From an uncultured Chlorobiaceae bacterium (lineage in GTDB: Bacteria; Bacteroidota; Chlorobiia; Chlorobiales; Chlorobiaceae): a stretch of 64,000 nucleotides of DNA. The DNA lies in the NCBI GenBank assembly GCA_903871235.1, contig CAIQGA010000142.1:1-64000 (forward strand). Reading direction: 5' to 3'. The position numbers and the translations under genes were made by a program. Below are positions 1-64,000 of the stretch, in pieces (positions within the stretch are counted from its first letter, which is position 1; every line of letters begins with the position of its first letter). Under the pieces are notes generated by a model. It worked only from the letters and a program-made list of their open reading frames with translations, did no database searches and had not been told where the DNA came from.

Positions 1-193
1 CTATTCGCCAACAGGTCGAGGATATCGATTACTCGTATACGCAATCCCCTTATGCATGGTCGCCCACCACACTGTTCGGTATTAATCGTAATGCGTTTTT
101 GCCAATCAGTCATAATTCAGAGCTTTTGTGTTCTGCTTGCAATGTAATGAAAAATTACTTTATCAAAATCTATAACGAAATAATCCGGTTGCC

Positions 194-445
194 ATGAAAG
201 TTGGTTTCAGAATACCGTCGCTTAAAAAGCGCATTGCTGCCCGAACGTCGTGGAAGCGGTACGTTCGCCAGTCTCTGGGCTTCAAGGTTCCTCGCGGTTA
301 TGGCTGGATAACCAATCCCAAGAAGGCGCTTTACAACCGGGTTTATTATCGAACGACCCGGGGTTGCTCTGTTGTGCTTGTTGTTTTGTTGTCAGTTGCG
401 GGCGCTTTGGGTTGCGGTGTCGTCTGGGCGGTGAATATTCGGTGA
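194..445 (+). CDS. small conserved hypothetical protein, basic N-terminus plus one C-terminal TM segment
   Basis: 83-aa ORF; basic 'RIPSLKKRIAARTSWKRYVR...GWITNPKKALYNRVY' followed by a hydrophobic stretch. Confidence 0.55.
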   Translation: MKVGFRIPSLKKRIAARTSWKRYVRQSLGFKVPRGYGWITNPKKALYNRVYYRTTRGCSVVLVVLLSVAGALGCGVVWAVNIR

Positions 446-559
446 TATCCAAACATTCAAATTATCCAGTACGGAGGGAGCCGCCTGATTTTCATTTGAA
501 TCGTCTTCTGTGCTCGGTTTTAGCCTCCCGCCAGAGCCTGTTGTGAATTTCAGCTCTTG

Positions 560-1363
560 TTACGGCACATCTGATTTTTTGAAAACAGCTTCCAGAGTCG
601 GAGCTGTGAGAACTGCTTCACACCACGCTTCCAGATCCTTTGATTTTGCACACTTTAATCGCTCTGAAACCCATTCGGGTAACAGACCAAAACGGCACTC
701 AAGCTGCTTTTTCAGTATCCTGGATTCGCCCCTGACCATGCCAATTCGTTCTACACTTGTAATGTATTCCATGTTTTCATTCTCCTCGATTGTTTCAAGT
801 TCTTGCCAGACCTTGCTATTCAACCATTCGGGCAGTTGCATCAACCAATCTAAAATATAAAATAAATCAATGATACGTTGTTTATCCCATTGATGCTGGT
901 AGAGTATTCGCAGTAAACGGATTTTTGCCGCGTAGCGTTCCTGATCCTGCTTTTTGGTTTTTTGGGTCAGGATATGAGCTGCGGTAATCCATCCAAAAAC
1001 GTTATCTGATTCCAGCAGCTCATCAAGTCGCTCTTCGTAATCGGTCAGCTTGGCCACCAGAAAATTGAAGGTATGACTACACCCCAGCACTGTCAAGCTG
1101 TAAGAGGTGGGTTTCCACTGCTTGTGTGTATCCGCCAGCACGGCCAAACTGGCAACTGGCCGGTCATATCGGTCGAAAATCCTGTAGTTATAGACAAAAA
1201 TGCGTTTTGCAAACTCAGCTTGCTTTGTACCCTGTACTTCAACGTGAATGTATATCCACTTCTCGTCACCATTCAACACATTCACCCTGACCAGCTTGTC
1301 AACAAAACGCTTACTCAACTCGGCATCCTGAACGACGGCTCGCAGCTCCTGATCCAAAAACAC
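560..1363 (-). pseudogene. Rpn/PD-(D/E)XK-type transposase-like protein, probably 5'-truncated
   Basis: 267-aa ORF with family-like 'HVEVQGTKQAEFAKRIFVYNYRIFDRYDRPVASLAVLAD' and 'YITSVERIGMVRGES'; the usual N-terminal segment (about 50 aa) before 'FLDxEL' is missing. Confidence 0.55.
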
Positions 1364-1375
1364 ATGCTCCTTTGC

Positions 1376-2119
1376 CTACACCGCCGGATCTGGCGAGTCG
1401 ATCAAGGGATTGAGACGAACTGCCAGAGAGAAAAGATAGGGGTAATCCTCATTGAGATGCTGCATATAGAGGACCCATTCCCGGATGAGATGACCGAAAA
1501 CCCGCTTTATGTCGCCATTGATGTGTTCTTTGTCGCTCGGAGGAAGACGATCGAACGACTCCCGGGCCTCGAGCTCTTCAGTGATATGAAACGCTGCCCA
1601 GAGAAGGTCAGTAAAATTTTCATGCTCAAGCAGATTCTGGTTTTCCAGCAGGCTCAACAGGAAGCTCCGTTTTCCAGCCATGAACTGCTTCAGGCAGGGG
1701 AGTGCGTCACTATCGATGTTGATCCTCTGGTTGCTTCGGCGCAGATAGTCGAGCGCTGCGTCAAAATCCTGTTTTTTCCATGATGCGGTTATACGCAGAC
1801 GGTTTTTTAGCTCCTCGCTTCCAATCACGTGTTCCGACAACTCTTTCAGAAGGCGGTTGCCGAATTCACTGAAAAAGACACCGATGACCATGTTCAGTTT
1901 TCTCATTACCGACTGGCGCTCCTTTTCCCTCAGCACCCTTTCGAAGAGAAGCGTGACGACGATGATGTAAATGGGCAGGAAAGCGAGATTACCGACAAAG
2001 CTGGCGGATATTTCCCTCATGTTGCCGAAAATACTGAAGTCAATACTGTAAAGGGCCAGCGAGATGGCGAAGAGGGCGGAGACCGTCAACACCTTGTTCA
2101 TAAACAGTTTTTTAAGCAT
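1376..2119 (-). CDS. hypothetical membrane protein with two N-terminal TM segments
   Basis: 247-aa ORF, hydrophobic N-terminus then charged soluble region. Confidence 0.6.
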   Translation of the reverse strand: MLKKLFMNKVLTVSALFAISLALYSIDFSIFGNMREISASFVGNLAFLPIYIIVVTLLFERVLREKERQSVMRKLNMVIGVFFSEFGNRLLKELSEHVIGSEELKNRLRITASWKKQDFDAALDYLRRSNQRINIDSDALPCLKQFMAGKRSFLLSLLENQNLLEHENFTDLLWAAFHITEELEARESFDRLPPSDKEHINGDIKRVFGHLIREWVLYMQHLNEDYPYLFSLAVRLNPLIDSPDPAV

Positions 2120-2255
2120 GAATACCTGTTAATTTTAACCGGAACCAGACAACCTGACATACCTGTGCACCATAAACAAACAGGCAAAAACATTTCACCG
2201 TTCGCAGTGAAGAGAAATCCCGGGAGGTGTTAAGTTTAGTGTGTTCAAAAGGGGT

Positions 2256-2675
2256 TTATTCGCCGATAATTTTGATGAGCACCCGTTTTTTTCTCTTGCC
2301 GTCAAACTCCCCATAGAAAATTTGCTCCCAGGTACCAAAATGCAGACGCCCTTTTGTGACGGCAATAACAACCTCCCGACCCATAATCTGGCGCTTGTGA
2401 TGTGCATCGCCGTTATCCTCTCCGGTTCTGTTGTGCTGGTAGCGGCTTAGCGGTTCATGCGGAGCCAGTTCCTCAAGCCAGCGCTTGTAGTCTTGATGCA
2501 ACCCCGGTTCGTCATCATTGATAAAGACCGAAGCGGTTATGTGCATCGCGTTGACCAGGCAGAGTCCCTCCTGAATGCCGCTCTCCTGAAGAGCATGCTC
2601 AACGTCGCCAGTGATATTGACAAAATCCATTCTTGCAGGTACCTGTAGCCAGAGTTCCTTGTGGTATGATTTCAT
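2256..2675 (-). CDS. YjbQ/UPF0047 family protein (secondary thiamine-phosphate synthase enzyme family)
   Basis: 139 aa; '[23 protein letters not shown]', '[48 protein letters not shown]'. Confidence 0.85.
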
Positions 2676-2929
2676 TTTTCAGAAGATTAATGTTCAGAGT
2701 CTTGCCTGGATTTATTTTATACCGGATATTACTATTTTAAGTGGTAGATGCACTCCATGAAACCAAAACAACTGGAGTGTCGGTCAAGATTTTACCGACA
2801 TCTTCTTAATCATACGCATTCTTTGCCCGCCAGGTAAACTCGCGTGGTAAGTGATTGATTTTCAGCTTTTATTAATGCATGTTATATACTGGATTTTGTT
2901 GGTTGCCCTTTATTACGTAAACAAACATA

Positions 2930-3952
2930 GTGATGACAATAAAAAATATTAGCTCCGACGTTCTGCCGAACAAAAGAACATTACATAAAATAGCCGTGTT
3001 TACTTCAGGTGGTGATGCTCCGGGAATGAATGCTGCCATTCGTGCTGTAACTCGTGCAGCCATTTCCAACAAGCTGAAAGTCACCGGGATTCGTCATGGG
3101 TATCAGGGTATGATTGACGGTGATTTTATTCCGCTGAAAGCTTCTGATGTCAGCGGGATTATTCAATCAGGCGGAACAATTTTAAAAACGGCCAGGTGTG
3201 AGGCATTCAAAACTCCTGAAGGACGCCTGCAAGCCTATCAACACTTGAAACGCGCTGAAATTGATGCTGTTGTCGTCATTGGTGGTGACGGCTCTTTTAG
3301 TGGAGCGATGGAGATGTCGCAGGAATTTGATATTTCGTTTGTCGGCATTCCTGCGACTATTGATAATGATATCTATGGCACAGATTATACCATTGGATAC
3401 GAAACAGCATTGAACACTGTCGTTGACGCTGTTGATAAAATCAGAGATACCGCAAGATCACACGGACGGATTTTTTTCGTTGAAGTAATGGGTCATGAAG
3501 CGGGTTTGCTGGCATTGAATAGCGGTATTGCCTCCGGGGCTGAGGTGATTTTAATACCAGAATCAACGGAACAGCATGCAGAGCTGGAATGGTTTTTGAA
3601 CAAAGGATATAAGCAGAAGGAGAGTAGCGGCATTATTATTGTTGCTGAAGGAGATGAAATGGGAGGGGCTTTGAAGATCGCAGATAAAGTAAAATTAGAA
3701 CACCCTGATCTTGATGTACGGGTCACTATTCTTGGTCATATTCAGCGAGGAGGCAGTCCGTCAGCTAAAGATCGGATCAATGCCACAAGAATAGGGGTTG
3801 CTGCCGTTGAAGCATTGCTTGATGACCAAAAAAGTATCATGATCGGACTCATCAATGAAAAAATTATGCAGGTTCCCTTTAATAAAGCAGTAAAACTTAA
3901 TCACAGTATTGATCTCGGTTTACTGGAAATTCAGCGACTGATGAACTACTGA
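2930..3952 (+). CDS. pfkA: 6-phosphofructokinase
   Basis: 'FTSGGDAPGMNAAIRAVTR', 'VVIGGDGSFSGA', 'GIPATIDNDIYGTDYTIGYETA'. Confidence 0.95.
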   Translation: MMTIKNISSDVLPNKRTLHKIAVFTSGGDAPGMNAAIRAVTRAAISNKLKVTGIRHGYQGMIDGDFIPLKASDVSGIIQSGGTILKTARCEAFKTPEGRLQAYQHLKRAEIDAVVVIGGDGSFSGAMEMSQEFDISFVGIPATIDNDIYGTDYTIGYETALNTVVDAVDKIRDTARSHGRIFFVEVMGHEAGLLALNSGIASGAEVILIPESTEQHAELEWFLNKGYKQKESSGIIIVAEGDEMGGALKIADKVKLEHPDLDVRVTILGHIQRGGSPSAKDRINATRIGVAAVEALLDDQKSIMIGLINEKIMQVPFNKAVKLNHSIDLGLLEIQRLMNY

Positions 3953-4674
3953 TTTTTTTTTGTGGAGATTTACTTTACATAATAAATTTTATACAAAAGC
4001 TCAATCAAGCACGACAAAATTCAATTACCATAGTTTTACGTATTTTTTTTATGATGAGGCAGAATTGTTTTCTGTCGAAGCATCAGCCTCACTGGTTCAA
4101 AAAAAGCAATGAGAAATTGTGTGCGGTTTATGATTCTGCCTGAGATGTTTTCGACACGATTATTATGGCCAATCGTTTACTCGTAGACATTGCGACAGGG
4201 GATTTTGAGGTTGTCAATCGCTATAACCAACAGCATCCTGTGCAATTATAAGTTTTTTTTATGAAGGTATTACAATATTGAGATGTGACGATATTGAAAT
4301 ATTTCAATCAAGCAACTTGTTTTTCTGTTAATATTTCGTTCTTGCAAGATATCAATCATTCAATCTGTCAATCGAACACTGTTGAGTGAGAAGAACGCGC
4401 TTGCAAAGCCCTTTATGGTGCTCAAAAGTCATAATTTCCGGGCTTGCTTCTGCTTGCCCACGCCGTCCGGCATCTTTATCGTCAAAGGCGGCCTGGCGAC
4501 AAGCACTGCTTTTTGTACCATTTTCATTCGTGCGGCTCAAACTTCCGGTGGCAGAAAATCAAAAAAAATCAGGCAAAAGAATTTTTCCCGGGTTTTGTTA
4601 AACCCGGAAGCAAAAGCCTGATTGGTATTAAGGATAATATGCCCTTGGGAGAGATCCGGTTGAGGTGGCATATA

Positions 4675-6201
4675 CTAAACGTCATGCACCTCAGGTGGGA
4701 TTGCATCGGTTTCAAATACCGTTACCTTATCACCCCCCTGATTTTTTGCACGGTACATAGCCTCGTCGGCATGTTTCATCAGCGTTAGTTCGTTTTCGCC
4801 GTGATCAGGGTAAATTGCGATACCGAAGCTGCATGAAATATCAAGGGTATGGCCTTCGATGTTGTAGGATTTTTTTATTTTTTTTCTAATTTTTTCTGCT
4901 ATGGTAACCGCATCAGATATGGCAACGATTTGCGGTAACAGGATGACAAATTCATCACCGCCGAGGCGGCTGATTGAGTCTGTGCTTCGTTGCATGGTTG
5001 CCACTGAGCGGGCTGCAACTTCCTGTAAAAGGGTATCGCCGACTGCATGACCAAAGGAGTCGTTGACAAGTTTAAATTTGTCCAGATCAAAGATTAACAG
5101 GGCTGCCATTGCGTTGTTCCGTCGGCATTGGGCGAGCGCCAGCGATAAGCGCTCAGAGAGTAGACGGCGGTTTGGCAGGCCAGTCAGGGAGTCGTGCATG
5201 GCCAATTGTTTGATCATTTCGTTCTGCCTCTTTTCATACTCCCGCGACTGTTTCTGGAGAGTGATATCACGAATGGTGCACTGGATCGCTTTGTCATCGT
5301 CGACATCATAGACGTAGCTGATAAACTCAACGTCAATGACCTTGCCGCTCTTGTGTTGGAGAGGTAAATCGGAATAACGGATAAAACTGTTCGTTTGCAG
5401 TTCCAGATATGCCTTTTGAGCCAGCTTTTTATCCAGAATAAACCCGATTTCCCAAAGCTCTTTACCTGCGATTTCATCAAGGGAAAAGCCCATAAGATGA
5501 ACTATGTATGGGTTGGCATCTACGATTTTGCCGCTTTTGTAGTCGAGTATTATAATTCCTTCCTGTGCGGCTTCAAACAAGCGTCTGTACTGTGCTTCTT
5601 TCTTTTTCAGAGCGTCTAAAGCATGCCGGATATCGGTAATATCGGTAAGTGTGAGGCGGCATTCCTTCAGATTATCGCTGATTATGGCATCAAGGCGAAA
5701 AGTCTTCGGAGGGGAGGAGGGCTTTTTCGTGGTACCAATGCTCACAATCATAATCTCACAGTATTCCTGCGTTCTGCTCTGGAATGCCCTGTCTACCATG
5801 CGGTTAAATACCATGAGGTCTTGTTGGGGAATAAAGCCTCCAAAACGGGCACCCAGCAGACTCGAACGCTCAAGAGAGAGCATTCTGGACATGGTAAGAT
5901 TTGCGTCCAGTATCGTGCCGTCCCGAGCAAGCGTCAGATAGCCGACCGGCGCAAAATCGTAGAGATCAATGTAGCGCTTGTGTTCCCTTTCGATTTCATC
6001 CCTTGAGTCCTGAAGCTCTTCATTCTGCATCTCAAGCTCAATCTGGTGAATCGAGAGCTCTTGCACCACACGCTGCAATTCTTCTTTCGAGCAGAAAAAA
6101 TCAGGAGTGACATCGTTTTTTTTCAGTCGTTCCTCAGCCTGCCTCCGCAACTTAGATCGTTCTAATGGATGAAGATTATCAGTTTTCATGACAGTATCCA
6201 T
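4675..6201 (-). CDS. PAS-domain diguanylate cyclase (GGDEF)
   Basis: 508 aa; two PAS-like segments, then 'DSLTGLPNRR' and 'SRLGGDEFVILLPQ'. Confidence 0.93.
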   Translation of the reverse strand: MDTVMKTDNLHPLERSKLRRQAEERLKKNDVTPDFFCSKEELQRVVQELSIHQIELEMQNEELQDSRDEIEREHKRYIDLYDFAPVGYLTLARDGTILDANLTMSRMLSLERSSLLGARFGGFIPQQDLMVFNRMVDRAFQSRTQEYCEIMIVSIGTTKKPSSPPKTFRLDAIISDNLKECRLTLTDITDIRHALDALKKKEAQYRRLFEAAQEGIIILDYKSGKIVDANPYIVHLMGFSLDEIAGKELWEIGFILDKKLAQKAYLELQTNSFIRYSDLPLQHKSGKVIDVEFISYVYDVDDDKAIQCTIRDITLQKQSREYEKRQNEMIKQLAMHDSLTGLPNRRLLSERLSLALAQCRRNNAMAALLIFDLDKFKLVNDSFGHAVGDTLLQEVAARSVATMQRSTDSISRLGGDEFVILLPQIVAISDAVTIAEKIRKKIKKSYNIEGHTLDISCSFGIAIYPDHGENELTLMKHADEAMYRAKNQGGDKVTVFETDAIPPEVHDV

Positions 6202-6317
6202 GACAAAGATTTGCAGGAAATAGTCGGCGTGTAGATAAAGCTGTTTCGCATGTCCTCAACAAGGCGCTCATGTTAATACCTCATAGTATTGAAGTTCATA
6301 GAATAGAGTCATTGCAG

Positions 6318-6347
6318 GCCCTCACAGCTCTTACAACGCTGTGAGGG
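6318..6347. promoter_or_regulatory. 10-bp inverted repeat CCCTCACAGC-N9-GCTGTGAGGG upstream of the diguanylate cyclase
   Basis: Arms 6319-6328 and 6338-6347, read directly from sequence; function unknown. Confidence 0.4.
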
Positions 6348-6793
6348 TGTGTGTGGGCGGGAGTCATAGCTGTACCTGAATAGTTGGGCATGTAGTGGAG
6401 GTAAAAGAGAACCCGCATGTGCCGTGATTAGAGATAAAAAAACATATAAAGCGACGCATCAGATTAGTATTAATTTTAAGAAAGAACAAGCTTGGGTCTG
6501 TTTTTTTTGCCATTCACTCACGAAACCGGAAGAGCTTGGGGCTGATAGCAATCAAAAAGGGAACCTTTTCCCTCCACAACTGCAACACGAAGAGAGTGTA
6601 ACTCCTCATAATATAAAACGCCCATGAGCTGGTGAGTGTGCAGATTTCCTGAAGTGAAAAACATTGTACACTTCAAAAAATATTCCCGCCGGTTTTTTCT
6701 GTTTATCTTTTATCTTTCGATAACCTCGCGGCTACTCGCATAAAAGTAGTGGGGGGAGTCTGGAACTCTTTTTTTAAAAGTTACAACCCACTA

Positions 6794-7852
6794 ATGATAG
6801 TACCAGAGTATGGTCGGACGCTAAGTGCCGCAGAATGGTCTCCGGTCATCGATGCGATCCTTGAGAATCAGCATTTTGTTCTTACAACCCATGAAAATTC
6901 TGATGGTGACGGCCTCGGAAGCGAGGTTGCGCTTGCAAGGGTGCTCAAGGCGCTCGGCAAGGAGGTAGCCATTGTCAACCCTACGGAAGTTCCGCCCAAT
7001 TACCTCTTTTTAAAGAAGCTCTACCCTATAACCCTTTTTGACAAAAAGAGTGAGGAGGCGATCCAGGAACTTTCGCTCTGTGATGTTGTTTTTTTGCTCG
7101 ATGCCAACATGCACGACAGGATGGGTTCGCTCTGGCCTCATGTGAAATTTGCAAAAGAGCTGGGCGCCCTGAAAATTGTCTGCGTCGATCATCATCTTGA
7201 GCCACAGGATTTTACTGATGTGATGGTGTGTGAAAACTATGCCTCTTCGACCGGCGAGCTTGTTTATGGCCTTGTTTATGCGCTTCAGGAGCGGCTTGGT
7301 CGTGAACTTTTTACCCCGGAAGTGGCTGAGGCGCTCTATGTTGCCGTCATGACGGATACCGGCTCATTCCGATTTCCCAAAACAACACCCTATGTGTATC
7401 AGCTTGCCGGAGACCTTGTGGCGAAGGGGGCTGATGCTTCGGCAATTTATGATCGGATCTACAACTCCCTGACAACCTCGGCGCTCAAACTTCTTGGTGC
7501 GGCCTTGAGTGCAATTACCATTCTTGATGAGGGCGATATTTCGTGGCTCTTCATTTCGCAGGATATGATTAAGGCTGCGGGAAGTAAATTGTTCGATACC
7601 GATCTTATCATTCGTTATCTTCTCAGTGTTCCTTCGGTTCGTATTGCCGTGCTTATTGTCGAGATGCAGGACGGTAGAACCAAGGCGAGTTTCAGGTCGC
7701 GCGGTGAGATTTATGTCAATCAGTTTGCCAAGAAGTATGGGGGCGGCGGCCACATGAATGCTGCCGGGTGTCTTTTTCAGTTCTCTTCCGACAAGGCTCA
7801 GATGGTTTTGCTTGAAGATTTGCGACTCTTTCTTAAGAATAATAAAGCGTAA
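6794..7852 (+). CDS. DHH-family phosphoesterase (oligoribonuclease/pAp-phosphatase NrnA-like)
   Basis: 'HENSDGDGLGSEVAL', 'VDHHLEPQDF', 'GGGGHMNAAGC'; ATG at 6794 preferred over the GTG of the tracked ORF at 6749. Confidence 0.88.
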   Translation: MIVPEYGRTLSAAEWSPVIDAILENQHFVLTTHENSDGDGLGSEVALARVLKALGKEVAIVNPTEVPPNYLFLKKLYPITLFDKKSEEAIQELSLCDVVFLLDANMHDRMGSLWPHVKFAKELGALKIVCVDHHLEPQDFTDVMVCENYASSTGELVYGLVYALQERLGRELFTPEVAEALYVAVMTDTGSFRFPKTTPYVYQLAGDLVAKGADASAIYDRIYNSLTTSALKLLGAALSAITILDEGDISWLFISQDMIKAAGSKLFDTDLIIRYLLSVPSVRIAVLIVEMQDGRTKASFRSRGEIYVNQFAKKYGGGGHMNAAGCLFQFSSDKAQMVLLEDLRLFLKNNKA

Positions 7853-7886
7853 CTGTACTACCGTTAACATTGATTTTTGCATTCCT

Positions 7887-9398
7887 ATGAAAATAACAGT
7901 AACAACAACTGATCTTGCCGGTGTGGAGAGCGCTTTTCTTGCTCTGCCGTTCAGTAGTGGTGAGTTGGAAGCGAAGGCTGCACCGAGGCTTGCGGCTTTC
8001 GGCATTGACGCGCAGGTTTTGAAAGATTTCAAGGCTGAGGCTGGTGAAATTGTGGTTGTGTATGGTGAGAGTGGTAAGTGCTCTGCATCAAGGGTTGCGC
8101 TGCTTGGGCTTGGAGAAACCGTAACTCTTGATGACTGGCGGAAAGCGGCACGCTCTTTTGCATCCAGAGCTGTGGAGATGAAGATCGACAACATTGCCTT
8201 TGACTGTTCGGCTATTGAGGCGCTGGCCGTTACGACTGGTAAGAGTGTTGCAACGCTTGCGGCCGCTTTTGTTGAGGGCTGTTATGGTGGTTCCTACCGG
8301 TTTGATCGCCTGAAAAGCGGCAAGCTCGATAAAAAAGAGTCGGGTGAATCGTCGAAAGGGATTACTGAGCTTCTTTTGAGGGTTGATTCAGGAGCTGTTG
8401 CTGAGAGTGAAGCAGGTGCTGCCGAGGGCCGCATTGTTGGGTCGTGCCAGAAAATTGCAAGAGATCTGGTCAATCTTCCCGGGAACTATCTGCAGGCTGT
8501 TGATATTGCCAAAGCGGCAGAGGATTCTGGTAAAACATACGGGTATGATGTGACTGTTTTTCACAAGCAGGAGATAGAGGCTCTTGGTATGGGCGGCCTG
8601 CTTGCGGTCAATAAGGGGAGCCATCATCCTCCGACCTTTATTATTCTTGACTACAAGCCAAAAGGGGAGGCGAAAAGTGTTGTTGCGTTGGTCGGCAAGG
8701 GAGTCACCTTCGATTCCGGCGGTATTTCGCTCAAACCATCGGAAAATATGGGTGAGATGAAGTCGGATATGTCGGGTGCTGCCAGCGTTCTGGGAGCGAT
8801 TGAGGCAGCAGCCCGTCTTCGCCTTCCTGTACACATTATCGGGTTGATTCCGGCTACCGACAACATGCCAGGTCCCATGGCTCAGCGACCGGGAGATGTT
8901 ATCACCACCTATTCGGGAATTACCGTTGAGGTTGGCAATACTGATGCCGAGGGTCGTTTGATTCTTGCCGATGCGCTGACCTACGGCAAGAAGAAGTACC
9001 AGCCTGATGTGATTATTGATATTGCGACGCTGACCGGAGCCTGTATTGTTGCGCTCGGTTATTCTGTTGCCGGGTTTTTCAGCAACAATGACAAGTTGGC
9101 TGATGCTATTTTTCAGGCGGGTGAGCACTCTGGTGAAAAAGTGTGGCGTTTGCCGCTATGGGATTTGTATGCGGAGCAGATAAAGTCGGATGTTGCTGAT
9201 GTCAACAATACCGGTGGGCGTGGAGCGGGCACGGTTACGGCGGCCAAATTTCTTGAGAAATTTATTGATGGTCATAAAAATTGGGCTCATATTGATATAG
9301 CAGGTCCTTCATTTGCGCCCAAGGGTGCTGGCAAGGTGAATGGGGGGACAGGTTTTGGTGTCAGCCTGTTGCTTGAAGTGTTGAAAAAATTTGCTTGA
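7887..9398 (+). CDS. pepA: leucyl aminopeptidase (M17)
   Basis: 'NTDAEGRLILADALTYG', 'GKGVTFDSGGISLKP'; start MKITVTTTDL at 7887 within tracked ORF 7758-9398. Confidence 0.93.
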   Translation: MKITVTTTDLAGVESAFLALPFSSGELEAKAAPRLAAFGIDAQVLKDFKAEAGEIVVVYGESGKCSASRVALLGLGETVTLDDWRKAARSFASRAVEMKIDNIAFDCSAIEALAVTTGKSVATLAAAFVEGCYGGSYRFDRLKSGKLDKKESGESSKGITELLLRVDSGAVAESEAGAAEGRIVGSCQKIARDLVNLPGNYLQAVDIAKAAEDSGKTYGYDVTVFHKQEIEALGMGGLLAVNKGSHHPPTFIILDYKPKGEAKSVVALVGKGVTFDSGGISLKPSENMGEMKSDMSGAASVLGAIEAAARLRLPVHIIGLIPATDNMPGPMAQRPGDVITTYSGITVEVGNTDAEGRLILADALTYGKKKYQPDVIIDIATLTGACIVALGYSVAGFFSNNDKLADAIFQAGEHSGEKVWRLPLWDLYAEQIKSDVADVNNTGGRGAGTVTAAKFLEKFIDGHKNWAHIDIAGPSFAPKGAGKVNGGTGFGVSLLLEVLKKFA

Positions 9399-9459
9399 AA
9401 AAAGGTAGGTAGCCAGGCAGCGAGTCAGTTTCAGCAGTGCAACATAAATCTGAACTCTC

Positions 9460-10164
9460 ATGAACGGGGTATCGCAAAATCCTGTAGTAATAATTCCCGG
9501 TGTGCTTTTCTGGGATAGCTTTTATGATCCGATGAAGGAGGTGCTTGCAGGCTATCTTTCCAGAGAGCGGGTTGCTGTGGCACCGGTGACGCTTGTTGAC
9601 TGGACAGGCTTTCCTCCTTCGCCGGAAAAATCAACAAACCGGGTGATGAAGGTTGTTGACGGGGCGGTCAGGGAGATGGAGAGGAAGTTTCCCAATGAAC
9701 CAGTGACGCTTGTGGCTCACAGCGGCGGGGGAACCGTGGCGATGATTTATCTTCTTGAAGAGCCATTTCAGGGTGATGTTTATCGTACCCGGGGGAGGGT
9801 TTCGAAGCTGGTTACTTTGGGCACACCGTTTCATACTCATGAGCGATATGCGAAGATAAAGACGGATTTTATTTTCAGCCATCTGCAAAAGGATTTTTTT
9901 GAGCGTTGTCGTGTTGTTTCTGTCGCTTGCGATAAGTATCATGGCAATGATGATGGAGGTTTTGTTGAAAAAATGTGTTTCAAGTTTTACAGAAGCGTTC
10001 AGGAGAATGGCAGGGTGGGGGGAGACGGGATTGTTCCTGCAGAAAGCTGTTTTCTTGAAGGTGCTGAAAATGTTACTATTGCAGATGCAGGACATCTTCC
10101 AACACCGCATACCAGATGGTATGGTACAAAAGAAGGGATAAAACAATGGATTCAATGGCTGTAA
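9460..10164 (+). CDS. alpha/beta-hydrolase, lipase-like
   Basis: 'VTLVAHSGGGTVAMIYLL' nucleophile elbow; 'DGIVPAES' and 'AGHLPTPHT' late motifs. Confidence 0.8.
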   Translation: MNGVSQNPVVIIPGVLFWDSFYDPMKEVLAGYLSRERVAVAPVTLVDWTGFPPSPEKSTNRVMKVVDGAVREMERKFPNEPVTLVAHSGGGTVAMIYLLEEPFQGDVYRTRGRVSKLVTLGTPFHTHERYAKIKTDFIFSHLQKDFFERCRVVSVACDKYHGNDDGGFVEKMCFKFYRSVQENGRVGGDGIVPAESCFLEGAENVTIADAGHLPTPHTRWYGTKEGIKQWIQWL

Positions 10165-10997
10165 GGGATAGTCGGCTGAGGGTTGCCGGGGTTGTTTTTT
10201 TTGCAGTTATTCTTCTGCTCTCTTCGTGTAGCCCGGAGAAGCCAAAGCCGGACCCTCGGCAGGAGCATGTTGAGTCAATGATGGCGATTCTTGCCCAGGT
10301 ACAGAAGAATCTTGGCAGGATTCAGCAGAAAGAGGCTGTTGTTGAACGCCTCTCTTCCGGCATTGAGGGCAAGGAGACGACAAATGTGAATCAAATTGGC
10401 AAGGATATCATGGCGAGTATCCATTTTATTGATTCTTCGCTGGTCTCAAGCAAAAACCTTTTACGGAAGCTTGAGGAGGAGAACCGCTCATCATCCTATC
10501 GTGTAGAGTCGCTTGACCGGCTTGTCTCTGAGCTGAAAATTGCAATCAATACCAAGGACAGGGAGGTCGGTGCCCTCAAGGGTCATGTCCAGAAGTTGAA
10601 CAGTCAGGTTTCATCACTCATGGCAACCGTTGATGTACTCGACGAGTTTATTCAGGAACAGGAGGGTCAACTCTATACAGCCTATTATATTTCAGGGACT
10701 TTCAACCAACTGGTGGCAAAGGGTATTCTTGTGCAGATCAATCCGTTCGAAAAGCTCTTAGGCAGCGGCTACCGTCTTGCTTCTGACTTTAATGTGAGTC
10801 TTTTCAAAAAGATTGACATCACCGAAACGAGGGATCTCTTTTTTGACAAGCCCGTGAAAAACCTGAAAATCATCACACCACATACTATAGGTTCTTACGA
10901 ACTTACTGGTGGCAAAACCTCATCGTTGCTTCTTATTCGTAATGAGAGTGCTTTCTGGCAGAAGTCGCGCTGCCTTGTGATTGTTGTAGAGGAGTGA
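10146..10997 (+). CDS. lipoprotein with coiled-coil region
   Basis: Signal peptide with lipobox 'LLLSSC'; heptad-like coiled coil. Confidence 0.65.
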   Translation: MDSMAVRDSRLRVAGVVFFAVILLLSSCSPEKPKPDPRQEHVESMMAILAQVQKNLGRIQQKEAVVERLSSGIEGKETTNVNQIGKDIMASIHFIDSSLVSSKNLLRKLEEENRSSSYRVESLDRLVSELKIAINTKDREVGALKGHVQKLNSQVSSLMATVDVLDEFIQEQEGQLYTAYYISGTFNQLVAKGILVQINPFEKLLGSGYRLASDFNVSLFKKIDITETRDLFFDKPVKNLKIITPHTIGSYELTGGKTSSLLLIRNESAFWQKSRCLVIVVEE

Positions 10998-11057
10998 CCA
11001 TTAAAAAAAGGGTCGTTGGCACTGGCCATTTCTAAATTTGAAACAAATTTTCTTGTA

Positions 11058-12395
11058 GTGAAAATAACCATATTTGGTTCGGGGTATGTCGGGCTTGTTA
11101 CTGGCGCATGTTTTGCAGAGGTCGGTAATGATGTTCTTTGTGTCGATATTGACCAGAAGAAAATTGACAGTCTCAATGAAGGCAAAATTCCAATTCATGA
11201 GCCCGGTCTTGATGAAATTGTTGCTGCAAACATCAAGGAGGGTCGGTTACGCTTTACCTCTGATTTGCGTGAGGGTGTTGAATTTGGCTTGTATCAGTTC
11301 ATTGCCGTAGGAACTCCTCCGGATGAAGATGGCTCGGCTGATTTGCGCCATGTACTCAGTGTGGCAGAAACTATCGGTACATACATGATGGAGTACCGGA
11401 TTATCATCAATAAATCCACAGTGCCGGTTGGTACCGCTGATCTCGTGAGGGAAAAAATAGCTTCGGTTCTTGTGGAGAGAAAAGCGGCTATTGACTTTGA
11501 TGTGGTTTCAAATCCTGAGTTTCTCAAGGAGGGTGATGCGGTCAACGATTTTATGAAACCGGAACGAATTGTGGTGGGCGTCGATAATCCGCGCACCAGG
11601 GAGCTTCTTCGTTTTCTCTACTCTCCCTTCAATCGCAGCCATGAGCGTTTTATTGCCATGGATGTTCGTTCAGCCGAGCTGACCAAGTATGCGGCGAACG
11701 CCATGCTGGCAACAAAAATCAGTTTCATGAATGAGATCGCCAATATTGCCGAGCGGGTTGGTGCCGATGTTGAGGCTGTAAGAAAGGGCATAGGTTCTGA
11801 TTCGAGGATTGGTTTTTCCTTTATCTATCCAGGGATTGGCTATGGTGGCTCCTGTTTTCCCAAGGATGTTCGAGCGCTCGAAAGAACCGCACACAAGCAT
11901 GGTTATCATTCACGGATTTTGCAGGCTGTCGAGGCGGTCAATCATGACCAGAAAAGCTCTATGGTCAGCAAGATAAAGGGACATTTTGAGGATGATATTG
12001 AGGGGCGTGTTTTTGCAATCTGGGGACTCTCTTTCAAGCCGAATACCGATGATATGCGTGAAGCTCCAAGCCGCAGGGTTATTGACGAACTTTTGAGTGG
12101 TGGCGCAAGGGTACGGGTTTATGATCCGGTTGCCATGGATGAGGTCAGAAGAATCTATGGCGAATGTGATGAAATTTTTTATGCATCAAATCCGGAGGAT
12201 GCCATAAAAAGCTCAAATGCTCTTGTGGTGTTGACGGAGTGGCTTGTTTTTCGCAGTCCTGATTTTGAGATGATTAAACGGGATCTCTCTCATCCGGTTG
12301 TTTTTGATGGCCGCAATATCTACAGTCCTGAGTTTATGGAGCAGTTCGGATTTACCTATTACTCTATAGGCCGTCCACCCAGGGGAGTTGCTTGA
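11058..12395 (+). CDS. ugd: UDP-glucose 6-dehydrogenase
   Basis: '[24 protein letters not shown]', '[14 protein letters not shown]', '[17 protein letters not shown]'; GTG start at 11058. Confidence 0.93.
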
Positions 12396-13215
12396 GACCA
12401 CATTCCCATTGCCTGCACTGGTGATGCAGCGGACCGTTTCCATTTCCGAGACGGTAAGCTGCACCTGACAGCAGCGCGTCATTCAGATAGTTTTTTGCTT
12501 TTTCAACGGCGCTCTCCATTTTTTCTCCTTTGGCCATGAATGCCGCAATGGCCGATGAGAGGGTGCACCCGGTACCATGAGTGTTGTTGGTCGTAATTTT
12601 TTTTGAGCTGAACCAGAAAAAACGGTTGCCGTCAAGAAGGCAGTCGCGGCAGTTGTCATCCTCTCCATGCCCTCCTTTTACAAGTACCGCGTTCGCCCCG
12701 TTTTCAAGCAACTTCATTGCGGCCGCCTCTATGGATTCCGGAGTTGCTGGAGCCTTTTTCATGCCGAGGAGCCGGGCGGTTTCCGGTATATTGGGGGTAA
12801 TGAGTGAGGCAAGGGGGAAGAGTTCCTTTTTCATGAGCTGTATCGCCTCCTCCGAAAGAAGAGGAGTACCTCCGGAAGAGGCGAGAATGGTGTCGAGAAT
12901 GATTGGGGGAGTGCCTTGTAATTCTTTCAGTAAGAGGGCTATAGTTTTGATGATGCTGGCGCTTCCAGCCATTCCGATTTTTACCGCATCAATCGGGATG
13001 TCGGATGCAATGGCCCTGAACTGTTCGACCAAAGAGGCTTCGCTCATCGGATATATTGCATTGATTCCTCTTGTGTTTTGGGCGGTCAGGGCAGTGATGA
13101 CCGATAGACCGTAACACTCCAGTGCTGCAAATGTTTTGAGGTCAGCCTGAATTCCGGCTCCGCCGCTACCGTCAGAGCCTGCAATGGTGAGAACGGTTGT
13201 GTATTTTTTTTTCAT
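12364..13215 (-). CDS. thiD: hydroxymethylpyrimidine/phosphomethylpyrimidine kinase
   Basis: '[23 protein letters not shown]', '[20 protein letters not shown]'; tracked ORF 12364-13239. Confidence 0.93.
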
Positions 13216-13841
13216 GAATGGCTCTTTTGTATGGCGCAAAGAAGGTTGTGGGCAGCGAGGGTGGGGTCAGTCGCCCTGCTCACTGCAGAAATGACGGCCA
13301 CAGCGGAGGCGCCGGAGGCGATAAGCGATGCTGCGTTTTCATGGCTGATGCCTCCAATGGCCACAATCGGCAAAGAGATATGGGCGGCTGCCTGTCGCAG
13401 GGTTTCGGGGCCCAATGGAGCATACTCTTTCTCCTTTGAAGAGGTCGGAAAGATATGGCCGAAGCCGATATAGTTGGCCCCATCCTTTTCTGCCTGCATC
13501 GCCTCCTTGATAGATGATGCAGAAACTCCAATAATGCGATCTTGTCCGAGGAGTTTTCGCGCTGCTTCAATTGGCATGTCTTGCTGGCCGAGGTGCACGC
13601 CGTCCGCCTGGCTTGCCATGGCAATATCAACACGGTCATTGATGATGCAGAGTGCCCTGTATTGCCGGCAAAGCTTCCGGATTGTAACAGCCCATAAAAA
13701 AAGCTGGCTTCCGGATGCCTGTTTATGGCGGAGCTGGATCATGCCAGCCCCTCCCTTGAGTGCATGTTCAGCAAGGGAAACGGGGCAGAGTGTTTCATCG
13801 GTTATGAAACAGAAAAATGGTGGGTGGGGCATCATGGGCAT
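13212..13841 (-). CDS. thiE: thiamine-phosphate synthase
   Basis: 'MIQLRHKQASGSQL', 'IINDRVDIAMASQADGVHLGQQDMP', 'GFGHIFPTSSKE'. Confidence 0.88.
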   Translation of the reverse strand: MPMMPHPPFFCFITDETLCPVSLAEHALKGGAGMIQLRHKQASGSQLFLWAVTIRKLCRQYRALCIINDRVDIAMASQADGVHLGQQDMPIEAARKLLGQDRIIGVSASSIKEAMQAEKDGANYIGFGHIFPTSSKEKEYAPLGPETLRQAAAHISLPIVAIGGISHENAASLIASGASAVAVISAVSRATDPTLAAHNLLCAIQKSHS

Positions 13842-14488
13842 GACGGATTCATGTTGAAATAAAGTTCTTCAATTGTGTCAGCAAATCTGAAACTATCTTG
13901 AAAGAGGGAGAGTGCGGCAATTCCGTAGGCACCTTTTGCCATGCAAAGTGGGGCGTTTTTGGGAGTGATGCCGCCCAATGCAAAGACGGGAAGTGAGGTT
14001 GCCTGGCAGATCGCTTCAAGTTTTTCGATACCCTGAGGTGCCCCGTAGACTCTTTTTGAGGGAGTGTCGAATACCGGACCGAAGAGCAGATAATCTGCAC
14101 CGGCCTCTTCAGCAATGCGCATGGCTGAGAGAGAGTGTGCACTGCAGCCATAGATCAATTTCGGGGCAAGAGGGCGAAGCACTTTGACTGAACAGGCGTT
14201 TTCCGGTAAATGTACTCCATCAAGGCTAGCCGCAAGGGCAAGATCAAGCCGTTCATTCATCAGCAAAAGCGTGTTTTCATGAAGCTCAATTTCCCTTGCT
14301 TTGAGAGCCAGCGTCAAAAGTTCTTTTGCGCTGAGCTTTTTTTCCCTGATTTGCACCATGCAGGAGAGTGAGCGGGGGAGCCGGGTAAGCTGATTAAGGA
14401 GTAGTTTGCCATTTTCAGCGCTCTCCACTCCGCTACTGACAAGGTAGATGCGCGGAAGGGGGGCTGTTTTTGTTCGATTGCTATGCAT
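13832..14488 (-). CDS. ThiE/TenI-like paralog
   Basis: TIM-barrel family match ('VQIREKKLSAKELL', 'LMNERLDLALAASLDGVHLPENA', 'FGPVFDTPSKRVYG') with TenI-like motif deviations. Confidence 0.78.
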   Translation of the reverse strand: MHSNRTKTAPLPRIYLVSSGVESAENGKLLLNQLTRLPRSLSCMVQIREKKLSAKELLTLALKAREIELHENTLLLMNERLDLALAASLDGVHLPENACSVKVLRPLAPKLIYGCSAHSLSAMRIAEEAGADYLLFGPVFDTPSKRVYGAPQGIEKLEAICQATSLPVFALGGITPKNAPLCMAKGAYGIAALSLFQDSFRFADTIEELYFNMNPSCP

Positions 14489-14578
14489 GATAAAAAGGCT
14501 TTGAATTGTATCGCACTATAAATATTATTAACGGTAGTAGCAACAGACACTTTCTGAAACCACGTTAACTCTTTTGTA

Positions 14579-15058
14579 ATGAGTATTGTCGAAGAAAAAA
14601 TCATCCAGATCGGTTTTATTTTGCCGCAGTTGCCCTCCGCAGCCGGGCTTTATTCACCCGCTGTCCGGAGTGGAAATCTGGTCTATACATCGGGTCAACT
14701 TCCACTTTTTGACGGGAAGCTTGTGGAGCCAGGTGGAAAAGGAGTGGTTAATGAGGAGCGAAAAGAGGACGCAGTTCATGCCTCAAGAGTCGCACTTCTT
14801 AATGCGCTTGCTGCAATTAAATCGGTAACAGGGACGCTCGACAGTATTGAGAGAATTGTTAAACTTACCCTTTATGTCGCCAGTGAACAGGGTTTTTCGA
14901 GCCAACATCTTGTTGCCAATGGAGCATCTTCATTGCTGCACGAGATTTTCGGGGAGCGGGGGAGCCATGCCAGAAGCGCTGTAGGTGTTGCCGCATTACC
15001 ACTCAATGCAAGTCTTGAAATTGAGCTTATTGCCCAGTGCAAATTCCCTGTCAGTTAA
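14579..15058 (+). CDS. RidA/YjgF family protein
   Basis: '[26 protein letters not shown]', '[28 protein letters not shown]'. Confidence 0.9.
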
Positions 15059-15800
15059 GATTATCAGAAGCCCTTATCGTCCTATCTGCTCGATTTAATT
15101 CTGCAAGACAGAAGCGAAAAAAAAGCCATTATCTTACCATAAATCACACACCTTTCAATAATTTAGCCGTAAAAAAACTGTTGTTAGGTTTGTGGTTTAT
15201 GCTCATTTATTTCAAGAGTAATCAATAGTAATAAACTGAAAAACAATATGGATCAGAAACTTAAGGTGACATGATAGTCTGGCTTTTTTTTAGATAAAAA
15301 AAGTTTTAAACTCTTTATTTTTTCTTTATGTAGATCATATTAAATTCTTTTAATTGAATCTATTGTGTGTTTTTATTTAATATTTATTTTAAGTATTTTC
15401 TGATTATAAAAACTTCTTCATTTTGGTATAAAGTTTGGTTAATCTATCTTGTTTTTATTGTTTGTTGTTTGTTGTGTTTTTGTTTTGCTTGTTTGTTTTT
15501 GTTGCTTGTTTTTTTTTCTTTTTTTCTTTTGTTGTTTTTCATTTTTGTGTTGCCTTGTTTTGTGTTCTTTTTGATTAATCTCCGACATTTCTTTTTGTTT
15601 TTTATTCTTTTTATTCTCATTGCTTTTGGTGTTATTTGTTTTGATCGTTTGGGGGTGGTATCTCTTCTTAAAGTGTGGCGAAGCTCTTGTATGGGTTGGC
15701 CGGTTGTGTAAGGTTCGTTTGCGATTGTGATGTGTGATTGGTAAACTGCGGTTCAGCAAATGATATTGATCTCTTCTTTCCGGCAATTAACCAATCCTTT

Positions 15801-17456
15801 ATGCCTCGTCTATTGATTGTTGTTTTGATGCTTTTTATGCTTGTTTTTGGCGTTTTTCTTGGCACCAGGCTTGACCTGAGTGGAGAGGGGCGACCAGGAA
15901 AGCAGAAAAAAATTCTTGAGGCATACGGCTTGATTAAGCAGTTTTATGTTGATGAAGTTGATGGTGACAGTCTTGCTGGTGCAGGTGTTGAGGGGATGGC
16001 CGATTTTCTTGATCCTCATACAGTTTATCTCGACCCTGAAAAGGCATCTTACTCCCAAGCTGAGTTGGATGGCAATTTTGATGGCATAGGCATAGAGCTT
16101 GATATTATCAACGACACCCTTTTTGTTGTTACTCCTCTTTCGGGTGGGCCGAGTGCTTCCATTGGGATTTCTGCCGGAGACCGTATTATTGCCATTGACT
16201 CTGTTTCAGCGGTCGGTATTTCATCCCGGGAGGCGCTTGAAAAACTCAGGGGAAAGCGGGGTACGAAGGTGCGGTTGAAAGTACTCAGGCCTCTGAGTGG
16301 CAAGGTTCTTGAGTTTCTTGTTGCCCGGGGAAAAATATCGACATCGAGTATTGATGCCGCCTTCATGATTGACAACCGGGTGGGATATATTCGATTGAGT
16401 CGTTTTATGGCCACGACGGCTGTTGAGTTTCACAGCGCGCTTGCCTTGTTGAAAAAGCAGGGTATGGAGCGTCTTGTTCTTGATGTGCGGGGAAACCCTG
16501 GAGGATTTCTTGGACAGGTCGTGGAGGTTGCTGATGAATTCCTGACCAAAGGGCAGTTGATTGTTTATACCAAAAGCCGCAACGGTGGTGCGAAGGAGGA
16601 GCGTTACATTGCGACCTCTGGCGGTATTTATGAAAAAGGTGATCTGGTTGTGCTTGTCGATAAGGGAAGCGCTTCGGCATCTGAAATTCTTGCCGGGGCT
16701 CTGCAGGATAATAAACGGGCGGTCGTTGTTGGTGAACTCTCTTTCGGTAAAGGTCTGGTACAGTGCCAATTTTCGTTTACTGACGGTTCAGCCCTTCGCT
16801 TGACAGTATCGAGATATTATACCCCTTCCGGTCGGCAGATTCAGCGACTTTATCGTAAAGGTGTTGCTGGGCGTAATCATTATTTTCGGGATGGAATAAT
16901 AAATATTCATCCAGAGAAACTCTTAGCACACCCCAAGAGTTTTTTGTTCTTCAGAAACAGTGATGTTACGGTATACAAAACAACCACTCTCCCCTTTTTG
17001 GTGGCATCGCTCAAAGGTGGTAAGGGTGATGGGCTGAGTGCATTGTCAGCATTGAAGGATGCGGGCGGAGTTATCCCCGATTATTGGGCGACTGGCAGGC
17101 TCTTTTCCGGTTTTTATCAGTCACTCTATCAGTCAGGCGCTTTTGATGACATTGCGCGAAAGCTTCTCGACAATCCCCGAAGCTCTGTTCAGCGCCACCG
17201 TGTTTCGATGGAGCGTTTTATTGCCGACTATTCTGAAGATGATGGGTTTGAAGCTCTTGTGGTAAAAACCTGCAAGTTAAAAAAAATTACTTTTAACCGG
17301 GTTGCTTTTATCCTCGATAGAAAATACATTGCACGTGCCGTCAAATTGAGAATAGCCCATCAGCTTTTTGGCACTGAAGGTCAGGTAAGGTTTTTTGTGC
17401 AGGGCGCTGACCCCCTCGTCAAGATAGCCGCAACAGTGCCGGTCAGCCAACCTTGA
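15801..17456 (+). CDS. S41 carboxyl-terminal processing protease
   Basis: PDZ-like segment, 'DVRGNPGGFL', 'VDKGSASASEILAGALQDNKRAVVVGELSFGKGLVQ'; start within tracked ORF 15738-17456. Confidence 0.9.
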   Translation: MPRLLIVVLMLFMLVFGVFLGTRLDLSGEGRPGKQKKILEAYGLIKQFYVDEVDGDSLAGAGVEGMADFLDPHTVYLDPEKASYSQAELDGNFDGIGIELDIINDTLFVVTPLSGGPSASIGISAGDRIIAIDSVSAVGISSREALEKLRGKRGTKVRLKVLRPLSGKVLEFLVARGKISTSSIDAAFMIDNRVGYIRLSRFMATTAVEFHSALALLKKQGMERLVLDVRGNPGGFLGQVVEVADEFLTKGQLIVYTKSRNGGAKEERYIATSGGIYEKGDLVVLVDKGSASASEILAGALQDNKRAVVVGELSFGKGLVQCQFSFTDGSALRLTVSRYYTPSGRQIQRLYRKGVAGRNHYFRDGIINIHPEKLLAHPKSFLFFRNSDVTVYKTTTLPFLVASLKGGKGDGLSALSALKDAGGVIPDYWATGRLFSGFYQSLYQSGAFDDIARKLLDNPRSSVQRHRVSMERFIADYSEDDGFEALVVKTCKLKKITFNRVAFILDRKYIARAVKLRIAHQLFGTEGQVRFFVQGADPLVKIAATVPVSQP

Positions 17457-17522
17457 CAAGTACGCACAGAGAGTCGCCGGGGTATAGGTTCTATTTTATT
17501 AACTATCATTAACATTGTTACT

Positions 17523-18179
17523 ATGTCGATACTTAAAAAAATTCATAACGCTGCCTGTACGTTACGGCTTAAAAATGACTGGCTGAAAATATATACATGC
17601 CCTCTTCCGTCCTCCGATTTTCTTTCGTTTGTTGCCATTGCGATCATTGATGCTCCGCAACATTCAGTTTTAAGTCTTTTGTATGACATTGACGTTGCAA
17701 CTGAATGGGTCTGGAAAACAAGAGAGATGAAGCTGCTGCAGGAGTTAAGTAACGATGAGGGACGGATTGTCTATCAGCTTGTCAGTGCTCCCTGGCCTGT
17801 TTCTGACCGTGAAATCATCACCAGATCGCAGGGGTATATGGATCCTGAAACTTCTGAAGTTTTTATCAAGCTTGAGTGTGTGGCTGATTATTTGCCAGAA
17901 AACAACAAATATGTTCGTGTTCCCGAGCTTGAGGGTGCATGGAACATCATTCCTCTTTCAGAGAACCAGTGCAGGGTTGTTTTTCGCCTGCACATCGAAC
18001 CCGGCGGAGAGATTCCATCCTGGCTTGCCAACATTGCTGTTATCGATACACCTTATCACACCCTGGTCAATTTGCGGGAAATGGTCAAGAAGGAAAAGTA
18101 TATGACTCCGATTGATGCTCCCTTCAAAAAATCGGCTGAAGATGTTATTCAGCATTATGAGAAGTTTATAGCCGATTGA
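17523..18179 (+). CDS. START/Bet v1-like lipid-binding domain protein
   Basis: '[22 protein letters not shown]', '[31 protein letters not shown]'. Confidence 0.75.
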
Positions 18180-18231
18180 TGTGTCGGGATTTTTCTGGTG
18201 GCAGGCTCAATAATTTTACAAGAGAGAATGT

Positions 18232-18870
18232 ATGGATGTCGCATTAATACTTCATGGCGATTGGGAGTTTCGCGTTGAGCACAAAGGTATCAGAATTTTT
18301 TCTTCAAAGGTAAGTGGTTCTGATATTTGCGGTTTCAAGGGAGAGACTGAAATGGCTGTTTCAATGAAAAAGCTGATCAGTCTTTTTCACGACATGGGAA
18401 GCTACCATCGCTGGGTTCATCAGCTTGCAGAGATGGAAGTTCTTGAAAAAAATGACACGACAGAGTACGTTGTTCGCCAGATTATCAATACCCCCTGGCC
18501 GTTGCAAAAGAGGGAGATGATTTTGCGTACCGGGTTGGTGCCGGTTGGAGAGAATGCCGTCGGGGTTACCATGAGGGGAGAGCCGGATTATCTACCGGAT
18601 AATCCGAAATATCACCGGGTACGTCATTCGATGGGCATGTGGGTTTTTACTCCGACTGGTCACGGAACTGTCCATATCTCGTTTGTGATGCATGTCGATC
18701 CCGGAAAGGATGTTCCTGTCCCGGTCAGTAATGCAGGGATGTTTGAGGTGCCCTTCTATTCATTGAACAATATGAGGACTCTCGTGATGGATGGTTCTTA
18801 TGCCCCGTCCTATCCAAAGGAAATAGATGAGCATCTCTCTATAGTTGAAGATACTGCTGATAAGCCTTGA
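18232..18870 (+). CDS. START/Bet v1-like lipid-binding domain protein, tandem paralog
   Basis: 'VRQIINTPWPLQKREMILRTG', 'HVDPGKDVPVPVSNAGMFEVPFYSLNNMRTLVM'. Confidence 0.75.
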   Translation: MDVALILHGDWEFRVEHKGIRIFSSKVSGSDICGFKGETEMAVSMKKLISLFHDMGSYHRWVHQLAEMEVLEKNDTTEYVVRQIINTPWPLQKREMILRTGLVPVGENAVGVTMRGEPDYLPDNPKYHRVRHSMGMWVFTPTGHGTVHISFVMHVDPGKDVPVPVSNAGMFEVPFYSLNNMRTLVMDGSYAPSYPKEIDEHLSIVEDTADKP

Positions 18871-19825
18871 TGAGTTTTTCGGCTCTGGCAGGTACAACTC
18901 CTACCTCCTGGCAAACCGTTCCGGCAGCAAGGTTGGCTATGGTTGCATTGGTTACGATATCAAGACCGACAGCAGCGCCGAGTGCAAGAATACCGATAAC
19001 GGTGTCTCCGGCACCAGAAACGTCGGTAACCTCCAGAGAGGTTGCTTCAATATGGGTGAATGAACCGTTGTAGACGGTGACGCCTTTGTCGCCCCTTGTG
19101 ACGATAATGGTGTCAGCCTCAATTTTTTCTTGAAGCATGAGGCAAGCAGTCTCAACTTCATCGTCGTTGTTGTGGAGTACGATGCCCAGTGATGCGGCCA
19201 TTTCGGAGAGGTTTGGCTTGAAAATTGAGCACCCTTTGTAGGCAAAAAAATTCCGGAGTTTTGGGTCGACAAGTACCGGTACATTATGCAGTTTTGCTGA
19301 TGTAATAATGTGCCGGATAACCGATGCACTAAGGAGCCCTTTATTGTAGTCTTCCAGTACAACAGCGTCAATTGACTGGATTATGGCATCAAAAGAGTCA
19401 AGAATTATTCGCTCAATTTCCACATCAACTTCCTTTCTGCTTTCGAAGTCCACCCTTGTAATATGGTGGTTTTGTGAAAGGATTCTTGTTTTGCATGTCG
19501 TTGGTCTGGAGGGATCGCAGATCATTCCTTCGGTTGCAAGCCCGCGACTGCGAAAGAGATCGAGGAGTATCTCCCTGTTGCCATCCGACCCGGTAATGCC
19601 GATCAATAATGTTTCTGATCCGAGCGAGAGGGTGTTGAGTGCAACATTTGCGGCCCCCCCAAGTCGGTGCTCTTCGTGAGTGACATCGACAACCGGTACT
19701 GGATATTCCGGCGAGATGCGTGAGACATGGCCGAAAATATACTTGTCGAGCATAATGTCACCAATAACGGCAATTCTTTTGCTGTGAAAAGAGTCGAGGA
19801 GGGTTTTTATGGCGCAGGTTGTCAT
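18839..19825 (-). CDS. rfaE1: D-glycero-beta-D-manno-heptose-7-phosphate kinase (PfkB family)
   Basis: 'AVIGDIMLDKYIFGHVSRISPEYPVPVVDVTHEEHRLGGAANVALN', 'DVSGAGDTVIGILALG'. Confidence 0.88.
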   Translation of the reverse strand: MTTCAIKTLLDSFHSKRIAVIGDIMLDKYIFGHVSRISPEYPVPVVDVTHEEHRLGGAANVALNTLSLGSETLLIGITGSDGNREILLDLFRSRGLATEGMICDPSRPTTCKTRILSQNHHITRVDFESRKEVDVEIERIILDSFDAIIQSIDAVVLEDYNKGLLSASVIRHIITSAKLHNVPVLVDPKLRNFFAYKGCSIFKPNLSEMAASLGIVLHNNDDEVETACLMLQEKIEADTIIVTRGDKGVTVYNGSFTHIEATSLEVTDVSGAGDTVIGILALGAAVGLDIVTNATIANLAAGTVCQEVGVVPARAEKLIKAYQQYLQL

Positions 19826-19990
19826 AACTTCTTGTTTATTGATGTGTTCTGCCGTTGTTAAATTAAAAAATAGTAACAAAAATCAAACTTGGCAATGAAT
19901 GTTATGATTGTATGGTTTTATTTTTTGCTATTTTTTGTTATAATCAAAGCTAAGCATTTTTAGGCGTTATCTGTAAAAAAGCAGGAACCA

Positions 19991-21340
19991 ATGTTTGATA
20001 GTTTAAGTGATAAATTAGAGGCCACCTTTAAAAAGCTGGCTGGACAGGCTACCATTAATGAGGTCAATATTGGTATCGCAATGCGCGATATCAAGAGAGC
20101 TCTGCTTGGTGCCGATGTCAACTACAAGGTAGCAAAGAAATTAATTGAAGATATACGGGAGAAATCTCTCGGCGAACAGGTCATCAAAAGCGTGTCGCCA
20201 GCGCAGATGATCGTCAAAATTGTTTATGATGAGCTGACAGAACTGATGGGTGGCGAGCAGAAGCCGCTGAACCTTTCACCAAAGAAACTGCCCGCGATCA
20301 TTATGGTTGCCGGTTTGCAGGGTTCTGGAAAAACGACATTCTGCGCCAAACTGGCGTTACGGCTGAAAAAGAGTGGAAAACAGCCGATGCTTGTTGCTGC
20401 AGACGTCTATCGTCCAGCAGCGGTTGATCAGCTTAGGGCACTTGGCCAGCAGGTTGATGTCCCCGTTTTTGCCATTGAAGAGCAGGATGCCATGAAGGCG
20501 GCCATTCAAGGGCTCGAGGCTGCGCGGTCAGCGGCAAAAGATGTTGTTATTATCGATACTGCCGGACGGTTGCAGATTGATCAGGTTATGATGGCTGAGG
20601 CTGAGGCGCTGAAAGATGCACTCAAGCCTGATGAACTTCTCTTCGTTGTTGACTCCATGATGGGTCAGGAGGCGGTCAATACAGCAAAGGCTTTCAATGA
20701 TCGTCTTGATTTTGACGGTGTTGTGCTTACGAAACTCGACGGTGATTCAAGGGGCGGTGCCGCACTCTCGATTCGCCAGGTTGTTGAAAAGCCGATTAAA
20801 TTTATCAGCATCGGCGAGAAGGTCGACGACCTTGACTTGTTCTATCCTGATCGTATGGCCCAGAGGATTCTGGGAATGGGTGATATTGTGAGCTTTGTTG
20901 AAAAAGCCCAGGAAAACCTTGATCTTGAGAAGACGCTTGAGATGCAGAAGAAGTTGATGAAGAATGAATTCGATCTTAACGACTTTTTTGACCAGTTGCA
21001 GCAGCTCAAGAAAATGGGTTCGATTCAGGGATTGATTGAAATGGTGCCGGGGTTAAACAAGATGGTGCCAAAGCAGGATCTTGAGAATCTTGATTTCAAG
21101 CCCATCGAGGCGATGATCAATTCTATGACAAAGCAGGAAAAAATGACTCCCGATATCATTAACGGAAGCCGTAGGCAGCGAATTGCCAAGGGGAGTGGTA
21201 CGAAAGTTCAGGAGGTTAACTTGCTGCTGAAACAATTCGGGGAGATGAAGAAGATGATGCGCTCGGTATCAAAGCTGTCTCAGTCTGGCAGAAAAATTAC
21301 GTCGCAGAATCTTGCGCTTGACAAGTTTTTAAAACGATAG
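19991..21340 (+). CDS. ffh: signal recognition particle protein Ffh
   Basis: '[17 protein letters not shown]', '[13 protein letters not shown]', '[15 protein letters not shown]', M-domain. Confidence 0.97.
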
Positions 21341-21388
21341 ATTGTACATTCACTGTTAACAGTAAACATTAACTAAAATACTTTAGCC

Positions 21389-21799
21389 TTGGTAAAGATT
21401 AGACTGAAAAGAGCAGGAAGAAAAAAATTGCCGGTATACCAGATTGTCGTGGCCGATGCACGCTCACCAAGGGATGGCAAATTTCTTGAAGTTGTTGGCA
21501 CTTATCAGCCGACAGCGAAACCACATGCTATCACCATTAAAAAAGATCGTATTGTTTATTGGATGCAGACTGGCGCACAGCCAACGGCAACCGTGAACAG
21601 TCTTATCCGCACAACTGGATTGCTCTATGAACTCAGGCTCAAAAGCATGGGTCGCAGCGAGGAAGAGATTTCAGCCGAGATGGAAAAGTGGCAGCAGCAT
21701 CAGAACGTAAGACGCCAGAAGAGACTTGCACTGAAATCCCATCGTCGTACTGCCAAAAAAGAGGCAGAAGTGAAAGCTGCTACAGGTGGAGAGGCGTAA
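21389..21799 (+). CDS. rpsP: 30S ribosomal protein S16
   Basis: '[40 protein letters not shown]'; TTG start; operon context. Confidence 0.96.
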
Positions 21800-21824
21800 T
21801 TACTTTTTTTAGGGTGAGGTCACA

Positions 21825-22328
21825 ATGGAACTCTATCTGACAGGCATTATTCTCAAACCGAAAGGGTTGAAGGGTGAGGTGAAGGTGGAGCCGATTACGG
21901 ACTTCCCTGAAAGTTTTCTCTCCCGCAAGGAGTATTACGCAGGGGTGTCCGTCGATTCGGTTGAGCGGTTGAAGGTACAAAAAGCCGTTCTTGGTGGAGG
22001 GTTTGCATGGTTGTTCTTTGAAGGGATTGACAGCATGGAAAAAGCTGAAATGCTTTCGGGCTGGAAACTCTTTATTGAAGAGAGCCAACTTTTGCCACAG
22101 CCGAAGGACCGGGCCTATCTTCATGAGATTATAGGGATGAAGGTTCTTGACCGCACGCGAAGTGAGGTCGGCGTCATTACCAATGTTCTTGATATGCCGG
22201 CACATGAGGTGTATGAGGTGCTGGCAGGCAAAAAAAAGATTCTGGTGCCAGCCATAGAGCAGTTTGTTGAGGAGTTTAATCTTTGTGAACAATACATTGT
22301 TGTGCCGAGATTTGATGAATTCCTGTAA
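21825..22328 (+). CDS. rimM: 16S rRNA processing protein RimM
   Basis: 'LTGIILKPKGLKGEVKVEPITDFPE', PRC-barrel region; operon context. Confidence 0.93.
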   Translation: MELYLTGIILKPKGLKGEVKVEPITDFPESFLSRKEYYAGVSVDSVERLKVQKAVLGGGFAWLFFEGIDSMEKAEMLSGWKLFIEESQLLPQPKDRAYLHEIIGMKVLDRTRSEVGVITNVLDMPAHEVYEVLAGKKKILVPAIEQFVEEFNLCEQYIVVPRFDEFL

Positions 22329-22369
22329 ATGGCAGTGCCTGAAAACGTTTTTGAAACAATTCTCAGCTT

Positions 22370-23080
22370 ATGAGTGCAATAAGGATTGATGTGATTTCCG
22401 TCATTCCCGGTTTTTTTGATTCACCGCTTGACAATGGATTGTTAAGCATTGCTCGCCGAAAAAACCATGCGGAGATTCATCTTCATAACCTGCATGACTA
22501 TGGACTGGGCAGGTACAAGCAGGTTGATGATTCGCCTTTTGGCGGTGGAGCTGGAATGGTGCTTCGTCCAGAGCCAGTTTTTGCTTGTATAGAAGCACTT
22601 CAGGCTGAAAGAGAGTACGATGAGGTGATTTTTTTTTCGCCGGATGGAGAGCTGTTTGAGCAGTCTGTGGCAAACAGGTTTTCAAGGATGCAAAACCTGA
22701 TTCTTCTCTGCGGTCATTACAAGGCGTTGGATGAAAGAGTCCGTCAGAATTTGATTACCATGGAGATATCCATTGGTGATGTTGTTGTTTCAGGCGGGGA
22801 GATACCGGCACTGTTTTTTATGGATGCTCTCGTGAGGGTTATTCCTGGTGTTCTTGGTGACAGTGAGTCGGCGCTGACCGACTCTTTTCAGACAGGAATC
22901 CTTGATTGTACCTATTACACCCGTCCAGCGGAATTCAGGGGAATGAAGGTGCCCGACGTTTTGTTGACAGGTCATCATCGAAATATTGAGCAGTGGCGCT
23001 ACGAAAATGCTCTTGAGAGAACACGCAAGCGTCGGCCGGATCTTCTTGGTCAAGATGGTTTAGAATTAAAGAACAAATAA
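22370..23080 (+). CDS. trmD: tRNA (guanine-N1)-methyltransferase
   Basis: '[19 protein letters not shown]', '[13 protein letters not shown]', '[31 protein letters not shown]'. Confidence 0.97.
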
Positions 23081-23099
23081 CGTAAATAGCACAGTTGTC

Positions 23100-23462
23100 A
23101 TGGATCAGTTAATCAGGTTGGTTGAAGCCACTCAGGCAGTTACAGATTTTCCGGAAATTAATCCGGGTGATACCGTCAAGATTCAGTTGAAGGTTATTGA
23201 GGGCGAAAAGGAGAGACTTCAGGCTTTTGAAGGTGTTGTTATCAGCGATCGCGGTGCAGGGGGCAACAAAACCATCACCGTGCGCAAAATTTCTCATGGA
23301 GTTGGTGTTGAACGCATTATTCCGGTCAACTCTCCTAACATTGAGAGTGTTACGGTTGTCAAGCACGGCAAGGCAAGAAGGGCAAAACTTTTCTACTTGC
23401 GCAAACGTACAGGCAAGGCAGCACTGAAAGTCAAGGAACGCAAGGTTGTGGAGAAGGTCTAA
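23100..23462 (+). CDS. rplS: 50S ribosomal protein L19
   Basis: '[32 protein letters not shown]', '[14 protein letters not shown]'. Confidence 0.97.
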
Positions 23463-23474
23463 GCTTTTTTCGCC

Positions 23475-23515
23475 AATCCGGCAGGGCTGTATGGTCATGC
23501 CGGATTTTCTTTTTC
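23475..23515 (+). terminator. rho-independent terminator after rplS
   Basis: AATCCGGCA (23475-23483) / TGCCGGATT (23498-23506), then T-rich run. Confidence 0.75.
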
Positions 23516-23600
23516 AAGCGTCCCCACCTGTGCACACCTCTTTTTTTCTCTCAATCCTTTGTGGGAAATTGCATTGGTGTGCCGTTTATCATTTCACACA

Positions 23601-24446
23601 ATGAGATTGGAGTTGAATCGTCAGAAGATTGGACTGTTCCGCAAAAAGATTTTTGACTTTTACCGGTTGAACCGAAGAAGTTTTCCCTGGAGAGAGAGCA
23701 CTGATCGTTACGCTGTTATGGTCAGCGAGATCATGCTTCAACAGACTCAGGCAGAACGGGTCGTTTTGAAGTATGCGGCCTGGATGGCGCATTTTCCTGA
23801 TGTGGCGTCTCTGGCATCGGCATCACTCAGGGATGTCCTTTTTCTCTGGAGTGGTCTTGGCTATAATTCGCGTGGCCAGCGGCTGCAAGCCTGTGCAAAG
23901 GTGATCATGGAGCGTTTCGACAGCGTGGTACCTGCCACTTCTGAACTCCTGAAAACCCTGCCTGGCATAGGCGATTATACCTGTCGCTCTATCCCTGTCT
24001 TTGCCGACAATTTTGATACTGCCGCAGTTGATACCAATATTCGCCGTGTCATCATCCATGAATTTGGCTTGCCTGAGGATAGTTCAAAACCGGGAATACA
24101 ATTTACCGCTGAGCAACTCTTGCCTGAGGGTCAAAGTCGTGAGTGGCACAACGCACTTATGGATTACGGATCGCTCAATCTTACAAGCCGCAAAACAGGT
24201 ATCCGCCCGTTGACGAAGCAATCGAAATTTCAGGACTCAAAGCGCTGGTATCGTGGACGGATTCTGAAGGAACTTGTCGCTTCGGAAGCGATCTTTCTTG
24301 AAGAGATTGAGGAGAAGTATGGCTCCTGCCCCTGGGGATTGCAGCAGATTATTGACGGTCTCATTCGCGAAGGGCTTGTTGATGAAGCTGAAAGCCCAAG
24401 CCTACCCGGTCGCAGGGTGCTGAGAATCAGGGAGGAGCAGAGGTAA
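23601..24446 (+). CDS. MutY-like HhH-GPD DNA glycosylase apparently lacking Fe-S cluster cysteines
   Basis: 'FPWRESTDRYAVMVSEIMLQQTQAERV', 'LKTLPGIGDYTCRSIPVFADN...AAVDTNIRRV'; no C-X6-C-X2-C-X5-C after 'MDYG'. Confidence 0.82.
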   Translation: MRLELNRQKIGLFRKKIFDFYRLNRRSFPWRESTDRYAVMVSEIMLQQTQAERVVLKYAAWMAHFPDVASLASASLRDVLFLWSGLGYNSRGQRLQACAKVIMERFDSVVPATSELLKTLPGIGDYTCRSIPVFADNFDTAAVDTNIRRVIIHEFGLPEDSSKPGIQFTAEQLLPEGQSREWHNALMDYGSLNLTSRKTGIRPLTKQSKFQDSKRWYRGRILKELVASEAIFLEEIEEKYGSCPWGLQQIIDGLIREGLVDEAESPSLPGRRVLRIREEQR

Positions 24447-24505
24447 ACGCATTCTGGCAGACCGGGGATACCTGCATGCTTCTCCCAGCAAAGGTTTCTA
24501 TCGGT

Positions 24506-26401
24506 TTATTCTGTGTTGTAAACCATGTTGAGGGCATTGTAGACCTTGTCGATCTCTGCCGCATAGCGCATGGTAATCGCCTTGCGTTTAAGCTTCATGG
24601 TTGGGGTCATGTTGTCGTTCTCAATGGTAAATGCGGTTTCGACCAGCAGGAACTTGCGCACCTTTTCATGAGTGGCAAGCTGCCGCGAAACGGTGCGGAT
24701 GAGTTTTTCAAAAATCAGCAGAACAGCTTTGTTTTCAAGAAGCTCTTTGTTTGTAGCAGTAACAATCCTTTCGGCAGCGGCAAACTCCTTGAGTTTATTG
24801 AAGTCCGGTACAATAAGGGCGATCAGAAACGGTCTTTTTTCGCCAATAACAACGACCTGATCGACATAAGGGCTGTCGGAAATAAGCTCCTCAATTGGCA
24901 TCGGCGCAATATTTTTACCGCCAGAGGTTACGATGATATGTTTTTTTCTGTCGGTTATTTTCAGATAGCCATCCCGGTCAATAACTCCAATGTCGCCGGT
25001 ATAGAACCATCCATCCTTGATAACTTCACGGGTGGCTGCCTCATCCTTCCAGTACCCTTTCATGATATTGGGGCCCTTCAGCAGTATTTCGCCATCTTCG
25101 GCAATCCGGGTTTCGACATTGTCGACCGCAGGCCCGACGGTACCATACTTTATTTTTTCAGGACGATTGACATGAGTTACCGGTGAGGTTTCCGTCAAAC
25201 CGAACCCCTCGAGTATACGGATATCAAGCGCCTGAAAAAACTCGCCAACTTTTTGTGGCAAAGCGGCCCCGCCTGAAACAAAATAGCGCAACCTACCGCC
25301 GAACTTGCTTTTGATTTTACTGTAGACAAGTTTTTCGGCCAAGGCATGCTGCATGGACAGAAGTTGTTGTGCCTTACCTTTTTCATTCATCTCGCGGTGA
25401 TACTTTTCTCCCGTTTTCAGTGCCCAGTAAAAAATTTTTTGCTTTATGGCGCTTTGGGTTGAAATCTGCTTGAGTATGCTCATCTTGATGCGATCAAACA
25501 GTCTTGGGACGGTAAAAATGATGGTCGGCCGAGCCTCGCTCATGTTCAGTGAAATCGTTTCAACACTTTCTGCCAGACAGATGGCTGCTCCACAGGCAAA
25601 AAGCAGGTAATAACCACCGGTTCGCTCATAAGCATGGGAGAGGGGCAGGAATGAGAGTCCGCAATCAGAATTATCAAGCCGGATAACTGATGAGCAGGAT
25701 TTGACGTTTTCACAGATATTGCGGTGTGTAAGCATCACCCCTTTCGGAACTCCCGTTGTGCCTGACGTGTAGATGATGGTGGCAACATCGTCTGGTTCAA
25801 CAAGCGTTCCGTCAAGAATCCACGGTTTTTCTTCAAGAATTTTTTCGCCTATCGCCTTGGTTTGGTTCAGGTCAAGAACATCTTCTATCGTATCCTCAAG
25901 TCGGTTCATGACCACCACAAGGGTCAACTCCGGCAGGTTTTGCCAGATCGAAAGAATTTTGCCAAGCTGAAGCGTGTTTGAGACGACGATGGCCTTCGCG
26001 CTGCAATTGTTGAGAATGTACTCAATCTGGTTGGCTGGCAGGGAAGGGTAGAGCGGCACATTGATAGCCCCTATGTTGAGGATCGCCATATCGGCAAGAT
26101 ACCATCCGGGCCTGTTTTCTGAAAGAATGGCAACGCGCTCTTTTGGAGTGATGCCATTGTGTTTCAGAAATGCCGAGAGAGTGTGGACATCACGATCAAA
26201 CGCATCATAAGAAATGGGTTCATACACCCCATTGATTTTCCTTGCGATCGGAAATTTCGACTCCTGTCCTTTGAAATGATGAAAAACAGAGGAAAAGAGC
26301 TCTGGTAATGTCTGGAAGTCAGGATTAATAAGTCCCATCAGTGCAAGGTTTTTGTTGGTGACAAGAGCCTGTAAAAGGGTGAGTCGCCTGGATTTCGTCA
26401 A
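24506..26401 (-). CDS. long-chain acyl-CoA synthetase (AMP-forming)
   Basis: '[21 protein letters not shown]', '[37 protein letters not shown]'. Confidence 0.92.
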
Positions 26402-26535
26402 GGCTTCACAAGTCAGTCGCAGGGTGCGCTCATTCCAATTTCAATGATTAATAAATATTTAACTATACATTCTTATCTTTGCAAACTGTGAAAATGAGTT
26501 TTGAATGTTTTTTTAGCCCAGTCTCCTGATTATTT

Positions 26536-27597
26536 ATGCAATTGACGAAAAAATCCGGCAGTACCCTGGCTGGTTATATCGGTCTTGGCCTTGGAATTGT
26601 CCTGGTTGTGCTTCAGTTTCGCCACATTGATTTTGCGGGCGTGATTGAGCGGATATCGTCAATCGGTTTTTCCTCGGTAATTATCCTCTTTCCCTTTCTT
26701 GCGCTTCATATCCTCGAAACGTTTGCATGGATAAAGGTTTTTCCTCCGAGCATAACGGCAATACCGTTTTCAAAGCTTTTGAAAATACAATTTATCGCCG
26801 AAACTGTATCGATGACGCTTCCTGCAGGGGTAGCGGTCGGTGAACCTCTTCGTCCTTTCCTGTGTCACCGTTTTATTGGAATTCCTCTTCCTGCAGGGGT
26901 TGCAAGTGTTGCTGTACGCAAACTCATGCTTGGTGTGGCACAGGGGATTTATACCATTATCGGTGCCATTGCCGGGTTTTCTTTTCTGCAGACGGTTCCC
27001 ATTCCGATCTTTCCTCTTGGTGTGCTTGGTTATATTATGGTTGGAGCGGGAGTACTTATTTTTCTTATTTTTCTTTTTTTGCTTTTGCTTTTGCTTAATG
27101 GAAGCGCCGCCCAGAGTGTGCACAGACTCTTGATGTTGGTACCATTCAAAAAGGTGAAAAAATGGCTGCTTGACAGGGAGAGGGGATTTCTTGACACCGA
27201 CGAGGAGTTAAAGAGTTTTGACGCGCCATTTGCTGGCAGGCTGCTTTTTGTATTGCTTATTTATATTATTGCCTGGTTCATGCTTGCAATTGAGAGTTAC
27301 ATCATACTGCGGTTACTTGGTGTTGAGATCACTTTTTTGCAGGTGTTTGCCATGGATACAGCGATTACCATGCTCCGCGTCCTCTTTTTTTTCATCCCGT
27401 CAGGACTTGGGGTGCAGGAGTTGGGGTATCGACTCTTTTTTCAGACGCTTGGTCTGCATGATGTTGCTGATTATGGCGCATTTGTGCTTTTGAGGCGCTT
27501 CAAGGAACTTCTCTGGTACAGTTTCGGTTACGGTGTCATGTTTTTTTCAGGGGTTCATCTGCATGATGCAGAAGAAGTGAAGAGCGGAAATTTATGA
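26536..27597 (+). CDS. flippase-like / UPF0104 multi-TM protein
   Basis: Multiple TM segments; 'FFIPSGLGVQELGYRLFF' typical of the LPG synthase TM-region family. Confidence 0.75.
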   Translation: MQLTKKSGSTLAGYIGLGLGIVLVVLQFRHIDFAGVIERISSIGFSSVIILFPFLALHILETFAWIKVFPPSITAIPFSKLLKIQFIAETVSMTLPAGVAVGEPLRPFLCHRFIGIPLPAGVASVAVRKLMLGVAQGIYTIIGAIAGFSFLQTVPIPIFPLGVLGYIMVGAGVLIFLIFLFLLLLLLNGSAAQSVHRLLMLVPFKKVKKWLLDRERGFLDTDEELKSFDAPFAGRLLFVLLIYIIAWFMLAIESYIILRLLGVEITFLQVFAMDTAITMLRVLFFFIPSGLGVQELGYRLFFQTLGLHDVADYGAFVLLRRFKELLWYSFGYGVMFFSGVHLHDAEEVKSGNL

Positions 27598-28550
27598 AGA
27601 AGAAAGTGTTATTTATTTGCGGCTCGATGAACCAGACCACTCAGATGCACCAGATTGCGGGGTGTATGGCTGAGTATGACCAATATTTTTCATCTTTTTT
27701 CAGTGATGGTCTCCTCGGATCTGCAAGTGAAAGGGGACTGCTTGAGTTTACCATCATGGGCCGCAAGCGGTCGGAGCGCACGCTCGACTATCTTCGTCTC
27801 AACCAGTTGAAAGTTGATATTGGTGGTTTTGCTCATGCTTATGATCTTGTTGTGACCTGTACTGACCTTATTGTCCCGAAACATATACGGCGAAAGAAAA
27901 TTGTGTTGGTACAGGAAGGGATGACTGAACCGGAAACGATTCTTTACCATCTCGCAAAGCACATTCAGTGGGTTCCACGTTGGATTGCAGGCACGGCTAC
28001 AACCGGCCTCTCTGATGCTTATGAGAAGTTCTGTGTTGCCAGTGAAGGCTATCGAGATCTGTTTATCCGCAAAGGGGTGAACCCGGCGAAACTTGAGGTG
28101 ACCAGCATTCCAAATTTCGACAATTGTGAGCAGTACCTTCGCAATGATTTTGGCCATCGTGATTATGTGCTTGTCTGTACATCGGATAACCGTGAAACTT
28201 TCATTTATGAAAATCGCGTCAAAAATATCCGGAAGTATCTTGAAATAGCCGATGGACGTCAGCTTCTTTTTAAACTGCATCCTAATGAAAATATTTCAAG
28301 AGCAACAAGGGAAATTAAGCGCTACGCTCCGAATAGTCTTATTTTCAGTGAAGGTAAAACAGAAGAGATGATAGCCAACTCCGTGATGCTGATTGCACAG
28401 TTTTCATCAACCATTTTTGTTGGTTCCGCCCTGAACAAGATTGTGCATTGCGGTCTCCATCCAGAAGAGTTACAATCGCTTACTCCGTTACAGAATAAAT
28501 CTGCGGCAATAAAAATTGCTGATGTCTGCCGGCAGGTGATTGAGGGTTGA
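27594..28550 (+). CDS. glycosyltransferase/epimerase-like protein (GT-B-like)
   Basis: 318 aa; '[23 protein letters not shown]', '[25 protein letters not shown]'; 4-nt overlap with upstream gene. Confidence 0.55.
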
Positions 28551-28573
28551 CAACACAACACAACTGTTTTTTT

Positions 28574-29275
28574 ATGCATACCGTAGCAATCATTCCAGCA
28601 AGAGGCGGGTCAAAAGGGCTGAAAGAAAAAAATATTTATCCAGTGGCAGGTAAACCCCTGCTGGCATGGAGTGTTCTCCAGGCACTGGCATCGACAAGCA
28701 TTGGTAAGGTTTTTGTCACCACTGACGACGATGCCATAGCCAACGTCGCTTCAATGTACGGGGCGGAGGTGATTGTGCGCCCTCCGGAACTTGCCGGCGA
28801 CAAGGCAAGCTCTGAATCGGCCATTTTGCATGCCGCAGGGGTTATTGAAAGAGAGTATGCCATGCCGATCAGTACGATTGTTTTTTTGCAGGCTACCTCC
28901 CCCTTACGAAAACCGGGTGATATTGACCGGGCTACAGAGCATTTTATTCATGAAGGGGCCGATTCGCTGATCTCGGTCACCAAAGCCGACGATCTTACGC
29001 TGTGGGAGTCACGGGCAGACAAATGGGAGAGTGTCAATTTTGATTACCGCAATCGCGGGATGCGACAGGATCGCCCAACGCAGTTTATTGAAAATGGCTC
29101 AATCTATATTTTCAAGCCTGAAACCCTTCTTGCTTTTGGCAACAGAATCGGTGAAAAACTCTCCGTCTATGAAATGGAGTTCTGGCAGACATGGGAGATT
29201 GATACTATCGAAGAGATAGATTTGATTGAGTATTACTTTTATAAAAAAAACCTGGGCATTCAGGATGCAAATTAA
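28574..29275 (+). CDS. CMP-sugar cytidylyltransferase (acylneuraminate cytidylyltransferase family)
   Basis: '[30 protein letters not shown]', '[17 protein letters not shown]'. Confidence 0.88.
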
Positions 29276-29299
29276 CAGAACCATTAGATCACTGTTTTT

Positions 29300-30430
29300 A
29301 TGAATTTTTTTTTATCCACCGATCTTGTTATCGGGGTTAACGAAGCGCTGAAGCTGCACGAGCATCTGGCACAATTATCGGTGAAGAAACCCGGCATTAT
29401 CTATGATGCCAACATAGCCGGAACGCTCTATTTTCAGGAAGTTTTGAGGAACATCACCTCTGCATATTCCAATGCAGTGCTTTATTGTAACGATTTCGGC
29501 GGCGAGCCAACCTACACTTATCTTGAAAGGGTGGCTGAATTTTTCCGGGGAAATCCACCAGATACCATTGTCGCCATCGGTGGCGGAAGTACTCTCGATC
29601 TTGGAAAAGGGGTTGCCCTGCTTATGACCAACCCCGTTCCGGCTCTTTCGCTCAAGGGATTCCCTTCCGGAGTAAATGATCCACTGCCGCTTGTAACGGT
29701 ACCGTCACTGCTTGGCAGCGGTGCTGAAATCAGTTACAATGCGGTTTTTATTGATGAGGTTGAGGGTCGCAAACTTGGCATTAACAGTCGGAAAAATTTC
29801 CCGAAGAAAGCGGTTATTGATCCAAAACTCTCCATGACAGCTCCTCTTGAAAGCGTTATTGCATCGGCTATGGACAGTCTGGTGCACTGCGTTGACAGTT
29901 TTGGCTCAGTCAAGCATACCGCGTTGAGCAGAATTTATTCTGTCGAGGGATTTCAGCGCACCTTTTATGCGTTACAACAAAACCAGCTTGATCGGGCAGA
30001 GTCGCGGCTTGACCTTGCCATTGGCAGTGTCTGTGGCACGGCAGCACTTATGAATTCCGGAGATGGACCGACCAATGGCTTTGCTTATTATCTTGGTGTT
30101 AAGCACCGTGTACCGCATGGCCTTGCTGGCGCAATTTTTCTCAAGGAGGTGATGCGTTACAATCATCTTCATGGGTATGAAAAATATGCCATCCTTAATC
30201 CCATGCGCTCAACACCGTCAGCAAAGGAGGCTACCATTGAGCTGCTTGAAGAGATGGACCAACTTTATCGGCAACTGCAGATACCTTCGCTTGTGCCTTA
30301 CGGGTACGGAAAAGGGAATGCCGCCGAATTTGCCCACAACGCTTCGGAAGCGTTGAAAGGCTCTTTTTCAGGCAATCCGGTTGAATTTACTGAAGAGTCG
30401 GCACTGGCAGTTGTTACTCAATTAACCTAA
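29300..30430 (+). CDS. iron-containing alcohol dehydrogenase family protein
   Basis: 'IVAIGGGSTLDLGKGVALLMTNP', 'ASAMDSLVHCVDSFGS', 'HRVPHGLAGAIFL'. Confidence 0.8.
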   Translation: MNFFLSTDLVIGVNEALKLHEHLAQLSVKKPGIIYDANIAGTLYFQEVLRNITSAYSNAVLYCNDFGGEPTYTYLERVAEFFRGNPPDTIVAIGGGSTLDLGKGVALLMTNPVPALSLKGFPSGVNDPLPLVTVPSLLGSGAEISYNAVFIDEVEGRKLGINSRKNFPKKAVIDPKLSMTAPLESVIASAMDSLVHCVDSFGSVKHTALSRIYSVEGFQRTFYALQQNQLDRAESRLDLAIGSVCGTAALMNSGDGPTNGFAYYLGVKHRVPHGLAGAIFLKEVMRYNHLHGYEKYAILNPMRSTPSAKEATIELLEEMDQLYRQLQIPSLVPYGYGKGNAAEFAHNASEALKGSFSGNPVEFTEESALAVVTQLT

Positions 30431-30454
30431 AATATAAAGAGCGGGATATCTATT

Positions 30455-31612
30455 ATGGCGGGTGCAGAATTAATTGGACGTGAAGAATTGGCTGAAATAC
30501 AGGAACTGTTCAGTCGCGAAAAGGTCAATTTATACCGTTACGGCGGGGGTAATTACAAGGCGAGGGAGTTTGAGGAGAAATTTGCCGCATGGATGGGTGT
30601 GAAGTATGCCCACGCAGTCTCTTCCGGCACGGCGGCGATCCATTGTGCCCTTGCTGGCGCCGGGATTGGGCCAGGTGATGAGGTTATCACAACAGCATGG
30701 ACCTTTATCGCTCCGGTTGAGGCTATCAGTGCGCTTGGCGCAGTGCCTGTGCCGGTTGAGCTTGATGAAACCTATCATCTTGATCCGCTTGAGGTTGAAA
30801 AGGCTATTACACCTGCCACGAAAGCTGTGGTGGCAATTCCTATGTGGGCCTCACCAAAAATGGATGAGCTGTCGGCGCTTTGCCGCAAGCATGGTCTGCT
30901 ATTGATTGAGGATGCTGCCCAGGCGCTCGGAGCTACCTACAAGGGACAGAAGCTTGGTACTTTCGGAAGTGTCGCCTCGTTCTCCTTTGATGCAGGCAAG
31001 ACGCTTCATACGGGAGAAGGCGGAATTATTGTGACCAATGACAAGGAGATTTATGATCGTGCAGCAGAGTTCTCTGACCACGGTCACATGCACCAGCCCG
31101 GTTTGCCGAGGGGTAAAGATCCCAGACGCTCAAAAGGGTTGAATTTGCGTCTCAGTGAAGTGACTGCAGCTATCGGATTGGCCCAGCTTGCCAAAATCGA
31201 GACTATTCTTTCGAAATCAAGGGAGAACAAAAAGAAAATCAAGGACGCTATTGGTCATCTTGATAATCTTTTGTTCAGGCCATTCAGTGATGAAGCCGGT
31301 TCACAGGGAGATACCCTGATTTTCAGGGTGAGGAATCGTGAAGCTGCGTTGCAGTTTGAAGCACACCTCACGGAGTGCGGTTTTGGCACCAAGATTCTTC
31401 CTGAAGCGCTCGACTGGCATTTTGCTGGCGTATGGGGTCATCTTCTTGGAGAGTACGAATGCTATCGTGATGCTGATCTTGAGGCTCTCTGGCCAAAAAC
31501 CGGTATCATGCTGCGCAGCAGTATCTGTTTGAATATTCCAGTGCTGATGGATGATGCAACGATTGAGAAGCTCGTTCAGGCTATCATTTCCGGTTCAAAA
31601 AAGATTGGATAG
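30455..31612 (+). CDS. DegT/DnrJ/EryC1/StrS family aminotransferase
   Basis: 'HAVSSGTAAIHCALAGAGIGPGDEVITTAWTFIAPVEAI', 'LIEDAAQALGATYKGQKLGTFGSVASFSFDAGKTLHTGEGG' (PLP Lys region). Confidence 0.92.
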   Translation: MAGAELIGREELAEIQELFSREKVNLYRYGGGNYKAREFEEKFAAWMGVKYAHAVSSGTAAIHCALAGAGIGPGDEVITTAWTFIAPVEAISALGAVPVPVELDETYHLDPLEVEKAITPATKAVVAIPMWASPKMDELSALCRKHGLLLIEDAAQALGATYKGQKLGTFGSVASFSFDAGKTLHTGEGGIIVTNDKEIYDRAAEFSDHGHMHQPGLPRGKDPRRSKGLNLRLSEVTAAIGLAQLAKIETILSKSRENKKKIKDAIGHLDNLLFRPFSDEAGSQGDTLIFRVRNREAALQFEAHLTECGFGTKILPEALDWHFAGVWGHLLGEYECYRDADLEALWPKTGIMLRSSICLNIPVLMDDATIEKLVQAIISGSKKIG

Positions 31613-31638
31613 TGAGAAGGGGAGTTGTTGACGGTATA

Positions 31639-31671
31639 CAAAAAAAGCCTGCGCGATGCAGGCTTTTTTTG
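31639..31671. terminator. bidirectional rho-independent terminator
   Basis: aaaaaaGCCTGC gcgat GCAGGCttttttt. Confidence 0.85.
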
Positions 31672-31685
31672 TGTTTTTTTGCTTG

Positions 31686-31756
31686 AGGCGAAGAGCGGAC
31701 TCGAACCGCTGTAGAAGGTTTTGCAGACCTCTGCCTAACCACTCGGCCACTTCGCC
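31686..31756 (-). tRNA. tRNA-Cys (anticodon GCA)
   Basis: Reverse complement ggcgaagtggccgagtggttaggcagaggtctgcaaaaccttctacagcggttcgagtccgctcttcgcct folds as a cloverleaf; anticodon loop CTGCAAA; CCA not encoded. Confidence 0.93.
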
Positions 31757-31841
31757 GTTACAAGAGTGTCAAGGTAAGAAAAAAGTTATTCTTTACAAAT
31801 CTCTTAACCCCTTATTTGTTGTTTCCTCTGATAAACATTAT

Positions 31842-32150
31842 TTATAACCTCGACTCGTCGTAAGCCTGGATTTCATGCTCAATCCTTGCACCGTCATTGT
31901 TCAGGGCCATTTTAAGATCGTAATCCATCTGCAGACCGAACCAGAACTGCGCCGGGGTACCGAAATAGCGGGCAAAACGAAGGGCTGTTTCGGCTGTAAT
32001 GCACCGTTTTCCCGCAATAATGTCGTTGATGCGCCAGACAGGAATTCGCATATCTTCGGCAATTCTGTTCTCGCTGAGATTCATGGGGGTGAGGTACTCT
32101 TCAAGCAGAACCGTTCCTGGATGAAGCGGCAACATTTTTCTGACAAGCAT
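31842..32150 (-). CDS. HigA-family XRE antitoxin-like regulator, no adjacent toxin seen
   Basis: 'LHPGTVLLEEYLTPMNLSENRIAEDMRIPVWRINDIIAGKRCITAETALRFARYFGTPAQFWFGLQ'. Confidence 0.88.
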   Translation of the reverse strand: MLVRKMLPLHPGTVLLEEYLTPMNLSENRIAEDMRIPVWRINDIIAGKRCITAETALRFARYFGTPAQFWFGLQMDYDLKMALNNDGARIEHEIQAYDESRL

Positions 32151-32164
32151 TGATGAATTTCCTC

Positions 32165-32214
32165 ATGGTAACCTGAATTTGCAATCTTCGAACTTATGTA
32201 CGACAGGTTACCAT
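32165..32214. promoter_or_regulatory. 11-bp inverted repeat ATGGTAACCTG-N28-CAGGTTACCAT upstream of the HigA-like gene
   Basis: Arms 32165-32175 and 32204-32214; candidate operator. Confidence 0.5.
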
Positions 32215-32483
32215 TTTTTTATTGATTTCACGCACATTATTCTTTCTTCTTTCAACAGAAAGGGCTCTCCTTTTTTTTGAAAAAGAGGTAGTTTTTGTTT
32301 TGCCTCTCAAACGTCATCCTTTTGTTGAATTTTTTTTTGTTACTGACAATGTACTCTGCAATAGAGAGCGGTGGTTTACTGGCTAAAAAAACAACATCCC
32401 TTTTGGCCATTGATTTTTAAATAACTATATAACGATACATGATAAATTATTGATTGGATATTCATTGAAAAGCGAGGCGATTT

Positions 32484-33938
32484 ATGGCAAAAGTTGTTGT
32501 TTTAGGAGCTGGAATTTCGGGCCATACCGCGGCTTCGTTTCTCAAAAAAAAACTTGGCAAGCACCATGAGGTGGTGGTTGTTACTCCAAACGCCTACTAT
32601 CAGTGGATTCCTTCAAACATCTGGGTTGGTGTTGGCCGAATGACGATTGATGATGTACGGTTTGAACTTAAAAAAGTGTATGACCGCTGGGGCATCATTC
32701 TCAAACAGGCGAAAGCTGTTGAAATCCATCCCGAAGGTGATGGTGAAAATGCAAAAGGGTATGTGACGATTGAGTATACCGATGGCTTGCGCAATGGGCA
32801 GAGGGAGTTGGTTGATTATGATTTTCTGGTCAATGCTACGGGTCCAAAGCTCAATTTTGATGCTACAGAGGGTCTTGGCCCCGATAAAAACAGCTTCTCG
32901 GTCTGTACCTATAACCATGCAGCACACGCCTGGGAACATCTTCAGGATAACATAAAAAAGATGAGGGCTGGTCAAAAGCAGCGGATTTTGATCGGTACTG
33001 GTCATGCAATGGCAACCTGTCAGGGTGCGGCCTTCGAATACATTCTCAATGTGGCTTATGAAATTTCAAAGCTTGGCCTCAGTGACAAGGCGCAGATTAC
33101 CTGGCTTTCCAATGAGTATGAGCTTGGTGATTTTGGCATGGGTGGCGCTTTTATCAACAGGGGAGGCTACTACACCCCGACGAAGGTTTTTACAGAATCC
33201 ATTATGGCCGAGTACGGCATCAACTGGATAAGGCGTGCCGGTGTTCATTGCGTTGAACCAGGCAAGGCGCATTACGAGACCCTCGATGGCGATAATCTGA
33301 CACAGGAGTTTGATTTTGCCATGCTCATCCCCTCATTCTCTGGTGTTGGGCTTACGGCTTACGATAAATCAGGAGCTGACATTACAGAAAAGATGTTTGC
33401 GCCGAACAAGTTTATGAAAGTTGATGCAGATTATACTGCTAAACCTTTTGAAGAGTGGGAGGCTGATGACTGGCCGTCGATTTACCAGAACCCCATGTTC
33501 AAAAATATCTATGCTCCCGGCATTGCCTTTGCCCCTCCGCACCCGATTTCAAAACCCATGTCGAGCCCGAGTGGACGTCAGATTTTTCCGACGGCTCCAC
33601 GTACCGGTATGCCCGCAGGTGTTATGGGTAAAATTGTAGCGCTCAATATTGCTGAGAAAATTCAGGGCGCAGAGGAGCATCGCCACAAAGCTTCAATGAG
33701 CAGGATGGGGGCCGCTTGTGTTGTCTCCGCCGGATTTGGTTCGTTTGATGGTTTGGGTGCATCAATGACTCTCTTTCCGGTTGTCCCCGACTGGAACAAG
33801 TATCCTGAATGGGGGCGTGACATGAACTATTCTCTTGGTGAGGCTGGTCTTGCAGGACATTGGCTGAAGGTTATTCTGCACTATCTCTTTTTCCATAAAG
33901 CCAAAGGCTACCCGTTCTGGTGGTTGATTCCTGAATAA
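32484..33938 (+). CDS. sulfide:quinone oxidoreductase-like FAD flavoprotein
   Basis: 'VVVLGAGISGHTAASFLKKKLGKHHEVVVVTPNAYYQWIPSNIWVGVG', 'YNHAAHAWEHL', 'FPTAPRTGMPAGVMGKIVALNI'. Confidence 0.85.
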   Translation: MAKVVVLGAGISGHTAASFLKKKLGKHHEVVVVTPNAYYQWIPSNIWVGVGRMTIDDVRFELKKVYDRWGIILKQAKAVEIHPEGDGENAKGYVTIEYTDGLRNGQRELVDYDFLVNATGPKLNFDATEGLGPDKNSFSVCTYNHAAHAWEHLQDNIKKMRAGQKQRILIGTGHAMATCQGAAFEYILNVAYEISKLGLSDKAQITWLSNEYELGDFGMGGAFINRGGYYTPTKVFTESIMAEYGINWIRRAGVHCVEPGKAHYETLDGDNLTQEFDFAMLIPSFSGVGLTAYDKSGADITEKMFAPNKFMKVDADYTAKPFEEWEADDWPSIYQNPMFKNIYAPGIAFAPPHPISKPMSSPSGRQIFPTAPRTGMPAGVMGKIVALNIAEKIQGAEEHRHKASMSRMGAACVVSAGFGSFDGLGASMTLFPVVPDWNKYPEWGRDMNYSLGEAGLAGHWLKVILHYLFFHKAKGYPFWWLIPE

Positions 33939-33974
33939 CCGGTATATTGCAACCAAACTTAAATCTGAAAACCT

Positions 33975-34133
33975 ATGGGCACGAATAAAGTCAAGGCATA
34001 TTATGATGAGGCTTATCCGCCGGTACCATCGAAGGGTACACTCTACTGGCGGAAGAATCTGCTGTGGCAACTCGTTCGATTCATTGTATTAAATGTGAAA
34101 ATAATGCGGATTGTTGTCGGTGGCCATTCTTGA
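33975..34133 (+). CDS. small 52-aa protein downstream of the SQR-like gene
   Basis: Manual translation MGTNKVKAYYDEAYPPVPSKGTLYWRKNLLWQLVRFIVLNVKIMRIVVGGHS*; below the track cut-off. Confidence 0.6.
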   Translation: MGTNKVKAYYDEAYPPVPSKGTLYWRKNLLWQLVRFIVLNVKIMRIVVGGHS

Positions 34134-34140
34134 TTTGTTT

Positions 34141-34893
34141 TTAGTAGTGTACCGCTGCGTAGAAGATATTTTTTTTGATCTCGCTGATCACAAACTGGCA
34201 ACTCTCCTTCTCTTTCCACCAGAGCACCCTGTGCCACCATGAAGGGTTTGTCGAAACCAGAATAAATTTTTTGGAAGATCCCTTAAATGCACGGCTCCAT
34301 GTTTGATGAAGCCGCAGCATGTGTGGGGGGTCGCTGACAACAATGGCACTTTTCCATCCATTCCTTTCCATCGTGATCGACGTGTTTATTGCCTCATCCC
34401 AGGTTGTTGCTGATTTGGTATCTATTTTGATCGCTTTCTTGGGTACTCCGAGTGCTCTTATGCGGCGTTCTCGCCAGTTGGGATGACCGGGGCGGTAAAA
34501 TCGCTCGTCAATGCCCGTCAGAAGAATGTGGGCCGCATACCCGGCATTGTAGAGTTCAGCTCCTTTGCGTACACGGAGTCCATTATCACCTCCCAGCACC
34601 ACAATGATGTCACTTTTTTCTGGATTGGCTGCATGCTGTGAAACAAGAATGCCAAGGCTTAAAAAAAAGAGAGCTGCGACGGCGCCTACCGAAAGAAAAA
34701 ATATCAGGGTAAGCTTAAAAAAACGTTTCATAGAGAGCATTGAAGGGTTAGGGTCCCGTAATGCAACTGGTGTCGAGTCGGCAACAGCCATTTTGATTTC
34801 CTGCATAGACTGATAATAATCAATTTTTGAGAGCTTGTTGCAGGTTTGCTTACAGGTGACAATATCCGTTGTTGCGGACCAATTGTCGTACAA
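34141..34893 (-). CDS. YdcF/SanA-like DUF218 membrane-anchored protein
   Basis: 'DIIVVLGGDNGLRVRKGAELYNAGYAAHILLTG', 'SAIVVSDPPHMLRL'; TM near residue 55. Confidence 0.85.
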   Translation of the reverse strand: MYDNWSATTDIVTCKQTCNKLSKIDYYQSMQEIKMAVADSTPVALRDPNPSMLSMKRFFKLTLIFFLSVGAVAALFFLSLGILVSQHAANPEKSDIIVVLGGDNGLRVRKGAELYNAGYAAHILLTGIDERFYRPGHPNWRERRIRALGVPKKAIKIDTKSATTWDEAINTSITMERNGWKSAIVVSDPPHMLRLHQTWSRAFKGSSKKFILVSTNPSWWHRVLWWKEKESCQFVISEIKKNIFYAAVHY

Positions 34894-34929
34894 AAATAAT
34901 AAAAGATTCTGTGACGTTATTTATTATAT

Positions 34930-37095
34930 TTGTTAGCGTTATACCGTTTGTTCGTGAGCGTGATTCTCTTGTGTTTATTTTGCGGAAACAGGGTATTTAT
35001 GGTTTTGAAAATGATGATGAAAGCGGACGATAGTGATCATAACGCAGATGCGTTTTCTGCTGAAAGAGCGGGAATTGTGAAGCGCGAGCGGGTTTTCACC
35101 AAAGTGATGGTTGAGAGTCTCCCAGGCTCTTTTTCTATCAGTGATGCTAGAGGGATACTGGTCTGGTGGAACACCTATTATCGCGATAACATTCTTGGAA
35201 AAGAGGAGCGAGAGATGTTTTCAACCAATGTGTTGGAGGTCTTTCATCCCGATGACAGAGCTTTCGCATTGGAAAAAATGCTGAACGTTCTGAATCTTGG
35301 CATTGAGGAGACCGACGAAGCGAGAGTCTTGCTTCGGGGCGGACCGAAATTCCAGTGGCGCATGATAACGGGCAAAAGGATAATAGTTGATGGGGAGCCC
35401 TTCGTTGTTGCTGTAGGTATCGATATCTCTGAGCGCAAGCGGTTTGAAGCCATAACGGCATTTCGTATTCGCCTTCATGATATGGTGGAGAGCGCTTCTC
35501 TGGAGGAGTTGCTGACGGCTACAATTGATGAGGTTGAACGTCTGACGGAGAGCTCCTTTGGCTTTTTCCATGTTGTTGCTGATGACCAGGCGACATTTTC
35601 GTCGCGCATCTTCTCAACCGGTACGAAAATGGTGGATGCAGAGCAACGCAATGCCTCCCTGAATGAAGCAGAGTTTCTGGCCGAGGCGATACAAAAGAGA
35701 GAGCTGGTTATTGACAATGCGTATAATCGGTCACCACATTGCGGTGGTGCGACGAATGTTGAGTCTGCTACCAGGCGGATACTCTTTATTCCACTGATGC
35801 GGGGAGCGGTAGTTACGGCACTCCTTTGTATTGGAGGGAAGTCTTTCGATTATGATGAGGATGATGCAATGGTGGTGACCGTTCTGGTTAATTTTGCCTG
35901 GGATATTGTTTCCCGTAAACGTGCTGAGTTGTCGGAACAAAAGATACAGGAGTCACTTGTTCAGTCTCAAAAAATGGAACTGGTTGGCCAGCTTGCCAGA
36001 GGTATAGCTCACGATTTCAATAACATGCTTGGGGTGATTCTCGGCAATGTGGAAATAGCCATACACCAGTTGGATATTGAAGAGCCGCTTCTTGAAAATA
36101 TGAAGGCGATCCTTAAAGCTACTGAACAGTCCTCCACTCTCTGCAATCAGCTCATTGCTTTTTCCCGCAAGCAGTGCGTGATGCCATTGGTGCTTGACCT
36201 TAACGTTATGGTTGAAAGGATGCTTGCCATTCTGAGGCGGCTTATTGGCGAAAATATCTCCCTGGTCTGGATGCCAGGCCATCAGAGTATGTCGATCAAG
36301 ATTGATCCTGCACAAATAGACCTGATTCTTGGCAACCTGTGCGTCAATTCAAGGGATGCCATAGATAACATTGGAACAATTACTATCGAAACCAGCAGCG
36401 CTCATGTTTATAAAGCTGAATGTGTCACTGGCCACTGCTGCAAGGTGCCAGGCGATTATGTGACGCTTTCCGTAACTGATAATGGCTGCGGGATTGAAAA
36501 AAAACATCTACCTCATCTCTTCGAACCTTTTTTTACCACAAAAGAGAAGAGAATTGGCACTGGCATGGGCCTCGCAACCATTTATGGAATCATCAAGCAG
36601 AACGGCGCATCTATCGAATGCTTGAGCGAGCCTGGTAAGGGAACCACTTTTACCATCTGGTTTCCACGTTCTGTCGGTTATGCTGACCAGAATGAGAGTA
36701 ATATTTTGGTATCGCCTGGACACAATAAAGAGGTGATATTGCTTGTTGATGATGAACCCGATATTTTAAGTATCTGCAAGCTCATGCTTGAAAACGGTGG
36801 CTATATGGTACTTGACGCAGTTTTGCCGAGTGAGGCGATCCGGATTGCCGAAGGGCACAAGGGCGAAATTCAACTGCTTGTAACTGATGTTGTGTTGCCT
36901 GAGATGAATGGGTGCGATCTTTCAAAAAAAGTCCAGGAAACATCACCAAACCTTAAAACCCTTTTTATGTCCGGTTACACTATAGACATCGTTGATAGTG
37001 AAGGGGTTCTTGACATGGGAGTTAACTATCTCCAGAAGCCTTTTCCCATCAAAGCACTTCTGGTGGCTGTTCGCAAAATTCTCAATCCACAGTAA
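34930..37095 (+). CDS. hybrid sensor histidine kinase (PAS-GAF-HisKA/HATPase-REC)
   Basis: 'GIAHDFNNMLGVILGN', 'DNGCGIEKKHLPHLFEPFFTTKEKRIGTGMGLATIYGI', C-terminal REC 'LLVDDEPDIL...LLVTDVVLPEMNG'. Confidence 0.92.
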   Translation: MLALYRLFVSVILLCLFCGNRVFMVLKMMMKADDSDHNADAFSAERAGIVKRERVFTKVMVESLPGSFSISDARGILVWWNTYYRDNILGKEEREMFSTNVLEVFHPDDRAFALEKMLNVLNLGIEETDEARVLLRGGPKFQWRMITGKRIIVDGEPFVVAVGIDISERKRFEAITAFRIRLHDMVESASLEELLTATIDEVERLTESSFGFFHVVADDQATFSSRIFSTGTKMVDAEQRNASLNEAEFLAEAIQKRELVIDNAYNRSPHCGGATNVESATRRILFIPLMRGAVVTALLCIGGKSFDYDEDDAMVVTVLVNFAWDIVSRKRAELSEQKIQESLVQSQKMELVGQLARGIAHDFNNMLGVILGNVEIAIHQLDIEEPLLENMKAILKATEQSSTLCNQLIAFSRKQCVMPLVLDLNVMVERMLAILRRLIGENISLVWMPGHQSMSIKIDPAQIDLILGNLCVNSRDAIDNIGTITIETSSAHVYKAECVTGHCCKVPGDYVTLSVTDNGCGIEKKHLPHLFEPFFTTKEKRIGTGMGLATIYGIIKQNGASIECLSEPGKGTTFTIWFPRSVGYADQNESNILVSPGHNKEVILLVDDEPDILSICKLMLENGGYMVLDAVLPSEAIRIAEGHKGEIQLLVTDVVLPEMNGCDLSKKVQETSPNLKTLFMSGYTIDIVDSEGVLDMGVNYLQKPFPIKALLVAVRKILNPQ

Positions 37096-37219
37096 TCATA
37101 CAGAGCAGTTTTCGGATTTTTTTTTCATTTCCGGTTACAGCTTTTAATTAAAGCGAGTTTTTCATAAATTAGCAGCGTCAAAAAGTTAGCGGGTTCGAAT
37201 AACCTTTTTCAAAAAAACG

Positions 37220-38263
37220 ATGAAGCCATCGCTTTCTTTGTTTCTGCTTTTTTTATTTATTCTTGCAGGCTGTTCGGTTCAGAACGGAGAAAAAAAAGTC
37301 AATGCTCGCTCTTCAAAGGGCAAATTACAGATCGGCCTGGTCTTTGATGTCGGTGGCCGGGGCGATAAATCGTTCAATGATTCAGCCTATAATGGTCTGG
37401 AAATTGCCAAAGCAAAGTATGGCGTCAATTTTCTCTCTATTGAACCACAGGGAGAGGGAGCTGACCGTGAGGGTGCGTTACGCCAGATGGCCGTAGATCC
37501 TGATACAGGATTGATTATCGGTGTCGGCATGCTTTTCAGTGAAGATATTACCGCCATTGCGAGGGAATTTCCTGATAAAAAATTTGTCTGTATTGATTAT
37601 ATCAGTCAGCCGAAAGTTGTCATGCCGGCAAATCTCCAGGGAATTATTTTTGAAGAGAAGAAAGGCTCTTTTCTGGCAGGAGCGCTTGCCGCACTGGTCA
37701 CCAAAACAAAAACGGTCGGTTTTATTGGAGGAATGGAGTCAAGCGTTATCAAAAAGTTTGAGAGCGGCTTTATTGAGGGTGTTCGTTTCATAAATCCTGC
37801 TGTCAGGGTTATTTCAGGCTATATCGGCATGACCGGTAGTGCGTTTGCTGATCCAGCCAAGGGTCGTGAACTTGCACTTGGTCAATATGGCAGGGGGGTG
37901 GATATTATTTATCAGGCAGCCGGAGCCAGTGGGCTCGGTGTTATCGAAGCAGCAAGGGAGAGTAAGGCACTTGTTATCTGTACCGATCGGGATCAGGAAC
38001 CAGAAGCTCCCGGATTTGTATTGACAAGTATGACCAAGGCTGTTGACAAGGCTCTTTTGAAAACGGTTGAAACCGTCCTTGATGGTAGTTTCAGGGGTGG
38101 GCGTGTTACGGTATTTGGTCTCCAGGATCATTATACCGATTATGTTTATAACGAAAAAAACGCATCATTGATTGGTACGAAAAATCATCAACAACTGGAG
38201 GATATCAGAAAAAAAATAGTAACCGGGGAAATTATTGTCGATGAGACCGCCGTTGTACAATAA
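37220..38263 (+). CDS. BMP-family ABC substrate-binding lipoprotein
   Basis: Lipobox 'LAGC'; 'IGLVFDVGGRGDKSFNDSAYNGLE', 'VGFIGGMESSVIKKFESGFIEGV'. Confidence 0.92.
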   Translation: MKPSLSLFLLFLFILAGCSVQNGEKKVNARSSKGKLQIGLVFDVGGRGDKSFNDSAYNGLEIAKAKYGVNFLSIEPQGEGADREGALRQMAVDPDTGLIIGVGMLFSEDITAIAREFPDKKFVCIDYISQPKVVMPANLQGIIFEEKKGSFLAGALAALVTKTKTVGFIGGMESSVIKKFESGFIEGVRFINPAVRVISGYIGMTGSAFADPAKGRELALGQYGRGVDIIYQAAGASGLGVIEAARESKALVICTDRDQEPEAPGFVLTSMTKAVDKALLKTVETVLDGSFRGGRVTVFGLQDHYTDYVYNEKNASLIGTKNHQQLEDIRKKIVTGEIIVDETAVVQ

Positions 38264-38352
38264 TGGTTGCAGGAGCTGTCAGTCTGGCACTGAGGGCTTT
38301 TTTTTGTGAGCGGAAAAATAAAGGATTGTTAATTGATTGAAGTACAATACTG

Positions 38353-39345
38353 GTGAATAAAAAAATCCTTGTAACAGGGGCAACTGGTTTTATTGGTTCG
38401 AGTCTTGTCAAAAAGCTGGCTTTAACTGACGATGAAGTTTTAATTCTGGTCCGAAAAAATTCGGATTTAACATCACTCACCGATGTTTTGCACAAGGTTA
38501 AGATTGTCTATGGCGATATTACCGACCGGGCTTCGCTCGACAGGGCATTGCAGGGTGTTAATTTTGTCTACCACTCTGCGGGTCTTACCTACATGGGTGA
38601 CAAGAAAAACGCATTGCTCTACAGAATCAATGTTGAGGGTACCCGCAATGTTTTGCAGGCATCTGCCGCTGCTGGAGTTACAAGAGTGTTGCACGTCAGT
38701 TCCATAACTGCTGTGGGAATTGCTTTCGACAAAAAGCCTGTCGATGAATCTGTGATATGGAATTTTCACCAGATCGACCTCGAATATGCAAGAACAAAGC
38801 ATCTCTCAGAAGTAGAGGTTGCCGAAGCTGTCAAAAAAGGGTTGGATTGTGTTATTGTCAATCCTGCATTTGTGTTTGGTGCAGGAGACATCAATTTCAA
38901 TGCCGGGCGTATTATCAAGGATATTTACAACAGAAAGCTTCCGTTTTATCCTCTTGGCGGGATATGTGTCGTCGATGTTGAGATTGTTGCAGATACCATC
39001 ATAACTGCTATGAAAAAAGGGAAGACGGGGGAGCGTTACATCCTCGGTGGTGAAAACGTCTCTTACAAGCAGCTTGCTGATACGATTTCGAAGATTACCG
39101 GTGCACCGAAGGTTCATTTTCCCCTTCCGTTCTGGATGGCCAAAATACTGAAATTGGGGCTCGATCTCTATAAAAACAAGAACCGGATATCGAAACTGTT
39201 CAATATGTCAATGTTCAGGGTCGCCTCTCATTTCCTCTATTTTGATTCCGCCAAGGCTACGCGTGAGCTGAATATGCAGTATCAATCCCATGAACACAGC
39301 ATTCGCAACGCTTACGAGTGGTATCGTGATCGCAATATGCTTTAA
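38353..39345 (+). CDS. NAD-dependent epimerase/dehydratase (extended SDR)
   Basis: 'KILVTGATGFIGSSLVKKL', 'HVSSITAVG', YxxxK-like 'YARTKHLSE'; GTG start. Confidence 0.88.
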   Translation: MNKKILVTGATGFIGSSLVKKLALTDDEVLILVRKNSDLTSLTDVLHKVKIVYGDITDRASLDRALQGVNFVYHSAGLTYMGDKKNALLYRINVEGTRNVLQASAAAGVTRVLHVSSITAVGIAFDKKPVDESVIWNFHQIDLEYARTKHLSEVEVAEAVKKGLDCVIVNPAFVFGAGDINFNAGRIIKDIYNRKLPFYPLGGICVVDVEIVADTIITAMKKGKTGERYILGGENVSYKQLADTISKITGAPKVHFPLPFWMAKILKLGLDLYKNKNRISKLFNMSMFRVASHFLYFDSAKATRELNMQYQSHEHSIRNAYEWYRDRNML

Positions 39346-39378
39346 TGATTACCTTGCCGGAGCCGACAGGCACTGTTC

Positions 39379-40167
39379 TTACGGTTTCCGGCAAAAAAGC
39401 ATCATCCTTGGCGAATCATTTTCAATGAAAGGTTCGCCTTGGTAGTTGCCTGCAATAGAAACCACTGAAAAGCCCGCTTCCAGAAGCATTAACAGAATCT
39501 TATTCTTGCCGTACAGCCTTACCGATTCAGAAAACGTAAGCTGTTCACCCTTGGGAGGCGTAATGGTGATGGTTTTGGTAATCCTGTCGTCCTCAAATGC
39601 ACGCTTTTCAAGAATAAAGATGTTGCCGACAGTTTTCTGGGAGTGAGGCACCAGATTTCTTGCAAGAGGGACTGGATTAAGAAGATCCAGAACATACCAT
39701 CCACCCTCTTTAAGCGCACGATAAGCTTTACCAAGCACCAACCGGTCATCCTCCTTGCGTTCAAAATAACCGAAACTGGTAAAGAGCTGAACAACAAGAT
39801 CAAAATGAGCGTCGGCAGGAATGTGGCGCATGTCACAGCAGGTAAGGGTAAGCTGCAACTGGTTTTTAACAGCCTCTCTTCGGGCCTCTTCGAGTAGAAA
39901 TGGTGAAAGGTCATTTCCTGTGACTGTGCAGCCGAGCCGGGCAAGTTCAAGAGCATGCCGACCGGCCCCACATGCTATATCGAGTACTGATAGTGACGTC
40001 AGCTCTTTGTGTTCAAGGCCGGAAAGGGAGAGAATGGTTTGAACGCAACGCGCTGCTTCATCACTGTCGCGGTGGCTGTAAACTTCAAGATAGAGCGGAT
40101 GGTTAAACCACTCTTCAAACCAGGGTGACGAAGGGTTCGCGCTGGAACCATCAGAATAATCAGCCAT
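39379..40167 (-). CDS. class I SAM-dependent methyltransferase
   Basis: 'LSVLDIACGAGRHALELARLGCTVTGNDLSPFLLEEA'. Confidence 0.88.
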   Translation of the reverse strand: MADYSDGSSANPSSPWFEEWFNHPLYLEVYSHRDSDEAARCVQTILSLSGLEHKELTSLSVLDIACGAGRHALELARLGCTVTGNDLSPFLLEEARREAVKNQLQLTLTCCDMRHIPADAHFDLVVQLFTSFGYFERKEDDRLVLGKAYRALKEGGWYVLDLLNPVPLARNLVPHSQKTVGNIFILEKRAFEDDRITKTITITPPKGEQLTFSESVRLYGKNKILLMLLEAGFSVVSIAGNYQGEPFIENDSPRMMLFCRKP

Positions 40168-40245
40168 GCTGAAGTGAGAAAAAAAATGAAAAAACCGGGT
40201 GAGTTTCAGGGCACCCTGCGATGCCCTGACGACGAGGGGGTATAC

Positions 40246-40440
40246 TTACTTCGCGTAATCGGTGATTGCCTTTGCAAGAATCACTTGATCATTTTCTCCG
40301 TTGGGAATACGGACGTTCTTTTCAATGAATTTCCATGCGTTGGTTTTTTCTGATTTCACAGAAAAAATAACTTTGGCACACTTGAAATCACTGGTACCCG
40401 TTTTTTTGCCTTTATCTGCAAATGATTGTTTCTTTGCCAT
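40246..40440 (-). CDS. small conserved basic protein (64 aa)
   Basis: Compact ORF 'MAKKQSFADKGKKTGTSDFKCAKVIFSVKSEKTNAWKFIEKNVRIPNGEND'. Confidence 0.65.
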   Translation of the reverse strand: MAKKQSFADKGKKTGTSDFKCAKVIFSVKSEKTNAWKFIEKNVRIPNGENDQVILAKAITDYAK

Positions 40441-40557
40441 GAGTCGTAAAGTGGTTCTTTAGGTTAAGAGGCGTATCTGTTTTTTTTCTGCCCAAAAAGA
40501 ATATGAATGTAATAAAAATTTTATAGATAATCAAGTTCCCGCCTCTATGAATTGTTC

Positions 40558-41886
40558 TCAAACGCCATCCGATTCAAGAAGTTGCCCCTTATGGAAAATC
40601 CCACGCGACCTTCCTTTCAACGGGCGGTTGAGAAAAGGGGTGTTTGTCGATTTTGACTTTATTGAGCTGGAAGTAAGACGCCAGAGAATATCAGGGTCAA
40701 TGATGGTGAAATTTGCAGTCTCCCCCGGAGCAAAAAAGATGGGCTTCAATTGCATTATTCTTCTTGGATTGACTGACAGCAGTTCGATTGCACGCGACAT
40801 GGTGATAACATTTTTGTCAACAAGCTCCGTGATGGTCAGGGCAAGAGAGGTTTCAAGGCCTGTAATACCGAAGGCCGCCTGATCGGAAGGACACTCTTTT
40901 TCATGGGAGGCATGAGGAGCATGATCGGTGGCTATGGCATCAATAGTTCCGTCGGCAAGACCCTCAAGTAACGCTTCACGGTTTTCTTTTGAGGAGAGCG
41001 GCGGTTTCATGATATAATTGCCTTTCATTTCGGCATGAAAAAGATCTGCATCACAGAGCGTGAAATGGTGCGGCGTTACTTCGCAGGTAACCAGCATGCC
41101 ATCCCGTTTTGCGTGCCGGACAAGATCAAGTGCCGCTTTGGTGCTGATATGAGCGACATGGTAGCGTGGCCTTTTGAGTGGGTCATGCAGTTTGTGCTCT
41201 TCGAGATAGCGCATCAAAAGCAGATCGCGGCTGAGTGTCATGGCTTCGGAGACATCAGGAATTCCCTTCAGACCGAGTTGTGTTGAGAAGAGTCCTTCAT
41301 TCATCACTCCACCGATGGTCAGCGAGCGCTCTTCACAGTGCTGAATGACGAGCAGATCAAAATTTGATGCGTATTCAAAGGCAAGGCGCATGATCTGGCT
41401 GTTCTGAATGGCGGAGCCGTCATCGGAAACGGCTGTTACTCCGTAGGAACGGAACTTTCCGAACGGCGCCAGGTGCTCCCCTTTACTTTCAACGGTCATC
41501 GCCCCGATTACTTCGAGATCTATAGGGAGCGTTGTTGCGTGATGGCGGATATAGGCGACGCCAAGTGGACTGTCAATAACTGGTTTTGTATTCGGCATGA
41601 GGGCTACGCCGGTAAATCCGCCAACCGCTGCCGCTTTTGATCCACTTTCCAGAGTCTCTTTGTACTCCTGACCCGGTTCCCTGAAATGGCAGTGCATATC
41701 AAAAAGTCCCGGGGCGAGTATCTGCCCCCTGAGATCAAGAACCCGGTCTTCCGGTGATGGCGCAAGAGTTTCGGTACCGTACACGACAGCCTCAATGATT
41801 CCGTCATCGCCCACTTTTATCGTTCCGGTGAGATCAAGATGCTCAAGGGGATTGATGATACGGGCCTGCTGAAAAATAAAGCTCAT
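40558..41886 (-). CDS. pyrC: dihydroorotase
   Basis: 'GLFDMHCHFREPGQEYKETLESGSKAAAVGGFTGVALMPNTKP', 'IATDHAPHASHEKE'; ATG at 41886 within tracked ORF. Confidence 0.92.
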   Translation of the reverse strand: MSFIFQQARIINPLEHLDLTGTIKVGDDGIIEAVVYGTETLAPSPEDRVLDLRGQILAPGLFDMHCHFREPGQEYKETLESGSKAAAVGGFTGVALMPNTKPVIDSPLGVAYIRHHATTLPIDLEVIGAMTVESKGEHLAPFGKFRSYGVTAVSDDGSAIQNSQIMRLAFEYASNFDLLVIQHCEERSLTIGGVMNEGLFSTQLGLKGIPDVSEAMTLSRDLLLMRYLEEHKLHDPLKRPRYHVAHISTKAALDLVRHAKRDGMLVTCEVTPHHFTLCDADLFHAEMKGNYIMKPPLSSKENREALLEGLADGTIDAIATDHAPHASHEKECPSDQAAFGITGLETSLALTITELVDKNVITMSRAIELLSVNPRRIMQLKPIFFAPGETANFTIIDPDILWRLTSSSIKSKSTNTPFLNRPLKGRSRGIFHKGQLLESDGV

Positions 41887-42194
41887 GGTTCTGGTATAAT
41901 TTGAGTGTTCCCGTAAAAATAAGTTCACTGCCGCACAATCAGCCCAAGATACGACAAATAATGAATAAGCATGTGTTTGTGTAATCGTGCTCCGGGAGCG
42001 CCGCACTCCCGGCTATAAAGTCTTTTTGTGATGACAGCAGATCTCTGCATCGACATTGTGTGCCGATTACAGGAGAAAGTGCGCTGTTTTATTATTTTAG
42101 TTTTGATAATGCAGTGGTTGATCTGTTTATTATTGTTAACGTTGAAATTGAGGGGGCAGTTGAATGGTACCGCTATGATACGGAGATAAACGTC

Positions 42195-42800
42195 ATGGAA
42201 AGAGATGCTACTCTTGCTGCTGAAAAAGCTGCGCTGAGGATAAAGATGATAGAGAGAAGGCGGTTGATACCTGAAAAATCCAGAATTGAGATGAGCGAGG
42301 CCATTGCAGGATATGTGATCACGTTGACAGAAGTTGTCAATGCCCGTCACCTTCATCTTTACCTCTCCATCCCGGCGTCAGGTGAGGTCTGTACTTCGGT
42401 AATTGTTGATCGGCTCACTGCAATGAACAAACAGCTTTCCGTTCCTGTTGTTCGAAATGGGGAGCTGCTGTCGGCAGTTTTCCGGAAAGGGGATCCGGTC
42501 AAGCCTGCGCAATTCGGTCAGCCCGAGCCAGTGAATTTCTCAATTGCCGATGAGTCAACTCTTGATGTTGTGCTGATGCCTCTCCTCGCTTTTGACGAAA
42601 GAGGATTTCGTATTGGTTATGGAAAAGGATTGTATGACCGTTTTTTGCAACGGCTTTCACAGCACGCACTCCCTCCCTGTCGTATCGGTCTTGCCTTCTT
42701 TCAGCAGAAGGTTGACGCAGTTCCGGCAGATTCCCGCGATGAAGCGCTTGATGGTATCGTTTATGAAGAGGGAATAATTAGGTTTAACTCTAATTTTTGA
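42195..42800 (+). CDS. 5-formyltetrahydrofolate cyclo-ligase family protein
   Basis: '[28 protein letters not shown]'. Confidence 0.88.
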
Positions 42801-44947
42801 TGTTTTTTATGCAAACAGACAATGATGAAGACGATAAGGGAAAAATAATTCCTGATTTTTTTGATACATCACTCTATGTCAACAGGGAACTGAGCTGGAT
42901 CGACTTCAATCAACGGGTACTTGATGAAGCGCTTGACCCGGCAGTCCATCCTCTTCTTGAACGGGTGAAATTTATCTCCATTTTCAGTTCAAACCTCGAT
43001 GAATATTTCATGATCCGTGTTGCCGGTATGGAGGATCAGTATGAGGCGGGTATTCAGGATCGAACCATTGATGGCCAAACCCCTTTTGAACAGCTCGAAA
43101 AAATTCGCGCAATGGTTTTGCGGCAATTCAGAGAAAGAAATGAATGCTTTTATCATGATCTGGTACCGGAATTGCAGCGCGAAGGAATAGAGTTTCTTAG
43201 GGTTGCAGAGCTTTCCGCCTTGCAGCAACGGGCGTTGAGCCACTATTTCCGAAAAGAGATTTATCCGGTACTGACCCCGCTGGCTTTTGATACAGGTCAT
43301 CCTTTTCCTTTTATGTCGAACCTGTCATTGAACCTTGCCATTGAACTGGAGGATGAAGAGAGCAAGGCGCTGAAGTTTGCCCGAGTGAAGGTGCCGGGTA
43401 TTCTTCCCAGAATTCTGCGGCTCAATGATATCAAGGGTTTTCGTGATGATGACGGGATCATTCGGCTTATCTGGATAGAAGATCTCATTGAAAGTAATCT
43501 GGCCCATCTCTTTCCTAAAATGAGGATTATACAGTCGCATCTCTTCAGATTGATTCGTGATGCTGATATTGAAATTGAGGAGGATGAGGCGGGTGATCTG
43601 CTTAAAACCATTGAGCAGGGTATCCGCTCACGTCGTTACGGAAAAGTTGTCCGGCTTGACATTACTCCGGCAATGCCCATTTCGGTCAGAAAACTTCTTA
43701 TGAAAAATCTTGAAGTCACCGAACGAAATGTCTATGAAATAGATGGCCTGCTTGGTTTCAGCTCTCTATTGGAGCTTCTGAAAATAGATCGCCCAGAACT
43801 GAAGGATGATCCTTTTGTGCCCCGCAACCGGATCGCAGAACAGTTCGGCACTGATATTTTCGCCGCCATAAAAGCTAAAGACCGTTTACTTTACCATCCT
43901 TACGACTCGTTTCAGCCTGTTGTTGATTTTATCAATCAGGCCGCTCTTGATGCGGATGTGCTCTCGATAAAGCAAACCTTGTACAGAGTCGGAAGTAATT
44001 CACCGATTGTTCATGCACTGATGAAAGCTGCTGAGGAGGGCAAACAGGTTGCTGTGCTTGTTGAACTCAAGGCAAGATTTGATGAAGAGAACAATATTGT
44101 CTGGGCAAGGGCACTTGAAGATGTCGGGGCGCATGTGGCCTACGGTCTTCCGGGCTTGAAAACCCACGCAAAACTTACGCTTGTTGTACGTCGCGAACAA
44201 AAGAAGCTGAAAAGGTACCTGCATCTTGGTACAGGTAACTACAACCTCGCAACAGGCAAAATTTATACTGATTACAGCCTCTTTACCATCAACGAGCAAC
44301 TTGCCAACGATGCGGCCGAGCTTTTCAATGCCTTGACAGGATATTCAAAGCATACTGAATACAGAAAACTGCTCGTATCACCGATCAATACCAGAAAAAG
44401 AATTATCGAGATGATTGAACGGGAGGTCGAGTGGAGCCAGAAGGAGAACAAGGGACGAATCATCATGAAAATGAATGCTCTTGTGGATGCAAAAACCATT
44501 CGGGCGCTTTACAGTGCATCATGCCAGGGAGTGAAGATCGACCTTGTCATTCGGGGAGTCTGCTGTCTGAAACCAGGCATACCCGGCATTAGTGAAAATA
44601 TCAGGGTCATCAGCGTTATCGGTCGTTTTCTTGAGCACAGCAGGGCCTACTACTTCCATAATGGAGGAAAAGAGCAGTTATATCTTGGAAGTGCCGATAT
44701 TATGCCGCGAAACCTTGATGATCGGGTTGAAACACTTTTTCCGGTGTTCGACAAAGCATTTATTCAGTTGGTCAAATCGGATCTTGAGCTTATTCTAAGT
44801 GATAACGTCAAGGCTTGGCAGATGCATGCTGACGGTATATATTCAAGGATTACCAATGATGACCCTAAAGTAAACAGTCAGGCTCTTTTTTTATATCGGG
44901 CCGGTCTGAAAAAAAACTTATGTAAATTTAACGTGGACGAATTATGA
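42797..44947 (+). CDS. ppk1: polyphosphate kinase 1
   Basis: '[19 protein letters not shown]', '[17 protein letters not shown]', '[22 protein letters not shown]'. Confidence 0.96.
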
Positions 44948-45378
44948 ACATTGCAGTTGGAAGCGATCATGCCGGATTTGAATTCAAAAAAACAGTGGTG
45001 GCGTGGCTTGATCGAAACGGCTATGTATGCACTGATATGGGACCTTATGATGAAGGATCAGTTGATTATCCCGATTATGCCCGCAAAGTTGCCCAGGCGG
45101 TTGCAGACGGGCTCTGTGATTCCGGGGTACTGCTGTGCGGTACAGGGATAGGCGTATCGATTTCTGCAAATAAAATTAAAGGGATTCGTGCGGCAGTTGC
45201 CTGCAATCCGGAATTTGCGACGCTTGCCAGGCAGCATAATAATGCCAATATTATCTGTTTTTCCGCACGATTTACCGATAAAGCCACAATTGAACAAAGT
45301 CTTCACAATTGGTTTTCCACCCCATTTGAAGGGGGACGGCACCAGTTGAGGGTGAATAAAATTGAACCATGCTGCTGA
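44944..45378 (+). CDS. rpiB: ribose-5-phosphate isomerase B
   Basis: '[14 protein letters not shown]', '[24 protein letters not shown]'. Confidence 0.95.
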
Positions 45379-46058
45379 ATGAATGCGTAGAGGGCATGTT
45401 TGATACAACCTGTCCGGTTTTTGCAGATGACACTGTCGCTGTGGAAGCTCTTGCCTTCATGCAAAAGGGGGGATTTGAGTGTGCGCCGGTCGTGCATGAG
45501 GGGGTGCTCACGGCAATGGTCACTATTGTGGATCTTTTGTTGCTGGAGCAGTTGCAAAAAACAAAGAATGTACGCCTGAAGGATTTAAACCTTGAAAGAG
45601 TTGAAAGTATTGGACGTCATGAGCATCTCTTCGATATTTTTTCACGGATACAAACGTTTTCATTACCCCTCATTGCGGTATCGGAAAGAGACGGGAAGTA
45701 TGCAGGCGTTGTTGAAAAAGTACTCCTTTTTAAGCGTTTAGCTGCTATTTTTCATTTGGGTGAAGAAGCTGTGACCCTTGAACTTGATGTTCCATCATTT
45801 GATCTGAAACTCTCAGAGGTTATTGCCGCACTGGAAAAAAATGATGCTACCGTACTGAGTTTCGGTATCTACCCTGTAACTCCGGATGGTGAAGGTGTTA
45901 CGGTTACCTTCAGGCTTCAGACATACGACCTCTTTCGCCTGGTAAAAAACCTTGAACAATATGGGTACTCAATCCGCTATACCTCACCCTTTTTCCAGGA
46001 AAAAGATGATGATATGAGAGAAAAAGCCCTTGAGTTTATCCGTTTTATGGATATGTAG
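45369..46058 (+). CDS. CBS-domain protein
   Basis: 'CPVFADDTVAVEALAFMQKGGFECAPVVHEGVLTAMVTIVDLL'. Confidence 0.75.
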   Translation: MLLNECVEGMFDTTCPVFADDTVAVEALAFMQKGGFECAPVVHEGVLTAMVTIVDLLLLEQLQKTKNVRLKDLNLERVESIGRHEHLFDIFSRIQTFSLPLIAVSERDGKYAGVVEKVLLFKRLAAIFHLGEEAVTLELDVPSFDLKLSEVIAALEKNDATVLSFGIYPVTPDGEGVTVTFRLQTYDLFRLVKNLEQYGYSIRYTSPFFQEKDDDMREKALEFIRFMDM

Positions 46059-46138
46059 CCAGTATAGCAAGAACAGGCTGCAAAGGGTAAGATTATCATT
46101 GATTCTTGTGATGATAAGTCATTATAAAAAAAGTACGC

Positions 46139-47356
46139 ATGAAAACAGAACACTTCATTGGGCTTGCTGAACGGATTCAGGAGCGTGCAGCAGACATTTT
46201 TTCGGAAGTTGTTGCTTTACGACGCGATATCCATCTCCATCCAGAGCTCTCTTATGAGGAGAGAAGAACGACCGCATTGATAACAGACTATCTGACAACT
46301 CTTGGTATCACTCCAGAAAAGCCTCTGTTGGAGACCGGGGTTGTTGCTCTGGTTTGTGGTCGCCATAAATCGAGCAACGGCAAGGTTGTGGCATTAAGGG
46401 CAGATATTGATGCCTTGCCGCTTAACGAAGAGAATCTCCACGGCTTCTGTTCTCTTGAATCCGGAAAAATGCATGCCTGCGGACATGACATGCATACAGC
46501 AATGCTTCTTGGTGCGGCCAAAATTCTTTCAGAAATGAAGGATGAACTTCAGGGCAATGTGCTGCTTGTTTTTCAGCCAGCAGAGGAAAAAGCTCCAGGA
46601 GGAGCAAAACCATTTCTTGACGCCGGTCTTTTCACGCAGTTTAATCCTTCAGTGATTATCGGTCAGCACTGCTTTCCCAATGTTGAAACCGGAAAAGTTG
46701 CTCTTTGCAAGGGGAGTTTTATGGCTGCCACCGATGAACTCTATTTCACCGTGACAGGGCAGGGTGGTCATGCCTCTGCGCCGCATCGGGCCGCTGATCC
46801 TGTTCTTGCTGCCGCCCATATTATTACAGCGCTTCAGCATCTGGTCAGCAGGGTTGTGCCCCCTCATGAACCGGCCGTTGTTTCAATAGCCTCCATTCAT
46901 GGTGGCAGTGCGCCCAATGTTATTCCGAGGCAGGTGACCATGTCGGGGACAATGAGAACCATGAACGAAGAGGTACGCTCTCTGGTGCAGGAGAGGTTGC
47001 GTCAGACGGTAACACATGTTGCCGCAGGGCTTGGTGTTGAGGCTGAAGTGGAAATCAGGAAGGGGTATCCGGTACTTTTCAACGATCTTGCTGTTACTGA
47101 AAAAGCAGAGGGTGTTTGCCGGGAATATCTGGGTGCAGAGAATGTGCATGAAAGTGAACCCCTCATGACTGCTGAAGATTTTGCCTACTACCTGCAGGAG
47201 TGCCCGGGGACTTTCTGGCAAATCGGGACAGGTTCCCTGCAGCAAGACAAAGGCAATACCCTGCACTCTCCAACCTTCAATCCTGAAGAACGAGCCCTTG
47301 AAATTGGCAGTGGATTACTTGCTTATGCTGCTTTACGCCTCCTTCAGAGTGCATGA
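46139..47356 (+). CDS. M20D-family amidohydrolase
   Basis: 'RRDIHLHPELSYEERRTTALI', 'HACGHDMHTAMLLGAAKIL', 'GGAKPFLDAGLF'. Confidence 0.93.
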   Translation: MKTEHFIGLAERIQERAADIFSEVVALRRDIHLHPELSYEERRTTALITDYLTTLGITPEKPLLETGVVALVCGRHKSSNGKVVALRADIDALPLNEENLHGFCSLESGKMHACGHDMHTAMLLGAAKILSEMKDELQGNVLLVFQPAEEKAPGGAKPFLDAGLFTQFNPSVIIGQHCFPNVETGKVALCKGSFMAATDELYFTVTGQGGHASAPHRAADPVLAAAHIITALQHLVSRVVPPHEPAVVSIASIHGGSAPNVIPRQVTMSGTMRTMNEEVRSLVQERLRQTVTHVAAGLGVEAEVEIRKGYPVLFNDLAVTEKAEGVCREYLGAENVHESEPLMTAEDFAYYLQECPGTFWQIGTGSLQQDKGNTLHSPTFNPEERALEIGSGLLAYAALRLLQSA

Positions 47357-47373
47357 GTTGCCCCAAAGTCAAT

Positions 47374-47401
47374 AAAAAAGGCGCCGGTTGGCGCCTTTTT
47401 T
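47374..47401. terminator. bidirectional terminator between the amidohydrolase and fba
   Basis: AAAAAAGGCGCC ggtt GGCGCCTTTTTT. Confidence 0.9.
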
Positions 47402-47417
47402 ATTACATCAAAAAAAA

Positions 47418-48392
47418 TCATGCTTTTCCGTTAGAACCAAGAACGTTGATGATTTTGTGAACATAGAGCTTTTTGAGGGCATCACGAGCAGGTCCAAGAT
47501 ATTTTCTTGGATCAAACTCTTCGGGTTTTTCATCAAATACCTTGCGGATAGCAGCAGTCATGGCAAGACGTCCGTCGGAATCAATATTGATTTTGCAGAC
47601 CGCTGACTTGGCTGCAAGACGGAGCTGATCTTCACTGATACCAATTGCATCCTTCAGTTTTCCGCCATGCTCATTGATGGTTTTAATGAGATCCTGCGGA
47701 ACGGAAGAGGAACCATGCAGCACAATGGGAAATCCAGGAATACGATGTTCAATTTCAGTAAGGATGTCGAGGCGGATTTTCGGATCTTCGCCTGGCTTGA
47801 ACTTGAAGGCGCCGTGTGAGGTGCCGATGGAGATGGCAAGACTGTCAACACCGGTTTTGGCAACAAAATCCTCAACCTCTTCCGGCTGGGTGTAGGTATG
47901 GTGCGCCGCCGAAACATCATCTTCGATACCTGCCAAAACACCAAGCTCACCCTCAACGGTAACATCGTACTGATGAGCGTAGGCAACAACTTTTTTGGTC
48001 AGTTCGATGTTCTCCTCATAAGAGAGGTGCGAGCCGTCAATCATCACCGAAGAAAAACCGGAATCGATACAGTCTTTGCAAAGTTCAAAACTGTCTCCAT
48101 GATCGAGATGGAGTACGATGGGAATTGGATTGCCAAGCTCAGTGGCGTATGCAACAGCACCCTGGGCAAGATAGCGGAGCAGGGTTTCGTTGGCATAGCT
48201 TCTGGCTCCCTTTGAAACCTGCAAAATGACCGGAGAACTGGTTTCAACACAAGCGAGGATGATGGCCTGCATCTGCTCAAGATTGTTGAAGTTGTAGGCC
48301 GGTATCGCGTAACCGCCTGTAACGGCTTTTTCGAAGAGTTCCCGACTGTTGCACAGCCCGAGCTCTTTATAACTGATTTTTTTCTTTTCCAT
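47418..48392 (-). CDS. fba: class II fructose-bisphosphate aldolase
   Basis: 'VLHLDHGDSFELCKDCIDSGFSSVMIDGSHLSYEENI', 'IPIVLHL', 'PIVLHGSSSVP'. Confidence 0.95.
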   Translation of the reverse strand: MEKKKISYKELGLCNSRELFEKAVTGGYAIPAYNFNNLEQMQAIILACVETSSPVILQVSKGARSYANETLLRYLAQGAVAYATELGNPIPIVLHLDHGDSFELCKDCIDSGFSSVMIDGSHLSYEENIELTKKVVAYAHQYDVTVEGELGVLAGIEDDVSAAHHTYTQPEEVEDFVAKTGVDSLAISIGTSHGAFKFKPGEDPKIRLDILTEIEHRIPGFPIVLHGSSSVPQDLIKTINEHGGKLKDAIGISEDQLRLAAKSAVCKINIDSDGRLAMTAAIRKVFDEKPEEFDPRKYLGPARDALKKLYVHKIINVLGSNGKA

Positions 48393-48555
48393 TGAAAGCT
48401 TCTCTTTTATTTATTATTATGTGCGGTAATTTCGCGTCAGGATATCTGCCAGCCAAGGCCTTATCATCCTTTCCGCAATATATGTATATTTGCTTTCCCA
48501 TTCAAGAACAGCTTGAGTACTGTCGTTAAACCTTTGAATTACTACGCAAAAAAAA

Positions 48556-50631
48556 ATGGTTAGAAAAAATCTACTTCTCATGATTGCTGCACTGGGAAGT
48601 ACCGCACAGTTATCCACAATATATGCCGGAAATATAACTCCAGCCGTGGTAACCGTTGTGACCCTCAGGCCAACTGCAGTTCAGGAGGAGGCAAGTAAAT
48701 ATATCAGTCAATATCTGCGGCAGAACAGTTACAGGAAGATGTCGATCAATGACTCCCTTTCTCAGCAGATACTCAATCGTTATATCGATAATCTTGATGG
48801 CAGCAAAAGCTATTTTGTGGCAAGCGAGGTTGAAAGTCTCAGGCATGTTTATGGAAACCGTATTGATGATGAATTTCTTGCAGGCAAGGCAACTGTGGGC
48901 TTTGGAGTCTACAACTTCTTTCTTAAACGGGCCAAGGAGAAAATGCGGTATATGAAGGCGACAGCCGATACTGTGCGTTTTAATTTTTCACTACCAGAGA
49001 CCCTCGACCTTGATCGCAAAAACGATCCCTGGCCTGCTGACCGGCGTCAACTTGCTGAATTATGGAAAAAAGAGCTGAAATACCAGTGGCTCAACCTTAA
49101 ATATTCAGGAGAAAACAGCAAAAATATCCGGGCAAGCCTTTCAAAAAGCTTTACAAACCGCCTTAATCTTCTGAATCGCCAGAAACCTGAAGATGCATTT
49201 CAGGCATACACCTACGCCTTGACAACATCGTTTGACCCTCATACAAGCTATTTTTCTCCGGATGAATATGAAAACTTTCAGATCGACATGAGTCGTTCTC
49301 TTGAGGGAATCGGGGCGAAACTGCTCACAGAAAACGAGTATACGGTTGTCAGTGAGGTCATTGCAGGAGGACCGGCCTTTAAGAGTAATCTCCTGAAAAA
49401 AGGGGATAAAATTATCGGCGTTGGTCAGGGAAAGGTTGGTGATATTGTTGATGTTTTTGGCTGGAGGATTAACGATGTGGTAAAATTGATCCGTGGAAAG
49501 AAAAACACCATTGTTCGTCTTAAAATTCTTCCGGCAAGTCAGGGTGCACGAGGACCTGCTAAAATAGTCGTGCTTTCGCGAGAGAAAGTCGACTTGCAGG
49601 AGCAGGCAGCAAAGAAAAGTATTATATCGCGGAACGGAGAGCGCATTGGCGTTATCACCATCCCTTCGTTTTATCTTGATTTCGAAGGTCAACAGCAGAA
49701 CATCGGTAATTATAACAGCACCAGCCGCGATGTAGCCCGCATTCTGAATGAACTCAATACAGAACATGTTGATGGCATTGTCATTGATCTTCGTGACAAC
49801 GGCGGCGGCTCGCTCGAAGAATCGGTGAATGTTACAGGACTTTTTATTTCTACCGGACCAGTGGTACAAATCAGCAGCTCGACAGGCGGGAAAATGGTGC
49901 TTAGAGACGAAGACCGCAGGGTACTCTATACCGGACCGCTTGCCGTGCTTGTCAATCGTTACAGTGCTTCTGCATCTGAAATATTTGCTGCAGCAATTCA
50001 GGATTACGGTCGTGGTGTTATCATTGGCGAGAGAACGTTTGGAAAGGGTACCGTTCAAAGCCTCAAAAAAATCTCAGACCTCAGGCCATTTGCTTTTTTT
50101 GGAAAAGCTCCTGAACTCGGTGAAATCAAACTTACCATTGCAAAATTTTACCGGATTTCAGGAGGCAGTACCCAACACAAAGGTGTTGTGCCTGACATTG
50201 TCATGCCTTCCATGATTGATACATCTGTTGTTGGAGAGGATACCTACAGCAGCAGTCTGCCATGGAGCACACTCTCCCGCTCCTTTTATCGTCCGACGGG
50301 AGAGGTGAATCTGGAAGAAATTGCCCTGCTCCGTCAAAAGCAGCAGGAACGGGCTTTGAAGAACCGTTATTACCAGAGTTACCTTCGTGACTTGAATACC
50401 CTGAATCAGATTCGTAAAAAAAAGGCGGTATCACTGCAGGATTCTGTTTTTAAATCGGAAATAGAGAGGATAAAGCAGATTGAGGCTCAATGGAGTGTGG
50501 ATCAGGATTCGACCAAAGGCAAGAACAGGGACGCAGTGCTCAACCAGTCGGCCGCAGTTGTTTCTGACCTTGCAGAACTGAAGGGAACCCAAAGGCACAC
50601 AATTACCAGGATGTCGCAGTCATTGAATTAA
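48556..50631 (+). CDS. S41 tail-specific protease, copy 1
   Basis: 'TSFDPHTSYFSPDEYENFQI', PDZ, '[14 protein letters not shown]', '[36 protein letters not shown]'. Confidence 0.93.
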   Translation: MVRKNLLLMIAALGSTAQLSTIYAGNITPAVVTVVTLRPTAVQEEASKYISQYLRQNSYRKMSINDSLSQQILNRYIDNLDGSKSYFVASEVESLRHVYGNRIDDEFLAGKATVGFGVYNFFLKRAKEKMRYMKATADTVRFNFSLPETLDLDRKNDPWPADRRQLAELWKKELKYQWLNLKYSGENSKNIRASLSKSFTNRLNLLNRQKPEDAFQAYTYALTTSFDPHTSYFSPDEYENFQIDMSRSLEGIGAKLLTENEYTVVSEVIAGGPAFKSNLLKKGDKIIGVGQGKVGDIVDVFGWRINDVVKLIRGKKNTIVRLKILPASQGARGPAKIVVLSREKVDLQEQAAKKSIISRNGERIGVITIPSFYLDFEGQQQNIGNYNSTSRDVARILNELNTEHVDGIVIDLRDNGGGSLEESVNVTGLFISTGPVVQISSSTGGKMVLRDEDRRVLYTGPLAVLVNRYSASASEIFAAAIQDYGRGVIIGERTFGKGTVQSLKKISDLRPFAFFGKAPELGEIKLTIAKFYRISGGSTQHKGVVPDIVMPSMIDTSVVGEDTYSSSLPWSTLSRSFYRPTGEVNLEEIALLRQKQQERALKNRYYQSYLRDLNTLNQIRKKKAVSLQDSVFKSEIERIKQIEAQWSVDQDSTKGKNRDAVLNQSAAVVSDLAELKGTQRHTITRMSQSLN

Positions 50632-50739
50632 AATTTTTTTGAAAGAAAATCAGGCGGAGAGCGTTATACAATCATAGAACGATGTATAAGAGTTGAAAAC
50701 GGGTTTTATTGATAACGTAAATTTTCAGGAGATATTACT

Positions 50740-50955
50740 ATGTTTGGACTGGGAGGTCAGGAACTTTTGCTTATTCTGTTTGTAGTCCTGTTATTTTTTG
50801 GTCCTTCAAAACTGCCAGAGTTAGCCCGGGGACTCGGTAAAGGGATGAGAGAGTTTAAAAAAGCACAGGCTGATCTTGAAAGTGAATTTAACAAGGCCGT
50901 TGATACTGTGGCATCAAAAGATGACGAGGGTGTTTCGGCCAAAAACAAAACATAA
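50740..50955 (+). CDS. tatA: twin-arginine translocase subunit TatA/E
   Basis: '[38 protein letters not shown]'. Confidence 0.95.
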
Positions 50956-50964
50956 AACAACTAC

Positions 50965-51483
50965 ATGCGTAAAAAGATACTGTTTTTGAAAAAATATTTA
51001 AAAAACCCCCAGAGTGTCGGTTCTGTCATACCCTCTTCGGAGTTTTTGGCAAAAGCTATGTTTAAATCCATTAAAGAGTTGGATCAGACTTCGGTTATTG
51101 AGATTGGTGCGGGAACCGGAGCAATCACAAAGCATATCTCAAGTTTGAATCCATTGCTTGTTGAAATTGATAAGGAGTTTTGTGCGGTGCTTCGGCAAAA
51201 TTATCCCCATTTGAAGACGATTAATTCATGTGCACTCGAGCAATTAAAAAAAGTGGACGAGCGCTTTGGGCTGGTACTTTCAATTCCGCTTATCAATAAC
51301 CCGTTCAAAGCATCATTTGTCCCCATCATAAACACGCTCTATGGCAACGGGCTTCTCAAGTGGTGTGTCATGTACACTTACGGAATCAACAATCCTCTTG
51401 GTGATGTAGATTTCAAGAGTCAGGTAAGAAAGCGTTTTGTCATCAAAAACATTCCTCCGGCATCGGTCTGGGTTTACTCATAA
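50965..51483 (+). CDS. SAM-dependent methyltransferase, phospholipid N-methyltransferase-like
   Basis: 'FLKKYLKNPQSVGSVIPSSEFLAKAM', 'VIEIGAGTGAITKHI'. Confidence 0.78.
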   Translation: MRKKILFLKKYLKNPQSVGSVIPSSEFLAKAMFKSIKELDQTSVIEIGAGTGAITKHISSLNPLLVEIDKEFCAVLRQNYPHLKTINSCALEQLKKVDERFGLVLSIPLINNPFKASFVPIINTLYGNGLLKWCVMYTYGINNPLGDVDFKSQVRKRFVIKNIPPASVWVYS

Positions 51484-51507
51484 ACATAAAGACAATCATA
51501 TACGGCA

Positions 51508-53571
51508 ATGCTCAAAAAAAGTCTCGTTCTTTTTATGGTTGCATCAGGAAGTGTTGCTCCGCTTTCTGCCAGAAACAGCAGGGAATCGGCAGTGGTTAAC
51601 GCTGTGACGACCCTCAAGCCGACCATCGCGGAGAAGGAGGCTTGTAACTCTCTCAGTCGCTATCTGCTGCAGAACCACTACAGAAAGGTCTCGGTCAACG
51701 ACTCTCTGTCGCAGCAGATATTTAACCGTTATATCGATAATCTTGATGGCAGCAAAAGCTATTTCCTGGCAAGCGATATCGAGCGCCTCAGAACGAGGTA
51801 TGGCAATACCATGGATGATGAATTCCTTGCCGGTAAAGCAACTGCCGGATTCGATATTTATAATCTTTTTCTCAAGCGGGCAAGGGAGAAGATGCGCTCT
51901 ATGAAAACCGAGGCTGATACGGTGCATCTTGACTTTTCATCACCGGAAACCCTTGACCTTGACCGTAAAAGCGATCCATGGCCAGCCGACCTGCGTCAGC
52001 TTGGCGCCCTGTGGAGAAAAGAGCTGAAATATCAGTGGCTCAACTTGAAATATTCCGGAGAAAGTGACAAAACCATTCGGGGAGCGCTCGCAAAAAGCTT
52101 TACAAGGCGACTCAATCTTTTGAATCGTCAGAAGCCGGAAGATGCTTTTCATGCATACACTTACGCATTAACAACATCGTTTGATCCCCACACAAACTAT
52201 TTCTCTGCGGATGAGTTTCAAAACTTTCAGATCGACATGAGTCGTTCACTTGAGGGGATTGGTGCAAAACTTCAGACCGAAGGGGAATATACTGTTGTCA
52301 ATGAGCTTATTCCGGGAGGGCCCGCATTCAAAAGCACTCTCCTGAAAAAAGGAGATAAAATTGTTGGTGTCGGTCAGGGAAAAGCCGCTGATATTGTTGA
52401 TGTTTCCGGTTGGAGAATTAATGATGTCGTAAAGTTGATCCGGGGAAAGAAAGGCACTATTGTCCGCCTGAGAATCCTTCCGTCAAGCCAGGGTGGACGC
52501 GGAGCGGCAAAAATAATCGTACTCGTTCGCGACAAGGTTGACTTGCAGGAGCAGGCGGCAAAGAAAAGCATTATCCTGCAGGACTCCAAAAAAATTGGTG
52601 TTATTACCATACCGTCATTTTACCTTGATTTTGAAGGCGAGCAGCAGAATACAGGCAACTACAATAGTACAAGTCGCGATGTCGCCCGTATTCTGGCGGA
52701 ACTGAATGCTGAGCATGTTGATGGGATCGTTATTGATCTGCGCGATAATGGAGGTGGTTCGCTTGAAGAATCTGTAAGTGTTACCGGGCTCTTTATTCCA
52801 GGCGGGCCAGTTGTCCAGATCAGCAACTCAACGGGCGGAAAAATGGTACTCAAGGACGAAGACAGCAGGGTACAATACAGTGGCCCTCTTGCCGTGCTGG
52901 TCAACCGTTACAGCGCCTCGGCTTCCGAAATTTTTGCTGCGGCCATTCAGGATTATGGTCGTGGTGTTATTGTGGGGGAGCGAACGTTTGGGAAGGGAAC
53001 GGTTCAAAGCCTTCTCAAACTCTCAACGACTGACTCTGCTACAGGAAAGCAGCCGGAGCTTGGCGAGATCAAACTGACAATAGCAAAGTTTTACCGGATA
53101 TCCGGAGGCAGTACCCAGCACAAGGGGGTAGAGGCGGATATTGCCATGCCCTCCATGATCGACACCGCAAGGATTGGGGAAGATACCTATACAAGCAGTT
53201 TGCCATGGAGCACGATCACCCCCTCATTTTATACCCCTACAGCAGAGATCAATCCGGAAAAGATCAGTGTGCTCCGGCAAAAATTTCAGGAACGTTCATC
53301 AAAAAATCCTCTTTACCAGAGCTATCTGCGTGATCTGGATACTCTCGACCAGATCCGCAAAAAGAAGTCGGTATCACTTCAGGATGCGGCAGTCAAATCG
53401 GAAACAGAGGCGATAACAAGAATTGAAAAAGAGTGGATCAAAGTACCTGATGCCAGCAAAGAGCCGAGCAAAGACGCCGTACTCAACCTGTCAGTGGCAG
53501 TGGTTGCCGATCTGGCAGGGCTTGAAACAGTCGTGCAACCGCATGCCAAAGTCCTGCCGTTATCGCATTAA
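51508..53571 (+). CDS. S41 tail-specific protease, copy 2
   Basis: Near-colinear with 48556-50631; same Ser/Lys motif '[36 protein letters not shown]'. Confidence 0.93.
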
Positions 53572-54950
53572 AGTTCTTTTTTTGCCATTTCGATCTGGAG
53601 TGCAACCGAGTCAAAAGAGCAACTGCCGTATGTCTTTTTTGAGTTTACACTGACGTCGGCCTTGAGGCAGTTGTAAATATCAGGATCAATAACTTCACAG
53701 AACTCCCGGAACTTTTCTACCGGGATGTTCGGCAGGGTAACATCCGAAGCGATGCTCCAGGTAACAATTTTACCAGTAATGCGGTGGGCATCGCGGAAGG
53801 GAATTTGACGGCGCACAAGATATTCTGCGATTTCTGTCGCAAGGCTGAGATCTTCTGCCGTCAGTTTGGCCAGCCGCTCCTCCTTCAGCTTGGTATGTTC
53901 AAGCAGTTTGGCAAAAATGGTGACGCTTCCGATTGTCGTTTCTGCGCTGTCGAAGAGTGGCTGTTTATCTTCCTGCATGTCGCGATTGTAGGAGAGCGGT
54001 AGCCCTTTCATGATGGTGAGCATGGCCATCAGGTTTCCATAGACCCGCCCTGTTTTACCTCTCACCAGTTCAGCGATATCTGCATTTTTTTTCTGCGGCA
54101 TGATTGACGACCCTGTTGCAAAAGCGTCGCTGATTTCAAGATAACCGAACTCGTATGAGCTCCAGAGAATCAAGTCTTCGGCAAACCGTGATAAATGCAT
54201 CATGATCATGGAACAGTCAGAGATGAACTCAATGACAATATCGCGATCACTGACAGCATCAATACTGTTAGAGAAAAGATCGTCAAAACCAAGCAGCACA
54301 GAAGTTCTTTGTGCATTGAGCGGTAAAGTGCTGCCCGCGAAAGCTGCGGCACCGAGTGGTGAGATATTCGCTCTTTTCATGAGATCCTGCAAACGCTGGC
54401 GATCGCGCTTGAACATATTAAAGTAAGCCAGATAGTAGTGGCCGGCAGAAATCGGCTGGGCTCGTTGCAGGTGAGTATAACCGAAGATGATGGTTTTGTG
54501 GTAGCATTCTGCTTTTTCAACAAGAACCCCTAACAGTCCTCCAAGAGCCTCCTGAAGTTCGCTAATCTGGCGACGCATGTAGAGACGGGTATCGGTTGCC
54601 ACCTGATCGTTGCGGCTCCGGCCAGAGTGGAGTTTTCCGGCGACCGCACCAACTTTCTCCTTAAGCCGGTTTTCAATGACCGTATGAATATCTTCATCCT
54701 CCCAGTGGGGAACAAGCGTCCCGATTGCAAGCTCCTCCTCAATCTCGCGGAGTCCCGCAATAATCTGGGCAGCATCCTCAACACTGACAATATCCTCTTC
54801 GGAAAGCATGGTAACATGGGCAATAGAGCCTTGAATATCTTCATGATAGAGCTTCTTGTCGACATGAACCGACGAGGAGAATAAAAGCGCGTCGCGGTCA
54901 AAGGGTAATGAAAATCGGCTCTGCCAGAGTAATTCTTTTTTGCTGCTCAT
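53568..54950 (-). CDS. argH: argininosuccinate lyase
   Basis: '[22 protein letters not shown]', '[26 protein letters not shown]'; ATG at 54950 preferred within tracked ORF. Confidence 0.96.
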
Positions 54951-55266
54951 AGAGGTATTGATTGTTTGGGAAATGTAACTGTTGCCCAAGATAGTCATTT
55001 TTGTCTTTTTGCCTTGCCCCGGCTAGCGAACCCCCGGCTGGTGAGTGAGTGTTTTTTACATTACTCATTCTTGTATAGCATAAAAACACTTTAAAAGCTC
55101 GCCAAATATTTTGTTTACAGTATTTCTTAACAAATGAATGACGTCAATTTTGAAATTAAATAGTACTTTCCTGTTGCTGTGATGCAGTCGTTTATTACTG
55201 AATATCACAACGGCAAAGAGGGGCCAGCACGCCGTCCGGATACTCCAAAACATTATTGCAACTGCC

Positions 55267-57696
55267 ATGCAGGAAGAAAAAAACGAGAAGGTAATAAATC
55301 GGGAGGATTTTATTCAGGCACTTATTAATGCATTGCCTGGAGCTGTTTGTATTATTGATGGTAGTGGGCGATTTGTTGCGTGGAATGCGTGTATGCGTGA
55401 CGAGGTTATCGGTAAGTCCGACGATGAAATAGCTGGTAGTGATTCAATAGCAATCATTTATCCAAATGACCGTCCGTTGATCCGTGAAAAAATTCAAAAT
55501 GTTTTGAATGAAGGTCTTGAAGAGTTTGCTGAAGTAAGAGTACTCTCTTGTGGTGGACCGAAATTTCGATGGTTTCTTTTGAAGGCCAAAAGGCTTGTTT
55601 TCGGAGGCAACTCTTTTTTTATAGCAACGGGTACAGACATCGACGATCGTAAGCGGGCTGAATATGCTCTGGAAATCAGCGAAAAAAAAATCAGTTCTAT
55701 CATTGAGCAACTGGATGGAGAAGTTTTTATATGTGATTCGGAAGGAGTTTTTACCTATGTCTCGCCATCTTCCAAACATATCTGCGACTTTATGCCGCAT
55801 GAGATGATTGGCCATCGCTTTACAGAGTTTCTTGCTGAAAACGAGATTCCAATGGCTCTCGAAGGCTTTTCCGAAGCGATTTTGAGCACTTCGCAGAAAA
55901 GGGTTTTTGAGCACCGCATGAAAAGAAAAAACGGGTCGATTTTTTGGGGAGAGGTGCATTTACAAAAATATCAGGGCGGCACGATTGGTTTGCTTATTGA
56001 TGTTACCAGACGCAAACGTGATGAATCCCTTTCAGCATTTCGCCTGCGGATTCTGCAGATGGCAGAATCCGATTCTGTGGAGGAACTCATAAGGGCTACA
56101 CTTGATGAAGCCGAACAACTTACGGAAAGTACGCTTGGTTTCTGCCACTTTGTTGACAACGACCCTGCTTTTCCCTCCTTGCGGATCGCCTCATCGAATA
56201 TCCGAAAAAAAATGCGCAACAGGGAAGATGATATGCCGCATCCCTTACTGGCAGAGATTGGTTTCTGGAGTGGCATCATACCGCAGCAGGCGCTGATTAC
56301 CAATGAGTACAGCACAGGAGAGAATCCGGGAACCGTGCGACTGGAGGACCATCCAGAAATCAGGCGCACTCTTGTTGTTCCTCTGCTCCAGGGGGGCAAG
56401 GTTATGGCAATTTTTGGAGTAGGAAACAAACTCGAGGCTTATGATGATCATGATCTCAAATTGCTCACCAGCCTTGCTGATATTATATGGGATATTGTTT
56501 CCCGTAAACGTGTAGAACAGCGCACGAATGAAATGCAGGAAACTCTGGCTCATTCGCAAAAAATGGATCTTGTTGGTCAACTGGCCGGAGGAATTGCCCA
56601 CGACTTCAACAATATGCTTGGAGTAATTCTCGGTAATATCGAAATGGCGCTCGATCAAAAACCAGCTCCTGGAGAGTCATTGCAATACAATCTCCGGAAT
56701 ATTCTTGTGGCGGCCAACCGATCAGCAGAGCTTACCCGTCAACTCCTTGCCTTTGCCAGAAAGGATACGGTGATGCCAATAGTTGTTGAACTGAATGCTG
56801 TGGTCGAAAAAATGCTCACCGTTCTGCAGCAATTGATTGGTGAAAATATTACCATTATCTGGAAGCCCTATAATGGCCCTGCTTTACTAAAAGCCGATCC
56901 CTCACAACTTGATCAGATTCTCATCAACCTTTGCATCAATGCCCGCGATGCCATCACCGATGTCGGCAGCATCACCATTGAAATTGGCGAACACTGTAAT
57001 CACAAAATCCTTCAGACTCCCCACAATCCCTGCAAGCTTCCAGGCGATTATGTGACGCTTTCAATAACCGATAATGGCAGTGGCATTGAAAAACAGCATT
57101 TCCCTCATATTTTCGAACCCTTCTTCACTACCAAAAAAAAGGGGAAAGGTACCGGTATGGGGCTTTCGACAGTCTACGGTATTGTCAAACAGAACAAAGG
57201 TTGTATTGAGTGCAAAAGCGAAAGGGGAGTAGGTACCAGTTTCAAGATCCATCTGCCGCGATACAAGGATGAGGTACAGTCTGAGACTGTTGAGAGCGAA
57301 CAACCTTTACTCGAAGGCAATTTCGGTAAAGAGTCGATACTGATTGTCGAAGATGAGCCGGAAATTCTGACTCTCTGCAAGGATGAGCTTGAAAGCAAAG
57401 GATACGGTGTACTCATGGCGGCGTCGCCATATCAGGCAATTCAGCTTGCCGGAGAGTCCGAAGAACCAATCAAACTTCTGCTGACCGATGTTGTCATGCC
57501 AAAAATGAACGGGTGTGACCTCTTCAAAAAGCTTCAACAGCTCAATCCTTCACTTAAAGTGCTCTTTATGTCAGGATATTCAAGCGATATTGTAGCTCAC
57601 AACAATCTGCTTGAAGAAGGGGTTAATTTTATCCAGAAACCCTTCTCTCTCAAATCGCTTTCTAAAATGGTACAGAATATGCTTCGTCAATCTTGA
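55267..57696 (+). CDS. hybrid sensor histidine kinase (PAS-PAS-GAF-HisKA/HATPase-REC)
   Basis: 'GIAHDFNNMLGVILGNIEMAL', 'FEPFFTTKKKGKGTGMGLSTVYGIVKQN', REC 'LIVEDEPEIL...LLLTDVVMPKMNG'. Confidence 0.92.
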   Translation: MQEEKNEKVINREDFIQALINALPGAVCIIDGSGRFVAWNACMRDEVIGKSDDEIAGSDSIAIIYPNDRPLIREKIQNVLNEGLEEFAEVRVLSCGGPKFRWFLLKAKRLVFGGNSFFIATGTDIDDRKRAEYALEISEKKISSIIEQLDGEVFICDSEGVFTYVSPSSKHICDFMPHEMIGHRFTEFLAENEIPMALEGFSEAILSTSQKRVFEHRMKRKNGSIFWGEVHLQKYQGGTIGLLIDVTRRKRDESLSAFRLRILQMAESDSVEELIRATLDEAEQLTESTLGFCHFVDNDPAFPSLRIASSNIRKKMRNREDDMPHPLLAEIGFWSGIIPQQALITNEYSTGENPGTVRLEDHPEIRRTLVVPLLQGGKVMAIFGVGNKLEAYDDHDLKLLTSLADIIWDIVSRKRVEQRTNEMQETLAHSQKMDLVGQLAGGIAHDFNNMLGVILGNIEMALDQKPAPGESLQYNLRNILVAANRSAELTRQLLAFARKDTVMPIVVELNAVVEKMLTVLQQLIGENITIIWKPYNGPALLKADPSQLDQILINLCINARDAITDVGSITIEIGEHCNHKILQTPHNPCKLPGDYVTLSITDNGSGIEKQHFPHIFEPFFTTKKKGKGTGMGLSTVYGIVKQNKGCIECKSERGVGTSFKIHLPRYKDEVQSETVESEQPLLEGNFGKESILIVEDEPEILTLCKDELESKGYGVLMAASPYQAIQLAGESEEPIKLLLTDVVMPKMNGCDLFKKLQQLNPSLKVLFMSGYSSDIVAHNNLLEEGVNFIQKPFSLKSLSKMVQNMLRQS

Positions 57697-57700
57697 ACCG

Positions 57701-59866
57701 CTATTTTTTTTGCCGTTGAAGCGCCTTTTTGGAGATGGATTGTTCAATATTCGAGGCGAGTGAGAGGCTGCGCATGAGGTCGAGCAGATTTTGTTCGACC
57801 TTGAGGTTCAGTTCCACAGGCCGTCCGCCCTGAAATTCGGGGTTGTTCCCCTTGAGCTGTATTGTGATGGTTGATTTGCCATCCCGGGCCATGGTGATTG
57901 TGGAGAGCAACTCTGCGTAGAGAAAGTTCGAGAGCGCCTCGTAGGTGACTCGCAGTCCCTGATTTGCTGCGGCCCGCTCTTCAGGGGTTGTGGCATAGAT
58001 AATTTGTCCCGACTGCTCGGCATTCACTCCTCCCTTCATGATTTCAAACAGCTCGCCATTCACTTTTATCGGAATGGTACCCATCACCTTTCCGGTTGCA
58101 TAGAGCTTGCTTGTACCCTGCAGCTCAAGCAGCTTCTGGATTGGGATGTTGTTGAGCTGCAACACGGTTTCGCCACTCTTTTTGGCCATATCATAGTCGA
58201 TATGCCCGACAGCAATTCTGCCGCCAAATACTCCTGCACTGAAATTTGAAAGGGAGGCCATAGCAAGGTTCTTGCGATTATGCAGCAGCATGAGCTTGCC
58301 CTTGGGCGAGAGGAGGAGCAGCTCACCCCCACCGGTTCGGCGCAGCACGTTTTTCAGGCTGAAGTCGATGGTGGTCGCACCGCCTAATGAACGGTTGATG
58401 AGCAGCTCTGGCTCGCTGAAGGTATAATCAGCATCGGCACTCTCTCGGCCGAAAGCAGGCTCTTCAGCACTTTTTTGTGTTGCGGGAGGAGCGAAGGTTA
58501 TTCGGCCTCCGCCGGAAGATTGCAGATGCGCATTGCGGATGGAGAATTCTCCTTTTGAGAAAATGAGCGGGAGAGTCCCGTTTACTTGCCCCCTGAGGGA
58601 GCCCCTGAAATCGCCGCGCAGGCGAATCCGCTCAAGTGCATTAACCTTGTCGAACTTCAGGGTCAGCCCTATGGCGTTTGCTGAAGTCTCAAAGCTGACA
58701 GGTGCTGAGGTGACTCTTCCGCCAAAAAGCGTTGCCGATATGCCGCTCATCGAAAGCCCGGAAAATTTTTCGTTCCGGCTGTTGAGCACTATTTTTGCAT
58801 CAAGATTTTTCACCACTTCACCACCACTCATATCGAAGGAGAGGTACGGCCTCCTCTCGCGGGTGTAAAAAAGAAGGCTTGTGCCCTTTCCGGCAACGAC
58901 CCTTGCATTACGCACAATCAGTATTGAATCCCGGAAGTCAACAGGAATAACCCCGCTGACCCGACCGGCTGCAAAGGGTGTGTTGAGGTCGCCGCCCCCA
59001 AAACCCGGCAGTTTCGCAAGCGGGATATCCTCCATGCTGAGGGCGAATCGGGAACTCTTCTCTTTCAGGTCAAAGGCAATCTGTTCTGTTGTGGCTTTCC
59101 ATCCAAAGAGATCCACAGAGCAGTCGGTGAGCATCAGAGTGCAGGGGTTCAGGGGATCACGCACAGAGCCAAAGAGCGCCTTAAAGTTACTGACAGGCAT
59201 CTCATTCCCGTCACTGAAAAGCTTTGCAATATGCACGGAATCCCTGGGCTGCTGCCACTTTTCTGCGGCGCTGAGCCTCACCTTGAAGCTCACCCCCTCA
59301 AGCCTAAGCTTGCCACTTGTAACTGTTGCCTGGTCGATGAAGTACCCTGCAGAGAGCGGTTTCACAGAGTATGCAAGGCCGTTCAGTGGGGTAATGGTTA
59401 CGTTGACAGTTATCGCTGGTTTGCGGTCACCAACAACAACTGCCCCACTTTTTGGCTTCAGAGTGAGTGAATCAGCCTTGAGGGTGATGGTTGCATTGAA
59501 CGCCTGCGGCAAAAGGGCACCTGAAGCAGGAGTCTTTGGGTTCTCGACATGCCAGGAAAGTACCCCGTCGGTGAGCAAAAAGGTGTAAGCGGCAGCCTCA
59601 CTGCAACCGTCGGGCGGTGTAGTAAAGAGCAGCCGCATCGAGCGAAATTTCACCCCGGAAAAATCCGGCAAACCCGCGCCGGAAACTTCAACACGAAAGG
59701 GTCTCCCTGCAAGGGCCCTATCAATCAGTGACTGTGCATACCAAGGAAAAAAAAACCACGCTGCTGCCGGAAAAAGGGCCAGCAGCAAAAGCATGGCAAA
59801 CAGGATGCGCCTCAGCCATTGCAAAGAGCCTCTCTTTTTTTTGCCTACTGCGTCTTCTTTGCCCAT
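57701..59866 (-). CDS. YdbH-like (DctA-YdbH domain) AsmA-related envelope protein
   Basis: N-terminal TM, repetitive beta-rich body, C-terminal 'GKSTITIQLKGNNPEFQGGRPVELNLKVEQNLLDLMRSL'; followed by YdbL-like and YnbE-like genes. Confidence 0.8.
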   Translation of the reverse strand: MGKEDAVGKKKRGSLQWLRRILFAMLLLLALFPAAAWFFFPWYAQSLIDRALAGRPFRVEVSGAGLPDFSGVKFRSMRLLFTTPPDGCSEAAAYTFLLTDGVLSWHVENPKTPASGALLPQAFNATITLKADSLTLKPKSGAVVVGDRKPAITVNVTITPLNGLAYSVKPLSAGYFIDQATVTSGKLRLEGVSFKVRLSAAEKWQQPRDSVHIAKLFSDGNEMPVSNFKALFGSVRDPLNPCTLMLTDCSVDLFGWKATTEQIAFDLKEKSSRFALSMEDIPLAKLPGFGGGDLNTPFAAGRVSGVIPVDFRDSILIVRNARVVAGKGTSLLFYTRERRPYLSFDMSGGEVVKNLDAKIVLNSRNEKFSGLSMSGISATLFGGRVTSAPVSFETSANAIGLTLKFDKVNALERIRLRGDFRGSLRGQVNGTLPLIFSKGEFSIRNAHLQSSGGGRITFAPPATQKSAEEPAFGRESADADYTFSEPELLINRSLGGATTIDFSLKNVLRRTGGGELLLLSPKGKLMLLHNRKNLAMASLSNFSAGVFGGRIAVGHIDYDMAKKSGETVLQLNNIPIQKLLELQGTSKLYATGKVMGTIPIKVNGELFEIMKGGVNAEQSGQIIYATTPEERAAANQGLRVTYEALSNFLYAELLSTITMARDGKSTITIQLKGNNPEFQGGRPVELNLKVEQNLLDLMRSLSLASNIEQSISKKALQRQKK

Positions 59867-60192
59867 TTCCCCTCAATCTGCACCCACGTTCCTGCTGGAA
59901 GACGGGTATAGATTTTCTGAAACATCATCCCGCCAACCACCTCAATTGTCAGGTTGTTCTTTGCCGCAACGTTTGCATACTCGGCACGACGGGAAGTGTT
60001 AATGGTTTCAATCAGTGGACGGGCCTCACTGGCCGCTCCGGGAGGAATGGCAAGAAGGCCGTTGTCAACCTCTCCGGCCAGTCCGCTTGAACGAGCGGTT
60101 TGCAAGTCAAGCGCAAAGGCCGCTGCGGCCATACCCATCATTAGCATCGTGAGCAGTGCCGTTTTTGACACTATGGTTCGAATGGTTCTCAT
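59845..60192 (-). CDS. YdbL-like DUF1318 protein
   Basis: Signal peptide; 'ARSSGLAGEVDNGLLAIPPGAASEARPLIETINTSRRAEYANVAAKNNLTIEVVGGMMFQKIYTRLPAGTWVQ'. Confidence 0.85.
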   Translation of the reverse strand: MRTIRTIVSKTALLTMLMMGMAAAAFALDLQTARSSGLAGEVDNGLLAIPPGAASEARPLIETINTSRRAEYANVAAKNNLTIEVVGGMMFQKIYTRLPAGTWVQIEGKWAKKTQ

Positions 60193-60210
60193 TGTTCCGT
60201 TCCTCCCGGG

Positions 60211-60414
60211 TTAAAATAAGCCTTTTTTGGTGTCAAGCAGTGAGTCGAGCTCACGGTCGACCTTGATTCGGATTTCATGATCAATCCTGATGTTCATGTT
60301 GATGACAATGGGTTTGTCGGGGGCCTCAATCTTCACCGTCGGGCTGCAACCTGTCACAAATGCACCAACTGAGAGAGAGAGAAGCGCCAGCATACCCGTG
60401 GCTGCTTTATTCAT
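60211..60414 (-). CDS. YnbE-like small lipoprotein
   Basis: Lipobox 'VTGC'; 'SPTVKIEAPDKPIVINMNIRIDHEIRIKVDRELDSLL'. Confidence 0.85.
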   Translation of the reverse strand: MNKAATGMLALLSLSVGAFVTGCSPTVKIEAPDKPIVINMNIRIDHEIRIKVDRELDSLLDTKKGLF

Positions 60415-60616
60415 TGCTCTTTTTCCTTCTGTTACAAGGTTTGTTGCTCTTGATTGAACAGCAATATCGACATTCCACTCTTGGCCTGCAAGAGGGGAAT
60501 GGGTTGGGCGCCTCTCTTTGCTGCGAAGAACAAAAGTATCCGCACGGTTCTTTTTCTTTTTGAAAGCCGCATTATCAGGTTGATATTGTCATGAAAGGGA
60601 GGTACGCACAATCACG

Positions 60617-62383
60617 ATGAAGCCGAATATCATGGGTGGCTCAATGCTCAAAAGAACTTTTGCATTTGTTGATAGAATCACCGACAGAAACCGGGCACCC
60701 CGGTGCTGGTGGTATCCTGTGCCACCCCAGGGGAAACGGCACAGGGAGTCGGTCAGCCAACTGCACGAGAGCTACGCAAAAACGATCAACAAGACCATGT
60801 TTGCGCTGCTCGGTGTCGGGCTCTACTGCTTGCTCAAGGTTTTTGGCGAATCCGACAAGTCGCTTCTTGTTGCCAATATAACCATGCAAACCCCGGTGGT
60901 TGGCACCTCCATCTCTTTTCAAAGTTTTCTTGTTGTAGCCCCGTTTCTCCTTGTTCTCCTGACCGTCTATCTTCACATCGTTTACGGACATTGGTTACAG
61001 CTCGAAAGAGAGCGTCAGCATCTCAACGAGACGCGGGAGAATCCTGATGACCCCACCATCGAGAGCATTCCCGCTCTTTTCAGCTTTAAAGAGCGCCTGC
61101 CACGCCTCTTTACCAACCTCGTTTTTTACTGGTTTGTACCGCTGACTTTGTGGTTCATGGCCCGCAAGGCTTTTGCCCTCAGGGAGTTCATTCTTCCCTT
61201 TTCCTTTGGCGCTTCCATCGTCACACTCTCCCTGCTTTTTTTGCAGATCAATCGTTGTCCCGATTCAAAACTACAATCAGAATTCACTTCAAAACGGTGG
61301 TTCTGGAGCTTGTTTCGATGGAGAGCAATGAACCTTTTTTCAAAGCGGGGGTTCTGGAATCTCCCCAGATGGGCAGCTTTCGGAGCGCTTGCCGTGTTCA
61401 CGCTCAATTTCCCATCTCTTTCCGAATCATTCCGCCGTCCACTCGATCTTCAGCGGGAAGATCTTCACGGAGCCTGGCTGCAAGGACTCGATATGGCTGG
61501 CGCTGACATGAATAACGCCAATCTGCAGGGGGCGAACCTTGGTGGAGCAAATCTTCAGGGCGCAGACCTTCAAAATGCCAACCTTCAGGGAACTCATCTC
61601 AAGGGGGCTCATTTGCAAAAAGCACATCTCAACGGTACCAATCTTCAGGGAGCAAATCTTGGCGGAGCTGATTTTGAAGAAGCTGACCTTTTTTCTGCCA
61701 ATTTCAGGGAGGTAAAAGAGATGGAGCCGTATCGAATCAAAACAGCGGTGAATTGGAATCGTGCATTTTATGAAAGTGAGATGCTTAAGTTTCTTAAACT
61801 TTCTCCTACTCACAATGATGACCTTGCACGTATTGGCACATACTCTGGCGGAGGAAAAATTGCTTATATTTTTCAGCCGGGCGACAAGGGTTACGTTAAC
61901 GGGGAACAGCATGGCCTTATTGCCGCCGAAGCAGATATAAAAACTACATACACTGATGCATGGACTGGAAAGTCAATAACAGGTGAATACTGCTGGAGTA
62001 CCAGTCAATATGAAAATGAGAAAAAGAGCGATTATGCATTTCAGGAATTGTTAAACACCAGTACACTGATAGGTGAAGGCAAAGCCAATACCGACAATAT
62101 ATTGGCAAAATACCCTGCTGCAACGTTTCCCAACAGCGCTGCAGCAGTGGCAAGGGCATACAGGGGTGGTGGTAAGGATGACTGGTATTTGCCAAGCAAG
62201 AGCGAGTTGAACCAGCTTTATATCAACAGTAGTGCTGTTGGCGGTTTTGCTTCCGGCGTCTACTGGAGTTCTACGGATGGCAGTGCAGTCGGCGCATGGA
62301 GCCAGTTTTTCGACGATGGGAGCCAGTACTACAGCAACTACAAGAGCGTCGAGTGGCTGGTGCGGCCTGTCCGGGCTTTTTAA
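60617..62383 (+). CDS. DGR variable target protein: multi-TM, pentapeptide repeats, DUF1566/C-type-lectin-like C-terminus
   Basis: About five hydrophobic segments; 'ANLQGANLGGANLQGADLQNANLQGTHLKGAHL...'; 'GKIAYIFQPGDKGYVNGEQHGLIAA...WYLPSKSELNQLY...SGVYWSST...WLVRPVRAF*' containing VR. Confidence 0.93.
   Translation: MKPNIMGGSMLKRTFAFVDRITDRNRAPRCWWYPVPPQGKRHRESVSQLHESYAKTINKTMFALLGVGLYCLLKVFGESDKSLLVANITMQTPVVGTSISFQSFLVVAPFLLVLLTVYLHIVYGHWLQLERERQHLNETRENPDDPTIESIPALFSFKERLPRLFTNLVFYWFVPLTLWFMARKAFALREFILPFSFGASIVTLSLLFLQINRCPDSKLQSEFTSKRWFWSLFRWRAMNLFSKRGFWNLPRWAAFGALAVFTLNFPSLSESFRRPLDLQREDLHGAWLQGLDMAGADMNNANLQGANLGGANLQGADLQNANLQGTHLKGAHLQKAHLNGTNLQGANLGGADFEEADLFSANFREVKEMEPYRIKTAVNWNRAFYESEMLKFLKLSPTHNDDLARIGTYSGGGKIAYIFQPGDKGYVNGEQHGLIAAEADIKTTYTDAWTGKSITGEYCWSTSQYENEKKSDYAFQELLNTSTLIGEGKANTDNILAKYPAATFPNSAAAVARAYRGGGKDDWYLPSKSELNQLYINSSAVGGFASGVYWSSTDGSAVGAWSQFFDDGSQYYSNYKSVEWLVRPVRAF
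62230..62380 (+). repeat. DGR variable repeat (VR)
   Basis: 151-bp gapless alignment to 62962-63112 (offset 732): 18 mismatches, 16 at TR adenines. Confidence 0.96.
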
Positions 62384-62417
62384 CCATTTATCCATTTAAC
62401 AATTAACCTCTGGGGGT

Positions 62418-62439
62418 ACAGGGGGCTTTTGCCCCCTGT
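62418..62439. promoter_or_regulatory. GC-rich hairpin/cruciform downstream of VR
   Basis: ACAGGGGGC (62418-62426) TTTT GCCCCCTGT (62431-62439): perfect 9-bp stem, 4-nt loop, starting 38 nt after VR end. Confidence 0.8.
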
Positions 62440-62455
62440 TAAAAATATTTTTGGT

Positions 62456-62809
62456 ATGGCACTCTATTACGATCTACCGGTTTACCGTGATGTCTACTCC
62501 CTGATTTTGAAAATTTTTGAGTACACCAGAGATTTTCCGCGTGAATACAAGTACACTTTGGGTCAGGATCTCAAGCGCGACAGCCTGGTGCTGGTCAGGA
62601 GTATCTACAGGGCCAACAAGGCCAAAAGCAAGACAGAGTATCTTGAACTCTTTCTTGACGATTTTGAAATCCTTAAACTGGAGGTGCGATTATGTGTTGA
62701 TCTGAAAATTCTGCCCATGAAAAAACAAGCCGAAATTGCGGGGCTCATGGAAGGGATTGGTAAACAAATCACCGGATGGCGTAATGCCGGGATGGTGAAA
62801 GGTGCCTGA
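62456..62809 (+). CDS. avd: DGR accessory variability determinant (Avd-like, four-helix-bundle type)
   Basis: 'MALYYDLPVYRDVYSLILKIFEYTRDFPREYKYTLGQDLKRDSLVLVRSIYRANKAKSK...' between VR and TR; ATG at 62456 within tracked ORF 62429-62809. Confidence 0.9.
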   Translation: MALYYDLPVYRDVYSLILKIFEYTRDFPREYKYTLGQDLKRDSLVLVRSIYRANKAKSKTEYLELFLDDFEILKLEVRLCVDLKILPMKKQAEIAGLMEGIGKQITGWRNAGMVKGA

Positions 62810-62961
62810 ATTCCACCGGTCAAGGTCGGCGGAAGCGAGCAAGGCTTTGTTCAAAAGCGGTAAAGAGACTGGGCGCCAATCTGTGACCAACATTGAAGAT
62901 TGGGGCGCTGTAAAGGAAAATGCACTGAAAGCGCTTTTGGTGTATACCAACATCTTTGCGA

Positions 62962-63112
62962 TAGTGCTGTTGGCGGTTTTGCTTCCGGCGTCTACTGGAG
63001 TTCTACGGAGAACAATGCAAACAACGCATGGAGCCAGTTTTTCGACAATGGGAACCAGAACAACAACAACAACAAGAACAACGAGTGGCTGGTGCGGCCT
63101 GTCCGGGGTTTT
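62962..63112 (+). repeat. DGR template repeat (TR)
   Basis: Noncoding copy of VR between avd and RT; Asn-codon rich (AAC runs) at the sites that differ in VR. Confidence 0.96.
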
Positions 63113-63128
63113 GAACAAGCAAGTGTAT

Positions 63129-63154
63129 CGCCCGGATGAAATTCTCTCCGGGCG
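63129..63154. promoter_or_regulatory. hairpin immediately upstream of the RT start codon
   Basis: CGCCCGGA (63129-63136) / TCCGGGCG (63147-63154), 8-bp stem, 10-nt loop. Confidence 0.6.
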
Positions 63155-63160
63155 TTATAC

Positions 63161-64000
63161 ATGAAGGAACCTTCGCCATTACAACTCGAACTCTTTCCAC
63201 CTGCGCCAATCGCTCTTGCCGAGCTGTTTGAAGCTTACGAAAGTTGCCGTCGTCATAAGCGAAAGACGCAAAATGCTATGGCATTTGAACTTGATTATGA
63301 GCAAAATCTTGTTTTTCTCTGTGAAGAGATCAATAATGGCAAGTACCAGCCGGGGAGTTCTATTGCCTTTATTGTCGAAAAGCCGGTCAAACGGGAGATA
63401 TTTGCGGCTGATTTTCGTGATCGTGTGGTGCACCATCTCATTATCAATAAACTGAACGGGCTGTTTGAAAAAGAGTTTATCGCTGACAGCTACTCCTGCC
63501 GCAAGGGAAAAGGAACACATAAAGGCATTGAGCGCCTTGACCGGTTTATCCGGCAATGTTCTCGAAACTACAGCCGTGACTGCTGGATTTTAAAGATCGA
63601 CATCAAAGGCTTTTTTATGAGCATTGACCGTAAACGCCTCTACCATAAACTGGAGTTGTTTATCAGGGCGAACTACCACCATTCCGACCGTCCGACTCTT
63701 CTTGAGCTATGCCGCAAGGTTGTTTTTTATGATCCGGCGGCCAACTGTATCATCAAGGGGAGGCGTGCAAACTGGAAAGGGCTGCCGGACGACAAAAGCC
63801 TTTTTTACTCCCGTCCAGGGTGTGGTTTGCCGATTGGTAATTTGACCAGCCAGGTTTTTGCCAACTTCTATCTCAATGGCTTTGATCATTTCATGAAACA
63901 CACCCTCAGCTTGCGATACTATGGTCGCTACGTTGATGATTGTGTTGCGGTTCACCACAGCAGGGGAGTTTTGCATTCCCTCTTGCCGATCATACGCATG
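63161..64000 (+). CDS. DGR reverse transcriptase (3' end beyond window)
   Basis: Manual translation: 280 codons open to window end; 'ILKIDIKGFFMSIDR', 'GCGLPIGNLTSQVFANFYLNGFDHFM', 'LRYYGRYVDDCVAV' (YVDD); absent from ORF track because no stop lies in the window. Confidence 0.96.
   Translation, partial: MKEPSPLQLELFPPAPIALAELFEAYESCRRHKRKTQNAMAFELDYEQNLVFLCEEINNGKYQPGSSIAFIVEKPVKREIFAADFRDRVVHHLIINKLNGLFEKEFIADSYSCRKGKGTHKGIERLDRFIRQCSRNYSRDCWILKIDIKGFFMSIDRKRLYHKLELFIRANYHHSDRPTLLELCRKVVFYDPAANCIIKGRRANWKGLPDDKSLFYSRPGCGLPIGNLTSQVFANFYLNGFDHFMKHTLSLRYYGRYVDDCVAVHHSRGVLHSLLPIIRM

Follow-up and report, generated by a model that had tools for sequence, protein, structure and literature searches.

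Does the perfect inverted repeat ACAGGGGGC-TTTT-GCCCCCTGT at positions 62418-62439 of the window (the whole 64,000-nucleotide stretch of Chlorobiaceae DNA analysed here) serve the diversity-generating retroelement (DGR) in which it lies as a target-site hairpin? The main step of DGRs still to be explained is how the mutated cDNA enters the target, and a hairpin is among the few cis requirements known for them. What has been established in detail about this hairpin derives from Bordetella phage BPP-1 and a handful of phage sequences. A perfect GC-rich hairpin just after the variable repeat (VR) was the original prediction, and the sequence and coordinates, read directly, bear it out: nine perfect pairs, seven of which are G-C.

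The locus is a complete DGR, with a reverse transcriptase (RT), Avd, a template repeat (TR), and a VR that differs from it at TR adenines (Table 1); RVT_1 and bAvd matches were both found. Target 1, the hairpin, avd, TR, and RT follow one another in this order, and beyond the window lies target 2, a TIR + Lcl_C protein gene, which has an identical hairpin of its own at C142:65453. Over the last 125 nt, VR1 is changed relative to TR at 16 of 39 adenines and 2 of 86 other positions, and VR2 at 20 of 39 adenines and 1 of 83 other positions, which is clear adenine mutagenesis. IMH and IMH* differ by a single base (62376 vs 63108), reading GGGC in VR and GGGG in TR before TTTT, and this difference is identical in every TR-VR set examined. 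Target 2 (L004:4534-7620, i.e. C142:64534-67620) is immediately followed by a Septu-like pair, PtuA (PADLOC E 2e-114) and PtuB (5e-54); a hypervariable TIR protein here adjoins an anti-phage system. Separately, the hairpin between TR and RT, in a spacer of only about 48 nt in total, recurs behind the TRs of Chlorobium, where changes in one arm are compensated in the other (CGCCCGGC..GCCGGGCG; GTGGGCG..CGCCCAC in L076), and may, as RNA, serve to recruit RT-Avd and prime cDNA.

Table 1. Coordinates of the DGR features within the window.
Feature	Position	Strand	Remarks
DGR target gene 1, 588 aa	60617..62383	+	pentapeptide repeats and C-terminal Lcl_C/DUF1566 domain containing VR
Variable repeat VR1	62230..62380	+	left edge approximate
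IMH, 3' end of VR	62360..62380	+	GTGCGGCCTGTCCGGGCTTTT; TR version has GGGG where VR has GGGC
Stop codon and conserved AT-rich spacer	62381..62417	+	TAACCATTTATCCATTTAACAATTAACCTCTGGGGGT
Probable target-site hairpin/cruciform	62418..62439	.	arms 62418-62426 and 62431-62439, loop TTTT 62427-62430
avd, 117 aa	62456..62809	+	bAvd PF22296
Template repeat TR	62962..63112	+	left edge approximate; IMH* GTGCGGCCTGTCCGGGGTTTT
TR-RT hairpin	63129..63154	+	CGCCCGGA-10 nt-TCCGGGCG; differs from VR hairpin; conserved behind TRs
DGR reverse transcriptase	63161..64000	+	leaves the window; ends at C142:64396

Since the TR/VR match ends at 62380 and the stem starts at 62418, the spacer between VR and stem is 37 nt; the placement just 3' of VR thus stands, while the distance first given, 38 nt, does not. 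The hairpin also lies, as anticipated, between the target stop (62381-62383) and the avd ATG (62456), which begins 17 nt past it. It is the single perfect stem in the 64 kb window with at least 9 bp, at least 7 G-C pairs, and a loop of 3-8 nt, and no such stem arose in 15 dinucleotide shuffles of the window. Its DNA folding energy is -11.1 kcal/mol, and the region folds with z = -2.8 as single-strand DNA and z = -1.9 as RNA; an Rfam scan matched no known RNA family. No GC hairpin occurs at the matching distance behind TR.

Across the 3.3 Mb genome, the motif GGGGGC-N3..8-GCCCCC has exactly three occurrences, at C142:62421, C142:65456, and C228:18577, each of which follows a DUF1566/Lcl_C DGR-type target. 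Looking behind other DUF1566 VR genes of the genome, the check proposed at the outset, therefore recovered the same element at C142:65453 and C228:18574. A mobile hairpin (REP/MITE-like) is ruled out, as the genome has no copy away from VRs. At the third target the hairpin is the same as at 62418 and is followed by a decayed avd copy. The VR of this target (L005:5911-6770) is not derived from the TR of the assembly (17 of 84 non-A positions mismatched), and the target is an orphan from a different DGR lineage. The three copies have about 80 nt in common around the hairpin, and copying of the VR block appears to reach as far as the avd start codon.

We scanned 86 Chlorobiaceae genomes with an IMH pattern that takes no account of the hairpin, read 140 distinct IMH sites (a few of them from relatives outside the family), and compared each VR candidate with 12 TRs at non-A positions. 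A hairpin was scored when it had at least 6 bp and at least 5 G-C pairs and started 25-45 nt after the IMH. VRs matching a TR at 92% or more of non-A positions (within 8%) were taken as the close class, drawn from the 86 genomes plus one distant relative; one further VR (L158) is cut by a contig end. The hairpin was present in 29 of these 31 VRs and behind none of the 12 TRs, against a random-position background of 96/20000 (0.5%), a plain contrast. The corresponding Fisher value is 6e-9, with independence overstated since the sequences are related. The two exceptions carry a register-shifted 5 bp hairpin (L034) and a larger, unrelated one (L076). Relatives diverged by more than 15% from TR have the hairpin in only 8 of 75 cases, and the element could serve as a practical signature for live DGR targets far from an RT.

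Because a search pattern demanding GGGGG..CCCCC makes stem invariance circular, we assessed stem conservation anew on the set anchored at the IMH. There, the core GGGGGC/GCCCCC is unchanged in 29 of 30 Chlorobium VRs of the class within 8%, while the loop and downstream bases vary. Outer pairs have changed yet remain paired (TATA/TATA in L065, AGCA/TGCT in L109, GACA/TGTC in L145 and L082), and the outer arms TGCAG/TTGCA of L035 pair with one G-T. Many Chlorobium copies belong to an ACC..AGT class in which six uninterrupted pairs are followed by a C-A mismatch (-6.8 kcal/mol); this mismatch next to the 6-bp core is found in 20 of 47 copies, and extended covariation is mixed. Some of the hairpin conservation is due to VR and hairpin having been copied together as one block. 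Further afield, hairpins of unrelated sequence stand at this position in L076, a MAG labelled Actinobacteria, and in L077 from Treponema, the latter with a 12-bp stem, CCCCTTTTCCGC.

RT searches widened to the class and the phylum turned up no DGR outside the genus that was closer, and a viral_contigs search gained none. A second, distant DGR clade with an RT 35-37% identical occurs in five Chlorobium genomes (L099, L100, L101, L102, and L103); its TR/VR differences are adenine-only, but no comparable GC hairpin lies behind its VR. One RT match (L028, G066:C134:29051-30280) is reported with two internal TAG codons in a DGR that is otherwise 87% identical and VR-bearing.

Chlorobium loops include TTTT, AAA, AAC, GAA, AGC, AGG, TCT, TTA, CCA, TCA, CTTG, and CTCG, among others, and in no Chlorobium copy is there a 4-nt GRNA loop such as that of BPP-1. 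Four genomes with a single TR and several VRs keep the same stem core behind different loops (AAC/GAA/AAA/AAA in G073, AAA/AGG/AAC in G055, AGG/AAA in G063, and AAC/AAC/AAA in G084). Their VRs match the TR at all but 1-2 non-A positions, the mismatches always including the IMH G-to-C change, and this near-complete match to one TR makes it very probable that the same machinery overwrote them despite their differing loops. Such genomes amount to a natural experiment, which suggests that the Chlorobium clade can do without a particular loop sequence; it is the stem that appears to count. They also favour models with the structure opening the target over models with a loop-reading protein. There is perhaps an even chance that the DGR of this clade uses the hairpin without reading its loop, the GGGGGC stem being recognised or the structure merely holding the target open. 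If so, the critical GRNA loop of BPP-1 would represent just one of several solutions, and the targets of a given DGR could swap loops. In one class, all loops are A-to-G/C variants of AAA, which might suggest that the DGR RT mutates the loop as well; this reading was not adopted, as independent changes are too few and the TR has no hairpin.

On this comparative evidence, we consider it highly likely that the inverted repeat at 62418-62439 is a cis-acting DGR target-site hairpin: almost all such targets in related green sulfur bacteria have a hairpin behind them, so that it very probably marks the site of rewriting. The orphan target, whose hairpin is still perfect though the avd copy behind it has decayed, also supports this role. 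Counting against it are the TTTT loop, which falls outside GRNA, the 37 nt spacer, the mismatched ACC/AGT class, and the VRs of some phages and of the second clade that have no hairpin. We hypothesize that, in DNA that is supercoiled or transiently single-stranded during replication or transcription, a 9-bp hairpin or cruciform would form just 3' of VR and IMH. Once folded, it may open the IMH/VR region to the RT-Avd/cDNA complex or allow the complex to recognise this region, and adenine-mutagenised TR cDNA would then be written into VR efficiently. The lack of a hairpin at TR, together with the single-base difference between IMH and IMH*, would restrict transfer to the direction from TR to VR. 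The sequences themselves show the capacity to fold, the placement, the confinement to VRs, and the recurrence in distant DGRs with unrelated sequence; that a cruciform forms in the cell, acts on homing, and controls direction is what we infer from them.

A GC-rich stem-loop directly past a stop codon could instead be an intrinsic terminator or attenuator, reducing the transcription that runs on into avd-TR-RT from the target gene, and a weak terminator was indeed the alternative originally named. At the 62418 copy this is unlikely, as the stem runs into TAAAAATATTTTT rather than a T tract and no terminator was called. The element is retained exactly where read-through into avd is needed, and it tracks VR identity rather than gene ends in general: no other site in the genome has the same stem, and a hairpin is missing from most of the diverged DUF1566 genes. 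Nevertheless, a tract of at least eight T residues lies a few nt after the stem in 8 of 20 copies without avd, vs 1 of 27 with avd following, and the C228 copy, with a T tract directly after its stem, was flagged as terminator-like. The hairpin seems able to act as a terminator too at stand-alone targets, while copies leading into avd seem to avoid this, and at some other copies termination is a plausible additional function.

An RNA element on the mRNA, either stabilising the target message at its 3' end or tuning avd translation as a leader structure, would fit the strong RNA fold and the closeness of the avd start. It is nonetheless very improbable, as the hairpin is also kept behind targets without avd (C142:65453 and C228) and in several other genomes, and its outer pairs mix G-C and A-T with no clear G-U preference, so that RNA is not favoured over DNA. 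That the hairpin is a mere passenger, copied between targets within the VR block so that its recurrence is uninformative on function, can draw on the shared flanks of the three genomic copies but has a very low probability given a constant core stem beside variable loop and downstream bases, different sequences folding at the same place in L035, L065, L109, L076, and L077, and a perfect hairpin in the orphan C228 target.

The target-site role finds its closest parallel in BPP-1, whose hairpin, GCGGGGCC-GAAA-GGCCCCGC, we read directly in the mtd/avd interval. Both systems have the order target (mtd in the phage)-hairpin-avd-TR-RT, a perfect GC-rich stem of 8-9 bp with a 4-nt loop just 3' of VR/IMH and absent after TR, and near-equal DNA stability (-11.4 kcal/mol in BPP-1). 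The original prediction that placement and geometry fit a role of the BPP-1 type thus gains support from order, stem size, stability, and association with live VRs rather than TR, all pointing to a probable target-site function. The likeness extends to stem size and loop size but not to loop sequence, which is GAAA (GRNA) in BPP-1 and TTTT here.

In BPP-1, stem disruption lowers tropism switching more than 1000-fold and compensation restores it; the stem is required by structure and the loop by sequence and size, a GAAA-to-CTTT change leaving it close to inactive (Guo et al. 2011, PMC3240598). VR-hairpin distances of 4-34 bp have been reported and called flexible (PMC3240598), and the 37 nt here fall just outside this range. 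When the BPP-1 DGR was reconstituted in E. coli, stem-loop deletion caused severe impairment, and the stem-loop was modelled as prolonging the single-stranded state of the target (PMC12875486). With a stem within the 7-10 bp of such perfect GC-rich repeats downstream of VR, the element at 62418 probably resembles a target-site hairpin in its working, outside the subclass with a 4-nt 5'-GRNA loop in the sense strand.

Other phages have hairpins at the same place (F2/F4, H5, Cruim01, SC_8, LPPA56, BS-TP1, and phiWae15), while several further phage VRs that we read have no comparable one. Loops are GAAA or GGTA in Bacteroides F2/F4, H5, and phiWae15 and CTCG/CTTG, GCA, CCC, or TAA elsewhere; GRNA is therefore not universal among phages either. 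The Pseudomonas phages Cruim01 and SC_8_H2H8_2017 share C-closed small loops (CTCG/CTTG) with some Chlorobium copies and have a GC stem 29-32 nt after VR, but the stem (CCGGCCG) is unrelated, the RT only about 38% identical, and the role of the hairpin putative. Group IIC introns, which recognise terminator-like stem-loops (discussed in PMC3240598), are related RT elements that read a DNA stem-loop beside the insertion site and need the stem but not its exact sequence, although there an intron is inserted whereas in a DGR a repeat is overwritten. What is novel in the Chlorobium clade is that place, geometry, and stability are as in BPP-1 while the loop rule differs: in BPP-1 the stem sequence is free and the GRNA loop critical, whereas here the stem is fixed (GGGGGC) and the loop free.
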